Source of the DNA: Methanosarcinaceae archaeon
GTDB lineage: Archaea; Halobacteriota; Methanosarcinia; Methanosarcinales; Methanosarcinaceae
Reading direction: 5' to 3'
Assembly (NCBI GenBank): GCA_030611265.1
Contig: JAUWQD010000003.1
Location: forward strand, 62,001-126,000
DNA length: 64,000 nucleotides
Shown in pieces: positions 1 to 64,000 of this stretch (position 1 is its first letter; each line of letters starts with the position of its first letter). Made by a program: the position numbers and the translations under genes. The notes beneath the pieces were generated by a model. It had not been told where the DNA came from. It ran no database searches and was given only the letters and a program-made list of their open reading frames with translations.

Positions 1-1
1 C

Positions 2-463
2 TCATGGAATGAAGAGCGTCTGGAAGAATATGCCAAACAGTTGGTAACTGGGGAGAACGTGCAGGATTTTGAATACACCTACGGGCAGCGTCTTCGCAAC
101 TGGGATGACAAGGTTGACCAGATCGCTTATGTCATCGAAAAACTAAAAGACAGCAAAACAACCCGCCGCGCGACTGCGGTCACGTGGGTTCCAACAACCG
201 ACACGGTTGTAGATGAAGTCCCGTGTATGATAATCGATGACTTCAAAATTCGTGAAGGGAAAGTACACCTGACTACACTGTTCAGGAGCCATGATTTCGC
301 GGGAGCGTATCCTGCGAATCTTTATGGTTTGTCAAAACTGCTCGAATATGTCGCGGAAAAAGTCGGTGTGCCGGCTGGAAAGATAACAACCGTCAGCGTT
401 TCTGCACACATCTATGACCACGACTGGGACAAGATCGAGGACATCATAAAAGGGGTTCAGTAA
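2..463 (+). CDS. thyA: Thymidylate synthase, archaeal type (3' part; 5' end outside window)
   Basis: This is the C-terminal part of an archaeal-type thymidylate synthase, which methylates dUMP to dTMP. The reading frame is open from base 2, so the gene begins before the window. Visible motifs are the catalytic-cysteine segment VPCMIIDDF and the dUMP-binding segment RSHDFAGAYPANLYGL, followed by an archaeal C-terminus. In methanogens this family is believed to use tetrahydromethanopterin-type C1 carriers rather than folate; that is family knowledge, not visible here. The stop lies 3 nt before the aroA start, so the two genes are probably co-transcribed. Confidence 0.85.
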   Translation, partial: SWNEERLEEYAKQLVTGENVQDFEYTYGQRLRNWDDKVDQIAYVIEKLKDSKTTRRATAVTWVPTTDTVVDEVPCMIIDDFKIREGKVHLTTLFRSHDFAGAYPANLYGLSKLLEYVAEKVGVPAGKITTVSVSAHIYDHDWDKIEDIIKGVQ

Positions 464-466
464 AAA

Positions 467-1750
467 ATGAAAGTCACAGTCAACAAATCAAAAATATTCG
501 GTGAACTGTACGCGCCGCCATCGAAAAGTTACACCCACAGGGCAATAACAATAGCAGCCCTCTCACATGAATCAGTCATTCACAAACCCCTGCTCTCAGC
601 AGATACCATAGCAACCATCCACGCATGCGAAATGTTTGGTGCATACATCGAAAGACATGACGACGATCTTATCATACATGGTGTAGATGGAAAACCCGGT
701 GTACCGGATGATGTAATAGACGTTGCAAATTCAGGAACAACACTGCGTTTCATGACAGCCGTTTCCGCGCTTGCCGATGGCATAACAGTTCTCACAGGAG
801 ATAGCTCCATAAGAGCAAGACCAAACGGACCATTGCTTGATGTACTGAACGATCTAGGGGTTGAATCATATTCAACACGCAACAACGCTTGCGCTCCAAT
901 CGTTGTGCGTGGCGGTCTTAAGGGTGCGATCGTCCAGATTGACGGGTCGATAAGTTCACAGTTCATATCTGCACTTTTGATTGCCTGTCCTCTCACGAAT
1001 AACAGTACAACACTCTCCATAAAAGGAGAACTCAAATCAAAACCCTATGTCGATGTCACACTCGATATGATCGAAAAAGCTGGCGGGGAAATTCATGTTG
1101 AGAACACGAACAACATCAAATTCATAATTCCGGCAAACCAGAAATATAACCTCAAGGAGTACACCGTGCCAGGCGATTTCTCATCTGCATCGTACCTGCT
1201 CGCCGCTGCCGTAATGACCGGCTCGGATGTCATCGTCAAAAACCTGTTCCGATCGGAACAGGGAGACATTGCAATAATAGATATCCTCAGGCGCATGGGT
1301 GCGAACATTGAATGGGACGTTGAAAAAGGAATTGTCACAGTAAAGGGTGGTGAACTTCACGGAACAACAGTTGATGCAGGTGCAACACCTGACCTTGTCC
1401 CGACAGTAGCAGTCCTTGCAGCAGTGGCAGATGGCGTGACCGTTATCGAGAACGCGGAACATGTCCGGTACAAAGAAACCGACCGACTGCGCGCGATGGC
1501 AGTGGAACTGACAAAGATGGGAATTCAGGTTAAGGAAGAAACCGACAAACTAACCATCACAGGCGGGAATCTCGTTGGTGCTGAAGTAAACGGCTGGCAT
1601 GATCACAGGATCGTAATGGCGCTTACAATTGCCGGAATGGTAGCAGGCAACACAACAATCGATACCGCCGAATCCGTTTCAATATCCTATCCGGATTTCT
1701 TTGACAAAATGCGCTCGTTGGGCGCGGATGTTTCTACAATTGAAAAATAG
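467..1750 (+). CDS. aroA: 3-phosphoshikimate 1-carboxyvinyltransferase (EPSP synthase)
   Basis: EPSP synthase joins shikimate-3-phosphate and phosphoenolpyruvate in aromatic amino-acid biosynthesis. The 427-residue length is normal for the family. Recognisable elements are the N-terminal PPSKSYTHRA substrate loop, NSGTTLRFM near residue 88, the segment DGSISSQFISALL, RYKETDRLRAM and the C-terminal DHRIVMAL. The start is the ATG 3 nt after the thymidylate synthase stop. It is followed by about 180 bp without a gene that contains the terminator of the convergent mcr operon. Confidence 0.96.
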   Translation: MKVTVNKSKIFGELYAPPSKSYTHRAITIAALSHESVIHKPLLSADTIATIHACEMFGAYIERHDDDLIIHGVDGKPGVPDDVIDVANSGTTLRFMTAVSALADGITVLTGDSSIRARPNGPLLDVLNDLGVESYSTRNNACAPIVVRGGLKGAIVQIDGSISSQFISALLIACPLTNNSTTLSIKGELKSKPYVDVTLDMIEKAGGEIHVENTNNIKFIIPANQKYNLKEYTVPGDFSSASYLLAAAVMTGSDVIVKNLFRSEQGDIAIIDILRRMGANIEWDVEKGIVTVKGGELHGTTVDAGATPDLVPTVAVLAAVADGVTVIENAEHVRYKETDRLRAMAVELTKMGIQVKEETDKLTITGGNLVGAEVNGWHDHRIVMALTIAGMVAGNTTIDTAESVSISYPDFFDKMRSLGADVSTIEK

Positions 1751-1896
1751 GGGATATTCTCCTCATTTTTATTTTATTTTTACTGATAAATAGCCATGGC
1801 TAACAAAAATCCCTAAAACACCGCTTGAATATATTAGTCACACAGCCACAGCTACGCGTATCCGGTTTTATGGTAACATAATCAAAAAAAAGAAAA

Positions 1897-1919
1897 AAAG
1901 TAGGCGAAACGCCTACTTT
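1897..1919 (-). terminator. Intrinsic-type terminator of the mcr operon
   Basis: A 10-bp perfect stem with a 3-nt loop (AAAGTAGGCG / CGCCTACTTT). On the minus strand it is followed by a T-rich tract (complement of 1881-1896). It begins 12 nt after the mcrA stop codon, the expected place to end the mcrBDCGA transcript. Confidence 0.8.
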
Positions 1920-1930
1920 AAATTTTGTGT

Positions 1931-3643
1931 TTATTTTGCTGGGATGATAAGTGATCTCTCACCAGCTGGCACGAACTCTCTTATTGCACCTCTACCGAAC
2001 TCCTTCCTTGGCTGTGAGAAGTCGAATGGCAATAGGCTGTCTGCGAAGCAGAGTTTGATAAGTGGGTTCACTGCGAATGCATCTCCACGAGTGGAGTGTG
2101 CTCCTGATGCGATACCGCCGTATCCACCCTGGTGACCTACGTTCATAGCGTAGTTAGGGTAGTTTGCGCCACGTAGTTCAAGAGGCTCTCCTTCGTCTGA
2201 CTGGTAGGAGAATACGTTGGTTGCACCACACTGGTCCTGCAAATCGAAACCGAAGAAACCGAGACGTCCGTGTGCTTCCTTGTGGACGTACATTGAAAGG
2301 TACCATCCGGAAAGACCTGCGTTTCCGTTTCCGGTTGCAAGAGCTGTTGAAACACCTGCTGCTGCTGCAAGCATAGTTGCTCTCTGGGATCCACCGAAGT
2401 GGTCTTCGAGTACAGTTGGGTATTTCTCGTAGTTCTCCAATCCATAGATTGTGGATTCGGTTGCAATGTCCTTTACTGTCTCGATGGTTGCTGGAGCTTT
2501 TTCTCCACCCAGGTTTGCTGCACCGTTGTACTTGTCGTTGATGTAGTCTACATCGTAGTAGGTGTTCTCATCAAGAACGTTGTTGGTGTACGCTGCTGTT
2601 GCATACTGAGTGAAACCGACACCACCAGACATGTATGATCCTAACCAGATCTGGTCGTAGAGCATACATCCTGCACCGACTACCTCAAGGGAAACGTGTG
2701 CTGGGTCTTTCTTGTCTGTACGGCTTGTCTGAATGATATCAGCCATGTGACCGAAGGACAATCCACCAGGTTCGTTTGGACCACGTGCACGGCGTGCTGG
2801 AAGCATTTCGGACATTGAAACAAGTCCTGCGTGCTTTGCACTGAATGCGAGATCTGCTACTGCTGCTTCACCGGCACACATGTTGTATGCTGCAATGAAT
2901 GACATACCGACCTGCATTGCCATCCATCTGGATGTCTGTGCACCATCAGTTGTTCTGCTGACGATTGTTGGTATGTGTACAGCCTGCCATGTGGTCTTGC
3001 CAATGGATGCTTTGATCTGTGCTGCCTGTTCTGCATCGAATTCCTTGTTGATGTTGACAACAAACTGGCTGTCAATCTCATCTGCAAGTTCATCGTCACC
3101 GGAGTAGACTTTGACGTAACAGTCATCTACAAGTCCTGGGTGAGTCTCAACCATGTGTTCCTGAACAACTGCTGCACCAGGCATTGCGTGGTTCACTACT
3201 TCAAGATAGTGGTTGATTGTCTCAGGTGTTACTTCCTTACCAAGACGCTTCTCAAGTGTCTCATGTGCGAGGTCAAGACCTACTACACAGGATCTCCTGA
3301 TATCATCCCACATCTGCTGCATTGCTGCATTGTTGACGTAGTGAAGGTCGTCTGGCTCACAAACGATGTCAGTACCGGAGAGCATGTATGGTGTAAGTGC
3401 TCTCTGACCGAGAGGGATACCTGCACAGTGCATGTTAGGATTGTATGCTACAAGTCCTCTCTTCTTTGCGATTGCTGCACCAGCATCTCTCATCTCAACC
3501 TTTCTTGGACTCTGCTCGATACCAAGTCTGAGGTACTTTGCGGTCTTGCCTTCAATAGTACCGCCACTCTGCTTGTTTGTACCAAATTCTTCTGTGAATT
3601 TGATTTCCATTGCTCTTTTGAACATTACTTCTCTATCTGCCAT
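1931..3643 (-). CDS. mcrA: Methyl-coenzyme M reductase, alpha subunit
   Basis: Alpha subunit of methyl-coenzyme M reductase, the F430 enzyme that makes methane from methyl-CoM and CoB. The 570-residue length is normal. The segment [14 protein letters not shown] and the primer-region motif [14 protein letters not shown] are present. Alignment by eye with the Methanothermobacter enzyme puts the N-methylhistidine at His271, the 5-methylarginine at Arg285 (second R of LPARR), the thioglycine at Gly465 and the S-methylcysteine at Cys472 (in [10 protein letters not shown]). All these residues are conserved, so an active, fully modifiable enzyme is expected. It is the last gene of the operon, 10 nt after mcrG. 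Confidence 0.99.
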
Positions 3644-3653
3644 TTATATCACC

Positions 3654-4403
3654 TCAGTTTTTTGGCTGGAATCCATATAGTGTTCTCAGTTCCCATACCT
3701 TCTGTGTCCATTCAATGACTTCCGGATCGGATCTGAATGAAACATTGTCTATACGGTAGAAGGTGGTTCTCTTTGCAGCCTCATCTTCGGACATTGGTTT
3801 ACCAAGGTCTACCTTTCTGTCGATTGGTACACCGACCTGGTCCTTGTCCTCAATGATGGTTCCGTTCTCAAGTCGGCGCCTGTCGAGCATATCGAACATG
3901 ACACCGTCTTCCTGAAGACGGAGTGAGTGACCGTGGACAGTACATCCTCTAAGACCGGACAGTCCTGGGCAGGACATCTCTGTCTCAAGTTGTACTTTTG
4001 CTACTTCTTCCATATCTCTTTCACGAGCTTCAACGACCTGACGACCGGAAAGTGTACCTGGGTCGACACCACGTGCATTGATTGCTGCGTGGTAAGATCT
4101 GAAGTATGGTGTTGCTGGTGCGTTGTACATTGAATCAGCGAACTGAACGTATCGTACACGGTCACCTGCTTTTGCACCTGGTGTTGCTTCTACAATTTCT
4201 CTTATTGAGCATGCTGGCTCACCCATCTCAGCGAGTGGTGGGTGTGTGCTTGGGTAATCACTACCTGGTGCACGGTGTCCAAGAACTGCAGTTAAATCCT
4301 CATCAGAGATCTCACGCAGTTTCTCAAGGTCACCAGACATGTGCTTTCTTCTGTTATCTGCAACGGATGTTGCGCCTGGATAATATTGTGCTTTATATGC
4401 CAT
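3654..4403 (-). CDS. mcrG: Methyl-coenzyme M reductase, gamma subunit
   Basis: Gamma subunit of the alpha2-beta2-gamma2 methyl-coenzyme M reductase. It is 249 residues and starts MAYKAQYYPGATSVADNRR, which is typical. The segment LSDEDL-like region near residue 35, followed by VLGHRAPGSDYPSTHPPL, is characteristic of McrG and contributes to the active-site channel. It lies between mcrC and mcrA with 11- and 10-nt gaps, so the genes are co-translated from one message. Confidence 0.98.
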   Translation of the reverse strand: MAYKAQYYPGATSVADNRRKHMSGDLEKLREISDEDLTAVLGHRAPGSDYPSTHPPLAEMGEPACSIREIVEATPGAKAGDRVRYVQFADSMYNAPATPYFRSYHAAINARGVDPGTLSGRQVVEARERDMEEVAKVQLETEMSCPGLSGLRGCTVHGHSLRLQEDGVMFDMLDRRRLENGTIIEDKDQVGVPIDRKVDLGKPMSEDEAAKRTTFYRIDNVSFRSDPEVIEWTQKVWELRTLYGFQPKN

Positions 4404-4414
4404 ATTAACACTCC

Positions 4415-5032
4415 TTAGTTATTTTGCATCGGTTTCATTATGGATCTGACATCTTTCACGAGTTCGTTCAACTTGTCTCTTGGACATGTTTCACCACGCG
4501 TGATTCCTGTAACTATATCCATAATTGTACCTTTGGTTTGAATATCTTCATTTTTTGGTTTTACCAATCTTGTTTTGATCCCGCCTTTTGCGAAATCTTC
4601 GAAGTCTGCCGGAATTTGGCAAACAACTATCGCAGGAATCTCGACTTGTTCCAGAACTGCTCTTGCTTTCTTTACTACATGGTCACGTATGTTTCCGAGA
4701 TGTATAACAGCCAGTTTGTGCCTTGAGATCTGTGCGACCTCTTCCGGTGCGATTCCAAAGGAACCTGACACCATACCGGAATCAGGAATTCCCGACCCTG
4801 TATTCAGCACCATTACACTAACCTGTATATTCTCTCGTCGCATCCCGTATGTGATCTCACACACAGGTTTTGTTATATGTCTTCTACCGGGACTCATTGC
4901 AACCGCGATCACATCAGGGCGACCTGTTTCTGAGAGGGTTCCCCGCTGTGCGAGTCCGCCGCCCCTGCCAAGGCCCATTCCATGTCTGCAATCTACAACT
5001 TGTGTTTCCCGATCAAACATATATGTGATCAC
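4415..5032 (-). CDS. mcrC: Methyl-coenzyme M reductase operon protein C
   Basis: McrC, 205 residues. It is not a subunit of the mature enzyme. Family work places McrC in the ATP-dependent complex that reductively activates F430 in MCR. The glycine-rich segment RHGMGLGRGGGLAQRG near residue 16 and the segment MSPGRRHITKPVCEITYGMR are visible. The start codon overlaps the mcrD stop by 4 nt, indicating translational coupling. Confidence 0.95.
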   Translation of the reverse strand: MITYMFDRETQVVDCRHGMGLGRGGGLAQRGTLSETGRPDVIAVAMSPGRRHITKPVCEITYGMRRENIQVSVMVLNTGSGIPDSGMVSGSFGIAPEEVAQISRHKLAVIHLGNIRDHVVKKARAVLEQVEIPAIVVCQIPADFEDFAKGGIKTRLVKPKNEDIQTKGTIMDIVTGITRGETCPRDKLNELVKDVRSIMKPMQNN

Positions 5033-5511
5033 TCCTTAGAACCAAGAATGCAAATCGGATTATTTGATTTCGGGTCTGACAAACCAAGCATTTCTACATT
5101 GGCATCAGGACCGTATTTCGCATAGTCAGATACAGTTAATCTGTTGTGGAAGTAAAGCCCTTCCTTGAATTCAAATTGGAATGGTAAAACTTTCTCGCAT
5201 ATTGTGCGAACCTCTTCCTTAACATCAGCATCATCGACTTCAAGTCTTATTCGACCAACACTTATTGAAAGTTCGAGTGCCGTATCGGCAATCATAATAA
5301 CTTTCCTGCCTGCATGGTCAACATCTTCTCCGCTTCCAGGTCCCGCGGATACCGTCATTGGTAATCGTGGTCCATGGATGATTGCTTTTGAAATACCATC
5401 TAATGTGCTCAACTCACTAAGGAGCATCTGCGCAGTTTCTGGATTAAGCAAACGCTGCGGACAAATTTCAACCTGAATTCGGTTGTCTGTTTCTGAAACT
5501 TGATTTTTCAT
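5029..5511 (-). CDS. mcrD: Methyl-coenzyme M reductase operon protein D
   Basis: McrD, 160 residues, an assembly or maturation partner of MCR that co-purifies with the enzyme in other methanogens. The segment IHGPRLPMTVSAGPGSGEDV, typical of the family, is present near residues 44-63. It sits between mcrB (27-nt gap) and mcrC (4-nt overlap), the standard mcrBDCGA order. Confidence 0.95.
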   Translation of the reverse strand: MKNQVSETDNRIQVEICPQRLLNPETAQMLLSELSTLDGISKAIIHGPRLPMTVSAGPGSGEDVDHAGRKVIMIADTALELSISVGRIRLEVDDADVKEEVRTICEKVLPFQFEFKEGLYFHNRLTVSDYAKYGPDANVEMLGLSDPKSNNPICILGSKE

Positions 5512-5538
5512 AGAGTAAAACCTTCAGATATTCTAGCC

Positions 5539-6843
5539 TTAAAGAGCTCCTGCAACTGCTGCGATTGGCTCTCTGAATTCTTTGATCGATCCAAACACGT
5601 CACCAACAAGGCCGGATGTCATCTCAGGTGTAAACATCTGAGTACCTGCATCAAGAGCAACTGCTGCTGAGATACATGGAATACCGAAACCTCTGGAGTG
5701 TCTTGTTACAACGTGGTTACCGTTGAATACACCAGGTCCACCGCCACCATAGATTGAGTGACTGAAGAATGAGAAACCTACTGCAACACCCTGTACCTTA
5801 CCATAGTCACATCCTGTGAGACCTGTCTCTTTCTCAATGATATCATTGAAGTAGAGCAGTGTTGAGGATACGTGCTGAGGACTTCGTCCTGCACCACAGT
5901 TGACTAATGTTGCTGCAAGTGTACCTGCTGCTGTGTATGCGTTCCACAGTGGAACATCGTTTGCCTTGTAGAACTTGTATCCGGATGGTGCTGTCTTGTC
6001 GACTGAAATTACACCGTCTTCGATTGCTCTTCCTACAATTGAATGGACTACAGTACCGATTGTACCTGACTTGCCACTCTCTTTTACAGTTTCATACACA
6101 ATGTTGTTTGCGTTGAAACCCTGTACTGCAAGACCGAGTAACTGGTGTCTCTCGAACATACCAACTGCATTACCCATCTCGAACTCACCTGTCTGTTCGT
6201 AGATTGAGGACAATGCTGCAGCATTCATTGCGGACTTCTTTGTAATAGCTGCAATGTGGTTAGCCATGATGTTTCTGAGGGAGAAACCAAGACCTTCATT
6301 CTGCTGTGGGATGTTTAAGATAGATGCAACGTTTCCGCCCATCAAGTCCATTGTCTGTGGGTAACTTCCCCAGACTGATGCCTTGACGATTGGTGCGTCG
6401 AACATATCGGTGTTGAACTGGTCAAGGAGCGCCTGTGTGATTGATGCTGCACCCACTGTGGTTGCCGACACATAATCTGCACCTGCGTTGATCCTTGCTG
6501 TTGGCACTTGAACGAGCAACTGCTTGCCGCCGTTAAGTGACTGTACGTTTGTGTCATCACCAGCGTTGACCTGTACGAGGCCTTTGACTGCTGATGCAAG
6601 TGCACTTGCATTTCCGACAACATCGTAGTCAAGTTCACGTCCAAGAATGTGACGTCCTTTACCACCCATTTTGCCGTTTGCAAGAGCGCCCTGGATACCT
6701 GCCAGGTTGATTGCTACAGATCTTTTGGTATCTGTAATGATTCTTCCGATGGCTGCGTTTCTTGTTGGAGCAATGTCCATCAGGTCTACGCCGCTCTTTA
6801 ACAGTTTTCCACTGTCGCTGTGGATGTCTATTTTATCAGACAC
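5539..6843 (-). CDS. mcrB: Methyl-coenzyme M reductase, beta subunit
   Basis: Beta subunit of methyl-coenzyme M reductase, 434 residues, first gene of the operon. The opening SDKIDIHSDSGKLL and the later segment FFSHSIYGGGGPGVFNGNH, which lines the active site, are characteristic. The gene is preceded by a long AT-rich region, so the message probably has a leader of about 200 nt if the minus-strand TATA near 7094-7114 is used. Confidence 0.98.
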   Translation of the reverse strand: MSDKIDIHSDSGKLLKSGVDLMDIAPTRNAAIGRIITDTKRSVAINLAGIQGALANGKMGGKGRHILGRELDYDVVGNASALASAVKGLVQVNAGDDTNVQSLNGGKQLLVQVPTARINAGADYVSATTVGAASITQALLDQFNTDMFDAPIVKASVWGSYPQTMDLMGGNVASILNIPQQNEGLGFSLRNIMANHIAAITKKSAMNAAALSSIYEQTGEFEMGNAVGMFERHQLLGLAVQGFNANNIVYETVKESGKSGTIGTVVHSIVGRAIEDGVISVDKTAPSGYKFYKANDVPLWNAYTAAGTLAATLVNCGAGRSPQHVSSTLLYFNDIIEKETGLTGCDYGKVQGVAVGFSFFSHSIYGGGGPGVFNGNHVVTRHSRGFGIPCISAAVALDAGTQMFTPEMTSGLVGDVFGSIKEFREPIAAVAGAL

Positions 6844-7093
6844 GTATATCTTCCTCCTATTTTAATTATTCAAGGAACTTTTCATTTAGGAAAATGTGAA
6901 TAATTGAGCAAGTATGCTGCTACTCATCTAATTATTACAATAGAAAGTGCAACAATTCGCAATTATTCAAAATTATATTTCCTATCAGAATTCCTCGCAT
7001 TTTCATCAAATCTGTAATTGTACTTAAACCTTTTGTGTCTTTCATGACAATCCATTATAATTAGACAAATATAATTTGTAACATCTGACTCTA

Positions 7094-7114
7094 AAAATAT
7101 ATAAAAATATATAA
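7094..7114 (-). promoter_or_regulatory. Candidate TATA/BRE region for the mcr operon
   Basis: On the minus strand this stretch reads CTTATATATTTTTATATATT, two overlapping archaeal TATA-like elements about 250 nt upstream of mcrB. The whole 6844-7318 interval (475 bp) is strongly AT-rich and contains no supportable gene. It must hold the promoters of both mcrB and the divergent mmp10. A TATA-like TTTAAGTA near 7282, about 35 nt before the mmp10 start, could serve that gene with an almost leaderless message. Inference from position and composition only. Confidence 0.45.
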
Positions 7115-7318
7115 GATTACACAGTCGACACAATTCGCATGATTATCAATAAACTATAAATAGAATTACTATGTACTAAATTTTATATTTGTAAATATCT
7201 ACTTTTTATACAATCAATTTCGTTTTCGTTTTTAATTATTCACATCTTGTTTGGTTAGCGCAATTGCTCCCCATCACAAAAGTTTAAGTAATACGTACAT
7301 CAAGTACACACGATTGAT

Positions 7319-8554
7319 ATGGAAGTTGTTGTCGATATTGGAGGAAGCCCTGGGATTGACTGCCGTGGGTTTTGTAAGTACTGTTATTTCAAAAAAGTAA
7401 AAGATATCCCTGCATTTGGATGTAAATATTGCCTTCCGTTCACAAAAGGATGTGATTACTGCACACGGGGCGTCAAGGAATCCTATTCCGGTTTTAAGCC
7501 GGTACAGAATGTAATGCAGGGGGTTGGGCAGACCATACATTTCAGTTCAAATGAAGTTGACAAATTCACAATCAGCGGTGGCGGAGATGTCAGTTGCTAC
7601 CCACAACTTAAAGAATTAGTGTCCTATCTATCATCTAAATTCGGCAAACCGATCCATTTAGGATACACCAGCGGCAAAGGTTTCATCAAGAGCGATGAAG
7701 CACAGTTCTTCATTGAAAACGGCGTAACAGAAGTATCATTCACAGTATTTGCAACAGACCCAAAACTTCGGGACAAATACATGCATGACCCTGAGCCTGA
7801 AGCATCCCTTGATGTCCTTCGGGACTTTTGCGCTCACTGCGAAGTATATGCCGCGATCGTACTCATACCCGGCGTCAACGACGGCGCAGTTCTTGAAAAG
7901 ACACTCACCGACCTCGAAGATATGGGTGCTGCAGGTGCGATACTCATGCGTTTCGCAAACACGCGCGAGCAGGGATTGATACTCGGGAACGCACCCGTAA
8001 TCGATGGTGTTGTATCCCATACCGTTGAAGAGTTCCAACAGATCGTGCGCGACAGTGCAGCACGCCACAGTTTCAGAATCACGGGTACGCCTCTTGAAGA
8101 TCCATTGATCGGCTCGCCGTTTGCTATTCGAAATGTCGATGAAGCACTCGCAAAGTTACCGGAAGTAACAAAGGAAGCAACGATCATCACAAGCAGCACC
8201 GCTGCACCGCGCCTGACCGAGATATTTGAAAAACTTGGCGGTAGCGTGAATATCGCACCTGTGGACAAAGATGTGGGTTGTCTTATTACTATAGAAGATA
8301 TAGAAGCACTTGACCTATCTAATATTAAGGATACTGTGATCCTGCCGGGCCGGGCATTTGTTCACGACCCCGAAGTAAAAGCGGTACTCTCGCGTGACGG
8401 CGTTGACAGGTTTGTACGCAGAGGCGAGGACACGCTCACAGTTGACGGGGAGATGTCAATCGGAATGACAAAAGAAGCAGTACTGGAACTTGAGATACAG
8501 AAGTTTACCGAACTCATTCAACAGATCAATGCGCTCGGCCTACCAATCACATAA
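7319..8554 (+). CDS. mmp10: Mmp10, radical SAM methyltransferase for McrA arginine
   Basis: Methanogenesis marker 10, a cobalamin-dependent radical SAM enzyme that installs the 5-methylarginine in McrA. The 411-residue length fits. The radical SAM cysteines are in [10 protein letters not shown] near residues 16-25 (CX3CX2C), followed by a cysteine-rich segment ([17 protein letters not shown]) typical of this family. The gene is divergent from the mcr operon whose product it modifies, and the target Arg285 of McrA is conserved. The 3' end overlaps the convergent polymerase gene by 8 nt. Confidence 0.92.
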
Positions 8555-11500
8555 AATCCTTCAGTCCCATCTGTTTTGACTTATCATTCTCAAAAAGTGA
8601 TTTAATATCATAACCGACAAGTTCGATGCGTTGTCTTGTGTAGTCAGACACGTCATAATCTTGTGCAACCCTTTGAGACACTTCAAGGTATTTCTTGACC
8701 GAACCTTCATGAACGGTAAGTATCACTCGCCCGCCACATTTTGGACAGTTCCCCATCAGTGGAGGTCGCCGAAACTTCTCACCGCACTTAACGCAACGTG
8801 TCCCCTGCCGCGAGAACGCGCGCAGGTTTCCAATCATATCCGGCAAAAAGTGTGATGTCAAAACCCTCTCCGCAACGTCCCAGACATCAACAGCACGTAT
8901 CTTCTCCCCAAGGGCAAGTTGTGCATCCATTTTCTCGACCATAGTGCCAAGTGTCTTATAGGCACTGTTCACCGGACCTGCTGCAATATCCGATGTATCG
9001 TGAGTGAACATAAATCCATCATACTGCCCCGGAGTGTTAAGTCGTCCACTCACAAGATCCATTATGCCTTCAAGTTCCTTTGGGTTGGTGTACTTTTGCG
9101 TTGCCTCATAAAATTCAAGAGGATAGCGCGCGCAAACATCGATATTATGTGCTTCCTTGTCAACCTCGCTCGGATCAAGGCGTGTTGTAAGCACAAGCGG
9201 TGCATCCATCTGCCCACCGCGCTTATCAGGCAAAAATTCGCGCGAGAAGTTGAGCATACCATCCATAAGTAGCATCACGCAATCCTCATCGCCATCGCAG
9301 TTACGCCGCTTTGCCGCATGGAAGAACGGATGCGCATAACCCACTGACGCACCCGTGAAACCCACGATCCGTCCAAGAACACCTGCCGAGGTGTGTGGCG
9401 CAAGCCCCATCACCATTATGCCAACAATGTCATCGACAGATTCAGCGTTGTAATATGGATCGAGTTTGTAATACCTGACAAGCAGGTCATCTATATATTG
9501 TGCAGTCCTGAGCAAATACTCGGCACAGTCGTATGATATTACAAGATCCTGTACCTTGAGGCATGCCACCTGATCATCACTTGTAAGCGGTTCGCCGTGG
9601 ATGTCTTCGCTGTATCCAATATCGATGAGTTGTTGTGCCGTGACACCAATTTCGTCAGGACGTATGTGGGTCAGCGGAATATCTGACATGTCGTATCGGA
9701 CAGTCCCGTCTTTGAATGTAAACAGGTCGTGTTTTGCCCGTAACACTCCTTTTTCAAGCGGTTCCGGTGTCCTGTGTCTGGACATGAGTTTTTTGACACC
9801 TTTGAACGAATCGATGTTGGTGTCCCGCTCGCCCACTTTTTCAAAGGCTTTATCGTAAATTGATTTGAAATCAACCTTTTGCATCCGCACCGATGTGGTC
9901 TTGCGTCCGCATTTTGGGCAGACCTCCTTGTTCATTGAAACGCCACATCGCTGGCAGAATAGTTTGGGCACCGTAAATTCTCCGCAATCGCATCTGGATT
10001 CGTGCGTTTCCTCCCTACACGCAGGACAGATCCGCGTTCCGATCTCAATACGTATTTCTCCAACTTTTCCGTTCATTTTATGTGTGAAACCTGCGGCGGC
10101 ACCCAGTTTTCTGGAATTGCCCCCTGTATCACCTATCGGGAACAGGGCATGCGGTGCGGGTGACATTTTTCGTTTATCGGATTTTTCAGGTCGCCCCATC
10201 CTTGCGCCTATGCGCATGGGTGCACGCGCACGGACTGTCATGCCGCTCAAACGATTTATTGCATCAAGGGCATTATCGGTGTCAAGTATGTCCCATGTGC
10301 GCACAAGGGTTGTGTCAAGACCCAGACACCGTATGAATGGCAGGGGTTCACTAACCTGTATTTTTCCATCCCTTACTTTGTGTAGCACAAGGAGGTTCTC
10401 AAGTATGATCTTTATGCCCTCGGAAACCGCCTGTTCGTAGGGCAGTTCTAATACGGAGTTGTCAGAATTCAGCGAGCCGTGTTCAGATACGAACGCGGCG
10501 AGTTTCTTGTATTCTTCGATTGTGATGTCGTGCCACAGGTATGTGAACTTTGGATGCAGTGGGATGCCGTGTGTTTTTGAGATGTCGAGTGCGACCTCTT
10601 GCGACAGGTCCTTTAACGCTTCTTCGTCGATGTTTGCGCCGCTTGCAGCCTTTTCATATTCCTGTATCCACCATTCAAAACAGTAGGGGGATGGGACTAG
10701 TGGATGATTGTTCTCAAGGAAATCCCCGTAGTTGATGAGGATCTCACCTATATCTATTATATGTACAACCTGTGAATGCAGGGCGTATGCTTCGTCCACG
10801 TCATCGATGCGGACTACGTCCCCTGACCTGAGCCTGACGGTGGGTCCTTCTATGGAATCCACGGGAGCCATGCCTGCCGCTTTTCCCGGGCGTTCGAGTT
10901 TCAGTTGAGTCCCTGCGGCTATAAAGTCGTCCATGATGATCATGCCGGCAGGGCTTATTCCTGCTGCTGCGAATGAGGTATTGCGCGACCTGCCGTAACG
11001 CAATCGGAAACCTCCCGGGCGCGAGGGGTGTGAGAATACGGGGCGACCTGCGATGAGGTCACGGAGGTATTTGTCTTTTGGTTTTATGCCTATGCTGTCG
11101 TCTTCGTCATCCTCGCTTTTTGCACCTGCGAGGAATGTGTCGAGCCAGTCCCATCCATCCATTTTGAGTTTCTTCACGTGTTTTTGGATCTTGGGCGCTT
11201 TTAGCGCAAGCCCTTCTGCGAGTACGAGCGCCATTCCCCCGCGTACCCTGTTGGTCGGAACTCTTTCAAGGTCGCGGTGTCCTTCCACTTCCGTCTGTTC
11301 GGTTGGTTCGCCGTCAAGGCAGACCGGGCAGTTCTCCACGATCAATCTTATTTCGTCTTCGGATGGCATGTACTGGAGATTGGCAACCCTGCGATATACC
11401 CCGATCTCTTCGATATAGCGTTCAACCTCTTCCTTGCGTGGTTTGTACTTGTCGATCCCGACTCCCTGCCGCACGTAGTCCCCTACAAGTACGGATAGCG

Positions 11501-11969
11501 CCTGCGCCGTGCCTCCGGCACTGCGGATGGGGCCTGCATAGAAGATGCTGATGTATTCTGTTCCGTCGTCGTTGTTCGAGATCCTGACGCTTTCAATTCC
11601 TTCAATTGGCGCGGCAACCACACCTTCGGTGAGCATTGCAACGGCTACCCTGATCGCTCCTTCGATGGCTTCCTGTTTTGATTTAAACGATCCGACCACG
11701 CCCTGCGCAACATCTCTCCCGATGGCAAGCGCGGCTTCCTCACGCGACATGGTCTCTTCGAGTATCCTGATACGCTCTGCTGTGCCTTTTACGCCGATAA
11801 GGTTCTCGACCCTGTCTGCAAGGTCTTTGGCAAGCGGTATCTCAACAAAAGGTTTAGGGTCCCGACCGCGCGAGCGCGCATCATTTGCGATGTCCATTTC
11901 GCATCGGAGTTTGGACTCAAGGTCGTTGAAATATTGCTGCATTGAGTCGCTTGCTATTAATTCACCCAT
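8547..11969 (-). CDS. polC: DNA polymerase II (PolD) large subunit DP2
   Basis: Catalytic large subunit of the archaeal replicative polymerase D, 1140 residues. Visible are the N-terminal [11 protein letters not shown] segment, zinc-binding cysteine clusters around [27 protein letters not shown] and the C-terminal [20 protein letters not shown], and the catalytic aspartate motif NCDGDED at about residue 890. No intein interrupts that site, although archaeal DP2 genes often carry one there. Its 5' end is partly duplicated and decayed at 15433-15515, beyond the accessory island. The small subunit DP1 is not in the window. Confidence 0.97.
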
Positions 11970-12015
11970 GAGAGGACAGTCCTTTTTTTAATGGGTGATA
12001 GTAGGGGGTTTGGGA

Positions 12016-12654
12016 TTATATAGGTGGTGGTTTTTGCACAAAAAAGTAATTAATAGTTGTCCAGAACTCATTAAACGTATCATCCGAATTCTTTTTGAGA
12101 TAACCATTTACAAATTTTAAAAAATCCGTGCCATCCAAGGCTTCGTCCAAAAATGGCTCAATTGCTTTCTTGCGAAGGTCGTTCAATATTTCAATATTCA
12201 GCTTCAGTTTTTCAATTGTCATTATTGCCGCATTATTGGATTTATTGGCAGGTTGGATTTTTCCGTCTGCAGTATAGGCAAAACGTCCCTCACAATTCGA
12301 ATCTAACGGCGAAACAAGATAATCTTTATCAAACCAATTGTCTTTTGAATTTCCACAATGTCGTGGTTCTCCTTTTTTCAATTGATCTTGGCAGGAACAC
12401 AGCATATTGGTGTAATCTAAAGCAGCGTCAGCGTCGTTGCTTTTGGGATTGAAATGCTCAATATGGGAATCATCATCGGTCAATTGACGCTCGCAGTAGC
12501 AACAAATATGACCTTGTTCCTTCATGAGGGAATATTTTACTTCTCTCTTTTCTGGATTTACCAAGTCATCATAGGTTTTCTTCCATTCATAATCGTCAAG
12601 TGCTACCCATTTGTCAAAACCAGAGGTATTCTGATCTTTGACAATATGTTTCAT
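12016..12654 (-). CDS. ptuB: HNH endonuclease of a Septu-like defence pair (PtuB)
   Basis: A 212-residue HNH-family nuclease of the retron/Septu-associated type. The zinc/HNH region is visible as ICCYCERQLTDDDSHIEHF near residues 51-69, followed by DYTNMLCSCQ and a later CGNSK. Its start overlaps the end of the upstream ATPase by 4 nt, so the pair is translationally coupled. In Septu systems PtuB is the effector nuclease held by the PtuA ATPase. No reverse transcriptase is nearby, so this looks like stand-alone Septu rather than a retron. Function is by homology of motifs and gene pairing. Confidence 0.8.
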   Translation of the reverse strand: MKHIVKDQNTSGFDKWVALDDYEWKKTYDDLVNPEKREVKYSLMKEQGHICCYCERQLTDDDSHIEHFNPKSNDADAALDYTNMLCSCQDQLKKGEPRHCGNSKDNWFDKDYLVSPLDSNCEGRFAYTADGKIQPANKSNNAAIMTIEKLKLNIEILNDLRKKAIEPFLDEALDGTDFLKFVNGYLKKNSDDTFNEFWTTINYFFVQKPPPI

Positions 12655-14087
12655 TTGCCAATCAGCTCCCTGCGTTTGATGAGGACTCTTGCCTTCACCA
12701 ATTCAGGGTCAGCTCCAATTTTGTGCTCCAATTCAGCAATTTTTTCTTGTGCTTCTTTCAGTTTTCCTGCGCTGATTGTCTTTGAAATACTGTCAAGATC
12801 AGAAGCTACTTCGTCAGGCCGTGTTGTTTTCAGATCCATTAGATCTTCAAGTACCCGATCTACATTTTTACCATATGACTCGGATGGCTTATCTGCCACA
12901 ATGCCTGTATCCGTTTGCTTGAGAAGGAATAGGCACTCTGGCTGCACACTGTTGATGACATGCGGCGAATGGGTAGATATAATGAACTGGCAATTTGGAA
13001 AAACATCTAATAACTTAGGCACAATCGTCCGTTGCCATTTAGGATGCAGATGCAGGTCAATTTCATCTATGAGAACAATGCCGCAACCTTCAAGCGGTTT
13101 AGTAGAATCAGGGTTTGCAATTGCCATTCGTCTTGCAAGATCACCAATCATTGCTATTAAATTTAGTTCTCCACCGGAAAGTTGATTCACTGTCAAACGT
13201 TTGCCATTTTTCTCAACCTCCATTTTCAAAGGATTTCTTCGAACTGTGAGATTTGAAAAATCAGGTAAAAGTTCTGATAATGCATTTCGAACTGCTTCCA
13301 ACTGTGGATCCGAGAAATTGGAATCAATTGATATGATGGGAAGATTCGGATCTTCTTTTAAATATTCATTTCTAAAGCCATTTAATTTTTTGATTCGCTC
13401 ATAAAAAGGCTCAAAATCAAAATGTTCAATTTCAAAATGTTTAATTTCAAAGTCCTTTATCCCCTTGATTTGCTCAAAAATAGTATCCAAATTCTTAAAA
13501 TCTCTATATTTTTCGTTTTCAAGGTCTTCCCTCACTCTAAACCACTCAAAAAAAGTCCTGAAATTTGCACCACTGGTCAATGCATTGTCATAAGATGTGA
13601 GCAGATCAAAGTTGTGCTGCCCACGTATCCGCAATGGAATCTCCAACACAGCACGATTCACAGGGTAGTAGACAAACAAAGGAATATTTGCTTTTTCCGA
13701 ATTTTCAGAAATCTGGTTTTGAATTGCTGTGACATAATCCTTTAGGTCATGTAGATTGCTTTTGTCTTCTGAAGCTGCGTGCCCTTTTCGGTTTTTAGTC
13801 AATTTCCACTCAATCGTTTTGTTATCGATTTTACCGGATAACTGAATGGATGAAGGTGACTTATCATTGGTAATATCAGTTTCAGTGATTGGTCTGCCGG
13901 ATGCACCCTGCCGAATAATTCTGCTGGCCGGCCATGAAAGCATGATGGCAATTGCATCCAGAACAGTTGACTTTCCAGAGCCGTTCACGCCAACAAAAAC
14001 GTTGAGTTTCGGATCTAACTCTAAGGAAAGTTCCTGAGCATCTCGGAAGTTTTTCAAATTCAATTTTGTAATTTTCATAACTACCAT
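12651..14087 (-). CDS. ptuA: AAA/ABC-type ATPase of a Septu-like defence pair (PtuA)
   Basis: A 478-residue SMC/RecF-like ATPase. Walker A is GVNGSGKST near residue 34; the ABC signature is QLSGGELNLIAMIGDLA; Walker B is GIVLIDEIDLHLHPKWQ; the switch histidine lies in FIISTHSPHVI. There is a central charged, coiled-coil-like segment between the two nucleotide-binding halves. The architecture and the 4-nt overlap with an HNH nuclease identify a PtuAB (Septu) pair. The start could also be the ATG three codons downstream (14078). Both genes look AT-richer than the adjoining polymerase gene, consistent with acquisition. Confidence 0.8.
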   Translation of the reverse strand: MVVMKITKLNLKNFRDAQELSLELDPKLNVFVGVNGSGKSTVLDAIAIMLSWPASRIIRQGASGRPITETDITNDKSPSSIQLSGKIDNKTIEWKLTKNRKGHAASEDKSNLHDLKDYVTAIQNQISENSEKANIPLFVYYPVNRAVLEIPLRIRGQHNFDLLTSYDNALTSGANFRTFFEWFRVREDLENEKYRDFKNLDTIFEQIKGIKDFEIKHFEIEHFDFEPFYERIKKLNGFRNEYLKEDPNLPIISIDSNFSDPQLEAVRNALSELLPDFSNLTVRRNPLKMEVEKNGKRLTVNQLSGGELNLIAMIGDLARRMAIANPDSTKPLEGCGIVLIDEIDLHLHPKWQRTIVPKLLDVFPNCQFIISTHSPHVINSVQPECLFLLKQTDTGIVADKPSESYGKNVDRVLEDLMDLKTTRPDEVASDLDSISKTISAGKLKEAQEKIAELEHKIGADPELVKARVLIKRRELIGK

Positions 14088-14337
14088 CGTTCCTGTGTAT
14101 TAGTGTATATTATGTTTTACCATGCCACATTATGCACTTTCTGTTGCTTTAAGAGATTGCTTTATCTTGTCTTAAATCGGTTTCACAATATTAACACTTT
14201 ACTATTTTAATTATATTAAGCAGCCTTTAATCCCCTCTAATTCGATGAGTTTAAAACCAAGTCGAGTTAAATAGATTTACTATAACACTCAAAAAATGAA
14301 TATGTCAACAGCAGTCCATAATTATTGAGGTAAATAT

Positions 14338-14625
14338 ATGAGGCGAAAAGAAGCACTGAAACTTTTGCGAGAGCATAAGCAGGAGTTTGGGGAACGATAT
14401 GGAATCATAAAGCTTGGTATTTTTGGCTCGGTAGCAAAAGATCAAGCAGTTGATAGTAGCGATGTGGATGTGGTTGTTGAAATGGCACCTGATATGTTTG
14501 CAAGGGCAAACCTCAAAGAAGAACTGGAAACAATTCTCGGAGCAAAGGTCGATGTGGTACGGTATTGGCAGCGTATGAACCATCACCTTAAAAATCGCAT
14601 CGACGGGGAAGCGTGCTATGTATGA
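14338..14625 (+). CDS. MNT-type nucleotidyltransferase (antitoxin-like)
   Basis: A 95-residue minimal nucleotidyltransferase. The conserved motif is IFGSVAKDQAVDSSDVDVVV (GS followed by two aspartates), near residues 30-50. In MNT-HEPN modules this enzyme adds nucleotides to, and so silences, the HEPN RNase. GAGGT lies 6 nt upstream of the chosen ATG. The next frame overlaps by 8 nt and encodes only the start of a HEPN partner, so the module is probably broken. Confidence 0.8.
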   Translation: MRRKEALKLLREHKQEFGERYGIIKLGIFGSVAKDQAVDSSDVDVVVEMAPDMFARANLKEELETILGAKVDVVRYWQRMNHHLKNRIDGEACYV

Positions 14626-14719
14626 TACTGAATTGCTAATGGAAAAGTTTGAACAAATAAATGAGGCGTTAACGCGAATCGAGAGGCGGTTTGCCAGCAT
14701 CAGTTCGCCCATGAAATAA
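14618..14719 (+). pseudogene. Truncated HEPN-domain toxin partner
   Basis: A 33-codon frame starting ATG at 14618, overlapping the MNT stop in the usual MNT-HEPN manner. It reads MYDTELLMEKFEQINEAL then TRIERRFASISSP, which matches the opening helix of HEPN partners, and stops at 14717-14719. The RX4-6H RNase motif, which lies much further along in intact HEPN proteins, is missing, so no active toxin can be made from this frame. The interval to the next gene shows no continuation in another frame. Confidence 0.6.
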
Positions 14720-14757
14720 GGATAAATGTACAATCACAAAACTTCCAGGACAAGATC

Positions 14758-15432
14758 ATGACCCCACCAAAGATTGAAATGACAAACGGAACCTGCTCTC
14801 TTTGCAACAGCAGTTTCAGCAAGACTAAAATGAAAGCGCATCTGAAATCGTGCAAACAAAAACATGCGGCGCCATCAGGCAAGCAAAAACCCACAAAGAA
14901 AGCATTCCTAATCCTTGCAGAGGGAAGTTTCCTGCCTGAGTACTGGATGTATTTTGAAGTGCCTGCAAACGTTTATCTCAAGCGTATTGATAAGTTTCTA
15001 AGAGATACATGGGTTGAATGCTGCGGGCACCTGAGCGCGTTTACTATAGATGGAAAAAGATACAGATCCGAATCTGGCGAATATTTTGATGACAATAGCA
15101 TGAATTACAGTCTTAGTAAACTTCTGGATCAGGGTACAACTTTCGATTATGAATACGACTTTGGAAGTCCGACACAACTTGGCCTGAAGGTCATTTCAGA
15201 ATACCAGATTGAAGATGCAGACAGTTCGATCAAGATCCTTGCCAGAAATGATCTTCCACCAATACTATGTGAGAACTGCGGTAATCCGGCTACATATATA
15301 TGCACGTATTGTGAGTATCTGGAAGAAGGATGGCTTTGTGATGAATGTGCCGGCGAGCACGAGTGCGGAGAAGAAATGCTGTTGCCTGTGGTTAACTCGC
15401 CGCGTGTTGGAGTATGTGGATACGTAGGATGA
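14758..15432 (+). CDS. pRiA4b ORF-3-like protein with N-terminal zinc-finger
   Basis: A 224-residue protein. Residues about 12-32 form a small Cys2-HC finger (CSLCNSSFSKTKMKAHLKSC). The middle (SFLPEYWMYFEVPANVYLKR, later YDFGSPTQLGLKV) matches the plasmid pRiA4b ORF-3 fold, often carried on mobile elements. The C-terminal third has a second cysteine-rich set (CENCG, CTYC, LCDECAGEHECG). The role is unknown; a nucleic-acid-binding or regulatory role is a guess. It lies on the island between the broken MNT-HEPN pair and the duplicated polymerase fragment. Confidence 0.7.
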   Translation: MTPPKIEMTNGTCSLCNSSFSKTKMKAHLKSCKQKHAAPSGKQKPTKKAFLILAEGSFLPEYWMYFEVPANVYLKRIDKFLRDTWVECCGHLSAFTIDGKRYRSESGEYFDDNSMNYSLSKLLDQGTTFDYEYDFGSPTQLGLKVISEYQIEDADSSIKILARNDLPPILCENCGNPATYICTYCEYLEEGWLCDECAGEHECGEEMLLPVVNSPRVGVCGYVG

Positions 15433-15515
15433 GAGGGGGCGAGCGCGCTTCATTTGCGATATTCATTTCGTGTCCGAGTCCGGGCACAAGGTCGCTGAAA
15501 CATTGTTGCGTTGCG
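15433..15515 (-). pseudogene. Decayed duplicate of the DP2 gene 5' end
   Basis: About 70 bp aligns without gaps to the start of the DNA polymerase DP2 gene near 11877-11946, at roughly 80% identity by eye. The first 20 aligned bases differ at one position. On the minus strand the frame reads QQCFSDLVPGLGHEMNIANE then ARS, against [20 protein letters not shown] then ARS in the intact gene. It lacks a start codon in the expected place and runs into unrelated sequence. It marks the far edge of the accessory island that begins just upstream of the intact DP2 gene. Confidence 0.75.
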
Positions 15516-15637
15516 CATATCGCCACATATATATTTGATGGATGTATCGAAATACCCTATCTGTACTTATATACAGTACTTATAACCAAAATATAAAACC
15601 CACGTGAGGGATTGCATTATTCGAAAATATTAAATTT

Positions 15638-17098
15638 TTGGACACAACGCTAAGAGACGGTGAACAGACACCCGGAGTTGCACTTTCAACTGAAGAAAAA
15701 CTATGGATAGCACGTAAACTGGACGAACTTGGACTTGATATAATCGAAGCCGGTTCAGCCATCACGTCAAAAGGTGAGCGGGAATCCATTCGTGCAGTCA
15801 GCAATGAGGGACTCAATGCCGAGATTTGTAGTTACTGCCGCGTAATGAAACCTGATGTCGATTTTGCGCTTGAATGTGATGTTGATTCGATACATCTTGT
15901 TGTTCCCGTATCAGATTTGCACATCAATGTCAAACTCAAAAAAGACCGTGAGACCGTGCGTCAGATGGCAGTCGATGTCACTGAATACGCAAAAGACCAC
16001 GGACTCATCGTTGAACTCAGCGGCGAGGATGCATCCCGTGCAGACCTTGGATTTTTAAAATCATTATACTCAGACGGCATAGACGCAGGTGCAGACAGGC
16101 TTTGCTACTGCGATACCGTAGGGCTGTTGGTTCCTGAGGTGACCACGGAAGTTTTCAAAGAGCTTTCAACATCACTCTCCGCTCCGGTGAGCATTCATTG
16201 CCATGATGATTTCGGACTTGCCGTATCCAACACCGTTGCTGCACTTTTGGCAGGTGCAAGGGAAGCGCACATGACCGTGAACGGAATTGGTGAGCGGGCA
16301 GGCAATACTTCACTTGAAGAAGTGATAATGATCCTTGAATGGCTGTATAAGTATGATACAGGCATCAAGTGCGATGAACTTTACAAAACATCAAGGCTTG
16401 TCAGCCGCCTGACCGGTATTCCGGTGGCTGTGAACAAGTCGCTTGTCGGTGGTAATGCATTCACCCATGAAGCAGGTATCCATGTACACGGATTGCTTGC
16501 AGACACATCCACCTACGAACCGATAGGTCCCGAAGTGATCGGGCGTGAACGCAAGATCGTTCTTGGTAAACACGCAGGCAGCAGTTCAGTAACACTCGCA
16601 TTAAAGGAATTGGGACTGGATGTTGACGATTCACAGATGAAAGAGATACTGGAGCGTGTAAAGGAACTTGGAGACCACGGAAAACGGGTGACAGATGCTG
16701 ACTTGCAATCGATTGCCGAAGTTGTTCTGGATATCTACACCGAATCCAAAGTGAAACTTGAGGACTTCACTATCGTATCTGGTAACAAGGTGACTCCCAC
16801 CGCATCAATAAAATTGAATGTAGAGGGGAATGAAGTTGTTGAGGCAAGTGTCGGTGACGGTCCTGTGGATGCTGCAATAAATGCCATCAAGAAGGCAATA
16901 TCCGGTGTGGCTGATGTCGTATTGGAGGAATATCACGTAGATGCGATCACAGGCGGAACGGATGCTCTTGTCGAGGTATGGGTAAAACTGTCAAAAGACG
17001 GAAAAGTCGTAACAGCGAGAGGTGCACGAACGGATATCATCATGGCATCTGTCGAAGCGGTGTTAAACGGGATTAACCAACTGATACGGGACAATTGA
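15638..17098 (+). CDS. cimA: (R)-citramalate synthase
   Basis: Condenses pyruvate and acetyl-CoA to citramalate, the threonine-independent entry to isoleucine synthesis. The catalytic TIM barrel shows [12 protein letters not shown] at the N-terminus, [14 protein letters not shown] (the serine/alanine version typical of CimA rather than isopropylmalate synthase), and the metal-binding [11 protein letters not shown]-terminal LeuA-type regulatory domain of about 120 residues follows. The start is uncertain. The listed TTG at 15638 leaves almost no first strand, while the open frame and homology extend back to 15611 ([13 protein letters not shown]) with only ATT-type starts. The gene stands upstream of ilvBNC. 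Confidence 0.88.
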
Positions 17099-17237
17099 AC
17101 AACGTTTTTGTATCAACATATTTAAAATAGATATCCGAGTATCGACACCAGTATTATTATACATTCACACTTTAAATTTAAACTTACATTTAAACTTACA
17201 TTTACAGTTAAAAGGGAAATGAACAGGGAGACATAGC

Positions 17238-18929
17238 ATGACCGGTGCAACAGAGAAAATGACAGGCGCACGGGCTTTTATCGAGTGCCTCAGTAAAGAA
17301 GACGTTGAAGTTATGTTCGGATATCCGGGCGGAGTCTTATTACCAATATATGATGCATTATATGATGCCGATGTGCGCCATATACTTGTACGTCATGAAC
17401 AGGCTGCAGCACATGCTGCGGACGGATATGCGCGTGCCACCGGTAAGACTGGCGTGTGTCTTGCAACATCAGGGCCGGGAGCGACCAATCTTGTTACGGG
17501 CATTGCGACTGCGTATATGGATTCGGTGCCAATGGTCGCATTTACGGGACAGGTGCCAAGTTCCATGTTAGGTAATGATGCCTTTCAGGAAGCCGACATT
17601 ACAGGCATAACCCTCCCGATTACGAAACACAATTATCTTGTACCGAGTGCAGATGAACTGCCAAGAATCATCAAGGAAGCGTTCCACATTGCTTCAACAG
17701 GAAGACAGGGTCCTGTTCTAGTAGATATGCCAAAGGATGTCACTACTGATGAACTTGATTTTTCATATCCTGAAAAAGTGGACCTTCGGGGTTACAAACC
17801 AACATTCAAAGGAAACCCATTGCAGATAAAAAAGGCTGCGGAAGAGATATCTAAATCTACAAACCCTGTGATCTATGCAGGTGGGGGTATTATCAGTTCC
17901 AACGCGAGCAGTGAATTACTCGCATTTGCCGAAAAGATCATGGCACCTGTTACCACTACGCTTACAGGTATCGGTGCATTCCCGGGAGGTCATCCACTTT
18001 CACTTGGTATGTTGGGCATGCACGGCACCAAGTATGCGAATTATGCAGTACAGGAATGTGACCTATTAATCGCTGTTGGTGCACGGTTTGATGATCGTGT
18101 GACAGGCAAGATCGAATCGTTTGCACCAAATGCAAGGATCATGCACATCGATATTGATCCTGCAGAGGTCTCCAAGAACGTGCGCGTTGACATGCCAATC
18201 GTCGGGGATGCAAAAGAAGTGCTTGCAAATCTTACAAAACATGCCAGACAGTGCAAATCAGAAAACTGGATCAAGAAGGTTGGGGAATGGAAAGCAAAAT
18301 ATCCTCTTCATTATGTCAACAGTGACGAGTTCATAAAACCGCAATACATCATTGAGCAGATACACGAGGCATGCGAGGATGCAATTATTGTCACTGAAGT
18401 GGGACAGCACCAGATGTGGGCTGCACAGTATTTCAGTTTCAAAGAACCACGTACATTCATAACATCAGGTGGTCTTGGTACAATGGGATATGGTTTCCCT
18501 GCTGCCATGGGTGCAAAGGTTGGCAGGCCCGATAAGGTCGTGTTTAACATCGCAGGTGACGGTTCGTTCCAGATGAACTCTCAGGAACTGGCAACCGTTG
18601 TCGAGAACGATATTCCGGTCATTGTTGCAGTGTTCAACAACGGATTCCTTGGAATGGTTCGGCAGTGGCAGGAACTGTTCTTTGAACACAGGTATTCGTA
18701 TACATGTATCAGTGGCAGTGTGGACTTTGTCAAACTTGCCGAAGCATACGGTGCGCTTGGTTTGAGGGCTTCGAAACCATCCGAGGTACGTCCGGTGATC
18801 GATGAGGCAATTGCATCAGGAAGACCGACCGTAATTGACTTCATTGTTGAACGAGAAGAGAACGTCTCACCAATGGTGCCGGCGGGTGCTGCGATTAATG
18901 AGATACTTGATCTGGAGATAAAATCATGA
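17238..18929 (+). CDS. ilvB: Acetolactate synthase, large subunit
   Basis: Thiamine-diphosphate enzyme of branched-chain amino-acid synthesis, 563 residues. It contains [14 protein letters not shown], the TPP-activating glutamate in [17 protein letters not shown], and the cofactor motif [19 protein letters not shown] followed by [12 protein letters not shown]. The preceding 140 bp is AT-rich with a short imperfect repeat (AAACTTACATTT, three copies near 17177-17210). It overlaps ilvN by 4 nt. Confidence 0.97.
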
Positions 18930-19411
18930 GACACACACTTGCAGTTCTGGTTGAGAATAAGTCAGGTGTGCTCACAAGAGTCGCGGGTCTGTTCTCAAGA
19001 CGTGGTTATAATATTGACAGTCTGGCTGTCGGGGTTACGGAAGATCTTACAATATCCCGCATGACGATCGTTGTCAGGGGCGATGACCATGTACTTGAAC
19101 AGGTTACCAAGCAACTCAACAAGTTGATCGATGTTATCAGGGTTACCGATCTTGGTGCGGATGAATCGGTTGAGCGGGAACTTGCACTAATTAAAGTGGT
19201 GGCAGATGCGAGCAATCGTTCCGAGATCATCCAGATAGTTGACATATTCAGGGCAAGAATAATCGATGTTGCAGCAAAGTCTATGACCATTGAAGTCACA
19301 GGCGATGAAGGCAAGATCATGGGAATCGAACAGCTTTTGCGTCCGTTTGGGATAAAAGAGATGGTAAGAACCGGTAAGGTTGCGATGACGCGTGGTATTA
19401 AGAGCGTTTGA
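18926..19411 (+). CDS. ilvN: Acetolactate synthase, small regulatory subunit
   Basis: Regulatory subunit of acetolactate synthase, 161 residues. The N-terminal ACT domain is clear ([20 protein letters not shown], then [13 protein letters not shown]), followed by a second ACT-like half ending in [15 protein letters not shown] domains bind the end-product amino acid (valine in characterised enzymes). The start overlaps the ilvB stop (ATGA), giving translational coupling. Confidence 0.96.
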
Positions 19412-19501
19412 TGTTTGTTTGATGTTTAACTGATCTATACTAATTACATTACAATTGCACTACAATTACATTAATATTTTAAAAATAAAAGAGGCATACA
19501 A

Positions 19502-20509
19502 ATGGTACAGATGTATTATGATAAAGACGCCGATCTTGGCGCACTGAAAGGAAAGACAATAGCAGTTATGGGATATGGTAGTCAGGGTCATGCTCAGGCA
19601 CAAAACCTTCATGATTCCGGTTTGGATGTGATTGTCGGTCTTAGGGAAGGAAGTGCACGATGGGCACAGGCTGAGAATGACGGCATTAAGGTCATGACAG
19701 TTGTAGATGCTGCAAAGGCGGCAGATATTATCCAGATCTTGCTTCCTGATGAGATCCAGTCAAAAGTTTACTATGCTGAGATCGAGCCTGGACTTGAAGC
19801 AGGAAATGCGCTTGTATTCTCACACGGGTTCAATATCCACTATAACCAGATCGTACCTTCAAAAGATGTGGATGTCTACATGGTCGCTCCAAAGAGCCCG
19901 GGACATCTTGTCAGGAGAACATACAAGGAAGGCGCAGGCGTTCCCGGACTTATTGCAATCTTCCAGGACGCAACAGGCAAGGCACACGAATTCGCACTTG
20001 CGCACGCAAAAGGTGTCGGATGTACCAGAGCCGGTGTTATCGAGACAACCTTCCGCGAGGAAACCGAGACCGATCTTTTCGGTGAGCAGGTAGACCTTTG
20101 CGGTGGTGTTGCATCACTCATCAAAACATCATTCGAGGTTTTGGTCGAGGCAGGATACCAGCCGGAAATGGCATACTTTGAAACACTGCATGAGTTAAAA
20201 CTCATTGTTGACCTGATACACGAAGGCGGTCTCGAGAAGATGTGGTATTCAGTGTCCAACACAGCCGAGTATGGCGGTCTTACAGTTGGTCCAAAAATTA
20301 TCAATGAACTCTCCCGCGAGGCAATGTACGAGGCACTTGAGAGAATCCAGAACGGCGAGTTCGCACGCGAGTTCGTGCTTGAGGGACAGACCAACAGGGC
20401 AGTTCTTACTGCAATGGAGCGCCAGGAAAGGGAACATCCGGTCGAGGTTGTTGGTAAGCAGCTCAGGGCAATGATGCCATGGCTTAACAGCGAACTCAAT
20501 GAAGAGTAA
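19502..20509 (+). CDS. ilvC: Ketol-acid reductoisomerase
   Basis: Converts acetolactate or acetohydroxybutyrate to the dihydroxy acids. It is 335 residues, class I length. The Rossmann motif is [19 protein letters not shown] near residue 23, and the cofactor phosphate region is GLREGSARW. The acid residues of the knotted C-terminal domain are in [16 protein letters not shown] and the ERE segment near the end. It is 90 nt after ilvN with a GAGG-like site upstream, and is followed by a terminator hairpin. Confidence 0.97.
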
Positions 20510-20530
20510 GTTTCTGTAATCACTTAATTA

Positions 20531-20553
20531 CCGTCGTGTTTGATGCACGGCGG
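20531..20553 (+). terminator. Terminator after ilvC
   Basis: An 8-bp GC-rich stem (CCGTCGTG / CACGGCGG, one G-U pair) with a 7-nt loop, followed by CTTGTTTTTCTTTTTG. It lies 22 nt after the ilvC stop, so it probably ends the ilv transcript. Confidence 0.7.
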
Positions 20554-20600
20554 CTTGTTTTTCTTTTTGTACATATTTTATTATTTTTTTGGTGTTTTTT

Positions 20601-21122
20601 ATGTCTACTATTATTGATACGATCAAATCAAGACGAAGTGTTCGGGATTTCACAGACAAGCCTGTCAGCAAAGACAAGATCAACACAATTCTGGATGCCG
20701 GCAGGTGGGCACCATCCGGTTTGAATAACCAGCCGTGGCGCTATATTGTGGTGCAGAAACGTGGTACGATCGAAGAGATCGCAACATGCACGCATTATAG
20801 TAATGTGGTGCAAGGCGCCCCGCTTTTGATTGCTGTGTTCCTTGACTACGATGCTGAGTATAACTACGTGAAGGATGCTCAGGCGATCGGCGCCTCTATC
20901 CAGAATATGTTGCTTTCGTGCTGTGATCTGGAACTTGGGGCGGTGTGGCTTGGTGAGATACTAAACCAGAAAGAGAAGGTAAATTCTATTCTTGATGCGC
21001 CGGATTCATTGGAACTTATGGCTGTGCTTGCGATCGGATATCCAGTTGAAAAATACCGCATATCGACACGTAAGAGTATTCAGGATGTCACATTCAACGA
21101 AAAGTTTGGGAAAGTTTGGTGA
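20601..21122 (+). CDS. Nitroreductase-family FMN oxidoreductase
   Basis: A 173-residue flavin protein of the nitroreductase superfamily. The start is placed at the ATG giving MSTIIDTIKSRRSVRDF; an upstream GTG-type start would add only four hydrophobic residues. The SRRSVRDFTDKPVS motif and AGRWAPSGLNNQPWRYIVV are typical FMN-contact segments, and AIGASIQNMLL lies in the dimer core. The substrate is unknown. Its 3' part and downstream flank have been duplicated in tandem (see 21383-21627). Confidence 0.88.
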   Translation: MSTIIDTIKSRRSVRDFTDKPVSKDKINTILDAGRWAPSGLNNQPWRYIVVQKRGTIEEIATCTHYSNVVQGAPLLIAVFLDYDAEYNYVKDAQAIGASIQNMLLSCCDLELGAVWLGEILNQKEKVNSILDAPDSLELMAVLAIGYPVEKYRISTRKSIQDVTFNEKFGKVW

Positions 21123-21850
21123 ATGTAAAATTGGGCTGGGCATTGATTGAGGTGGAAGGAGACGAAGAGATCTGATAGGAGGTTTGGGTATAGGAGGTAG
21201 ATTCGTTTTGCCTGAATGGAACATTTGAAAAAATAACATTTCAAGCATTGTTCTCTTCGTCTCTATGCGAACAATAGGTTTGCATAGTATATAGTAGTTT
21301 TGCTTAAATGACTGTAGAAAAATATTTCAAAATGAATATCTTTGTCGGGCGGAGCACCACAAATTTCAATGCTGGCAGATTGGCGTCTCGATCCAGAATA
21401 TGTTGCTTGTGTTTTATGATCTGGGACTTGGGGCGGTGTGGCTTGGTGAGATACTGAACCAAAAAGAGAAGGTAAATTCCATTCTTGATGTGCCGGATTC
21501 ATTGGAACTTATGGTTTTGCAATCGGAACATCCGGTTGAAAAAGACCGCACATCCACACGTAAGGGTATTGGGGATGTTACGTTCAACGGAATATTTGGG
21601 AAAAAACGGGATAGGAGCATTGATTGAGGTGGAAGGAGACGAAGAGATTTGATAGGAGGTTTTGGGTATAGGAGGTAGATTCGTTTTGCCTGAATGGAAT
21701 ATTAGAATAGAGAACATTTCAAGCATTGCTCTCTTCGCCTCTATGCGAACAATATGTTGCCATGGTATTTAACAGTATTGCTTAAATCACTGTAAAAGAA
21801 TATTTAAAAGTATATATCCATATCGGGCAGAGTACCACAAATTTCAATTT
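20889..21850. repeat. Tandem duplication of a roughly 480-bp segment
   Basis: The segment from about 20889 to 21365 recurs from about 21383 to 21845. The offset is 493 bp at the left end and 477 bp further right, because of small deletions in the second copy. Each unit holds the nitroreductase 3' end plus a non-coding flank that includes an inverted pair (GAGACGAAGAGA and TCTCTTCGTCTC, about 90 bp apart). Identity by eye is about 80-85%, so the duplication is not recent. The stretch from 21628 to 21855 contains no other gene. Confidence 0.85.
21383..21627 (+). pseudogene. Truncated tandem duplicate of the nitroreductase 3' end
   Basis: Encodes a decayed copy of the last 77 or so residues of the upstream nitroreductase: GASIQN-equivalent sequence, then DLGLGAVWLGEILNQKEKV against DLELGAVWLGEILNQKEKV. 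It lacks the N-terminal FMN-binding half and carries small deletions in the LMAVLAIGYP region and at the C-terminus. It has no plausible promoter or ribosome-binding site. Confidence 0.85.
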
Positions 21851-21855
21851 TACAA

Positions 21856-22368
21856 TCACATAATTTGGAGTGTAATCCTACCTTCTTCTCCAAATCTGCT
21901 GTCAGGACATGCAGATATTGCAAGTGTTATACCCCGCATGCACCGAATTACAATATAATCACCTGCTTGCGATGTGTTATTAACCATCTGTATCATGCCG
22001 TTGTTTGAAATATTGATGTCAAAAAAGATGTTGATGGTATCAGGCAATGATTCCGTTTTAATCCCCAGCGCACCGGATAGCAGTTCACGGCAGCCATCTT
22101 TACCTATGATCTCTGCACGGCATCCAGGTAGCGTTATGTCGATCATGGACTGCGTGTTCATGGAATCGACAATGGCGTAAGGTTCTCCATTCCTGCCATA
22201 GATATGGTCGCCTTCATAGAGGCGCAAGCTCATGTTGTTGTCTCTTGTCAGTCCTGCACTGAACTCTTTGAATGTGACTGTACATGCCTGCTGTCCGGAT
22301 GTGGTTATTTTTAATCCCTGTCCACCTTTCAGGTCGATGGTCTGGGCTTGTGCGAAATCGATTATCAT
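21856..22368 (-). CDS. DUF1989-family protein (urea-carboxylase-associated type)
   Basis: A 170-residue protein with the DUF1989 pattern: a central GDHIYGRNGEPYAIVD segment, NIFFDINISNNG, and the C-terminal GDYIVIRCMRGITLAISACP. Family members occur near urea carboxylase or carbamoylation genes in bacteria, but nothing of that kind is nearby. The reaction is unknown. A GGCGGT ribosome-binding site precedes the ATG by a few bases. Confidence 0.7.
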   Translation of the reverse strand: MIIDFAQAQTIDLKGGQGLKITTSGQQACTVTFKEFSAGLTRDNNMSLRLYEGDHIYGRNGEPYAIVDSMNTQSMIDITLPGCRAEIIGKDGCRELLSGALGIKTESLPDTINIFFDINISNNGMIQMVNNTSQAGDYIVIRCMRGITLAISACPDSRFGEEGRITLQIM

Positions 22369-22629
22369 TTGTACCGCCTTTACTTGTGGTTTGATTTGCC
22401 TTGAACTTTGCGCATATATCGGGTATTAGGCGTACTCCAATCTTCAAGTATGCACTATATACCAAACCGTGTCCGTTTTTGCAACTTTCTGCCACAGAGA
22501 TGCCTTTTCCATAGCTTCAAAATCTCCCTTTGTATTCTTTGTGACCTGATATGACCTCTGTGGCTGTTTTTTATAGTTCCAAATTATACATGCGGAGAAG
22601 AATAATTGTAAACAAGGTGTAAATGATGG

Positions 22630-22830
22630 GTGTTTGTTTAGTCAGTGCACCGTTGTGTTGTGGTGCAGGCGGTTTAACGAGTTCAGGATAAAAACGGTGC
22701 TGCCACAGCCGAATAAAGAAGAGCGATTACTCTGGGCGTAGGAACTGCGTATTTTGCGAATGCGGGCAGGTAGTAGCAGTGGAACGCGCCGCCTACGGCA
22801 TGGTTGCTGTGCGGGGTACAGGTATTTGAA
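22630..22830. other. GC-richer non-coding segment, possible structured RNA
   Basis: Between the DUF1989 start (22368) and the roadblock operon (23020) lies about 650 bp without a supportable gene. Within it this segment is clearly GC-richer than its flanks and holds several short hairpins, for example TGCACC/GGTGCA near 22647-22668. In AT-rich archaea such islands are often stable RNAs, but it matches no RNA class I recognise. It could equally be a gene remnant. Confidence 0.25.
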
Positions 22831-22850
22831 ATGTGCATCGACATTTCATC

Positions 22851-22960
22851 ACTCACTTTCCAGAGGTATATTTTGAGAACAAATCTTTTTCCTAAACATT
22901 GAATAATGTCGGATGATTGTGGTTTTCTAAATTATAATAGAAATGATTCGGAAAGTGAGT
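22851..22960. mobile_element. MITE-like element, 110 bp, with perfect 11-bp inverted ends
   Basis: The ends are ACTCACTTTCC (22851-22861) and its exact reverse complement GGAAAGTGAGT (22950-22960). A 44-bp core (about 22883-22926) recurs almost identically in inverted orientation near 46017-46061, where the similarity extends to a GGTTCGGAAAG end. No transposase frame is present. No clear target-site duplication is seen. Confidence 0.6.
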
Positions 22961-23019
22961 TATCGAAACCAGCTAAACAAATACAAAAAAAGAAAAGAAG
23001 ACCCTTAAACGGCCTTATT

Positions 23020-23349
23020 TTATTCAGAAAATGCGTCAAACATCCTTTTTATGTAAATTGCAGCCAGTGCCGCATATACTGCTGCAGCAATGATCGTCAG
23101 GTCCTGCAAGGCTTTGATTGGTGTCTGGAATTCCATCAGGAATGTTGTTCTTGCAAACAGCAGCCCTGAATATACGGTTATGCTTCCCATGAATGCTGAA
23201 AGGAACATCCAAAAGTCTGATGCACCTTTGGTTACATTGTATAATTTATATCCATTGTAAGCAGCCCAACCTGATGCCGCAAGTCCAATAAATGCAATGA
23301 TCGGATACATTGAGTTAATATATGTTTCTTTTATAAGTAAGAAATCCAT
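23020..23349 (-). CDS. Small membrane protein of the roadblock operon (three membrane segments)
   Basis: A 109-residue protein I do not recognise. Hydrophobic segments at about residues 13-35 (MYPIIAFIGLAASGWAAY), 47-65 (FWMFLSAFMGSITVYSGLL) and 82-100 suggest three transmembrane helices with little outside the membrane. It is the last gene of a four-gene minus-strand operon and follows the next membrane protein by only 3 nt. It is therefore probably a partner of that protein. A T-rich tract follows the stop. Confidence 0.7.
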   Translation of the reverse strand: MDFLLIKETYINSMYPIIAFIGLAASGWAAYNGYKLYNVTKGASDFWMFLSAFMGSITVYSGLLFARTTFLMEFQTPIKALQDLTIIAAAVYAALAAIYIKRMFDAFSE

Positions 23350-23352
23350 TAT

Positions 23353-23793
23353 TCACCCCTCCTCGAATGGTTCGTATATTTTATAGACTGAATAAGATAT
23401 TAGTAAAAGCCCAATTGGAAGCAATAAGTCCCCAACAATAGTGAATAAGTTGTAATCGAACAAACCGCTTGCAACTGAAGATAACCCATACATGAACAGC
23501 AAAAATGACCCCAGTGCAAACCAATTCCATTCAGTCATATCCATTTTAAGGAAGGTTGAATACAATGCTTTACCAAGGATCAAAACCGTGCAAGTGAAAA
23601 ATATATTTGCGAACCAATGCGTCCATTGTCCCATAATGAACTTTCCCGATCCATCACGGAACGGTACAGTGTCACCATTGGCAATATCGCTATCAGTAGC
23701 AAGATACATAAACCCAACCACTAATACGAATAGGATCGTTACAAGTGTTCCTCCAAAAAACATCTCTTTTGCATGTTTTGCGATCGATACCAT
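23353..23793 (-). CDS. Membrane protein of the roadblock operon (four membrane segments)
   Basis: A 146-residue integral membrane protein without a family I can name. Hydrophobic segments lie near residues 12-31, 60-80, 92-112 and 118-138. Between the first two is a polar loop (DSDIANGDTVPFRDGSGKF) that could lie outside the membrane. It is 51 nt after a roadblock-domain gene and 3 nt before a second membrane protein, with a GAGG-type site before its start. It probably anchors the soluble roadblock proteins or is sensed by them. Confidence 0.72.
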   Translation of the reverse strand: MVSIAKHAKEMFFGGTLVTILFVLVVGFMYLATDSDIANGDTVPFRDGSGKFIMGQWTHWFANIFFTCTVLILGKALYSTFLKMDMTEWNWFALGSFLLFMYGLSSVASGLFDYNLFTIVGDLLLPIGLLLISYSVYKIYEPFEEG

Positions 23794-23844
23794 ATTTTTC
23801 CTCCGATTTTATTATACGTTTATATTATGAAGCGTGTTCAGTGG

Positions 23845-24519
23845 TCATTGTAAATGACTGCTTATGATCTTTTCAACGAACGGCTTTGCTTTGCCACCCA
23901 TCATCTTTTTCAACACACCGTCCGCAAGTATATTCAATGCCTGTGCGATCCGGTCAGGGTCAGTTGTATCTCTTGTAGCATTAACAGAAGCCAGTGCATC
24001 GTCTAAATGCGTTCCTGCAACCTTAGGGCCGTAAAGTAGCTGGATCTTACCGATCACTTCAGAAAATATGGCGTCTCTGTCACTTTCACTGATACCGCGT
24101 GCCACTTCGGGCACAACTTCTTGCACTGCCTGAGCCAACGGTTCGGACGTTGTAGGTCTGGATGTTATCGGTTCGGTTGACGTTACTTCAGGCGGTACTT
24201 CAAGATTTGCTGCGGCTTTTTTGGTAACGATATTCAGAACTTGCAAGTTTGCATTGCTTGATGCAATAACACCAAGATACTTGCCCTTACTGCCTTTTGT
24301 TAAACAGATGTAGCCATCCTGTGCCTCGATCAATAGGGACTCAAAATCTTTGGATTCTTGCACGATGTCTGCAAGGTAGAAAAGACTCTCTGAAGCATTC
24401 TCAAGTTCATCCTTGAACAAAGCAGGCACATCCGATGCCGCAACTTCGCCAGATCCCGTTGTGATGAATGACCCTATGATCCCATCTGTGCTCGACCTTA
24501 TTTCTTCGAATATTCCCAT
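23845..24519 (-). CDS. Roadblock/LC7-like protein with C-terminal helical domain
   Basis: A 224-residue soluble protein. The first 100 or so residues have the roadblock/LC7 pattern (GIIGSFITTGSGEVAASDVP, then DGYICLTKGSKGKYLGVIAS). A Pro/Thr/Glu-rich linker follows at about 108-135 and then a helical domain of about 85 residues. Roadblock domains commonly bind small Ras-like GTPases such as MglA and modulate them. No GTPase gene lies in this operon. It is 9 nt after the smaller roadblock gene. Confidence 0.7.
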   Translation of the reverse strand: MGIFEEIRSSTDGIIGSFITTGSGEVAASDVPALFKDELENASESLFYLADIVQESKDFESLLIEAQDGYICLTKGSKGKYLGVIASSNANLQVLNIVTKKAAANLEVPPEVTSTEPITSRPTTSEPLAQAVQEVVPEVARGISESDRDAIFSEVIGKIQLLYGPKVAGTHLDDALASVNATRDTTDPDRIAQALNILADGVLKKMMGGKAKPFVEKIISSHLQ

Positions 24520-24528
24520 ACAAACACC

Positions 24529-24840
24529 TCACACCAAAGAAGCTATTCCTGATTTAACAGACTGTATATTGGCATCCGGCTCTACGGACACTCCAATATA
24601 TCCATCGCTTTTCTTTACAATTACCAATCTGTAATCCGACCCTTGTATTATAGTCATACGAGGCAACCCCAATGCGAACATACCGGTAACCTCTTCTGCC
24701 GTGCTGCCGGCAAAAACAATAAGTGAAGCGTCGGATTCGGATATATTGGATGATCCTGCAATGACCCCATCCGCAGATACGATCGCTACACCCACAACTC
24801 CATCTATTACTTTGATCTTATCGATTAAACCTGCATTCAT
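24529..24840 (-). CDS. Roadblock/LC7-domain protein
   Basis: A single-domain roadblock protein of 103 residues: LIDKIKVIDGVVGVAIVSAD then GVIAGSSNIS, and SDYRLVIVKKSDGYIGVSVE. I place the start at 24840 because GGTGGT lies 6 nt upstream of that ATG; an in-frame ATG at 24867 lacks a good site. It is the first gene of the four-gene operon. The two roadblock proteins could form a homo- or heterodimer as MglB-type proteins do. Confidence 0.78.
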   Translation of the reverse strand: MNAGLIDKIKVIDGVVGVAIVSADGVIAGSSNISESDASLIVFAGSTAEEVTGMFALGLPRMTIIQGSDYRLVIVKKSDGYIGVSVEPDANIQSVKSGIASLV

Positions 24841-25002
24841 CCAAAAACCACCATTAAAGTTTACCATTAAAGTTTATAACTAAATAGAATAGATTTTAAA
24901 TTTAAATAAGTCTTGTGGAATTGTTGCAGCCCAAATTGGTAATGTGAACACAGGTTTTGAACCGATCAGTTGAATTTGTTGTCCAATACATTGCATAACA
25001 AC

Positions 25003-25026
25003 TTAAATCAAGTTTACTTGATTTAA
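25003..25026. promoter_or_regulatory. Candidate operator: 10-bp inverted repeat upstream of a TATA box
   Basis: TTAAATCAAG-TTTA-CTTGATTTAA is a perfect palindrome with a 4-nt spacer. A TATA box (TTATATAAA, about 25052-25060) lies 26 nt downstream and the ThiC-paralogue ATG at 25101 follows, giving a short leader. The position suits a transcription-factor site controlling that gene. The regulator is unknown. Confidence 0.5.
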
Positions 25027-25100
25027 ACACAAGTCAATTTTTTAAGAGGCCTTATATAAAATCCCATCTTTTGCTAATCGAGAATCATAGAGGTATAGAT

Positions 25101-26384
25101 ATGAGTTTAGTAACTGACGCAAAAAATGGCACGATTACAGAAGAGATGAAAACTGTTGCTGCTTTTGAAGGACTTGAACCAGAGTTCATCAGACGAGGTA
25201 TAGCAGCAGGCAGGATAGTAATTCCAACATCCCCATATCGGGATGTTCAACTATGTGGCCTGGGAGAAGGACTTACCACAAAGGTAAACGCATCCATTGG
25301 TTCATCATCCGACATCTCCAGTGTTGATATGGAGATCGAGAAAGCACAGGCAGCCGAGGCCGCAGGTGCGGACACCCTGATGGAGTTGGGTACCGGAGGA
25401 GACTTCTTAGAGATTCGAAAGAGAGTCATTGACTCGATATCACTATCTGTTGGATCAGTCCCACTGTATCAGGCATTTATTGAAGCTGCTAAAAAACACG
25501 GTTCCATCGTAGACATGACTGCGGACGATCTTTTCAAAGCAACCGCAGATCAAGCAAAACTTGGTACCAACTTCATGGCAATCCACACCGGTATCAACAA
25601 TATTGTTCTTGACAGACTTAAAAAACACGGTCGCTATGGCGGTCTTTGCTCCCGTGGTGGTGCATTCATGACTACATGGATGTTGCACAACGAGATGGAA
25701 AATCCACTGTACAGCGAATTTGATTACCTCTGTGAAATCCTCAAGGAACACGAAGTAGTGCTGTCCACAGGTAATGGAATGCGCGCAGGAGCCATCCACG
25801 ACGCCACCGACAGGGCACAGATCCAGGAACTAATTATCAACTGCGAATGTGCACAACACGCACACGACAAATATGATCTTCAAGTCATTGTGGAAGGACC
25901 AGGACATGTTCCACTGGATGAGGTAGAGATGAACGTCAAACTCATGAAAGCTATGAGTAACCACAAACCATTCTACATGCTCGGTCCATTGGTAACTGAT
26001 ATATCACCTGGACGCGACCACATCGTAACCGCGATCGGTGCAGCCACAGCAGCATCAGCAGGCTGTGACTTTTTATGCTACGTAACACCCGCAGAGCATC
26101 TTGCATTGCCAAACAAAGAAGACGTCATCGAAGGTGTAAAAACATCTAAGATCGCTGCACACATCGGCGACATGGTCAGACTTGGCAAGCGCGACGAGGA
26201 TCTTGCTATGGGTCGTGCACGTGGCAGTCTTAACTGGGAGGAAATGTACAAGCATGCTCTTGACCCGGAATATGCACGATCCATCAGGGACAGCCGTGCA
26301 CCTGAAGACGAAGATGCATGCACAATGTGCGGTAACTTCTGTGCACTTAAGATCGTGAACGAGAATTACGATCTCTTAAAGTAA
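25101..26384 (+). CDS. ThiC-family paralogue, candidate 5-hydroxybenzimidazole synthase
   Basis: A 427-residue ThiC-like radical SAM enzyme with the C-terminal cluster CTMCGNFC. The start at 25101 is preceded by GAGGT; the frame is open further upstream but without a site. It differs from the second copy (41097-42371) at family-conserved places: STGNGMRAGAIHD instead of [13 protein letters not shown], and TDISPGRDHI instead of [10 protein letters not shown]. ThiC paralogues in anaerobes include BzaF/HbaB, which make 5-hydroxybenzimidazole from aminoimidazole ribotide. Methanosarcina-type corrinoids carry that base. That assignment is inference; a second true ThiC is possible. Confidence 0.75.
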   Translation: MSLVTDAKNGTITEEMKTVAAFEGLEPEFIRRGIAAGRIVIPTSPYRDVQLCGLGEGLTTKVNASIGSSSDISSVDMEIEKAQAAEAAGADTLMELGTGGDFLEIRKRVIDSISLSVGSVPLYQAFIEAAKKHGSIVDMTADDLFKATADQAKLGTNFMAIHTGINNIVLDRLKKHGRYGGLCSRGGAFMTTWMLHNEMENPLYSEFDYLCEILKEHEVVLSTGNGMRAGAIHDATDRAQIQELIINCECAQHAHDKYDLQVIVEGPGHVPLDEVEMNVKLMKAMSNHKPFYMLGPLVTDISPGRDHIVTAIGAATAASAGCDFLCYVTPAEHLALPNKEDVIEGVKTSKIAAHIGDMVRLGKRDEDLAMGRARGSLNWEEMYKHALDPEYARSIRDSRAPEDEDACTMCGNFCALKIVNENYDLLK

Positions 26385-26400
26385 TGCCAACGGCATTACT
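26380..26400 (+). terminator. Terminator overlapping the ThiC-paralogue stop codon
   Basis: A perfect 9-bp stem with AAC loop (AGTAATGCC / GGCATTACT) followed by TTCTTTCTTCTTTTCTTTTTT. The stem begins within the last codons of the gene. Confidence 0.75.
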
Positions 26401-26432
26401 TTCTTTCTTCTTTTCTTTTTTCACATAACTTA

Positions 26433-26606
26433 AATTCCTTATTGAAGGCTCTCATAAGCTACAAGCTTACAGACAATTTTAGCATCGATAGAGCTCATGA
26501 TTGGATAAATCGAGAAGATGTCCTGGAATTATTCAATCTCAAACAATTCAATGAAAGGGCTCTTTACAGGACTCTCCAAACCTTGGGAATAATCGAGAAG
26601 AGATAA
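26433..26606 (+). pseudogene. Fragment of an insertion-sequence transposase N-terminus
   Basis: A frame without start codon encodes LISYKLTDNFSIDRAHDW then INREDVLELFNLKQFNER then ALYRTLQTLG and a stop. This resembles the N-terminal region (DUF4277-like) of IS1634/IS4-group transposases. No catalytic DDE segment follows. Downstream, AAGAAGCAAGG near 26713 and CCTTGCTTCTT near 26792 form an inverted pair that may be remnants of IS sequence. The rest of 26607-26981 shows no gene. Confidence 0.5.
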
Positions 26607-26981
26607 TCTCTGACATTTAAGACACTATATTTCGAGTATATGATTTCCCACATACGGATGTCAAAATGAATCATCTATAAATGTTGCAGACACAAAAATA
26701 GGGAATGGAAAAAGAAGCAAGGCATTGTTGGAATAACCTAAAAAAATCTATGGGTGGTACGATATGATTTTTTTGTAAAACGCTTATTACCTTGCTTCTT
26801 ATACTCATATGTATGTTCGCCCTAATATACATTGTGTCCACACATTTGAGAGATTATGGCCACACCACCTAGAATATATAAGGTCAAAATCATGCGGATA
26901 TCTCGACACAATTAAATGTAATGGAAATATCGATGATGTATCACTCCAACATTCCAATTATTCAACTTATGAGGCTTCATT

Positions 26982-28745
26982 ATGGACAAATATGAGAAAG
27001 TTATCGAACTTGCAAAACGGCGCGGTTTTTTATGGAATTCCTTTGAACTATACGGCGGTGCCGCAGGGTTTTATGATTATGCCCCACTTGGCAGCACCCT
27101 TAAAAGACGAATCGAACAGATATGGCGCGAGTTGTACGTCATCCATGAAGGGTTCATGGAGATCGAAACCCCGACTATCGGTATAGAAGATGTCTTTGTG
27201 GCATCAGGTCATGTAGGCGGTTTTTCAGACCCGCTCTGCGAATGCAAAAAATGCGGCGAGGCATTCAGGGCAGACCATCTCGTAGATAATATAGTAGAGG
27301 TTGCAGATGCACTAAGCAACACCGAACTGGACAAGATCATCAAAGACAATGACATCAAATGCCCCGAATGTGGCGGAGATCTTGGTGACGCGTACGAGTT
27401 CAACCTGATGTTCCAAACAGCGATCGGCCCCGGTGGAGGGCGGCCCGGTTACATGCGTCCCGAGACCGCACAGGGAATGTTCGTCAATTTCCAGAGACTC
27501 TTAAAGTTCTACCGCGACAAACTCCCATTCGGAGCAACCCAGATCGGCAAATCATACCGTAATGAGATATCGCCACGTCAAGGTGTCATCAGGCTTCGGG
27601 AATTCACACAGGCAGAGGCTGAAATATTCATTGACCCGCGTGACAAAACACACCCAAATATCGAACGATTTGCAGACACATCCCTGAACCTATATTCCCA
27701 GGAAGGGCAGGAACGTGGCACCGTTGAACAGATCACTATTGGCGATGCACTCAAACAGGGGATCATTGCCCATGAATTTTTGGCATACCATATCGCACTT
27801 ACAAACCATTTCCTTCAGCGTGTCGGCATTTCCCCGGAACATCTGAGATTCAGGCAGCATAAGAAGGATGAGATGGCACACTATGCCATCGACTGCTGGG
27901 ATGCAGAGATCGAGACAGACAGGTTCGGCTGGATCGAGGTCGTCGGTATTGCAGACAGGACTGACTATGACCTGAATGCACATGCAAAGACCAGCAAGAC
28001 TGAACTTTCCGCATACATCGAGTATGACGAACCAAAGATGGTCACAAGTTTTGTAGTAAAGCCAAACATGGGCAAACTCGGGCCTGCCTTCAAAGGAAAA
28101 GCAAAGGCAGTTGCGGATGCACTTAAAGCCCTCACACAGGAAGAACTCGAACAGGATGAGATCACGGTTGTCGTGGATGGCGAAGAGTTTGTAGTATCAT
28201 CAGAACTTGTGGAATTTGCAGAAGAGACTGTAAAGGTCAGCGGCGAAACTGTTGTGCCACATGTAATCGAACCATCTTTCGGCATCGACAGGATACTTTA
28301 CTGCACAATGGAACATGCATTCAATGAAGAAATGGTCACAGCACAGGAAGGAAAAGACTCAAAAAAACCTGAAGAAGAGAGCAGGATCGTGTTCAAACTC
28401 CAAAGTGAAGTTGCACCTGTTCAGGTTGCTGTTCTGCCACTTATGACAAAGAGCGAGTTGATAATTCCTGCAAAGGATATCGTTTCTTTGATTCGCGACA
28501 GGGGATTACTGGTGTCGTACGACGATTCCGGCACGATTGGCAGACGCTACCGCCGAAATGACGAGATCGGTACGCCATATTCCATAACGATTGATTACGA
28601 ATCACTTGACGACAAGTCCGTCACCATTCGTGACCGCGATTCCATGAATCAGGTGCGCACACCAATTGATGGCATCGAGGACGTAATATACAGCCTTGTG
28701 TATGAGGGTAAAGAATTCAAAACTGCGGGCACGCCTGTTCAGTAG
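26982..28745 (+). CDS. glyS: Glycyl-tRNA synthetase (class II, alpha2 type)
   Basis: Charges tRNA-Gly. The 587-residue length and order fit the archaeal/eukaryotic homodimeric form. Motif 1 region is GFLWNSFELYGGAAGFYDYA, the zinc-like pairs are CKKCG and CPECG, motif 2 is ETAQGMFVNF with FATQIGKSYRNEISPRQG nearby, and motif 3 is PSFGIDRILY. The anticodon-binding domain ends with DSGTIGRRYRRNDEIGTPY. The tRNA-Gly(GCC) gene is also in this window (39263). Confidence 0.97.
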   Translation: MDKYEKVIELAKRRGFLWNSFELYGGAAGFYDYAPLGSTLKRRIEQIWRELYVIHEGFMEIETPTIGIEDVFVASGHVGGFSDPLCECKKCGEAFRADHLVDNIVEVADALSNTELDKIIKDNDIKCPECGGDLGDAYEFNLMFQTAIGPGGGRPGYMRPETAQGMFVNFQRLLKFYRDKLPFGATQIGKSYRNEISPRQGVIRLREFTQAEAEIFIDPRDKTHPNIERFADTSLNLYSQEGQERGTVEQITIGDALKQGIIAHEFLAYHIALTNHFLQRVGISPEHLRFRQHKKDEMAHYAIDCWDAEIETDRFGWIEVVGIADRTDYDLNAHAKTSKTELSAYIEYDEPKMVTSFVVKPNMGKLGPAFKGKAKAVADALKALTQEELEQDEITVVVDGEEFVVSSELVEFAEETVKVSGETVVPHVIEPSFGIDRILYCTMEHAFNEEMVTAQEGKDSKKPEEESRIVFKLQSEVAPVQVAVLPLMTKSELIIPAKDIVSLIRDRGLLVSYDDSGTIGRRYRRNDEIGTPYSITIDYESLDDKSVTIRDRDSMNQVRTPIDGIEDVIYSLVYEGKEFKTAGTPVQ

Positions 28746-28858
28746 GTATAATACTACAAGAACCAGAACCAAACCCCGAATACTTTCACCCCACTTGCCA
28801 CAAGTTTAAAAGGTGTAAGGTCGTATTTGAGTGTGCATACAAAAAATAACGATACACC

Positions 28859-31126
28859 ATGACGACATACATCAAGCACTCATTGATCAAACCGGATACT
28901 GTCGAGCAGAGGCTTTACCAGTTAAACCTCGCAGGAACTGCGCTTTCCGCATCCAGTCTTGTGGTTCTCCCGACCGGACTTGGCAAGACCATTATCGCTC
29001 TTTTGGCCATTGTATCAAGACTTGAGAAGATCGGGGGCAAAGTGCTGATACTATCCCCCACAAAACCACTTGTCGAGCAGCATGCATCTTTTTTGAAAAA
29101 AGCCCTCTTGCTGCCGGAAGAAGAGATACTGACATTTACAGGCAGCCTGTCCCCTGCAAAGCGTGAAGAGATGTGGAAAAACGGCAAGGTTATCGTGTCC
29201 ACACCGCAGGTTATCGAGAACGACCTGCTCACAAAACGGATCGACCTGAATGACGTATCACACATAACCTTTGACGAGGCACACAGGGCAGTTGGAAACT
29301 ATGCGTACACATACATTGCAGAGAAATATTTTGAACAGGCAGACAATCCGCTCATTCTCGGAATAACTGCCAGTCCCGGCAGTAACAATGAGAAAATAAG
29401 TGAGGTCTGTGAGGCACTTCACGTACAATCAGTGGCTGTAAAGACTGAAACTGACAGTGATGTTGCACCTTATGTCCATGAAAAGGAGATCGAATGGAAA
29501 CGTGTTAAACTACCTGATGAACTTAAAGACCTGAAAAGTCTGCTGGAGAAGGTCCTGGATGACCGATTCACCAAACTGTCTGAACTCGGATTTAACGTGC
29601 AGTATCAAAAGAGTGCCTCAAAACGTGATCTTCTGGATCTTCAAAAGCGACTGCAAGCCCAGTTACGCGGCGATGGAAATCCTGCGGTCTATGGTGCAAT
29701 ATCCGTACTTGCAGAGATACTCAAGGTCAACCATGCAGTCGAGGTGGTAGAGACCCAAGGTATTGAAGCACTTTCAAAGTACATGGAGCGGCTTGACAAT
29801 GAAGCATATTCTAAAAGCGGCAGCAAAGCATCCAAACGACTTGCTAATGACCTATATATTCAACAAGTTTCACACAGAGTGAAGGAATGCGCGACAGAGC
29901 ATCCTAAACTGGATAAGGTGCGTGAGATCGTCAAAGATGAACTTGAAGGCAATCCAAACTCGCGAGTGATCGTGTTCACAAATTACCGCGACACTGCCGA
30001 GATAGTCACAAACGCATTATCCGAGATCGATGATGTGCGCCCGGTCAGGTTTGTGGGTCAGGCGTCAAAATATAAAGACAAGGGATTGAACCAGAAACAA
30101 CAGGTTGAGATCATCGAGAAATTCAAGAACGGCGAATACAACACACTTGTTGCCACATCGGTTGCAGAAGAAGGATTAGATATTCCGGCAACTGACCTTG
30201 TGTTGTTCTATGAGCCAGTGCCATCCGAGATCCGCAGCATCCAGAGAAAAGGACGCACCGGCAGGAAACACAAAGGGCGCGTTGTTGTCCTTGTCACAAA
30301 AGGCACGCGGGATGAAGCATATTACTGGAGTAGCAACCATAAAGAGCGCAGGATGCAGTCAAATATGCGACAGTTGCAGGAAGATATGCCTGCGCGCGGG
30401 TCTGTGGATGGGGATGCCCTCAAGATAGACATCCATGATAAAGAGGAGCAGAAGCAACTCTTTGAGTTCAATTCCGAATCAGTGACCATAATAGTTGACC
30501 AGCGCGAGATGCGGAGCACTGTTGCGCGCACACTTGATAAATCAGGTGTTAATGTTGTGTTCAAGACCCTTGAGGTCGGGGATTATGTACTCAGCGACCG
30601 ACTGGCAGTAGAGCGCAAGACCGTTGAGGACTTTGCAAGTTCACTTATCGACACACAGCGCAACCTTTTTACACAAATATCAAACCTTGCGCGCACTTAT
30701 GACAAACCCGCGCTCATCATTGAAGGCGAAGGTTTGTTCACAGCAAGACAACTTAACCCGAATGCGATTCATGGAACTCTCACCTCGCTGGCAATTGATT
30801 TTGGTGTGTCCATATTCTACACGCGCGATGAGGAAGATACAGCAGCACTTCTAAAGGTAATCGCGAAACGGGAACAGATCGATGAGAAACGGGAAGTCAC
30901 TGCACACGGTAAAAAATCATCACGTCTGCTTTCGGAACAGCAGGAATATGTGGTGTCTGCGATCTCAGAGATCGGACCAAAGGCTGCACGCAGCCTGCTC
31001 AAGCATTTCGGTTCGGTGGAAGCGGTCATGAAAGCCGACTACGATGGACTGCTAAAGGTAAAACTTATCGGACCAAAGACCGCAGCCCGCATTCGGGAAG
31101 TTGTGGAAAGTGAATATAAGGCATGA
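28859..31126 (+). CDS. hef: Hef helicase-nuclease (ERCC4/XPF-related)
   Basis: A stalled-fork and branched-DNA processing enzyme of 755 residues. The N-terminal superfamily-2 helicase shows LPTGLGKTII near residue 40, FDEAHRAVG, and motif VI region RSIQRKGRTGR. The C-terminal XPF-type nuclease has VDQREMRS, then VGDYVLSDRLAVERK (the ERK catalytic motif), followed by tandem helix-hairpin-helix segments (ISEIGPKAARSLL; KLIGPKTAARI). Both halves are intact, as in euryarchaeal Hef. Confidence 0.95.
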   Translation: MTTYIKHSLIKPDTVEQRLYQLNLAGTALSASSLVVLPTGLGKTIIALLAIVSRLEKIGGKVLILSPTKPLVEQHASFLKKALLLPEEEILTFTGSLSPAKREEMWKNGKVIVSTPQVIENDLLTKRIDLNDVSHITFDEAHRAVGNYAYTYIAEKYFEQADNPLILGITASPGSNNEKISEVCEALHVQSVAVKTETDSDVAPYVHEKEIEWKRVKLPDELKDLKSLLEKVLDDRFTKLSELGFNVQYQKSASKRDLLDLQKRLQAQLRGDGNPAVYGAISVLAEILKVNHAVEVVETQGIEALSKYMERLDNEAYSKSGSKASKRLANDLYIQQVSHRVKECATEHPKLDKVREIVKDELEGNPNSRVIVFTNYRDTAEIVTNALSEIDDVRPVRFVGQASKYKDKGLNQKQQVEIIEKFKNGEYNTLVATSVAEEGLDIPATDLVLFYEPVPSEIRSIQRKGRTGRKHKGRVVVLVTKGTRDEAYYWSSNHKERRMQSNMRQLQEDMPARGSVDGDALKIDIHDKEEQKQLFEFNSESVTIIVDQREMRSTVARTLDKSGVNVVFKTLEVGDYVLSDRLAVERKTVEDFASSLIDTQRNLFTQISNLARTYDKPALIIEGEGLFTARQLNPNAIHGTLTSLAIDFGVSIFYTRDEEDTAALLKVIAKREQIDEKREVTAHGKKSSRLLSEQQEYVVSAISEIGPKAARSLLKHFGSVEAVMKADYDGLLKVKLIGPKTAARIREVVESEYKA

Positions 31127-31172
31127 TCTGCCATAGGTGATGCACCAATGACGCCAACCGCCGTGAAAACAG

Positions 31173-31607
31173 TTATGCGATGTTCTTTAATTGTTCGATT
31201 ACATCCAGCCCACGTTCTATGATATCCAGTTGTTCAGATATGCGCCGCGGATCTGTTTCATCCTGCATCGAATTGGCGATGTCGGTTATCTTTTTCAATA
31301 TGAGTTCTTCAAGTGGCAGCACCGCGCCGCTGGATATAATGGTTTCTGGCGCGCCTGTCCTTTTGGTAACGGGTTGTGGTGCCGGTTGTGATGGTTCTGG
31401 TCTTGGCTCCGGTGTTGATACCACTGAAGGAGTTGCAGGAACTTGTGCTGACTGCCCCTCTTCCCTCGTATTACACACTGGGCATATCACATTACCATGA
31501 TACCTGAACATTGGTGAACCGCAGATGTTGCAGTGTTCTGCAAGCATTGTTCCACCAAGTTCAAGCAATTTTGATATTTTTCTTACCTGTTCGTCATCAG
31601 AATTCAT
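31173..31607 (-). CDS. Autoantigen p27-like zinc-ribbon protein
   Basis: A 144-residue protein of the Sjogren's syndrome/scleroderma autoantigen 1 (p27) family found in archaea. The zinc ribbon is CNICGSPMFRYHGNVICPVC near residues 26-45. A proline/threonine-rich linker follows (about 55-85), then a helical C-terminal segment. The function is not known. It is convergent with hef and divergent from the UPF0147 gene. Confidence 0.75.
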   Translation of the reverse strand: MNSDDEQVRKISKLLELGGTMLAEHCNICGSPMFRYHGNVICPVCNTREEGQSAQVPATPSVVSTPEPRPEPSQPAPQPVTKRTGAPETIISSGAVLPLEELILKKITDIANSMQDETDPRRISEQLDIIERGLDVIEQLKNIA

Positions 31608-31740
31608 GATTATCCTCGTGAGTATAGTGTGATAGGCTTATATGAACGAAAGTCTTTTTATATCATACAATTATTTAAAGATGCCTTAAGTAATACTCGT
31701 TTTACAATTACACTTTCAATTTAATCCTAAGGTGATCCAA

Positions 31741-32010
31741 ATGTCAGTAAATCCTCAAGAAGTTATCAAGCAATCTACACAGGTCTTAGACCATATCGCA
31801 AACGACAGTTCAGTGCCACGAAACATACGACGTTCTGCAAATGAGATTCTGGCTACACTTCGAAAGGAGGATGAACCACTGTTTTTACGCACATCATCCT
31901 GCATATCCATCCTTGAAGACATTAGCAATGATCCGAATATCCCACTGCACACAAGGACACTGATCTGGAACGTTGCAAGCCAGCTTGAAACGATCCCTGT
32001 GGATGAGTAA
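31741..32010 (+). CDS. UPF0147 family protein
   Basis: A small helical archaeal protein of 89 residues with the UPF0147 pattern: [20 protein letters not shown] then [20 protein letters not shown], two similar helical halves. The start at 31741 has a GGTGAT site 6-8 nt upstream. Its role is unknown although the family is widespread in archaea. Confidence 0.82.
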
Positions 32011-32032
32011 GATCTGAGTTTGTGGAGTGTTT

Positions 32033-32242
32033 TCACTCCGATTCAGGACATTCCCGCACAATTTGGATATTGGAGAATGTAATATAATGTTTTAATCCTG
32101 CATGCTTCCCATCAATCGGGGTGAACTTGAAAAAACCATCTTCAATTTTTATGTCCTCTACGAATGAAATCCAGGAATCATGTGTTTTATTTCCGTCATC
32201 ATCCACATATCTTTTTGATTCTATTACGTATTTACGATCCAT
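32033..32242 (-). CDS. Hypothetical protein, 69 residues
   Basis: A short acidic protein (MDRKYVIESKRYVDDDGNKT ...) without a family I recognise; the pattern suggests a small beta-rich fold. It is supported by a GTGAT site 5 nt before the ATG, a coherent amino-acid composition, and a place between two convergent/divergent genes with no competing frame. Nothing indicates its job. Confidence 0.55.
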   Translation of the reverse strand: MDRKYVIESKRYVDDDGNKTHDSWISFVEDIKIEDGFFKFTPIDGKHAGLKHYITFSNIQIVRECPESE

Positions 32243-32307
32243 ATTGCATCACAATTCCACATAAGATAGCAATCCATATAAAAGATTGTGAATGATACAA
32301 ACCTGCT

Positions 32308-32949
32308 ATGATCGACGAAATTTCAGCAGAGATACAGCAAAATTTTGAAGCAAAGGATAAAGCACGTGAATCCGGCTTGAGTCTGTCACGCAAGGTAGTC
32401 CGCACCTGTGGCACAGCAATACGTCATATCCACAGGGGAGACATTGAGAAGGCTGCAATGTTACTCGAAGATGCGCGAGGCTCTCTTGAAGATATCGACC
32501 TGCAACTTGCAGACCACCCTGATATATATTACAGCGGATTCGTGGAACATGCCCAACAGGAATTCGTAGAATGTGCTGTCGTACATCAACTGTTGACCAA
32601 AGAGAACGATAGCAATAGCGACACTCTGCCCTCACCACAAGAACTTGGCGTAACATATGCAGCATACCTCAATGGTCTTGGGGACGTGGTCGGAGAACTT
32701 CGACGACACATACTTGATCTCATCAGGCAGGACATGCCACAGGATGGAGATCAGTTTTTAGATATCATGGATGATATGTATTCAACACTAATGATGTTCG
32801 ATTATCCTGATGCCATCACACGCGGACTTCGGCGAAAGAGCGATGTAGCAAGGTCTTTGATCGAACGGACACGCGGCGACCTGACAAATGCGATACGACA
32901 ACAGAAACTTGAACAAAGCATGAAAAAATTCGAATCACGATTTGAGTGA
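32308..32949 (+). CDS. Translin-family RNA/DNA-binding protein
   Basis: A 213-residue all-helical protein of the archaeal translin family. Typical elements are EARDKARE-like LSRKVVRTCGTAIRHIHRGD near the N-terminus, FVEHAQQEFVECAVVHQLL, and YLNGLGDVVGELRRHILDLI. Translin oligomerises and binds single-stranded nucleic acid in characterised archaeal and eukaryotic proteins. It is 62 nt upstream of the sepS start and probably co-transcribed. Confidence 0.85.
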   Translation: MIDEISAEIQQNFEAKDKARESGLSLSRKVVRTCGTAIRHIHRGDIEKAAMLLEDARGSLEDIDLQLADHPDIYYSGFVEHAQQEFVECAVVHQLLTKENDSNSDTLPSPQELGVTYAAYLNGLGDVVGELRRHILDLIRQDMPQDGDQFLDIMDDMYSTLMMFDYPDAITRGLRRKSDVARSLIERTRGDLTNAIRQQKLEQSMKKFESRFE

Positions 32950-33011
32950 TGGAAATATTCTTAACAATTTCACAACGACTTTTTAACAATTACAAACAAT
33001 GGGGACTTACG

Positions 33012-34700
33012 ATGAAATTTGATCCTGAAGAAATAAAAAAAGCAGCAAAAGAGGATTTTGATGCCGCATGGAACATGGGAACTGAACTGATACACAAATC
33101 AACCCCGGATGAACAATACCCACGCACATCGCTTGCTTTTGGAAAAGCACATCCTGTGTATGATACCATCGCAAAAATGCGGGAAGCATATCTGCGCATG
33201 GGATTTGAGGAGATGATGAACCCCCTTATCGTGGACGAGCGAGAGGTACACAAGCAGTTTGGACACGAGGCTCTTGCAGTGCTTGACAGATGTTTCTATC
33301 TGGCAGGATTACCGCGCCCTAATGTGGGAATTTCGGATGAGCGTATTGATTCGATCAAGGAAATGCTTGGCGATATTGGTGATGAGGGTATCGATGTTAT
33401 CCGCAAGGTCTTGCATTCATACAAAAAGGGTGAAGTAGAAGGCGACGACCTTGTTCCTGAAATTGCAGGACAACTGGAAGTCTCCGACTCGCTGGTCGTT
33501 GAGATGATCGATCAGGTATTCCCGGAATTTAAGGAACTTGTAGCACAATCATCAGGCAAGACCCTGCGAAGCCATATGACATCAGGATGGTTCATCTCAC
33601 TTGAGTCTGTGCTTGAGCGCAATAATCCTCCATTCAGATTTTTCTCTATCGACCGCTGTTTCAGGAGAGAACAGCAGGAAGATGCGGCGCGCCTGATGAC
33701 ATATTATTCCGCATCCTGTGTGATAATGGACGAAAACGTTACGGTTGACCATGGAAAAGCAGTGGCACAGGGACTGTTGTCCCAGTTCGGTTTTGAGAAG
33801 TTCCAGTTCAGACCTGATGAGAAACGCAGCAAATACTATGTGCCGGACACCCAGATCGAGGTGTTTGCATTCCACCCAAAACTTGTTGGCTCGAACACAA
33901 AATACTCTGACGGCTGGATAGAGGTCGCAACATTTGGCATATATTCACCAACCGCTCTGGCGCAGTATAACATACCATATCCTGTTATGAATCTTGGACT
34001 TGGAGTTGAGAGGCTTGCCATGATACTCCACGATGCGACAGATGTACGTGCACTCACGTATCCACAGATTGCACAGTACTCTGAATGGGAAATGAAGGAC
34101 AATGAACTTGCAAAGATGGTGTTCATCGATAAAAGACCAAGTAAACCCGAAGGAAAAGAAATTGCAAAAGCAATCGTGAAACAGTGCGAACTGCACAGCT
34201 CCGAGCCAAGTCCGTGCGAGTTTGTGGCATGGGAAGGCGATATTCAAATTGAAGAATGGAGGTCTGATTCGGATGTCAAGTGGGGGGTCGATGGGAATGA
34301 AAAACCAGTCCTTTTTAAGAAGCATGTGAAAGTTGCAGTAATCGAGCCGGAAGAGGATACTAAACTGTGTGGCCCTGCCGCCTTTAATGAAGTGCTGGCA
34401 TACGAGAGCGACATACTTGGATTGCCAAAACAGAAGAAATGGCGCAAGGCATTTGACAATGATTCTGCACGCACCGGCATCCGATTCATTGATGCATTCG
34501 CTGCAGCGGCGGCGAGTGAGATCGAAGAAGCGGTCGCAAGCGGTGAATCCGAATGGGAAACACGTGCAAGGATCATCAAAGTCCCGTCTGAGATCAATAT
34601 CAAACTTGAGCCGCTTGCCCAGAGATTCATCACAAGCAATAACAAGAAGATCGACATTCGCGGACCTGTGTTCACCACAGTAAGGGCAACGATCGAATGA
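33012..34700 (+). CDS. sepS: O-phosphoseryl-tRNA(Cys) synthetase
   Basis: Ligates O-phosphoserine to tRNA-Cys, the first step of tRNA-dependent cysteine synthesis in methanogens. The start at 33012 (MKFDPEEIKKAAKEDFDAAW) is chosen because family members begin there and the upstream extension is unlike them. Class II motifs include FEEMMNPLIVDEREV, the arginine motif FFSIDRCFRREQQEDAARL, and LGVERLAMI. The partner SepCysS is not in the window. The stop overlaps the next start by 4 nt. Confidence 0.95.
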   Translation: MKFDPEEIKKAAKEDFDAAWNMGTELIHKSTPDEQYPRTSLAFGKAHPVYDTIAKMREAYLRMGFEEMMNPLIVDEREVHKQFGHEALAVLDRCFYLAGLPRPNVGISDERIDSIKEMLGDIGDEGIDVIRKVLHSYKKGEVEGDDLVPEIAGQLEVSDSLVVEMIDQVFPEFKELVAQSSGKTLRSHMTSGWFISLESVLERNNPPFRFFSIDRCFRREQQEDAARLMTYYSASCVIMDENVTVDHGKAVAQGLLSQFGFEKFQFRPDEKRSKYYVPDTQIEVFAFHPKLVGSNTKYSDGWIEVATFGIYSPTALAQYNIPYPVMNLGLGVERLAMILHDATDVRALTYPQIAQYSEWEMKDNELAKMVFIDKRPSKPEGKEIAKAIVKQCELHSSEPSPCEFVAWEGDIQIEEWRSDSDVKWGVDGNEKPVLFKKHVKVAVIEPEEDTKLCGPAAFNEVLAYESDILGLPKQKKWRKAFDNDSARTGIRFIDAFAAAAASEIEEAVASGESEWETRARIIKVPSEINIKLEPLAQRFITSNNKKIDIRGPVFTTVRATIE

Positions 34701-35320
34701 AAATACTGCCGAATATCTCAAGCCTGATGGACATCGGAGAACCAGTATGCGTCACCTTTGATGAGCACGCAGACGGCGAGCCATCTGACCTGCTGTACTG
34801 CGAGATTACCCACAAAGCGCGGCATGGCGAGAGTTTCTCCGTATCGGCGCAGGGCTGTCCTGTGGGTGCGTATATTCTTGGCGTTTCTGATGATTCACCG
34901 CATGAGTATTATTTCAAATCGGGCAGGTATGTTGACATGCAGGCGGCACGTCGCGCATCCGATTCACTCCCAAGAGTTGTGAAGCCGTATCGATCGATAA
35001 AGATCGAGCCGCTTTCTATGAATAAGGGAAAATTCAACGTGCTTATACTATATCTGACACCTGAACGAGCCATGCGCATCGTGCAGGCGCATTCATACGC
35101 AAGCGGCGTGCGGGTTGTGGTTGATACACTCGGCGCGGCATCGGTGTGCGGAGATTGTACGGCGCTGGTTATTGAGAATGGGGTTGGTTTGTCTTTTGGG
35201 TGTAAGGGATCGCGCAAGCATAGCGGCTATTCGGATGATGAAGTGCCGCTTGGGATTGGGGTTGAATTTATCGAAAAGATCGAAGAGGGATTGGGGCAAA
35301 TTCCGAATACATTAGAGTGA
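34697..35320 (+). CDS. DUF169 family protein
   Basis: A 207-residue protein with the DUF169 pattern (EPVCVTFDEHADGEP, CPVGAYILG, VLILYLTPERAMRIVQAHSY, VCGDCTALVIENGVGLSFGC). The conserved cysteines in CGDC and GCKGSR suggest metal or cofactor binding. The function is unknown. The start overlaps the sepS stop by 4 nt (ATGA), so the two are translationally coupled. Confidence 0.8.
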   Translation: MKILPNISSLMDIGEPVCVTFDEHADGEPSDLLYCEITHKARHGESFSVSAQGCPVGAYILGVSDDSPHEYYFKSGRYVDMQAARRASDSLPRVVKPYRSIKIEPLSMNKGKFNVLILYLTPERAMRIVQAHSYASGVRVVVDTLGAASVCGDCTALVIENGVGLSFGCKGSRKHSGYSDDEVPLGIGVEFIEKIEEGLGQIPNTLE

Positions 35321-35368
35321 TAACTCCTGCATCAAAAAACGTTGTTTTATACAAAAAATAAAAGTGGC

Positions 35369-35390
35369 GCAGCACACATAAATGTGCTGC
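35369..35390 (-). terminator. Terminator hairpin downstream of a minus-strand gene fragment
   Basis: A perfect 8-bp stem (GCAGCACA / TGTGCTGC) with a 6-nt loop. On the minus strand it is followed by CTTTTATTTTTTGTATA. It begins 15 nt after the stop of the fragment at 35405. Confidence 0.6.
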
Positions 35391-35404
35391 TTGAATTTAA
35401 TTGA

Positions 35405-35515
35405 CTATACTCTGCGCTTGTGGACGTAGTACGCTGCACCAAGAAGTTTAATAGCCTCTTCTTCACCAATAGTCATCAATTTAGTTTGAATTGAATAACT
35501 GACATCAACAAGCAC
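35405..35515 (-). pseudogene. C-terminal fragment of an unidentified protein
   Basis: The minus-strand frame ends VNVLVDVSYSIQTKL then MTIGEEEAIKLLGAAYYVHK then RRV and stop, immediately followed by a good terminator. That is what the end of a real gene looks like. Upstream, the frame runs into the antisense of the FTR1 fragment, so the body of the gene is gone. The family cannot be named from so short a tail. Confidence 0.5.
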
Positions 35516-36217
35516 ATTTACGCTGCAACAGGACTTGCCGTACTCGGAAGTATCGGGGCAGCACTCGTGTTCAATGCACTCGCAATAGAATTCGCAGGCA
35601 GGAACGAAGAACTCTTTGAAGGCATCGTAATGCTCATCGCAGCAGCAGTGCTCACTTCAATGATAATCTGGATGGCGCGCGAGAGCAAGTATATCTCATC
35701 AAGTATCCGGGAGAAAGTGGACTCAAACCATGCGCGCGGTCTGTTCGCGATTGCCTTTATCTCAGTGTTCAGGGAAGGCATCGAAACCGTGCTCTTCCTT
35801 GGTGCTGCCGCGATGAACACAGGAGTACGCACAGTTCTCTACGGAGGAGTGCTCGGACTTGCAGCGTCTATTGTAGTTGTATATCTTGTGTTCAAGCCCT
35901 CATCCCGCGTGAACCTGAAAACGTTCTTCAAGGTCACCGGTGTATTCCTGATACTCTTTGCAGCAGGACTAACTGCACACGGAGTACACGAATTGCAGGA
36001 AGCAGGAGTTGTGCCGATCATTGTAGAACATGTCTGGGACATGAACGACATACTCAACGAAAAAGGAACAGTAGGCTCGCTGCTTAAATCGCTTTTTGGA
36101 TACAATGGAAACCCATCCCTGCTTGAAGTATTCACTTATGCCGGATACTATGTAGTGGTCGGATTGGGGCTCAAACAGATGAACATCCGAAACACGCCGC
36201 ATCTGGAAGCGGCATAA
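35507..36217 (+). pseudogene. FTR1-family iron permease lacking its N-terminus
   Basis: The encoded protein reads KHIYAATGLAVLGSIGAALV then FNALAIEFAGRNEELFEGIV, which is the middle of an FTR1/EfeU-type Fe permease. The second motif VFREGIETVLFLGA (REGxE) is present, as are several later membrane segments and a full C-terminus. The first transmembrane segment with the essential first REGLE motif, and any start codon, are missing. The GTG at 35567 is internal. The remainder is undamaged, so the deletion may be recent. Confidence 0.75.
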
Positions 36218-36240
36218 AATTCGATATAAATTGTCCAACC

Positions 36241-36268
36241 TCCGCATCCAAATCCACCCGGGTGCGGA
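36241..36268 (+). terminator. Terminator after the FTR1 fragment
   Basis: Stem TCCGCA/TGCGGA with a 16-nt loop that itself pairs in part (ACCCGGGT region), followed by ATTTACTTTTTCTTTATA. It lies about 24 nt after the stop of the iron-permease remnant. Confidence 0.5.
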
Positions 36269-36521
36269 ATTTACTTTTTCTTTATAGTTCAACCATTTTA
36301 TTGTCTCTCTATTTTCTATGAGGCACCTTCTGTGCCCACCGCACATCATTGCGGCAATAGACGCACTACTCTTTCGTCAGTCCTATAATGGAAACATTAT
36401 ACACATTTGCTAAGCAATGTGAAAGTATTATTTAAGTTTATTTTTATTTTCAGGTCATATTCTGTTTCAGGAATGCTCACTTACAATTTGAAAGATTTCC
36501 AGGTCCTAACAGTTATCCACG

Positions 36522-36594
36522 GTACTGCCAAAACCATCCCACTTTCTTCAGTACTTAACCACGTTTATATAGAACTGCGACAATGTGGCAGTAC
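36522..36594 (+). promoter_or_regulatory. Promoter with a TATA box between inverted 9-bp half-sites
   Basis: GTACTGCCA (36522-36530) and its exact reverse complement TGGCAGTAC (36586-36594) flank a TATA element (TTTATATA, 36564-36571). The gene start at 36618 lies 24 nt after the second half-site. The arrangement suggests a regulator that loops or blocks the promoter; the HTH protein encoded just downstream is the obvious candidate. The rest of 36218-36617 shows no gene. Confidence 0.55.
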
Positions 36595-36617
36595 TGACAC
36601 TAAATGAAGGGGATTTG

Positions 36618-36965
36618 ATGATCGATTTCTCATGTAAGGAATTCAAAATTGAAGATGTGATAAAATGTGCACTGAACCTGACACGGGCTGATATGAAAGT
36701 ATTGGAGTACTTCTTTAAAGAGCCTGATAGTTGGAGCAAAACGGAGCAGATAGCAGACCTGACAGAACTTGATCTTTCAACTGTCCAGAGGTCTGTCAAG
36801 AAGCTGCATGAAAATGGTATACTGGCAAAATCACAAAACAACCTTGATGGAGGCGGATATTCATTCATTTACAGGATAATCAACAAAACAAAGCTCAAAG
36901 AGCTGATAATGGGCATTGTCAGCAAATGGGTAAAGAAGGTCGAACAGGAACTGGAGGATTGGTAA
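36618..36965 (+). CDS. Winged-helix HTH transcriptional regulator (MarR/TrmB-like)
   Basis: A 115-residue DNA-binding protein. The winged helix spans LTRADMKVLEYFFKEPDSWS, KTEQIADLTELDLSTVQRSV and KKLHENGILAKSQ. A short C-terminal helix (KWVKKVEQELEDW) may dimerise. The start is the ATG at 36618, with AAGGGGA 6 nt upstream, rather than the GTG at 36585. Its stop abuts the ATG of the membrane Fe-S protein, so it likely controls that gene and itself through the half-sites upstream. Confidence 0.82.
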   Translation: MIDFSCKEFKIEDVIKCALNLTRADMKVLEYFFKEPDSWSKTEQIADLTELDLSTVQRSVKKLHENGILAKSQNNLDGGGYSFIYRIINKTKLKELIMGIVSKWVKKVEQELEDW

Positions 36966-37583
36966 ATGCTTAAAATAACACCTTATCTTGGTTTTTTGGT
37001 AGTCATAGTCTCCATTGGAGGTCTCTGGTATCCGATCCTTGGTTACTTCATGTTTCTTGTCATGGGAACGCTGTTTATAACCAGCATCTTCAGAGGGCGT
37101 TGGTTCTGTGGAAATCTCTGTGCACGTGGAAGCTACTTAGATTACGGGATCATCAATATTTCAAAGAAAAGGAAGAACCCAAAGATCCTGTCAAGCATGT
37201 GGGCCAGGCTTCCTGTATTCACGCTCTTGATGGTTCTAATGACGTATCGTATCTCAGTAACATTTGCTGCACATAACACCTTCGAACTTATTGGCACCAT
37301 ACTTGTATCAATGTGTCTTGTGACAACCATCATTGGTACAATGCTTGGGGGCTACTTCAACACAAGGTCCTGGTGTATCGTCTGTCCAATGGGGACAATG
37401 CAGAGGATCATCGGCGGTAACAAATACCAGCTCCAGATGGCACATGAGTCATGTACTGACTGCAAACTCTGTGAGAAAGTCTGCCCGATGGAACTTGAAG
37501 TTCGTGACATCGGCAACAACCCGGATTGTATCAAATGCGGACGGTGTGTTGAGAAATGTCCAAATGATTCACTGTCATTCTAA
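36966..37583 (+). CDS. NapH-like membrane Fe-S protein
   Basis: A 205-residue protein with about four membrane helices (residues roughly 5-40, 72-92, 100-125). It has the cysteine pairs CGNLCARG and CIVCPMG typical of the NapH/MauN/NosR group on the membrane loops. A C-terminal two-cluster ferredoxin follows: CTDCKLCEKVCP and CIKCGRCVEKCP. It is likely to move electrons across or to the membrane; the partner is unknown. It is co-transcribed with the HTH regulator. Confidence 0.82.
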   Translation: MLKITPYLGFLVVIVSIGGLWYPILGYFMFLVMGTLFITSIFRGRWFCGNLCARGSYLDYGIINISKKRKNPKILSSMWARLPVFTLLMVLMTYRISVTFAAHNTFELIGTILVSMCLVTTIIGTMLGGYFNTRSWCIVCPMGTMQRIIGGNKYQLQMAHESCTDCKLCEKVCPMELEVRDIGNNPDCIKCGRCVEKCPNDSLSF

Positions 37584-37764
37584 AATGGAGAACATTTGTT
37601 TCCAATTTTTCTTTTTTTAAAATTGGGTATACTCCAAAAATACTATCAAAAGTTCATGCCATAGTATCAAAATATCCAATTGGGGGAAAGTAATGGTATC
37701 TTCAGTATATTCTATTCCCGAATATTGCAGAACCAATGCGCACCATCGCAGCCTATGCTTCGAT

Positions 37765-37800
37765 TCTCTGTGTCCTCTGTGTCCTCTGTGTCCTCCGTGG
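37765..37800. repeat. Short tandem repeat of TGTGTCCTC units
   Basis: Four imperfect copies of a 9-bp unit (CTGTGTCCT), the last changed to CTCCGTGG. It lies in the 37584-38052 intergenic interval, which otherwise holds only the palindrome at 37849-37910. No coding sequence is supported. Confidence 0.6.
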
Positions 37801-37848
37801 TTTTACATTGTAGTTTATTGAAATTTGTATGATATTAATTAACATTGC

Positions 37849-37910
37849 ATGTTTTCTAACTATATTCTAATTATAATTATATTTATAATTATAATATAGT
37901 TAGAAAACAT
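37849..37910. repeat. 62-bp near-perfect palindrome
   Basis: The outer arms are 18 bp and perfect (left ATGTTTTCTAACTATATT at 37849-37866; right its exact complement at 37893-37910). The inner 26 bp is itself almost self-complementary, with two mismatches per arm. It is very AT-rich and could extrude as a cruciform. It lies 142 bp before the ThiF-like gene. Confidence 0.85.
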
Positions 37911-38052
37911 TGCCCCCATCAAAACTCATATATAACAGTAATACTTTGTTGGCGTAAATACAACCCACAGTAATATTTTCAACTTACAAAACCATTTAAT
38001 AACCATACATGCATAGACATAAAACAGCAATAAAAGAAAAAGAGGACTACAA

Positions 38053-38859
38053 ATGATAGGCGGATTCAATGACGAACAGATACGCCGCTATTCTCGGCAT
38101 ATAATACTGCAAGAAGTTGGCGGAAAAGGACAGGAAAAATTATTGTCCTCCAAAGTACTTTGTATAGGCGCAGGCGGACTTGGTTCACCAATTATCCAAT
38201 ACCTTGCAGCAGCAGGTATTGGTACGATCGGTATCGTGGACGATGATGTGGTGGACCTTAGCAACCTCCAGAGACAGGTGATACACGGTGGCAATGTGGA
38301 TATGCCAAAAGTCGAATCCGCAGCACAGTTCGTGAACAAACTGAACCCTGATGTGGATGTCAAAACGTATAACCATCGCATAACCCCGGAAAACATACTC
38401 GATATCATCAAGGACTATGACATCGTGGTTGACGGTTCCGATAATTTTGCAACAAGATACCTTGTTAACGATGCCTGTGTGCTAACAGGAACACCCCTCT
38501 CGCACGGCAGTATATTCAGGTTCGAGGGACAGGTTACAACCATCCTCCCAAATGAAGGACCATGTTACCGATGCCTATTCGAACACGCACCCCCTGCCGG
38601 AATGGTCCCAAGTTGTCAGGAAGCAGGAGTGATTGGCGTACTTCCGGGTATCATTGGAGTGATACAGGCAACGGAAGTTGTCAAGTACCTGCTGGACTTG
38701 GGAGAATTACTGACTGGGCGCATGATATACTATGATGCCACACAGATGACCTTTGATGAGATCAAAATAAGGAAAAATCCGAATTGTCCGGTTTGCGGCG
38801 AGAATCCAAAAATTTCAACGATCGAATCTGAGAATTATCAGGAAACCTGCACATTATAA
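38053..38859 (+). CDS. ThiF/MoeB-family adenylyltransferase (E1-like)
   Basis: A 268-residue E1-like enzyme that adenylates the C-terminus of a ubiquitin-fold sulfur carrier (for molybdopterin, thiamine or tRNA thiolation). The nucleotide-binding segment is GAGGLGSPIIQYLAAAGIG near residue 36, and DDDVVDLSNLQRQVIH follows. The zinc cysteines are CYRC and CPVC near the end, and the catalytic-cysteine region is GMVPSCQEAG. No carrier protein gene lies adjacent, so the pathway cannot be fixed. Confidence 0.88.
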   Translation: MIGGFNDEQIRRYSRHIILQEVGGKGQEKLLSSKVLCIGAGGLGSPIIQYLAAAGIGTIGIVDDDVVDLSNLQRQVIHGGNVDMPKVESAAQFVNKLNPDVDVKTYNHRITPENILDIIKDYDIVVDGSDNFATRYLVNDACVLTGTPLSHGSIFRFEGQVTTILPNEGPCYRCLFEHAPPAGMVPSCQEAGVIGVLPGIIGVIQATEVVKYLLDLGELLTGRMIYYDATQMTFDEIKIRKNPNCPVCGENPKISTIESENYQETCTL

Positions 38860-38939
38860 GATGTACAGGCACCCCTAAAAATGTCCAACCCAAAGGTTTA
38901 TCAATAATTGTGCAATATGGATGTTGCACGAAACGATAA

Positions 38940-39013
38940 GGGCTCGTGGTCTAGCCGGTTATGACGTCGCCTTGACATGGCGGAGGTCCTGAGTTCGAAT
39001 CTCAGCGGGCCCA
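38940..39013 (+). tRNA. tRNA-Val (GAC)
   Basis: A 74-nt cloverleaf. The acceptor is GGGCTCG/CGGGCCC with discriminator A; the anticodon stem-loop is CGCC-TTGACAT-GGCG; the T arm is CTGAG-TTCGAAT-CTCAG. The anticodon GAC reads valine codons. CCA is not encoded. Confidence 0.93.
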
Positions 39014-39156
39014 TTTGTGAGGTATCATGCGAAGCAGGATGCCTCGGACCGCGCTCCAGAAGCGTAATCTGGGTTGCGAATCTATGCGACCCCATACGAC
39101 ACATTTAAATCAAAAAGCGACAATCTACGTGCGAATTAACATAATAATAACAATAA

Positions 39157-39230
39157 GCCCAGGTAGCTCAGTTTGGGAGAGCGCTGCCCTGAAGAGGCAG
39201 TTGTCCCTGGTTCAAGTCCGGGTCTGGGCA
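39157..39230 (+). tRNA. tRNA-Phe (GAA)
   Basis: A 74-nt cloverleaf with acceptor GCCCAGG/TCTGGGC and discriminator A. The anticodon stem-loop is CTGCC-CTGAAGA-GGCAG, giving anticodon GAA. The T arm is CCTGG-TTCAAGT-CCGGG. Confidence 0.93.
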
Positions 39231-39262
39231 CCTAACATCATTAAACATCAACTTTCAATCGC

Positions 39263-39334
39263 ACATCAGTAGTGTAGTGGTTATCACCGGGCGTTGCCAA
39301 CGCTCGAACCCGGGTTCGAATCCCGGCTGATGTA
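39263..39334 (+). tRNA. tRNA-Gly (GCC)
   Basis: A 72-nt cloverleaf. The D arm GTGTAGTGGTTATCAC is typical of archaeal tRNA-Gly; the anticodon stem-loop is GGGCG-TTGCCAA-CGCTC (GCC); the T arm is CCGGG-TTCGAAT-CCCGG. The acceptor ACATCAG/CTGATGT begins with A rather than the usual G at position 1. Confidence 0.9.
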
Positions 39335-39368
39335 TTCTTCTTTTTTAATTGCATAACTTGAACGGGGT

Positions 39369-40418
39369 ATGCACATAATCAAAAATAATGGATCATGGAT
39401 TGGCGGTCGCTCCTTACTCGCAGCAGCAAGTATAGTAGTTATTGTTGCCGGACTGCATGCCGCTGAATCCATTTTGGTACCGTTTCTCTTATCTGTATTT
39501 CTAGCAGTCATATGGTCATCACCACTGTTCTGGTTGCAGAAAAAAGGTGTGCCAATGCCGATTGCAATGTTATTCGTGATAGTCACAGTCATTGCAACTG
39601 GCCTGATCCTTATTGCATTTGTAGGTTCGACATTAGAAGACCTTTTAACTGCAATACCCTCATATCAGGCCAACCTTGAGCAAGAGATAGCAGTCATGAT
39701 TGTGTGGTTAGAAAGCATTGGCATTGACATACCGGATAATGCACTGTACGGGATCGTAGATCAGGAAAAGGTAATGCAACTGGTTACCGGTGTCCTCACA
39801 GGACTTGGCGGACTGCTCACAAGTGCATTACTGGTCTTACTTATGGTCTTTTTCATGTTACTTGAAGCATCAAGTATTCCTACAAAGTTACGTGTAGCAC
39901 TTGGTGATGCAGACACTACAATTATGCAGTTAAGCAAAATTATCGATTCGATCAAACGTTATCTTGCAATCAAAACAGTGACAAGCCTTGCAACCGGGAT
40001 CAGTGTTGCGATCTGGCTTGCAATTATCGGTGTTGACTATCCATTACTCTGGGGCTTGCTGGCATTCCTGCTAAACTACATACCAAACATCGGATCGTTC
40101 ATTGCTGCAATCCCCGCACTGCTTTTGGCGTTCATCCAACTTGGAATTGGGGCTACAGTGTTTGCAGGATTAGGTTACCTGTTGATCAATGGTGCGATTG
40201 GAAATGTGATCGAGCCGCGCGTGATGGGCAGGGGTGTAGGATTGTCAACGCTGGTCGTATTCCTTTCACTGGTATTTTGGGGCTGGGTACTTGGATTAGT
40301 GGGAATGCTATTGTCAGTACCCCTTACCATGTGCATAAAAATTGCACTGGAAAGTCATGAAGATACGCGATGGATCGCAATTCTGATGGGTTCTGAAGCG
40401 TCGGCTGAATCTGTATAA
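39369..40418 (+). CDS. AI-2E family transporter (putative permease)
   Basis: A 349-residue integral membrane protein of the AI-2E/PerM family. Several hydrophobic helices lie in the first 80 residues. The family pattern is then followed by a soluble segment and LLAFLLNYIPNIGSFIAAIP near residue 232 and GNVIEPRVMGRGVGLSTLVV near 277, the two hallmark motifs. Substrates of archaeal members are unknown; some relatives are sodium-proton antiporters. It follows the tRNA-Gly by 34 nt. Confidence 0.88.
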   Translation: MHIIKNNGSWIGGRSLLAAASIVVIVAGLHAAESILVPFLLSVFLAVIWSSPLFWLQKKGVPMPIAMLFVIVTVIATGLILIAFVGSTLEDLLTAIPSYQANLEQEIAVMIVWLESIGIDIPDNALYGIVDQEKVMQLVTGVLTGLGGLLTSALLVLLMVFFMLLEASSIPTKLRVALGDADTTIMQLSKIIDSIKRYLAIKTVTSLATGISVAIWLAIIGVDYPLLWGLLAFLLNYIPNIGSFIAAIPALLLAFIQLGIGATVFAGLGYLLINGAIGNVIEPRVMGRGVGLSTLVVFLSLVFWGWVLGLVGMLLSVPLTMCIKIALESHEDTRWIAILMGSEASAESV

Positions 40419-40498
40419 TCAACATCTGATAATTAGATACAGCCATTCATTTTTTCAATATTTTCATCCCGATTTAGATTAATGTCTCTTTTAACATG

Positions 40499-40545
40499 TG
40501 CCATTATAATGGCATAAAAGTATCTCAATATTACCATTACAATGG
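40499..40545. promoter_or_regulatory. Pair of CCATT-type palindromes between convergent genes
   Basis: TGCCATTATAATGGCA (40499-40514, perfect 16-bp palindrome) and CCATTACAATGG (40534-40545) share CCATT/AATGG half-sites and are about 34 bp apart. They lie between the 3' ends of the AI-2E gene and the convergent flavodoxin gene. A protein-binding site or a transcription-ending structure are both possible. Confidence 0.4.
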
Positions 40546-40566
40546 CACTATTCACCACAAACCATT

Positions 40567-40998
40567 CTACAACCCCTTGATCTTATCAACCAAACTTTCC
40601 CCAAACTTGCGACACTTTTCCAAATTCTCCTCATCAGGTCGTGTGAATACAGCCATGCCAGGATCGATCACATTCATTGAACGTCCTTTCATCTTTTCCG
40701 TAATGATCTGTACAGCTTTGCCATCCCTTCCAAAAGAACCAAACGCAGCACCGATCTTACCATCGAACTGGTCACCCTGTTCACCATCAAATATGCTGTT
40801 AATGAACGGCATTGGTTTTGTATTGTAAGTTGGAGAACCCACCAAAACCGCATCCGCATCAGACAGATCTACAAACTCCCCATCATACTTTTTGAGTACA
40901 GCATCAGCACCTGCCGCCTCAATACCTTCGATTATTCCATTTGCCACACGTTCTGTATTTCCACTACCAGTACCGTAAATAAGTACAACCTTTGTCAT
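40567..40998 (-). CDS. Flavodoxin
   Basis: A 143-residue FMN electron carrier. The phosphate-binding loop is IYGTGSGNTERVANGI near residues 7-22; later come SPTYNTKPMPFINSIFDG (FMN isoalloxazine contact) and AAFGSFGRDGKAVQII. Likely redox partner of low-potential oxidoreductases. It is transcribed alone, with the palindrome pair just after its stop. Confidence 0.92.
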   Translation of the reverse strand: MTKVVLIYGTGSGNTERVANGIIEGIEAAGADAVLKKYDGEFVDLSDADAVLVGSPTYNTKPMPFINSIFDGEQGDQFDGKIGAAFGSFGRDGKAVQIITEKMKGRSMNVIDPGMAVFTRPDEENLEKCRKFGESLVDKIKGL

Positions 40999-41096
40999 AT
41001 TTTGTCAACCTCCATCCACTTAAGGAACTGTATAATTGACACTATTTGTTATGTACTTAAAAGTTGCTTCAAAACACCCATTTTAAAGAAAAATCA

Positions 41097-42371
41097 CTAC
41101 TTACCCGAAAGCGCGTCCTGCACGATCTTCATAGCACACAGATCACCACACATCGAACACGCATCACTACTTGTAATCCTGCTCTCCCGAATACATCTTG
41201 CACGCTCGCCATCGATTGCCAGACGATACTGCGCTTCCCAATCAAAATCCTTGCGCGCATACGCCATCTCAATATCCCGCGCCCGTGCACGCTCGCGCTG
41301 TCCATCTTTCACAAGGTCAGCAGCATGTGCCGCGATCTTCGTGACAGTAGCACCTTCCTTGATATCCTCCACAGTCGGCAATGCCAGATGCTCTGATGGC
41401 GTTGTCATACACAAATAATCCGCGCCGTACATTCCTGCAAGCGTACCGCCGATTGCACCGGTGATGTGGTCGTAACCCGGCGCGATGTCAGTTACAAGAG
41501 GACCCAGCAGGTACAATGGAGCGCCGTCACAGAGCTGCTTCATTCCCTTCACACTTAACTCGACCTCATCGATCGGGACATGTCCCGGACCTTCTACAAA
41601 CGTCTGGACATTCTCAGCCCGCGCTCGTTTCACCAGTTCACCAAGCGTGATGAATTCCATGAACTTTGGTCGGTCGGATGCATCGTGAATACAACCCGGG
41701 CGCATACCATCTCCAAGACTTACCGTCATGTCGTACTCATGGGCGATCTCCAAAAGGTAATCATACTCCGCATAGAACGGATTCTCCTGATCGTTATGCA
41801 GCATCCACGCGATCGTGAATGAACCCCCGCGACTGACAACGTTCATGATCCTGTCGCTGGTTTTGAGGCGCTCAATTGCGTTTTGGTTGATTCCGCAATG
41901 CACCGTAACAAAATCGATCCCATCTTCTGCATGTTTTCGCACTGCATTGAACATGTCATCGGACGACATGTCTACAACCGCTTTGTGTGATGCTGCAGCT
42001 TGATATATCGGAACAGTGCCGATAGGGATATCCACCACATCCATGACCCTTTGTCGGATCATGTCAAGGTTCCCCCCGGTTGATAGGTCCATCAGGGTAT
42101 CTGCGCCAAAGGTCTCTGATGCTTTTGCTTTCTTAACCTCTTCCCCAATATCCACATAATCGCGGGACGTGCCAATATTGGCATTGATCTTTGTGCTCAT
42201 GTACTTGCCTACGGCAACAAGTCTGGAATTACCTTCAATGTTATTCGGAATAGTGATCCAGCCTTTAGCAACGCAGGAACGAACGGTTTCAGCATCGATT
42301 CCTTCAGCCTCGGCTACTGCTTTTATCTGCGGTGTAATGATTCCTTTTTTTGCATCTTCCATTAATGTCAT
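41097..42371 (-). CDS. thiC: Phosphomethylpyrimidine synthase
   Basis: A 424-residue radical SAM enzyme that converts aminoimidazole ribotide to HMP phosphate for thiamine. It keeps the ThiC signatures [28 protein letters not shown] and [20 protein letters not shown], and the C-terminal cluster [12 protein letters not shown]. It is closer to canonical ThiC than the paralogue at 25101, so it is the better candidate for thiamine synthesis. Transcribed alone, about 100 nt from the flavodoxin gene. Confidence 0.92.
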
Positions 42372-42565
42372 TTGTTACTCCGATTATGTGGTGCATACTG
42401 TATGATAATTGTGGTGCAGAATAGGGTATGCGTAGATATATATGTTTCACGGTACAACATGGATATAGAGTATTTTGTGCGTTTAACTGTATGAATCCAT
42501 GAAGGTAATCAATACATTTTGATTACGGCATCACGATTCCAAATATGACCTCATGGTAACCTGAT

Positions 42566-43753
42566 ATGAAAGAAATGGATATTGAACTTGAACTTGCATA
42601 TGTACCAGATGTGCCGCACCTTGCTTCTATGCGAAATGTAAGTGGGCTGAAATGGAATAATGGCCTTGTCGGAATAACGGCTACAGACATTTGGTTGCCT
42701 ACCGATGAGGGATTTGAGATAGTCCCCCTGAAATCCATTGAAGTTGTTGGACATGAGATGCCTAAATATATAGTCAACCAGATATATGAAATTACCAAGC
42801 ACAAAGATGTATTGGCAATTGATTATAAAAAAAAATCTGTTTTCAGTTCCGCATTCGTATCTTACACCATGTTATTTGCAGGAGACTCCAAGAATATTGC
42901 GAAATTATCAAATCATCTCATATCTCTAATTGGTTTTAAAGTTGATGCGACTTTTGCAGATCTAAAACCGGATGAGTCACGCCTATTATGTTTGATCGCA
43001 GCAGGAATGGATGACTTCAGTATGCTAAATCCAATATTCGATAATAATAAAGAAAAGTTAAATCATGCATTTATGGTGCTGAAGAAAAAAGGGTTGGTCG
43101 ATGACTATGCCTCCACAACTCAACTTGGTTTTGAATATGTGGAACAGATAAAAGGCAAAGAAGGCGGGGTTATTGGCAGTAATGAAAAGGAATCTGAGGG
43201 CGATTATTCAGAGGAATCTGCTTATATCACCAATACCGACCCAACAAAAAAAATGAACAAATACTTATGGGAATATAAGGAATCATCAATTGACGGACTT
43301 GTTGCCACAAGTGAATTATTACAATGCATCCCAATTGACGATGTTGACGGAGTGGAAATTGAAGATGTGAAATTGGGGACAAAATGCTTGCAGATCCATA
43401 CCAAACATGATGCCCACATTTACATAGAGCCGGAGGACAAATCAACAATATTCACTTTACGTGTTGCGTTGAATAAAAATGAAGACCCGCAACTTCGTAT
43501 TTTATGTTCAATGTATTTGGGCGTAGTAAAACCGGATGAACTTGCGCACATTGTTAATATGCCCGCATCTCTCATTGAATACAAACTGGACTATCTTAAA
43601 GAAAAAGGATACATCCATTCAAACAATAAATTGTCATCCAAAGGCACGGAATTAATTCAGGACATAACATATACAAAAAAAAGTGACGACAAATCGTCAG
43701 AATTCCCGAGCTTATTGGAAAGTATCGTGGATTTCCATGATCCATCGAAATGA
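42566..43753 (+). CDS. CheF-like protein, copy 1
   Basis: A 395-residue protein with two similar halves, each a PH-like beta domain followed by a winged helix. First half: LKWNNGLVGITATDIWLPTD and IVPLKSIEVVGHEMP, then MDDFSMLNPIFDNNKEKLNH. Second half: SELLQCIPIDDVDGVEIEDV, then YLGVVKPDELAHIVNMPASL. This architecture resembles archaeal CheF, which links CheY to the archaellum motor. It is paralogous to 44724-45875; the KaiC-like ATPase gene lies between the two. No other chemotaxis gene is seen. The CheF assignment is tentative. Confidence 0.5.
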   Translation: MKEMDIELELAYVPDVPHLASMRNVSGLKWNNGLVGITATDIWLPTDEGFEIVPLKSIEVVGHEMPKYIVNQIYEITKHKDVLAIDYKKKSVFSSAFVSYTMLFAGDSKNIAKLSNHLISLIGFKVDATFADLKPDESRLLCLIAAGMDDFSMLNPIFDNNKEKLNHAFMVLKKKGLVDDYASTTQLGFEYVEQIKGKEGGVIGSNEKESEGDYSEESAYITNTDPTKKMNKYLWEYKESSIDGLVATSELLQCIPIDDVDGVEIEDVKLGTKCLQIHTKHDAHIYIEPEDKSTIFTLRVALNKNEDPQLRILCSMYLGVVKPDELAHIVNMPASLIEYKLDYLKEKGYIHSNNKLSSKGTELIQDITYTKKSDDKSSEFPSLLESIVDFHDPSK

Positions 43754-43822
43754 ACTGAAAACACTACAAACGATGAATTTATGAATAATTGATTGTCATT
43801 TTGCACCATCGCGTTTTACAAG

Positions 43823-44527
43823 TCAATCAAATATCTGCCCTTCGATGACCTCAATACCATGATCGCCTATCCTGAATATGTGAGGTCTCATACTGTGTTT
43901 GGTTGCCCTCATCTTTCGCACACGCAAATATCTCAAAGCATCGTTTTGGTTCAACTTCATACCAAGTTCGATCAAACCATCTGCAATATATCCTTCCATG
44001 CCAGTCGTTTGCGCATTCTCACCTATACAATCGTGTTTTCCCAAAATAATAAATGAGGTTATGCCTTCTCTTCGTATATATTCAAACAATTGGTATGTCT
44101 CTCTCCTTAGTTCATGCGGCGCAGTAAACATTAACGAATACATTGCACCCAGCGAATCAAGAGCGATTGTGGAGAATTTATCGCCGAATCTTTTCTTATA
44201 CATTTCAACTGTTTTTGCAATGAAGTCAATTATATCTATTTTTTCATCACTATAATCCATACGGTAATCGCTTATATCAGCGATCATAAGATTCTTGGAT
44301 GATTTTATACCCATAGATTCCATGTTTTCAACGTGACTTTGTTTGCTTTGTTCAAGTATTATATACAGACCAAACTCACCCGATTGCTCAAGATAGTTCG
44401 ACATCAGAGAATATGTGAAACCGGATTTCACAGTGCCCTCACCGCCTGTAATTATAACAACACTTTTTTTTGGTATGTCAGTATCAAATACTTGATTAAG
44501 TCCATCAATAGAATCTATAAATCTCAT
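43823..44527 (-). CDS. KaiC/ArlH-like RecA-fold ATPase
   Basis: A 234-residue single-domain protein of the KaiC/Rad55 group, the size of the archaellum ATPase ArlH. The P-loop is GGEGTVKSG (residues 28-36): the glycine before the lysine is replaced by valine, so classical ATP binding may be altered. Walker B is STIALDSLG near residue 120, and a later HELRRETYQLFEYIRREG segment is typical of the group. It lies on the opposite strand between the two CheF-like genes. Confidence 0.72.
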   Translation of the reverse strand: MRFIDSIDGLNQVFDTDIPKKSVVIITGGEGTVKSGFTYSLMSNYLEQSGEFGLYIILEQSKQSHVENMESMGIKSSKNLMIADISDYRMDYSDEKIDIIDFIAKTVEMYKKRFGDKFSTIALDSLGAMYSLMFTAPHELRRETYQLFEYIRREGITSFIILGKHDCIGENAQTTGMEGYIADGLIELGMKLNQNDALRYLRVRKMRATKHSMRPHIFRIGDHGIEVIEGQIFD

Positions 44528-44723
44528 TATTTTTTGTCACCCATATGCTTAAAGCACACTATGACTTTATAAACTTTATTATTCAAGACTTGATACACAC
44601 ATCTAATCTACAATTTGTTTATGCTTAATATTGTATATATGTTTGTTTGGTGTTGTTTATAATACATGAATACAATAAGTATATTGTTTCAAATCAATAC
44701 CATTTTTTGAAAAAAATTGGGGC

Positions 44724-45875
44724 TTGTCAGTGGAACATATTGATGACATAGAAAAAGAAGATAATAAATTTGATCTGTCATACGTACTTGACGTGTCAAA
44801 GGTTCTCTCTGATAAAAGTTCTGTCGACATAGAATGGTTAAAGGGAGTAATAGAGATTGCAAATGATAAAATGTGGATACCGGACGATTCCGGATGGGAA
44901 ATAATTCCACTTAGTTCAATTGAATTGATTGGACGTAAAATGCCGGCTTCAGTTGAAACCCAACTCATGCATGCTACAAAATATTCTAATTTTTTAGTTA
45001 TTGACCACATAAAAAAATCAATGTTTAGCGGAAGTCACCTGACAGTTACTACGGTATTTGGAGGAACTGCGGCAGACATCAGACAATTTAAGAATTATCT
45101 TTTAGAATTACTTGGGTTTAGCGCCAGTGGAACTGGTGAAGAACTGGAGTCTGAAGAAATCCGTTTGTTATGCCTGATTGAATTCGGGGTGAAAGATGTT
45201 GATGTGTTGCTCCCGATATTTGACAGTAACCAGATACTGTTGAACCATGCATTCAAAGTTTTGAAAAATAAAGAATATGTTGATGACAATGCGAACATTA
45301 CACCACAAGGATTGGAGTATGTAGAAAACATAAAAAGTCAGGCCGGGGAAAAACTTGGAAAAGATGTCAACACGGCATTTGAAAGCGTTACACGCCATTG
45401 GAAACATGCACGTAACGCCAAACAAACAAAACCAATGAACAAAGTTGTCTGGAAAAAAGAGCACTCAGCCCTGTTAGGAAAAGTGTCTACTGAAGCATTA
45501 TGGCAGTACATACCAATAAAAGACATTAAGGATATTAAAATTGAGGAGAATGATGTAGGAAACCTACATTTGTATATTAGAACAAAGACCGGAATATGCA
45601 TTGATGTTGAACCTCTGGAAAAATCAATTGGTTTTGCACTTTATGGGATGCTGGACAAGAGTGAAGACATGCGTTTTCGCATAATAGATTCAATGTATTT
45701 AGGAATTGTAGATCACAATATTGCTGCACATGTGCTTGGGATTGAACTCCCCGTCATTGAACAAGACATAAAAAGTATGGTGGAAGATGATTTGATCGAT
45801 CCAGACAATAACATACTGCCAATGGGTATGAATGTGGTGAGAGATAATTTCATGCGTTACAACATCAGTGAATAG
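44724..45875 (+). CDS. CheF-like protein, copy 2
   Basis: A 383-residue paralogue of the protein at 42566. Corresponding segments are IEWLKGVIEIANDKMWIPDD, IIPLSSIELIGRKMPASVE and VKDVDVLLPIFDSNQILLNH in the first half, and WQYIPIKDIKDIKIEEN and MYLGIVDHNIAAHVLGIELP in the second. The start may be TTG at 44724 or GTG at 44730; GGGGCT just upstream favours the GTG. No membrane segment is present. It is followed by a partial copy of the MITE-like element of 22851. Confidence 0.5.
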   Translation: MSVEHIDDIEKEDNKFDLSYVLDVSKVLSDKSSVDIEWLKGVIEIANDKMWIPDDSGWEIIPLSSIELIGRKMPASVETQLMHATKYSNFLVIDHIKKSMFSGSHLTVTTVFGGTAADIRQFKNYLLELLGFSASGTGEELESEEIRLLCLIEFGVKDVDVLLPIFDSNQILLNHAFKVLKNKEYVDDNANITPQGLEYVENIKSQAGEKLGKDVNTAFESVTRHWKHARNAKQTKPMNKVVWKKEHSALLGKVSTEALWQYIPIKDIKDIKIEENDVGNLHLYIRTKTGICIDVEPLEKSIGFALYGMLDKSEDMRFRIIDSMYLGIVDHNIAAHVLGIELPVIEQDIKSMVEDDLIDPDNNILPMGMNVVRDNFMRYNISE

Positions 45876-45989
45876 ATCTTAAAAATACGACAATCGTTGT
45901 TGATTTCTTCAATTATATTTATACTGTAAATACATAGAAGACATGTTTTGAACATACGATTTGCCAACTTTAGCAAAAGTTTGACATGT

Positions 45990-46061
45990 TTCTTTCCGAA
46001 CCATTTGTCCAAAGATTTCAAAAACCACAATCATCCGACATTATTCAATGTTTAAGAAAAA
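45990..46061. mobile_element. Partial inverted copy of the 22851-22960 element
   Basis: On the minus strand it shares a 44-bp core, one mismatch by eye, with 22883-22926 (ATCTTTTTC, TAAACATTGAATAATGTCGG and ATGATTGTGGTTTT). It also has a looser match through GGTTCGGAAAG at the far end. The other inverted terminus is not recognisable, so it looks like a decayed copy. The remainder of 45876-46121 contains no gene. Confidence 0.6.
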
Positions 46062-46121
46062 GATGTGTGAAAAATTTCATTACAAATTGACATTTGTTTC
46101 ACTTTTGCTTGAATTTACATG

Positions 46122-47231
46122 TTATGGTTCCACATAATCGAATATTGATTTTGTGACATATTTTTCAGTTTTATCTTTTACTCTAATGGGATCCATATTT
46201 GTTTGAAAAGATGATTTCGAGTTCATATAATCTGTATTGTTATTGTCACTTTTTTGATCAATGGCATACTTGCTTAATGCAAATGAACTTTGTTGACCAG
46301 ACACTTCCTGATTCAATAACTTATCTTTTACATTTTCCATTTTGGTCTTTACCAGATTTATATCATTGTCATTTTCAAGTACAACATCAGCTCGTTTTTC
46401 TGTAATTAATTGAGCATTACCGTGTGTATTTTCATTTTCAATTAGATTTTCCGGTGGCTTCACTACAATAAGAGCTCGATCTTGTTTCTCGCAAAATCGT
46501 ACAGTATGCATTGTACCCCCATTGGTCTTAGTTTCTACAACAAGTACACCTAATGACAGTCCACTTTGTATTCGGTTGCGAGATACAAAAAAACTTCGAT
46601 TGCTCAGTGTACCCCACGGATATTCTGAGATCAGTGCCCCATTATTTTCAAGTATGTTGTCAGCAAGCTGTTTATTTACACTGGGATAAATAGTATTCAA
46701 ACCATGAGCTAAAACTGCTACTGTTAATCCATTAGACCCCAAAGCTCCTTTATGTGCAGCCGAATCAACACCTTTAGCCAAACCACTTACTACCACATAT
46801 CCTTCCTTTGCGAAAGATTTACCATACTTTTTTGCTTGAGATGAACCAAAACTTGTTGGATTTCTGGTACCAACAATTGCGATACAGTCTTTATTCAAAG
46901 CATCAATATTGCCTTTGACATGCAATAATGTCGGTGGGTCTGGAATTTGTAAAAGGTTTTTTGGATAATCCGAACTGTCTTTTGCTATGATTTGGATATC
47001 ATGTTGCAGTGAGATATCCCATATTTCATGAGCTTTGTCCCAACCAATTTTAGCAGTTTGAATGTCAGGCACAGATATCCGTCCAAATTTTGTTTTTGCT
47101 TCATTAAGTATTTCAAGCAGATCAGATGGAGTATCAGGCTCAAGATGATTAGGTAGTGAAAGAACCTTTTTAATGGTTTCTGCACCAATTCCAGATATTT
47201 TTTGTAATGCCAATATCGATATTGCTTGCAT
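46122..47231 (-). CDS. DprA/Smf-family protein, ShosA-like
   Basis: A 369-residue protein. An N-terminal helix-hairpin-helix (LQKISGIGAETIKKVL) precedes a DprA Rossmann domain: IVGTRNPTSFGSSQAKKYG near residue 118, VVSGLAKGVDSAAHKGALG, AHGLNTIYP, SEYPWG and FVSRNRIQSGLSLGVLVVE. The last 80 residues are low-complexity and unlike DprA. It is 18 nt after a phosphoribosyltransferase-like gene. That pairing matches the ShosTA antiphage toxin-antitoxin, where the DprA-like protein is the antitoxin. Classical competence DprA is not expected in a methanogen. Confidence 0.78.
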   Translation of the reverse strand: MQAISILALQKISGIGAETIKKVLSLPNHLEPDTPSDLLEILNEAKTKFGRISVPDIQTAKIGWDKAHEIWDISLQHDIQIIAKDSSDYPKNLLQIPDPPTLLHVKGNIDALNKDCIAIVGTRNPTSFGSSQAKKYGKSFAKEGYVVVSGLAKGVDSAAHKGALGSNGLTVAVLAHGLNTIYPSVNKQLADNILENNGALISEYPWGTLSNRSFFVSRNRIQSGLSLGVLVVETKTNGGTMHTVRFCEKQDRALIVVKPPENLIENENTHGNAQLITEKRADVVLENDNDINLVKTKMENVKDKLLNQEVSGQQSSFALSKYAIDQKSDNNNTDYMNSKSSFQTNMDPIRVKDKTEKYVTKSIFDYVEP

Positions 47232-47249
47232 GATAATTACACCGATTAT

Positions 47250-47990
47250 TTAAAACTGGGTATGTCCAAGTGCTATTGCTGCGACCAATATGGCACCGAC
47301 CTCTTTTAATTTTTGTCTGCCAGCATTCAACGAATTTCCTCTCGTTGCCACATCATCAAGTAGTAAAACTTGTTTACCTTTGATTATTTTCTCATTAACA
47401 ATATTAAGAGAATCGAGTTCTTGTTCCAGACTACGCCTTTGATTTGACGTGTGATTTGGTTCCATAGTTCTATTTCTTATTATTACATTTGTCCCATCAA
47501 TTATAGGAAGTTGACACAATCGCATTGCCACTGTTCTTATCCCCGAATCTGCAAGTCCCTTTTCACTACTTGGAATTACACAGATCACATATTCTTCATT
47601 GTCATTGAGAATATCACGTAGTTTATTTGTAAAATATTCAATTGCATCGGGTTTCTGCTTTTTAACATTAAGAATTTGATTTGAGAATTGATCGAAATTT
47701 GGATTTGTCCCCTTCCTCCATGGATGATATTTACCCAATGTTTGATTTGAATTCAAAGCTCTTGTATATTTTCCAGATTCACGAAATATTCGGTAATGAG
47801 ATGATATTGGTATCTCAGGCATAATAATGTTGCTTGGTGAATAATGCCTACAATCATTACATCGATAAGGGTATATTCCTAATTTATCACGCCGCACCCC
47901 ACATCCATATACACCATCACCTCGATTTTTATCATTTTGATTTGATGTGAAATGGTTGCCAGGCAACTTTAAATATTTACATTTATACAT
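47250..47990 (-). CDS. PRTase-fold protein, ShosT-like toxin candidate
   Basis: A 246-residue protein. Its C-terminal half has a type I phosphoribosyltransferase fold with the PRPP loop LLLDDVATRGNSL near residues 210-222 and VICVIPSSEKG. The N-terminal 60 residues contain spaced cysteines (YGCG, YRCNDCRHY) that could bind zinc. ComF-like proteins share this layout. It is followed 18 nt later by the DprA-like gene. The order PRTase-DprA and the composition, AT-richer than hel308, suggest a mobile defence module. Confidence 0.7.
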   Translation of the reverse strand: MYKCKYLKLPGNHFTSNQNDKNRGDGVYGCGVRRDKLGIYPYRCNDCRHYSPSNIIMPEIPISSHYRIFRESGKYTRALNSNQTLGKYHPWRKGTNPNFDQFSNQILNVKKQKPDAIEYFTNKLRDILNDNEEYVICVIPSSEKGLADSGIRTVAMRLCQLPIIDGTNVIIRNRTMEPNHTSNQRRSLEQELDSLNIVNEKIIKGKQVLLLDDVATRGNSLNAGRQKLKEVGAILVAAIALGHTQF

Positions 47991-48129
47991 ATTTTAAACC
48001 CATCACCATTAGATTTTTTATTACGATATATGTGTAATCAAATATATCAAGGTGACCCAAGCGGGGTGAAAGTATTCATTTTAAAAAAGTACTTATTAAA
48101 TCGTGATAGTACGTATGCTGGAATCTACA

Positions 48130-50331
48130 ATGAAAATAAAATCCCTCGACCTGTCGGAAAATATTATACAATTCTACCTAGATTCCGGCATCGAAAAACT
48201 CTATCCCCCGCAAGCCGAAGCAATCGAGAAAGGACTCCTGGACAACAAAAACATCCTCGCTGCAATTCCCACAGCATCCGGCAAGACGCTTCTTGCAGAA
48301 CTCGCAATGCTAAAATCGATCGCAAACGGCGGCAAGACATTATACATAGTGCCGCTTCGCGCGCTGGCATCTGAAAAATATGATCGGTTCAAGGAATTTG
48401 CACCGCTTGGAATTAAGGCTGGCATCTCGACAGGGGATTTTGAATCAAGAGACGAATGGCTGGGTGTGAACGACATCATTGTTGCGACTTCAGAAAAGAC
48501 CGACTCGCTTCTGCGTAATGAAACCTCATGGATGCAGGACATCACGACCATCGTGGTTGATGAGGTGCACCTGCTCGATTCCGCCAATCGGGGACCGACC
48601 CTTGAGGTCACGATCGCAAAACTCATGAAACTAAACCCGGGTGCCCAGATCATTGCGCTTTCAGCCACTGTCGGAAACGCACAGGAAGTGGCGGACTGGC
48701 TCGGTGCAAATCTGGTGCTCAGCGAATGGCGACCAACAGACCTGCACGAGGGTGTATTCTATGGAGATGCGATCAATTTCAGTGACTCGCAAAAACCGAT
48801 CAGGCAGACAACAGGTGACGCTGCGGTAAACCTTGTTCTTGACACACTCAATGATGGCGGACAGTGTCTTGTGTTTGAGAGCAGCCGCCGCAATTGTACA
48901 GGTTTTGCAAAGACAGCGAGCCGAAATGTCGCAAAAGTGCTCAGTGAAAATGAAAAGGTGGCACTGGATGAGATTGCAAACGAGATACTGGACTCCGGGG
49001 AGACCGAGACCGCCCAAGTACTGGCAAAATGTGTTAAAGGCGGTGCAGCATTTCATCACGCAGGGTTGAACTCAGACCATAGGAAATTGGTTGAGGATGG
49101 ATTTCGGCAGAACAAGATCAAAATTATATCAAGCACACCCACACTTGCAGCAGGGTTGAACCTGCCTGCAAGACGTGTTATCATCAGGAATTACAAGCGG
49201 TACGATCCTAACTTTGGAATGCAACCGATACCTGTTCTTGAATACAAACAAATGGCAGGCAGGGCAGGACGACCACATCTTGACCCTTATGGTGAATCAG
49301 TGCTCCTTGCACGTTCTTATGATGAGTTCACGGATGTTTTAGAGCATTATGTCGATGCCGATGCAGAAGATATCTGGTCAAAACTCGGAACCGAAAACGC
49401 ACTCAGGACGCATGTGCTATCCACCATTGTAAACGGATTCGCATCGACACGCGAGGGACTGATGGGGTTCATTGGCCTGACCTTCTTTGCGCACCAGCAG
49501 GAGACATGGAGCTTAAAAGGCATAGTTGATGAATGTCTTGAATTTTTGATCGGGCATGACATGATCATTGATGATAATGCATTGGTTCCGACAAAACTGG
49601 GCAAGGTTATTTCAATGATGTATATTGACCCGCTTTCAGGATCGACCATCATTGATGGATTGAAGAAAGCAAATATTGTCACAGACCTGACCCTGCTTCA
49701 CCTGGTATGCAGTACACCCGACATGCGGCAATTGTATATGCGCTCAGCCGATTATGAGATCATTGACGATTTTGTGATGACACATAGTGACGAGTTTGCC
49801 CACATCCCGAGCAAATCCAAATCTATGGATTATGAATGGTTCATGGGAGAGGTCAAAACCGCCTTGTTGATGCTTGACTGGATAAATGAAGTTTCATCCG
49901 ATAAGATCACAAAAAAATTCGGGGTTGGTGAAGGTGATATCCACGCATTTTCCAATACTGCCGAATGGCTCATGCATGCAACTGCACAACTTGCAAATCT
50001 CACGGGTGCATCTGGGGCAGACAAAGCCTACGAGCTTGAAAAACGTATAAAATACGGTGCAAGCCCTGAACTTGGTGAACTTGTCGGAATTCGGAATGTT
50101 GGACGTGTTCGTGCACGTAAATTATATGATGCGGGCTTTAAGTCCAAAACTGAACTTAAGCAAGCTGACATTACAGTGATATCTGAAATTGTAGGACCTA
50201 AGACCGCAGAGAAGATTCTCACTCAACTTGGAGTTACATTTGAAGAAAGAACGAGTGGAACTGTGGTTGAATCAAAGACCATGGATTCGTTGTTGGATGA
50301 TGGTCAGAAAACGTTCAATGATTTTAACTGA
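48130..50331 (+). CDS. hel308: Hel308 DNA helicase
   Basis: A superfamily-2 3'-to-5' helicase acting at stalled forks. From the start at 48130 ([20 protein letters not shown]) it is 733 residues. Walker A is [15 protein letters not shown] near residue 50, the DEVH box is [10 protein letters not shown], and motif VI is [13 protein letters not shown]. The C-terminal ratchet and helix-hairpin-helix region is [20 protein letters not shown]. An upstream in-frame ATG at 48103 adds nine residues and is less likely. Confidence 0.95.
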
Positions 50332-50393
50332 TCATGTGTTAGTTTTAAACATAATGTGTACATATCAGAAGCAGAAACGCAAAACAAGAGACG

Positions 50394-51686
50394 ATGATCA
50401 TGCTGTACAAACACTTATCCGATGTTACCGATGCAGAGATGGAAAAATTGCTCTACCGTGGCGGAGAACTTGCAGACGTCAATGAGACCGTGTCATCCAT
50501 ACTCGATGATGTGAGGGAAGAAGGCGACAGTGCCCTGATACGTTATACTGAACAATTCGATGGTGCAAAACTTCAAATTACAAACATCGAAGTCACAAAA
50601 GAGGAGATCGATGAGGCTGTGAACAAACTCGATGATAAATTCCTGCAGCACCTTGAAATTGCAGCAAAAAATATACGCACGTTCCATACTGCACAAATGC
50701 CGCAAAGTATGTGGTTTATCGAAATTGCACCGGGTATCGAACTCGGGCAAAAAGTCACACCGCTTGGCAGTGTCGGTGCATACATTCCTGGAGGTCGGGC
50801 ATCCTACCCTTCAACCGTGCTGATGACAGTGATACCTGCAAAGGTTGCTGGTGTGAAGAATATTGTCATGTGCACTCCACCGCAAGCCGATGGTAGTGTG
50901 AACCCGCTTACTCTTGCTGCTGCGAGGGTAACAGGTGTTGATCATGTTTACAAGATCGGTGGAGTTCAGGCTATCGGTGCTATGGCATATGGCAGCGAGA
51001 CTGTGATGGGAGTTGACAAGATTGTGGGTCCGGGTAATGTATATGTAACTGCCGCCAAGATGCAGGTTCGGGAAGAGGCTGAGATAGATTTCCCTGCCGG
51101 ACCCAGTGAAGTGCTTATCATAGCCGATGATTCGGCAGACGGAAAAATGGCAGCATCCGACATTATCGCACAGGCAGAACATGATCCAAATGCGGTGTCT
51201 GTGTTGATAACGACCTCCACATCCCTTGCAGAGAACGTTCGGGACGAAGTCATCCGGCAGGCTGAGAATACCAAACGGCGCGAGATCGTGGATGCATCAC
51301 TCAATAATGCTGCCGTGATTATTGCAGATTCCATGTCTATATGCATAGATTTTGCAAACGAGTTCGCATCAGAGCATCTTGAGATAATGGTCAGTGATGC
51401 AGACTCGGTTCTTGACAGGATCGAGAATGCAGGTTCCATCTTTGTCGGTAACTATGCACCTGTATCGGCAGGAGATTATGCATCAGGAACAAATCATGTA
51501 CTCCCAACAGCCGGATATGCAAAAGTGTATTCAGGGCTCAATATCAACCACTTTGTCAAGTACTCAAGTATCCAGAGAATCGGGAAAGATGGACTAAACG
51601 GCATCAAGGATACCATTATAGCACTTGCAGAAGAAGAAGGACTAACTGCGCATGCCGATGCAGTGAGAGCCAGATTCGAAGACTGA
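50394..51686 (+). CDS. hisD: Histidinol dehydrogenase
   Basis: Catalyses the last two steps of histidine synthesis. It is 430 residues. Typical segments are [20 protein letters not shown] near residue 122, [40 protein letters not shown] (zinc and substrate region) and the catalytic-histidine ISSEHLE-equivalent [11 protein letters not shown]. An ATG two codons further (50400) may be the true start. It lies 63 nt after hel308. Confidence 0.97.
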
Positions 51687-51798
51687 ATTTGCATAATTCT
51701 TCATGTCAATCGGTAATTATTTAATAGGTGAGCACATACAATACTTTATTAAGTTCAGTTTGTGTTATAAATATTAAGTAAAGGACTGGGGCAATCAA

Positions 51799-52194
51799 AT
51801 GAAAATAAGAGTAGTTAGTTCAAGAGAAGAGATTCCAAACCTAAACCAAAATGAGAAGGTCATACACCTTGCATTCAGACCATCGAACACAGACATTTTT
51901 ACACTTGTGCAGACTTGTCCAAAAGTTGAGGTTATCCAACTTCCGGGTTCATACAGGCGCACAGTATCGAAATCGATCGAGATGTTCATGGAGATGCAAA
52001 ACATCAAACTGATTGAAGGTGACGTTTGGGGACACAGAAAAGATATCAACGAATATTACACCACCTCGCCTGCAATCACTGACAAGATCAAAGAGTTAAA
52101 GTCAGAAGGTATTTCTGATGAGAAAATTGCTGACAAACTGTCACGCGAGGGAAAACTCAACAAGGATATGCTGCTCTATATGCTGAGCAAGTAG
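51799..52194 (+). CDS. DUF1699 family protein
   Basis: A 131-residue protein of DUF1699, a family largely confined to Methanosarcinales. The start has MKIRVVSSREEIPNLNQNEK, then VIHLAFRPSNTDIFTLVQTC near residue 21. The function is unknown. A helical C-terminal segment (LKSEGISDEKIADKLSREGK) resembles a small helix-turn-helix and could bind nucleic acid. It has its own AT-rich upstream region. Confidence 0.8.
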   Translation: MKIRVVSSREEIPNLNQNEKVIHLAFRPSNTDIFTLVQTCPKVEVIQLPGSYRRTVSKSIEMFMEMQNIKLIEGDVWGHRKDINEYYTTSPAITDKIKELKSEGISDEKIADKLSREGKLNKDMLLYMLSK

Positions 52195-52339
52195 ATAATC
52201 TTTTGAAGTCGGATTTATTTCGAGTCTGTAAAACATCAAAGGCAACAAGAGATTTACGGATTGAACAATTCAATCCAATATCTCTCACTTTTTTGTAGTA
52301 TATATTTTTAGATTATGCTTTTAGGTGCAACAGGAAAAA

Positions 52340-53560
52340 CTATTTTGATTCCCTACATACCTCTGCATCTTCAAGCGCGGCATCACGCAGCCTTTTCCTC
52401 AGATCAGGCATTGCGGCAAGTGCCCGGGTCCAATCCGGCAGGAGTATTCCTGATGGATTATTCAGGAAATCCTTACCTGTATCCATTATAACTTCTGAAA
52501 ATGAATCAACGTATGTCTCTTCCATGTGCCTGTTGTAATGCAATCCATTACAAAGGGCATCTGCATGATATTGTCTTATCAGATCCTGTGAAAGACGTTT
52601 GTACTTGACCTGTATGCTGTGTAAGAATGATTCAGATATCGGAGTATTTGTGGTCTCTGTGACAATTCGAAGGAGTGTTGTCATTATATCCCGTATCATC
52701 TTGAAAAGTCCTTCACTTGTATCAGCACTTACCTCCTTATGCTTATGGTCATAATATCCCAGGTCGGTCTGACATATCTTTTTTAGTGTCGTGTTCCTGT
52801 AAACCTCTGCTAAAAGTCCAACCTCAAGTCCCCAATCTCCCGGGATCCTTATATTCAGTGCAAGATCACTTCGCATTGCAAATTCACCTGATAGTGTATA
52901 TTTGAATGCATCAAGATATTGCAAGACATCTGACTCGTACTTTAGATTTCTCTGAAGAGTCTCGATCATTGGACGGACAAGAAGACGAAACACCCTGCCG
53001 TGCATGATATGGTTTTCCATATCAATTCTTGCATAATATCCTTTATTGAACATAAAATTAAGTTCAGGCTCAATGATCGGATACAACAATTTCACTGGCA
53101 GGTCTTTTGAATATGTAGAAATATCGGCATCATGGAGCGCGATTGCATATGCTTTAAGACTTGCCACACCAATGGCAATCCAGACATCCTTTCCTTTTCC
53201 GCTGAATTGCGTCACATCAAGTTCTTTTTCTTTTAATTCTTCAAGTATTCCCGTTATCCGGGGACCATTGCACCAAATAATCAGATGAGGCTGTTTCAAA
53301 CGCCTGAAAAAACGCATTACTGTTTTATACTGATGAATATCATCAGCCGCAAGGGCAATTACAATCTGCTTGGCACATTCGCATTCATTCAACTGGTCAA
53401 CGATATGTGTAAGTGGCTCGTTCTCCACTTCCTCATACAACATCGGAATAACTATGACAGATGGGCGTACAAGTGATAAGTCATGGAGTCTCCTACTCAT
53501 CTTTTTTTTATCTATACAAAAATTATGAATTGTAGTTACGCGTTCCTGATTAAAATCCAT
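52340..53560 (-). CDS. gpgS: Glucosyl-3-phosphoglycerate synthase
   Basis: A GT-A glycosyltransferase (GT81-type) making glucosyl-3-phosphoglycerate, precursor of the compatible solute glucosylglycerate. It is 406 residues. VIVIPMLYEE opens the domain; the metal motif is ALHDADIST near residue 143; the family segment RIPGDWGLEVGLLAEVYRNT is clear. GpgS has been studied in Methanococcoides burtonii. The cognate phosphatase GpgP, often adjacent, is not seen in this window. Confidence 0.88.
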   Translation of the reverse strand: MDFNQERVTTIHNFCIDKKKMSRRLHDLSLVRPSVIVIPMLYEEVENEPLTHIVDQLNECECAKQIVIALAADDIHQYKTVMRFFRRLKQPHLIIWCNGPRITGILEELKEKELDVTQFSGKGKDVWIAIGVASLKAYAIALHDADISTYSKDLPVKLLYPIIEPELNFMFNKGYYARIDMENHIMHGRVFRLLVRPMIETLQRNLKYESDVLQYLDAFKYTLSGEFAMRSDLALNIRIPGDWGLEVGLLAEVYRNTTLKKICQTDLGYYDHKHKEVSADTSEGLFKMIRDIMTTLLRIVTETTNTPISESFLHSIQVKYKRLSQDLIRQYHADALCNGLHYNRHMEETYVDSFSEVIMDTGKDFLNNPSGILLPDWTRALAAMPDLRKRLRDAALEDAEVCRESK

Positions 53561-53839
53561 ATTATTACACCCGATTTTTATTAAAGTGCAGACAGTGCTT
53601 ATTACGCCTATTTTATCTTATTTGCTGTTGTAGCAAATTTATTTCTACTCACTTTAACTGCAATTAATCATCACAATCATAATATTATTATATAAGTCAT
53701 ACATTATAAAAGTAACTTCCAGTTAATTATTGTACTGTATACTGCTCACAGTTCAAAATTCAGGAATTTTTACAATATACTATTTATTATATCAAATCAT
53801 TAAACTGGAAAAACACAATTATAGAGGATTTGTAATAAC

Positions 53840-54598
53840 ATGATCAATAAATACGGAAAAGTGTATCTTGTCGGTTCAGGTCCGGGTGACCCTGAACTTT
53901 TAACAATGAAAGCTCGCAGGCTTATTGATACTGCGGATGTCGTGATATACGACCAGCTGCCTGGTAAGGCGATTCTTGATTCAATCCCGCAGAATACCGA
54001 AAAGATCGATGCCGGTAAATTTGCAGGGGACCACAAACTTTCACAGTGGGAAACAAACGAACTGATCATTAAAAAAGCAAAAGAAGGCAAGATGGTAGTT
54101 CGATTAAAGGGCGGCGACCCATACATGTTCGGACGTGGCGGCGAGGAAGCGGAAGTGCTTGTTGAAGCCGCCGTCGAGTTTGAAGTGGTGCCAGGCATAA
54201 CATCTGCGATCGCTGCACCTGCCTATGCAGGCATTCCGGTGACGCACCGAGACCATGCATCAATGGTAACGTTCATAACAGGACATGAAGACCCTACAAA
54301 AGATGAAACTGCCCTCGATTGGGAGACACTTGCAAAGTTTGATGGTACGATCGTTATCTTCATGGGTGTCAAGATGCTTGGACGCAATACCGGAGAACTC
54401 CTGAAATTCGGAAAGGACCCAAAAACACCTGTTGCACTTATTGAACGTGGAACACGTCCAGACCAGCGCGTTACGATTGGAAACCTTGAGACCATCACAG
54501 ATATTGCAAAAGAGCAGGGCGTGAAAGCACCTGCGATCACGCTGATCGGGGATGTTGTCAAACTTCACGAGATACTTGGTGCACAGATCGTACAGTAA
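53840..54598 (+). CDS. cobA: Uroporphyrinogen-III C-methyltransferase
   Basis: Uses SAM to methylate uroporphyrinogen III at C2 and C7, giving precorrin-2 for siroheme, cobalamin, F430 and heme. It is 252 residues. The family motifs are LVGSGPGDPELLTMKARRLI, YDQLP, RLKGGDPYMFGRGGEEAEVL and VPGITSAIAAPAYAGIPVTH. First gene of the set that continues with hemD, an IscA-like gene and ahbC. Confidence 0.96.
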   Translation: MINKYGKVYLVGSGPGDPELLTMKARRLIDTADVVIYDQLPGKAILDSIPQNTEKIDAGKFAGDHKLSQWETNELIIKKAKEGKMVVRLKGGDPYMFGRGGEEAEVLVEAAVEFEVVPGITSAIAAPAYAGIPVTHRDHASMVTFITGHEDPTKDETALDWETLAKFDGTIVIFMGVKMLGRNTGELLKFGKDPKTPVALIERGTRPDQRVTIGNLETITDIAKEQGVKAPAITLIGDVVKLHEILGAQIVQ

Positions 54599-54648
54599 AT
54601 AACTGCACTTTTTCAAAATAACGACGACAAATGATAGATTGGAGCCAC

Positions 54649-55455
54649 ATGTCTAAATATAAACTTAAACCTAAACCAGTACTTGCCATCATGCGCCCTG
54701 TGAGTTACATTGAGGAGTCCGTGAAACTCGCGGAATCACTCGGATTTGAGGCGGTCGCAGTCCCGATGATCGAGGTCGTTGACAAAGTGGATAGTGGGTT
54801 TGATGGTTTTGTAAGACGCGTGATCGAAGGTGAATCTGATTACGTGATATTTACCAGTGCAAATGGCATTGATTTTACGCTCAGTAAAATTCCTGATGGA
54901 GAACGTGATTCGTTTATCGATGCCCTTAAGAAAATAAACACCATCGCAATCGGTCCAAACACTCAAAAAGCACTTCAAAAACTTGGAATTAACGACTCAG
55001 GCATGCCTGACGTGTACAGTTCCGGTGGACTTGTCGAGTACCTGTGTCCTGATGTAAGTGGTAAAACAATTGACATCGCACGGAGTTCTTACGGCGCACA
55101 AATCCTGATATCAGGATTGGAAAAATGTGGCGCATTGGTGTTTGAGACACAAGTTTACACTCTTGGAATGCCGGATGGGGATGAACAGAAAGGACTTATC
55201 GAACTTGCAGTTTCGGGAAAGATTACGGTCTTTGCATTCACAAGTTCCATGATGATACGTAATTTCTTTGCAAATGCGGATGCGATGGGTGTCGGTGAGC
55301 AGATTGTAAATGTATTGAATGATTCCACTGTTGCAGCAATTGGAATTCCTACGGCAGATACGTTAAACAGCTATGGAGTCGAAGTTGAGGTCATACCTGA
55401 CAAATATACATTTGAAGCACTTGTCAACAAAGTGAAGGAACATATTTCGAATTGA
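54649..55455 (+). CDS. hemD: Uroporphyrinogen-III synthase
   Basis: Closes the linear tetrapyrrole with inversion of ring D. It is 268 residues from the ATG at 54649, which has GGAG 7 nt upstream; an earlier ATG adds six residues. Sequence conservation in this family is low, but VIFTSANGIDFTLSKI near residue 70, IAIGPNTQKALQKLGI and FAFTSSMMIRNFF fit the two-domain HemD fold. It follows cobA, the gene for the next step, by about 50 nt. Confidence 0.88.
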   Translation: MSKYKLKPKPVLAIMRPVSYIEESVKLAESLGFEAVAVPMIEVVDKVDSGFDGFVRRVIEGESDYVIFTSANGIDFTLSKIPDGERDSFIDALKKINTIAIGPNTQKALQKLGINDSGMPDVYSSGGLVEYLCPDVSGKTIDIARSSYGAQILISGLEKCGALVFETQVYTLGMPDGDEQKGLIELAVSGKITVFAFTSSMMIRNFFANADAMGVGEQIVNVLNDSTVAAIGIPTADTLNSYGVEVEVIPDKYTFEALVNKVKEHISN

Positions 55456-55490
55456 CTTTGACGTAAATGGTATTTATTTGGTGATGAAAA

Positions 55491-55760
55491 TTGAATGATC
55501 TTATTATCGGTGATAAAGCGATTGGATACATACAACAACATTTAAGGGATGAGAATGCTAAAGCAATGCGTATATTCATAGGTGGGGGAGGTTGCTGTAC
55601 ACGACTTGAGATTACACCTGTGGAAAAAGCACTTGTGGGCGATGTTACTTATGAAAGGGGCGGCGTGACAATACATGTGGATAAGGCTCTGGTTGAAGGT
55701 GCAGCTTCGATCGAGATCGGATTTGATGAAAAACGAGGATTACTCATAGATTTGAACTAA
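55491..55760 (+). CDS. IscA/HesB-like protein
   Basis: An 89-residue protein of the IscA/HesB group. The cysteine segment is FIGGGGCCTRLEI near residues 26-38, with adjacent cysteines, and the usual C-terminal Cys-Gly-Cys is missing, as in archaeal HesB-like variants. It starts with TTG, preceded by GGTGATG at a 4-nt distance. Its position before ahbC suggests a role in supplying the Fe-S clusters of that enzyme, but this is inference. Confidence 0.72.
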   Translation: MNDLIIGDKAIGYIQQHLRDENAKAMRIFIGGGGCCTRLEITPVEKALVGDVTYERGGVTIHVDKALVEGAASIEIGFDEKRGLLIDLN

Positions 55761-55812
55761 GCTTAAACTTAAACTTAAACTTAAACTTAAAATTAAACTT
55801 AAATTAACTTGA
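55761..55812. repeat. TTAAAC hexamer tandem repeat
   Basis: About eight units of (CTTAAA)n, two of them altered. It lies in the 100-bp gap between the IscA-like gene and ahbC, upstream of a TATA-like region. It could influence promoter spacing if the copy number varies. A related AT-rich repeat occurs upstream of ilvB. Confidence 0.75.
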
Positions 55813-55860
55813 ACGATATTACTATAATTACAATTTCAATTATAGATTAGGAGAATAACG

Positions 55861-57060
55861 ATGATCGGAATTTCAAAACTTTACTGTGGGACTGTGGAAC
55901 CATCAGATGCGCTGAGGTATGAGCGTGATTCAAGTAAATTGCCTTCGCATCTTTTGCAGTTCTCAAAGGACAAAAAGCCTGTTGTGGTTTGGAATATGGG
56001 CAGGCGCTGCAACCTCAGATGCGTGCACTGTTATGCCCAGTCCAAAGACATTGAGTATGAGGACGAACTGACCACAGAGCAGGGCAAGGAACTGATCGAT
56101 GACCTGACTGAATTCGGTTCACCAGTGATTCTTTTCTCAGGCGGGGAACCAACCATGCGAAAGGACCTTCCTGAGCTTGCAGAGTATGCAAAATCTAAGG
56201 GAATGCGCGCTGTGATCTCTACGAACGGCACACTTATCGATGAGAAAATGGCAAAGGTGCTGAAGAAGATAGGTTTGTCGTATGTGGGTATTTCACTTGA
56301 TGGCGTGAGGGAAACCAATGATAAGTTCAGGGGCGTTCCCGGTGCGTTCGATGCGGCAATGGATGGGCTTCGCAACTGCATGAAGGAAGATATCAAGGTG
56401 GGACTTCGTTTTACCATCAACAAGAAGAATATGGCGGATATTCCTGCGATATTCGATATTATCGAAGAGGAAGGCATTCCCCGTGTTTGTTTCTACCATC
56501 TTGTGTACGCGGGACGCGGCACAAAACTTGTGGAAGATGACTTGACACATGAAGAAAGTCGCAAGGTGCTAGATCTTATTATGGACAGGACAAAAGCATT
56601 GCATGACAAGGGCATGCCTGTTGAGGTTTTGACTGTGGACAATCATTGCGATGGTCCATACGTATACCTGCGTCTGCTAAAAGAGGATCCTGAGCGTGCC
56701 AAGGAAGTGTATGACCTGCTTATGATGAATCAGGGCAATTCTACCGGCATAGGCATTGGTTGCGTCTCATGGGACGGTTCCGTACACCCTGACCAGTTCT
56801 GGAGACATTATTCATTTGGCAATGTCAAGGACAGGAAATTCAGTGAGATCTGGACCGACACAAGCGATGAACTTATGGCGGGTCTTAAGGATCGCAAGCC
56901 GCTTATCAAGGCAAATGCAGACAGGTGTGCGAAATGTAAATGGTTAGAGATCTGCAACGGCAATTTCCGTGTCCGGGCAGAGGCGATTTACGACAATGTG
57001 TGGGCAGACGACCCTGCATGTTATTTGACGAAGGAAGAGATCGGGTACTACGACGAATAG
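55861..57060 (+). CDS. ahbC: AhbC, 12,18-didecarboxysiroheme deacetylase
   Basis: A radical SAM enzyme of the siroheme-dependent (Ahb) heme pathway, converting didecarboxysiroheme to iron-coproporphyrin. It is 399 residues. The radical SAM motif is CNLRCVHCYAQ near residue 50. The C-terminal auxiliary cluster cysteines lie in IGCVSWDG and CAKCKWLEICNG. The start MIGISKLYCGTVEPSDALRY is the family start. AhbA, AhbB and AhbD are not in this window. AhbD is a close relative, but the N-terminus fits AhbC better. Confidence 0.88.
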   Translation: MIGISKLYCGTVEPSDALRYERDSSKLPSHLLQFSKDKKPVVVWNMGRRCNLRCVHCYAQSKDIEYEDELTTEQGKELIDDLTEFGSPVILFSGGEPTMRKDLPELAEYAKSKGMRAVISTNGTLIDEKMAKVLKKIGLSYVGISLDGVRETNDKFRGVPGAFDAAMDGLRNCMKEDIKVGLRFTINKKNMADIPAIFDIIEEEGIPRVCFYHLVYAGRGTKLVEDDLTHEESRKVLDLIMDRTKALHDKGMPVEVLTVDNHCDGPYVYLRLLKEDPERAKEVYDLLMMNQGNSTGIGIGCVSWDGSVHPDQFWRHYSFGNVKDRKFSEIWTDTSDELMAGLKDRKPLIKANADRCAKCKWLEICNGNFRVRAEAIYDNVWADDPACYLTKEEIGYYDE

Positions 57061-57314
57061 TTGTTAATTTGGGTGCAAGGTGGGGCTTTGGTTCCTGCCT
57101 TTGATGTTTCTTTTTTCATAGTATATATTTTAAATATATAGTGCGAGTTAATTCGACCGAAGGGAGAATTTTCTCGCATATTTTTTTCGTTTCTCTTTGC
57201 CGGAGCATAGTTATGAGTTTTTGCAATAAGATCATCAAAAAATATCACAGCATCTTGAGTCAAACGTTGCGACAGCACACCCGACCGTAAGGAAAGATTC
57301 TCTTGTCGTGTATT

Positions 57315-57421
57315 GAGGCTGTCCAACAATCCAAAATCACAGATAAAAGAAGGACAAATATGGCTTTAAATCAATAAATAAGGTTTTATTTTATCGTCCA
57401 CAGCAATTATTAGACAGCCTC
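57315..57421. mobile_element. Small MITE, 107 bp, with target-site duplication
   Basis: The ends GAGGCTGTCCAACAAT (57315-57330) and ATTATTAGACAGCCTC (57406-57421) are inverted repeats matching at 14 of 16 positions. TATT directly flanks both ends (57311-57314 and 57422-57425), as a 4-bp target duplication would. There is no coding sequence inside. The rest of 57061-57592 holds a hairpin near 57142-57178 (GCGAG/CTCGC) followed by a T run, and no gene. Confidence 0.65.
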
Positions 57422-57534
57422 TATTATATGTAAGATTATAATACCACATAATTTCGTATTTAATTGATAGGGAATTTCGATAGAAATCCTCGATGAATTT
57501 GGGCACTTTATAGAGAGTCAGTGGCATGAAAATG

Positions 57535-57549
57535 CGCCGCCTGCGGCGG
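57535..57549 (-). terminator. GC-rich palindrome at the 3' end of the IorA-like gene
   Basis: CGCCGC-CT-GCGGCG, a dispersed element also found near 59184, 62254 and 62403. On the minus strand it lies about 45 nt after the stop of the IorA-like gene, preceded by GAATCCAAAACC. It is likely a transcription-ending or 3'-protecting hairpin, or part of a repeat family. Confidence 0.5.
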
Positions 57550-57592
57550 TTATATTGGTTTTGGATTCAACTAAACAAACACCATCAAACTA

Positions 57593-59140
57593 TCAATATT
57601 TTCTGCACTTCCCCTTAACAAAAATAACCGAAACCCCACGCTTATCCAGTTTTTCATTTATTAATTCAAGTAGAATTCCACTCACACCCGCATCAATATC
57701 AAAACTCGAAACATCCGCAACCCCCGCACGCACGACATCGGTCAGGTCAGGAACATCCTGTCCGCCTGTCATTGCAGCAACCTTGTTCGCAAGTACGATA
57801 ACCACCACATCAAACCCGCAGTGAACAGCATTGATGAGCCCAACGATCCCTGAATGCGCCAGACCAAAATCACCTATGACCGCAATTCCTTTTTTCTCGA
57901 ACCCGCACGCAACTGCTATGGATGAACCCAGGGCAAAGCCCGTGTCTACCGCTTCCAGTGGCGCGGGAGCGCTGCGTACCGAACAACCGAGGTCGCCTGC
58001 GACCATCACGTCAAGGCCATGCAGAATGTGATACAAAGGCATGTATGGACAATCATCGCATATCGAACGCACTCCTCTGCCAGCGATCGTCTGGATGTCG
58101 GTGTATTTCACCACCGTGTCGTTATTGATGCGGTCAAGTGCATATTCAATATGCTCGACATCGACCTGCCCGTATGGGAGATGTCCTGTTTTTTTCCCCA
58201 ATACGTTATCAAGTACGCATAGATGAGATTCAATGAACGCTTCGGTTTCCTCAACAATAAGGACGCGCTTGTGTGCCTTCACAAATTCGCGCACGGTATT
58301 GAAAGGGATCGGGTTCACCATGCCAAGTTCGAGATGTGAAACATTGGTGCGCGTGTCCAGAACATTGGCGACCAACGCGGAAGGATAGCCTGATGAGATG
58401 ATGCCAACATCTCCACTTTGCGTCGTGAACCTGTTGAAAGGTGTATGTTCTGCTTCTTCCACAAGTTTGGGGTAAGACTCAATGTGCAATTTTTCGTGTT
58501 TTCCTCGCATTGTGATCGACCATATTGACCTATCAAAAACCACTTTGTGTGTATCATGCTGCGACCTCTTTATTCTCACAATCGCACCTTCGCTTATCTG
58601 CAGTCTGTGTGTGATCCTGATGATTACAGGTGCGCTGACCTGCTCAGATAGTTCAAATGCCTTTACAACAACACTGTATGCGTCCTGCGGTGTTGATGGA
58701 TCATATACTGCGACCTCAGCGATCTCACCATACCATCGGGAATCCTGCTCATTCTGGGAAGCGGCAACTCCAGGGTCATCGCCTGCAAATATTACCAGGC
58801 CTGCACCGATCGTGTGTGTTGCGGATGTTACCAGAGGGTCTGACAATACGTTCATGCCAACGTGTTTGGTTAGTACGAGCGCACGTCTGCCCGACATCGA
58901 TGCACCCAGTGCACTTTCAAGCGCGACCTTCTCATTTGTCATCCATTTTGCATCGATGGTCGTATTTGTATTCACATCCACGTCAACATTCACATCTGTG
59001 TTGTTTTTCAAAAATCTATCCATCACAGCAGTAATGGGATAACCGGCAACTGCCGTGACAAGCGAAACGTTGCTGTCAATGGCTGCAAGATATAATGCTT
59101 CAAGTCCTGTTGTGATCGTTGTTGTCGGTGTCATTTGCAT
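57593..59140 (-). CDS. IorA-like 2-oxoacid:ferredoxin oxidoreductase subunit without ferredoxin domain
   Basis: A 515-residue protein with the indolepyruvate:ferredoxin oxidoreductase alpha-subunit layout. A pyrimidine-binding domain holds the glutamate in TNEKVALESALGAS; the TPP domain shows DLGCSVRSAPAPL, then FALGSSIAVACG and VIVLANKVAAMTGGQ. The C-terminus stops at VKGKCRKY, just where normal IorA continues into two [4Fe-4S] clusters. A partner IorB is not adjacent. Activity would need an external electron carrier, or the protein may have a different substrate. It has a serine/threonine-rich N-terminus (residues 40-62 with repeated Asp/Asn-Thr-Val). Confidence 0.8.
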   Translation of the reverse strand: MQMTPTTTITTGLEALYLAAIDSNVSLVTAVAGYPITAVMDRFLKNNTDVNVDVDVNTNTTIDAKWMTNEKVALESALGASMSGRRALVLTKHVGMNVLSDPLVTSATHTIGAGLVIFAGDDPGVAASQNEQDSRWYGEIAEVAVYDPSTPQDAYSVVVKAFELSEQVSAPVIIRITHRLQISEGAIVRIKRSQHDTHKVVFDRSIWSITMRGKHEKLHIESYPKLVEEAEHTPFNRFTTQSGDVGIISSGYPSALVANVLDTRTNVSHLELGMVNPIPFNTVREFVKAHKRVLIVEETEAFIESHLCVLDNVLGKKTGHLPYGQVDVEHIEYALDRINNDTVVKYTDIQTIAGRGVRSICDDCPYMPLYHILHGLDVMVAGDLGCSVRSAPAPLEAVDTGFALGSSIAVACGFEKKGIAVIGDFGLAHSGIVGLINAVHCGFDVVVIVLANKVAAMTGGQDVPDLTDVVRAGVADVSSFDIDAGVSGILLELINEKLDKRGVSVIFVKGKCRKY

Positions 59141-59183
59141 AGTTATTGAATCAAGCTATTTGGACAGGTTTAGTTATGGGATG

Positions 59184-59197
59184 CGCCGCCTGCGGCG
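59184..59197 (-). terminator. GC-rich palindrome at the 3' end of mmp11
   Basis: The same CGCCGCCTGCGGCG element as at 57535, about 45 nt after the mmp11 stop on the minus strand and preceded by CGAAATCAAAAAAC. Confidence 0.5.
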
Positions 59198-59242
59198 GTT
59201 TCCACGTTTTTTGATTTCGGTTAAACAAATATGGACCAATTA

Positions 59243-60154
59243 TCACAACAATTCCGCATCTCGCCTGATGGACTCATCAGGTCGGGCAAACCACGGCAGT
59301 GCGGCAAGAGCACCAATGACCCCATTGCCGTCAAGCCAGATCTCAACCCCATGGTCTTTTGCATACTCCATGGCAAAGTCGTGGGTGAGTTCACCGCTGC
59401 GGCATTTTTTACTGTATTCGTAAACATTGTTCGCTTCAAAATCCGAAAGAACAACCATTCCGGTCTCATCGGAAACACTATACTTTAAAAGCGCCTCAGC
59501 GAGCTCCTGCAGAAGTTCCTCTTTCGTTTCACTGCTCACACATCCGAATTCCAGCACTGTGGATACGCAGTTCTGAGTCTTTGCGGCAACCGGAAAGAGT
59601 TGTACAAGTGAATGTGACAGGTATATCGAATCGCTGCAACTGAGCTGGCTTGCTATATTGTGGGTCAATGACCATGTCGCACCTTCTTCTTTGGTATCGG
59701 TATCATCAATACCGATCAACACGCGCTCACGCCTTGGTACTGTGATCGTACCTTTTGCTGCGCGCCCGCCACCGGATTCGGTCATATCAGCCCGCAACAC
59801 ACCATCGGCTGTTACCCTGCATTTGGTTGCACCTACTCCGCCACCTCCAAGACCTGCATAGGTGATCTTGACCTCATTGCCTTCCACAAGCACAGACTCG
59901 ATACCTGCGGCGGCAGTGGAAGCCTCAAGTTTAAGTTCGGATGTACCAACCTTTACAAGATACCTGAGCATATCCCCAACTGCCCTGGTTTGCAAGACAA
60001 GTGGTGCATGGGAATAATGGTATCTCGACCATGCTGCGCCGCTGTAACAATTCGTGTGTTCTATGATCTCTGCAAATTCGTTATTGGAATCGCACACCGC
60101 GTATATTCCTTTGTACGGTATCGTATATGGGTCATTAAGGGTTACTTCTCTCAT
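59243..60154 (-). CDS. mmp11: Methanogenesis marker protein 11
   Basis: A 303-residue protein of the methanogenesis marker 11 family, found in methanogens but of unproven role. It has GLGGGGVGATKCRVTADG near residue 100 and the nucleotide-binding GIDDTDTKEEGAT segment near residue 148 shared with TiaS-like enzymes. Conserved cysteines are spread through the central part. It is alone on the minus strand, with the IorA-like gene about 100 nt downstream. Confidence 0.88.
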   Translation of the reverse strand: MREVTLNDPYTIPYKGIYAVCDSNNEFAEIIEHTNCYSGAAWSRYHYSHAPLVLQTRAVGDMLRYLVKVGTSELKLEASTAAAGIESVLVEGNEVKITYAGLGGGGVGATKCRVTADGVLRADMTESGGGRAAKGTITVPRRERVLIGIDDTDTKEEGATWSLTHNIASQLSCSDSIYLSHSLVQLFPVAAKTQNCVSTVLEFGCVSSETKEELLQELAEALLKYSVSDETGMVVLSDFEANNVYEYSKKCRSGELTHDFAMEYAKDHGVEIWLDGNGVIGALAALPWFARPDESIRRDAELL

Positions 60155-60226
60155 CTGTTCCTATTCTATATGCAACCGTTTAAATGTTTTGTTGAATAGC
60201 GGGAAATAACGACATTTTTACGCATC

Positions 60227-60931
60227 TTACCTAACCAAACCCTCATCTTTTAGGCTGACATACCGTCCATCCCCTATTATCACATGGTCAAGCACATCTA
60301 TACCAAGGAGTTTGCCGCCTTCGATAAGTTTCTCTGTGACCGCAATGTCCTCTTTGCTTGGTGTGGGATCGCCGGATGGGTGATTATGTGCAAGAATTAC
60401 GGATGCGGATGATTCCATAAGTGCGGATTTGAATATCTCACGCGGATGCACAATGTTAGCATTCAATGTACCTACCGAAACAACCTCTTCGCGCAGGATC
60501 TGGTTCTTGGTATCAAGAAAGAGCGCGGTCAGTTTTTCCTTTTTCAGTTCACGCATCTTTGGATACAGGAGGGAATGAACATCGGCAGGCGACCTGATCT
60601 TTCGTATGGGTTCGTCGGTAAATGTTTCGAGTTTTCTTGCAAGTTCGAATATGGCAGCGATCTGAGTCGCTTTTGCAGGGCCGATCCCATGTATCTCTGT
60701 GAGTTTTGTTACATTTGCCTGGCTCAACTGCTTGATATTATATTCAGACAGGATGCGGGTGGACATGTTCACTACGTTTTCTTTACTTGAACCTGTGCGC
60801 AAAATGATCGCAAGAAGTTCGGCACTTGAGAGATTCTCTGCACCATATTTTATCAGCCTCTCGCGTGGGCGTTCTTCTTGAGGCATGTCATGGATCTTTA
60901 TTTTATATTCACTCATAGGCGAGATGAACAA
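60227..60931 (-). CDS. radC: RadC/JAB-domain protein
   Basis: A 234-residue protein (229 if it starts at 60916). An N-terminal helix-hairpin-helix (LTEIHGIGPAKATQIAAIFE) precedes the JAB metalloprotease-like domain with the zinc motif ILAHNHPSGDPTPSKED (HxH plus Asp). The family was linked to DNA repair but its role is unclear. An archaeal member is unusual but known. The preceding region 60932-61242 (311 bp) has no supportable gene. Confidence 0.93.
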   Translation of the reverse strand: MFISPMSEYKIKIHDMPQEERPRERLIKYGAENLSSAELLAIILRTGSSKENVVNMSTRILSEYNIKQLSQANVTKLTEIHGIGPAKATQIAAIFELARKLETFTDEPIRKIRSPADVHSLLYPKMRELKKEKLTALFLDTKNQILREEVVSVGTLNANIVHPREIFKSALMESSASVILAHNHPSGDPTPSKEDIAVTEKLIEGGKLLGIDVLDHVIIGDGRYVSLKDEGLVR

Positions 60932-61242
60932 TGTGCATACATGATAAAATAATCGATTTATTGAGGTTAAGATTTTAAAGTGGTGAACACAATGTAATAG
61001 TAGTGAGTCTAATGATCGGATGAATATCCTATTAGATACTGCGACGACTACTAAATATGCCTAAATTACCACAAGCAAGTGGGGACAAGCATGTGTCAGC
61101 TTTTGAGGCGGCTGGCTGGTAAGTGAACCATATTTGACCAACGAAGAATATCTGAAATATTTTCATGGAAGATGAGAATTTGGAGATGCACCGCCGCTCC
61201 ACGCTTGTTGTTTAGTCACACAGTACGCTTGCGGTTTTTGAT

Positions 61243-61998
61243 ATGATGAAACAAGTTCGATATGGCTACAAAATTACACAGGAGGTATCCAACATTATTA
61301 AATCATCCATAGAAACGCAATTGGTTGAAACCAAAAATGAACTTGAGGGTATGCTTGCCTATCCGGATGAAGAATTGATCGACATCATTAAAGAGGTAGG
61401 ATTCGAATGCGACCTCTGTGGGCGCTGCTGCACGAATGAATTCAATGACCATGTATTTCTGCTGGACAAGGACACGGCTTGGCTGAAAAAGATCGACCCA
61501 TCAGTGATCGTGCCAGCACCATATTATGAGTTTTGCGACCAAAACGGCAGGTTCTATGTGTCAGGCTATGCGTTAAAAACCAAGCCGGATGGTTCATGCA
61601 CATTCCTGACAAATGGTCGCTGCAAAATATACGACTCCCGTCCGAGCATTTGTAGGTTGTATCCATATATGTTACACTACGAAGCCGATGAGGGTGACAA
61701 ACTTGAGTGGCGCCAGATAGGCGGTTTGAATGAACACGGGAACTATCATACAGACATCGATGACGATGAGTGCAAGAGGATCGCAATAGACATCAAAGAG
61801 TACGAGGCCGGATATCTCAACCAGAAGATCGCATTCTTAAGTGCGGTCGATGAACATTTCAAGAAAGAAGGGTTGAGGCATGTACAGGGAGTATATGATC
61901 GTGAGATGAGGCGGTTCAAAAAAGGCGGGGAGATCGAGGTATTTGTATTCTTTGATGGGGAGTTTGAGAGTGTGAAATTGACGCAGGGTTCTAATTAA
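61243..61998 (+). CDS. YkgJ-family cysteine cluster protein
   Basis: A 251-residue protein with a zinc/iron-chelating domain: CDLCGRCCTNEFNDHVF near residues 57-73 and GRCKIYDSRPSICRLYPYM near residues 125-143, the pattern of the YkgJ/FliB-type family. The function is unknown in archaea. N- and C-terminal extensions are charged and helical. Transcribed alone. Confidence 0.82.
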   Translation: MMKQVRYGYKITQEVSNIIKSSIETQLVETKNELEGMLAYPDEELIDIIKEVGFECDLCGRCCTNEFNDHVFLLDKDTAWLKKIDPSVIVPAPYYEFCDQNGRFYVSGYALKTKPDGSCTFLTNGRCKIYDSRPSICRLYPYMLHYEADEGDKLEWRQIGGLNEHGNYHTDIDDDECKRIAIDIKEYEAGYLNQKIAFLSAVDEHFKKEGLRHVQGVYDREMRRFKKGGEIEVFVFFDGEFESVKLTQGSN

Positions 61999-62074
61999 AA
62001 GCATGTGGTTTTCTGTGTGGGAGTGCGGATCATAACGAAATGACAAAAAAGTAGATGTGCTAAACAAGTGTAAA

Positions 62075-62195
62075 TGCATTGATTTTTAACCCGCACATGA
62101 ACTAAAAACATTGAATTTTAAACCACGTGTGAATTAAAAACATTGAATTTTAAACCACGTGTGAATTAAAAACATCGATTTTTAACCCACGAGAT
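62075..62195. repeat. Tandem repeat, 32-bp unit, about 3.8 copies
   Basis: Units begin at 62075, 62107, 62139 and 62171 with the consensus AACATTGAATTTTAAACCAC followed by GTGTGAATTAAA. The middle two copies are nearly identical and the outer ones diverged. The unit has no spacer, so it is not CRISPR. It is part of the 450-bp gene-free stretch 61999-62449, which also holds the GC-rich palindromes at 62254 and 62403. Confidence 0.85.
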
Positions 62196-62253
62196 GTTGT
62201 GCAAATTTATAGAAAAACGGTATTTGCTTAGCGTTTTTTGACGCCGATTCAAT

Positions 62254-62267
62254 CCGCCGCAGGCGGC
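62254..62267. repeat. GC-rich palindrome, reverse orientation
   Basis: CCGCCGCAGGCGGC, the complement of the element at 62403, in the gene-free stretch about 255 nt after the YkgJ gene stop. Confidence 0.55.
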
Positions 62268-62402
62268 ACACCCCACCATTAACGATAAAATGCTTATATT
62301 TTCTCAATACTAAATATATTCGCTGTTGATGATGTATTCCAACATTGCTAAGAAAACCTTCGCTAATGATTTAGTTCATTCATATTAGTATGTATGAAAT
62401 AT

Positions 62403-62416
62403 GCCGCCTGCGGCGG
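62403..62416 (-). terminator. GC-rich palindrome at the 3' end of the radical SAM gene
   Basis: GCCGCCTGCGGCGG, about 34 nt after the stop of the radical SAM gene on the minus strand and preceded by CTGAAACTAAAACC. It has the same design as the elements at 57535 and 59184. Confidence 0.5.
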
Positions 62417-62449
62417 TTGCATCGGTTTTAGTTTCAGAAAAAAGCCCCC

Positions 62450-63556
62450 TCATTCCCAAACCCCTGTCAATTTCCCATCAAGCGCCATCCTGCCAAGAGT
62501 TCGTTTGACATCCCTGCCAACTTTTGAAGGCATCACATCTGCATACGGAGTATCAGGCAGGGGTGTCAGATAGTGCGCTCGCACACTGCCACCTTTTTTG
62601 CTGATAAATTTTATGAGTTTTAAACTGTCCTGCTGGTCTTCTTCAGTTTCATCTGGATAACCAAAAATGAAATCAACATTTGGCGTTATTCCATGGCTTG
62701 TGCACCGTTCAACTGCTGTGATTACATCATCGACGGTATGTCCTCTCCGCATTTCCTTGAGCATCCTGTCACTGCCGGACTGCGCACCGAGGCTGAGTGT
62801 TTCGTTGGTGCAGTACTGGACAATCATCTCCAGCGCCTCATCAGTGACAAATTCGGGTCGCACTTCAGATGGGAATGTGCCAAAATATATTTGTTTGTCT
62901 TCCATTTTGTTAAGAGTCGAAAGCAGTTTTTCAACCTTGTCAAAATGAGGATGTATTCCATCACTACCATACGCAAAAGCGTTCGAGGACGTAAACCTCA
63001 GGTCACTGTAATGTTTTGCACATTTTACGATCGAATCGATACTCCTGTGCCGCACCTTCTTTCCAAAAAGTCGAGGGGTCTGGCAGTATTTGCAACTCCA
63101 CGGGCATCCTCTGCTAATTTCTATGGGCGCAAGAAGTGTTTTCGGGTCAAAACAGGGATAGTTGTTCAGGTCAACGTGGTCACGTTTGCCTGTAAACACT
63201 ACATTGCCAATCGGATCTTTATATGCGATTCCCTTAACCCTATTTACATCTCCGCCCGATTCGAGTGTCTGTAATAGATGGGGGAGTGTTTCCTCACCCT
63301 CTCCTATCACCACGTAATCGAAATGCTCAAGTGTCTCCTCCGGTGCGCCGGAAGGATGGGGGCCGCCTGCTATGAATATCGAATCTGTAGTTGCTTTGTC
63401 CACTTCCTGAAAAACAGACTCTGTCTGTTTTGTAACGAAACTGTACAGCATAATCCCGTCTTTCGGTTCTTTCACAAGGGATGCTTTCGGAACCAGGGGG
63501 GCAAGTGCCGCAAGGCTGTACGAGTTTTTCTTGTTCCATCGAAAATAGGTATTCAT
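62450..63556 (-). CDS. B12-binding-domain radical SAM protein (MJ1487-like)
   Basis: A 368-residue protein from the ATG at 63556 (MNTYFRWNKKNSYSLAALAP). The N-terminal third resembles a cobalamin-binding domain (SIFIAGGPHPSGAPEETL, VIGEGEETLPHLL) without the classical DXHXXG histidine that I can see. The radical SAM motif is CPWSCKYCQTPR near residue 150. The family corresponds to MJ1487-type proteins conserved in methanogens; the substrate is unknown. An upstream start at 63589 is possible. Confidence 0.8.
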   Translation of the reverse strand: MNTYFRWNKKNSYSLAALAPLVPKASLVKEPKDGIMLYSFVTKQTESVFQEVDKATTDSIFIAGGPHPSGAPEETLEHFDYVVIGEGEETLPHLLQTLESGGDVNRVKGIAYKDPIGNVVFTGKRDHVDLNNYPCFDPKTLLAPIEISRGCPWSCKYCQTPRLFGKKVRHRSIDSIVKCAKHYSDLRFTSSNAFAYGSDGIHPHFDKVEKLLSTLNKMEDKQIYFGTFPSEVRPEFVTDEALEMIVQYCTNETLSLGAQSGSDRMLKEMRRGHTVDDVITAVERCTSHGITPNVDFIFGYPDETEEDQQDSLKLIKFISKKGGSVRAHYLTPLPDTPYADVMPSKVGRDVKRTLGRMALDGKLTGVWE

Positions 63557-63601
63557 CTCGTCTCCTGTGTGAATGTCTGCCTGTTTCACTCGTCCGTCAC
63601 T

Positions 63602-64000
63602 TTACTGTATTATCGTGAACGGAACAAGGGTGAAACAAAGTATCCCAAGCACGAAGGTAATGACTCCGATGGCCATCCGATTGTTGTCAAGTTCTATCTC
63701 GTCATCGAGGGGTGTGGGATGCCCTGCTGCTGCAAATAATGACAGTAACAATGCCCAGAATATCCAGATGAATCCGCTCTGTTTCGTGATAAAGGTCACA
63801 TATATGCCTATAACAAGCAGTATGTATGGCATCATCGAGGAAACATATTTCGCTTTTTCACCCATCATTGCACGGAGGACATGACCGCCATCAAGTTGTC
63901 CTGATGGCAGGAGATTCAAGAGGGTGACTAACATTCCGACCCATCCAGCGAATGCCACCGGATGGATGAATTCGCCAACCGAACCTACAAGGTTTACGAG
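63602..64000 (-). CDS. Site-2 protease family (M50) metalloprotease, C-terminal part
   Basis: The frame is open to the window edge, so the gene begins outside. The visible part shows LNLLPSGQLDGGHVLRAM, the second zinc motif of M50 intramembrane proteases (the aspartate ligand in LDGGH), and several later hydrophobic segments. The HEXXH motif would lie in the missing part. It is 46 nt upstream of the radical SAM gene on the same strand. Confidence 0.85.
   Translation of the reverse strand, partial: LVNLVGSVGEFIHPVAFAGWVGMLVTLLNLLPSGQLDGGHVLRAMMGEKAKYVSSMMPYILLVIGIYVTFITKQSGFIWIFWALLLSLFAAAGHPTPLDDEIELDNNRMAIGVITFVLGILCFTLVPFTIIQ

Follow-up and report, generated by a model that had tools for sequence, protein, structure and literature searches.

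Two CheF-related tandem proteins flanking a KaiC-family ATPase in a Methanosarcinaceae genome: a probable KaiC-hub signalling module

The closest described relative of the two proteins considered here is CheF, an archaea-specific adaptor. Its C-terminal domain (CTD) binds CheY-P, the ArlCDE switch is the proposed docking site of its PH domains, and a long strand at the wing of the CTD forms the dimer interface (PMC9126983); CheF acts on a motor complex that contains ArlH (PMC8978795). A second point of reference is the concept of archaeal KaiC-like signal hubs (PMC5847659, PMC4858521), for which REC-PAS-PAS-DUF835 is a listed architecture and DUF835 is regarded as a KaiC domain that has lost its activity (PMC5847659). 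We analysed a locus in which a KaiC-family ATPase gene lies between two CheF-related genes and compared it with both systems.

The window, a 64,000-nucleotide stretch of a Methanosarcinaceae archaeon genome (G000), carries genes A, K and B in that order (Table 1). We use CF2 for a CheF-related protein composed of two tandem (PH-like + winged-helix) units; A and B are both CF2 proteins. The first-pass annotation had described two proteins of about 390 residues with a RecA-fold ATPase between them on the other strand, and all three open reading frames are in place. Genes A and K converge, with ~70 bp between them, while B diverges from K across an intergenic region in which the promoters of both K and B presumably lie. 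As K is on the strand opposite to A and B, the three genes do not form one operon in the window. The left flank consists of thiC and a flavodoxin gene and the right flank of dprA, a phosphoribosyltransferase gene and an archaeal helicase gene; no che or arl gene is found among these tested neighbours, in agreement with the earlier reading. The archaellins and the sole CheW of the window genome are on other contigs (C46, C18 and C93), as are arlH and arlI (C18), and profile search of this genome gave no CheF-arch match. A partial CheW-like protein with ~50 matching residues (L206:16302-16739), without a che set nearby, is perhaps a relic of chemotaxis in the window genus.

Table 1. Features of the A-K-B locus, with genes and spacer in window positions and domains of A in residues (AF2, AlphaFold2).
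Feature	Position	Strand	Length	Basis or remark
Gene A, CheF-related tandem protein, putative adaptor (CF2)	42566..43753	+	395 aa	ATG start (ORF list)
Gene K, KaiC-family ATPase	43823..44527	-	234 aa	ATG start (PF06745, KaiC structures, conserved residues)
Gene B, second CF2 paralogue	44724..45875	+	383 aa	TTG start
K/B divergent intergenic region	44528..44723		196 bp	Gene coordinates, spacing
A unit 1	PH-like ~1-128, winged helix ~130-198			AF2 secondary structure, unit comparisons
A linker	~199-226			Disordered in AF2 models (about 197-227)
A unit 2	PH-like ~226-304, winged helix ~305-376			AF2 secondary structure, unit comparisons

AlphaFold2 was run with 11 and with 33 sequences, giving mean pLDDT values of 72 and 75 and pTM values of 0.43 and 0.41, respectively; the individual domain folds of these models are usable, and the relative domain placement is not. 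Both models consist of strands, a helix and a three-helix winged domain, followed by a disordered linker and then by the same elements again. Winged helix 1 matches winged helix 2 in profile alignment (hhalign P 2e-7); between the PH-like halves, divergence is too great for a profile match (P 0.08). Foldseek against the PDB returned single PH domains and, along the whole chain, the tandem-PH proteins Spt16 and Rtt106. The repeated architecture first read from the sequence is thus borne out. Foldseek by itself placed no CheF among the 50 matches listed; a search of the fold against viral models returned nothing significant. Residues 319-380 of A match the wHTH model PF24409 (27.1 against a cut-off of 27). 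This model carries "PRTase" in its name, which could be tied to the phosphoribosyltransferase encoded at 47253-47990; we rejected the connection as coincidence, because 30 of the 33 family members match the model in other gene contexts.

Neither A nor B matches Pfam CheF-arch up to E=1; direct Pfam and NCBIfam searches returned only the borderline wHTH, and a PDB sequence search with the A/B profiles returned no CheF. The connection is found through relatives. An iterated search from A recruits the CheF proteins of related genomes, which are themselves found independently with the Pfam model; CheF-arch is matched at E<0.05 by 12 of the 33 family members, and CF2 proteins from three genomes with the triad gene order described below score 27.3-28.4 bits, above the cut-off of 25. 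In hhalign comparisons with the PH2+CTD portion of CheF, unit 1 gave P 3e-8 and a group of single-unit relatives P 2e-12, against P 0.06 or worse for 15 unrelated control families. The single-unit profile also recovers true CheF in other families, with E values to 1e-11, and its two best PDB matches are the CheF entries 7ovp and 7od9 (E 0.08 and 0.21). At the level of profiles, common ancestry of A/B and CheF is supported. The CheF link, originally a judgement from pattern, stands as a family relation. A and B are not CheF orthologues; genomes G098 and G106 each contain a triad CF2 and, in a che cluster, a true CheF as well, so CF2 and CheF are distinct. In alignments with CheF, the CF2 units are ~5 residues shorter at the wing that carries the CheF dimer strand, which suggests that the tandem unit may stand in for the CheF homodimer.

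K matches PF06745 (E 1.2e-34; 120.1 bits against a cut-off of 26.6), and its best solved relatives are KaiC proteins. Conserved residues in K include Lys34 and Ser35 of the Walker-A-like GGEGTVKS, the candidate catalytic Glu59, the Walker B Asp124 and the K205-M206-R207 finger. Across the KaiC family of the triads, Leu or Val takes the place of the third Walker A Gly (GxxGxGK[ST]); this replacement would make nucleotide binding and ring formation likelier than fast turnover, and catalysis by K is, from its motifs, uncertain. The initial description of K as ArlH-like is correct in size and in the RecA fold, but K belongs with KaiC: it scores 35.6 bits against NCBIfam ArlH, for which the cut-off is 215, while the true ArlH of the window genome (L208) scores 270 bits and is encoded in the arl cluster on contig C18. 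We therefore rejected K as ArlH. In the KaiC tree, the CF2-linked copies, K among them, group with KaiC from two genomes of another family that encode DUF835, a histidine kinase, a receiver and KaiC (98/97). This grouping with DUF835-linked copies without CF2 suggests that the DUF835-KaiC pair is the older and that CF2 joined it later, although long branches make the placement unsure.

A and B are paralogues, with 38% identity over 362 gap-free residues (E 9e-84). The exact A-K-B trio is present in three of the seven genomes of the window genus (G000, the window genome, G002 and G003); no A-like gene was found in the remaining four, and G001 and G005 have archaellins and lack the trio. A, K and B are all under purifying selection, with dN/dS values of 0.16-0.28 over the three genomes, and this conservation indicates that all three are real genes. 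Within the genus the tree of A mirrors that of B, and the two lineages meet only at a point outside it, which places the duplication before the separation of these species.

Elsewhere in the window genome, on contig C42, is a third CF2 paralogue that is 43% identical to A (L076:4613-13810, L158:6183-7639) and sits downstream of large unannotated proteins; the same region encodes a DUF835-like protein that scores below threshold and two KaiC-like proteins, one of which is a double KaiC of 492 aa. The A-K-B locus of G003 adjoins the same unannotated proteins (L078:1945-6867), unlike those of G000 and G002, which have thiC/flavodoxin on their left; rearrangement of the locus has thus taken place within the genus.

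Seventeen genomes of other Methanosarcinaceae genera (g3, g4 and g8, of which g4 is Methanolobus; the window's own genus is outside this count) have regulator, CF2 and KaiC genes in this order on one strand. One CF2 gene is positioned directly upstream of, and co-directional with, a K orthologue that is 46-53% identical to K, and most of the CF2-KaiC gaps are -20 to 100 bp. Upstream of CF2, a PAS-DUF835 protein is encoded in 16 of the 17 triads; only REC-PAS-PAS is readable in the other (G100). A receiver domain (REC) is present in 11 triads, once as a separate gene, and aligned examples retain the phospho-acceptor Asp. Six Methanolobus regulators have PAS domains only, where tested, with no signal for a cryptic receiver in the N-terminus, and so receiver binding is not the constant job of CF2. 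Inputs differ by lineage (REC-PAS, PAS only or none nearby), and the constant feature is CF2 with KaiC. Exact conservation of the trio is accordingly a matter of the window genus, while the CF2-KaiC pairing with a DUF835 sensor extends to these 17 genomes; a relation to CheF and conserved gene order in relatives, the lack of which would have refuted the first-pass proposal, have both been found.

No pair of components is obligatory: four loci combine REC-PAS-DUF835 and KaiC without CF2, and a second CF2 clade, mostly from g4, has no adjacent KaiC gene (L143-L150, L152-L156, L075). Some members of that clade adjoin receiver/kinase genes (L144, L146, L156) or a vWA protein gene (L143). The A-K-B locus has no DUF835 regulator, and the window genome has no DUF835 above cut-off and a single match below it; comparison of DUF835 with K by hhalign, from shallow alignments, gave no signal (P 0.16), so the view of DUF835 as an inactive KaiC is taken from PMC5847659. 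Interrupted CF2 genes, with an in-frame stop in G026 and a split copy in G100 (L067:7750-8937; L157:6554-7680), are signs of recent module decay.

All CF2 and single-unit proteins that we found belong to Methanosarcinaceae; matches of the single-unit profile outside the family coincide with CheF loci where checked, and within it genera g7 and g11 are devoid of both, except for one weak g7 match. The single-unit relatives are ~195 aa long, and in 10 of 12 loci a KaiC gene lies three genes downstream, which brings to three the settings of this analysis in which PH + winged-helix units and KaiC ATPases occur together. One conserved cluster (L081:624-14876; also L079, L080, L090-L096) encodes, besides a single-unit CheF relative and a 360-aa KaiC ATPase, a pair of archaellins, two histone-deacetylase-family proteins, acetyltransferases, a V4R protein, a long coiled-coil protein and an Sm-like protein, and possibly serves acetylation-linked control of an archaellum-like filament.

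We consider A-K-B to be, with moderate confidence, a degenerate-input version of the Methanosarcinaceae KaiC-hub signalling module, with CF2 as a protein-protein adaptor. K would be expected to form rings and to switch states by ATP binding, hydrolysis or autophosphorylation. A and B would each contribute two PH-like + winged-helix units per chain, perhaps replacing the CheF homodimer, and their PH faces and winged helices are predicted to be protein-binding surfaces that dock a sensor or receiver protein and a target onto the KaiC ring. Sister genera encode the (REC-)PAS-DUF835 sensor next door, and the window genus has lost it from the locus and carries the putative adaptor twice. Physical interaction, signal direction and ring formation are the parts of the model that we infer. 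We regard the proposal of a stand-alone signalling module away from che and arl genes as supported.

A transcription switch had been the other half of that proposal: A and B would be DNA-binding regulators, with tandem winged helices on operators and K modulating them as an ATPase. The at-cut-off match of an A winged helix to PF24409, weak similarity to HTH_5 and to the CRISPR Csa3 wHTH, and the divergence of K and B over 196 bp, a common set-up for autoregulation, are all consistent with such a role. We nevertheless judge it unlikely and do not favour it, as the winged helices are acidic or near neutral (net charge -2 and -1 in A, -8 and -9 in B; total pI ~5) and the CheF CTD, the nearest homologue among domains of known role, binds CheY-P (PMC9126983); the prevalence of DUF835 proteins and receivers in the triads also argues against it. 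The same charge pattern and CheF counterpart make a protein-protein adaptor the likeliest mechanism for CF2, by analogy.

Slightly less probable than DNA binding is that A or B serves the genus as its functional CheF and couples a signal to ArlCDE/ArlH, the switch of the archaellum, K being an ArlH-like accessory factor. CheF homology, the clustering of single-unit relatives with archaellins and a KaiC ATPase, and a window genome that has archaellins and arlH/arlI (C46, C18) without a CheF-arch match would fit this role; yet triad CF2 occurs beside true CheF in two genomes, the genus has one partial CheW only and no che set was found in it, and the trio lies far from the arl genes and is missing from two archaellin-bearing genomes. 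It is very improbable that the three genes are unlinked neighbours, CF2 having duplicated to either side of a KaiC gene unrelated to it, with no functional meaning in their adjacency. Restriction of the trio to fewer than half of the genomes of its genus, in orientations unlike the operons of other genera, could be read in that way, but the co-directional K orthologues that immediately follow CF2 in 17 genomes outside the genus and the purifying selection on A, K and B both speak against it.

The conserved CheF-related neighbour provides a KaiC hub with a concrete, testable partner and takes the CheF family beyond chemotaxis. We found no description of the CF2-KaiC pairing in the literature, the KaiC survey of 2017 (Makarova et al.) lying outside the scope of this search. 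The CF2-KaiC-sensor pairing suggests a little-known signalling line without a connection to chemotaxis, and the full triad is present in a named Methanolobus strain, making bench testing feasible. CF2 would also suggest an origin for CheF. As a wider and more doubtful idea, which we put forward tentatively, CheF may be one branch of a larger PH + winged-helix adaptor family that shares a KaiC-family ring as partner, which would be ArlH in the archaellum and a KaiC paralogue in other systems. In systems unrelated to chemotaxis, the ring would then be acted on by a sensor or receiver via the adaptor, and chemotaxis would have taken over an older line.

Compared with CheF (PF04283 CheF-arch, arCOG02394, 7OVP), A and B likewise have a PH-like fold that leads into a C-terminal helical/winged-helix domain, with unit 1 aligning to PH2+CTD, and an adaptor role is plausible for them too, by analogy. 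The domain order is PH1-PH2-CTD in CheF and PH-wH-PH-wH within a single chain in A/B; CheF homodimerizes via the long CTD strand, whereas the A/B wing is shorter by about 5 residues; and CheF is encoded with che/arl genes, whereas A and B are beside K and CF2 elsewhere occurs with KaiC and DUF835. K is like ArlH in its RecA/KaiC fold, its length of about 230 aa and its place in a system with a CheF homologue, and differs in its sub-threshold profile score and in the separate presence of a true ArlH in the arl cluster. With cyanobacterial KaiC, which has KaiB/SasA-type partners, K shares the ATPase family, the K-M-R finger and the Walker B Asp, but K is a single KaiC domain with an altered Walker A and no KaiB-like partner at the locus. 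K and the sister-genus regulators fit the concept of KaiC signal hubs linked to (REC-)PAS-DUF835 proteins (Galperin et al. 2018, PMC5847659), with two departures: the window genus lacks the DUF835 partner, and the text of PMC5847659 makes no mention of any CheF-related adaptor placed between the regulator and KaiC.
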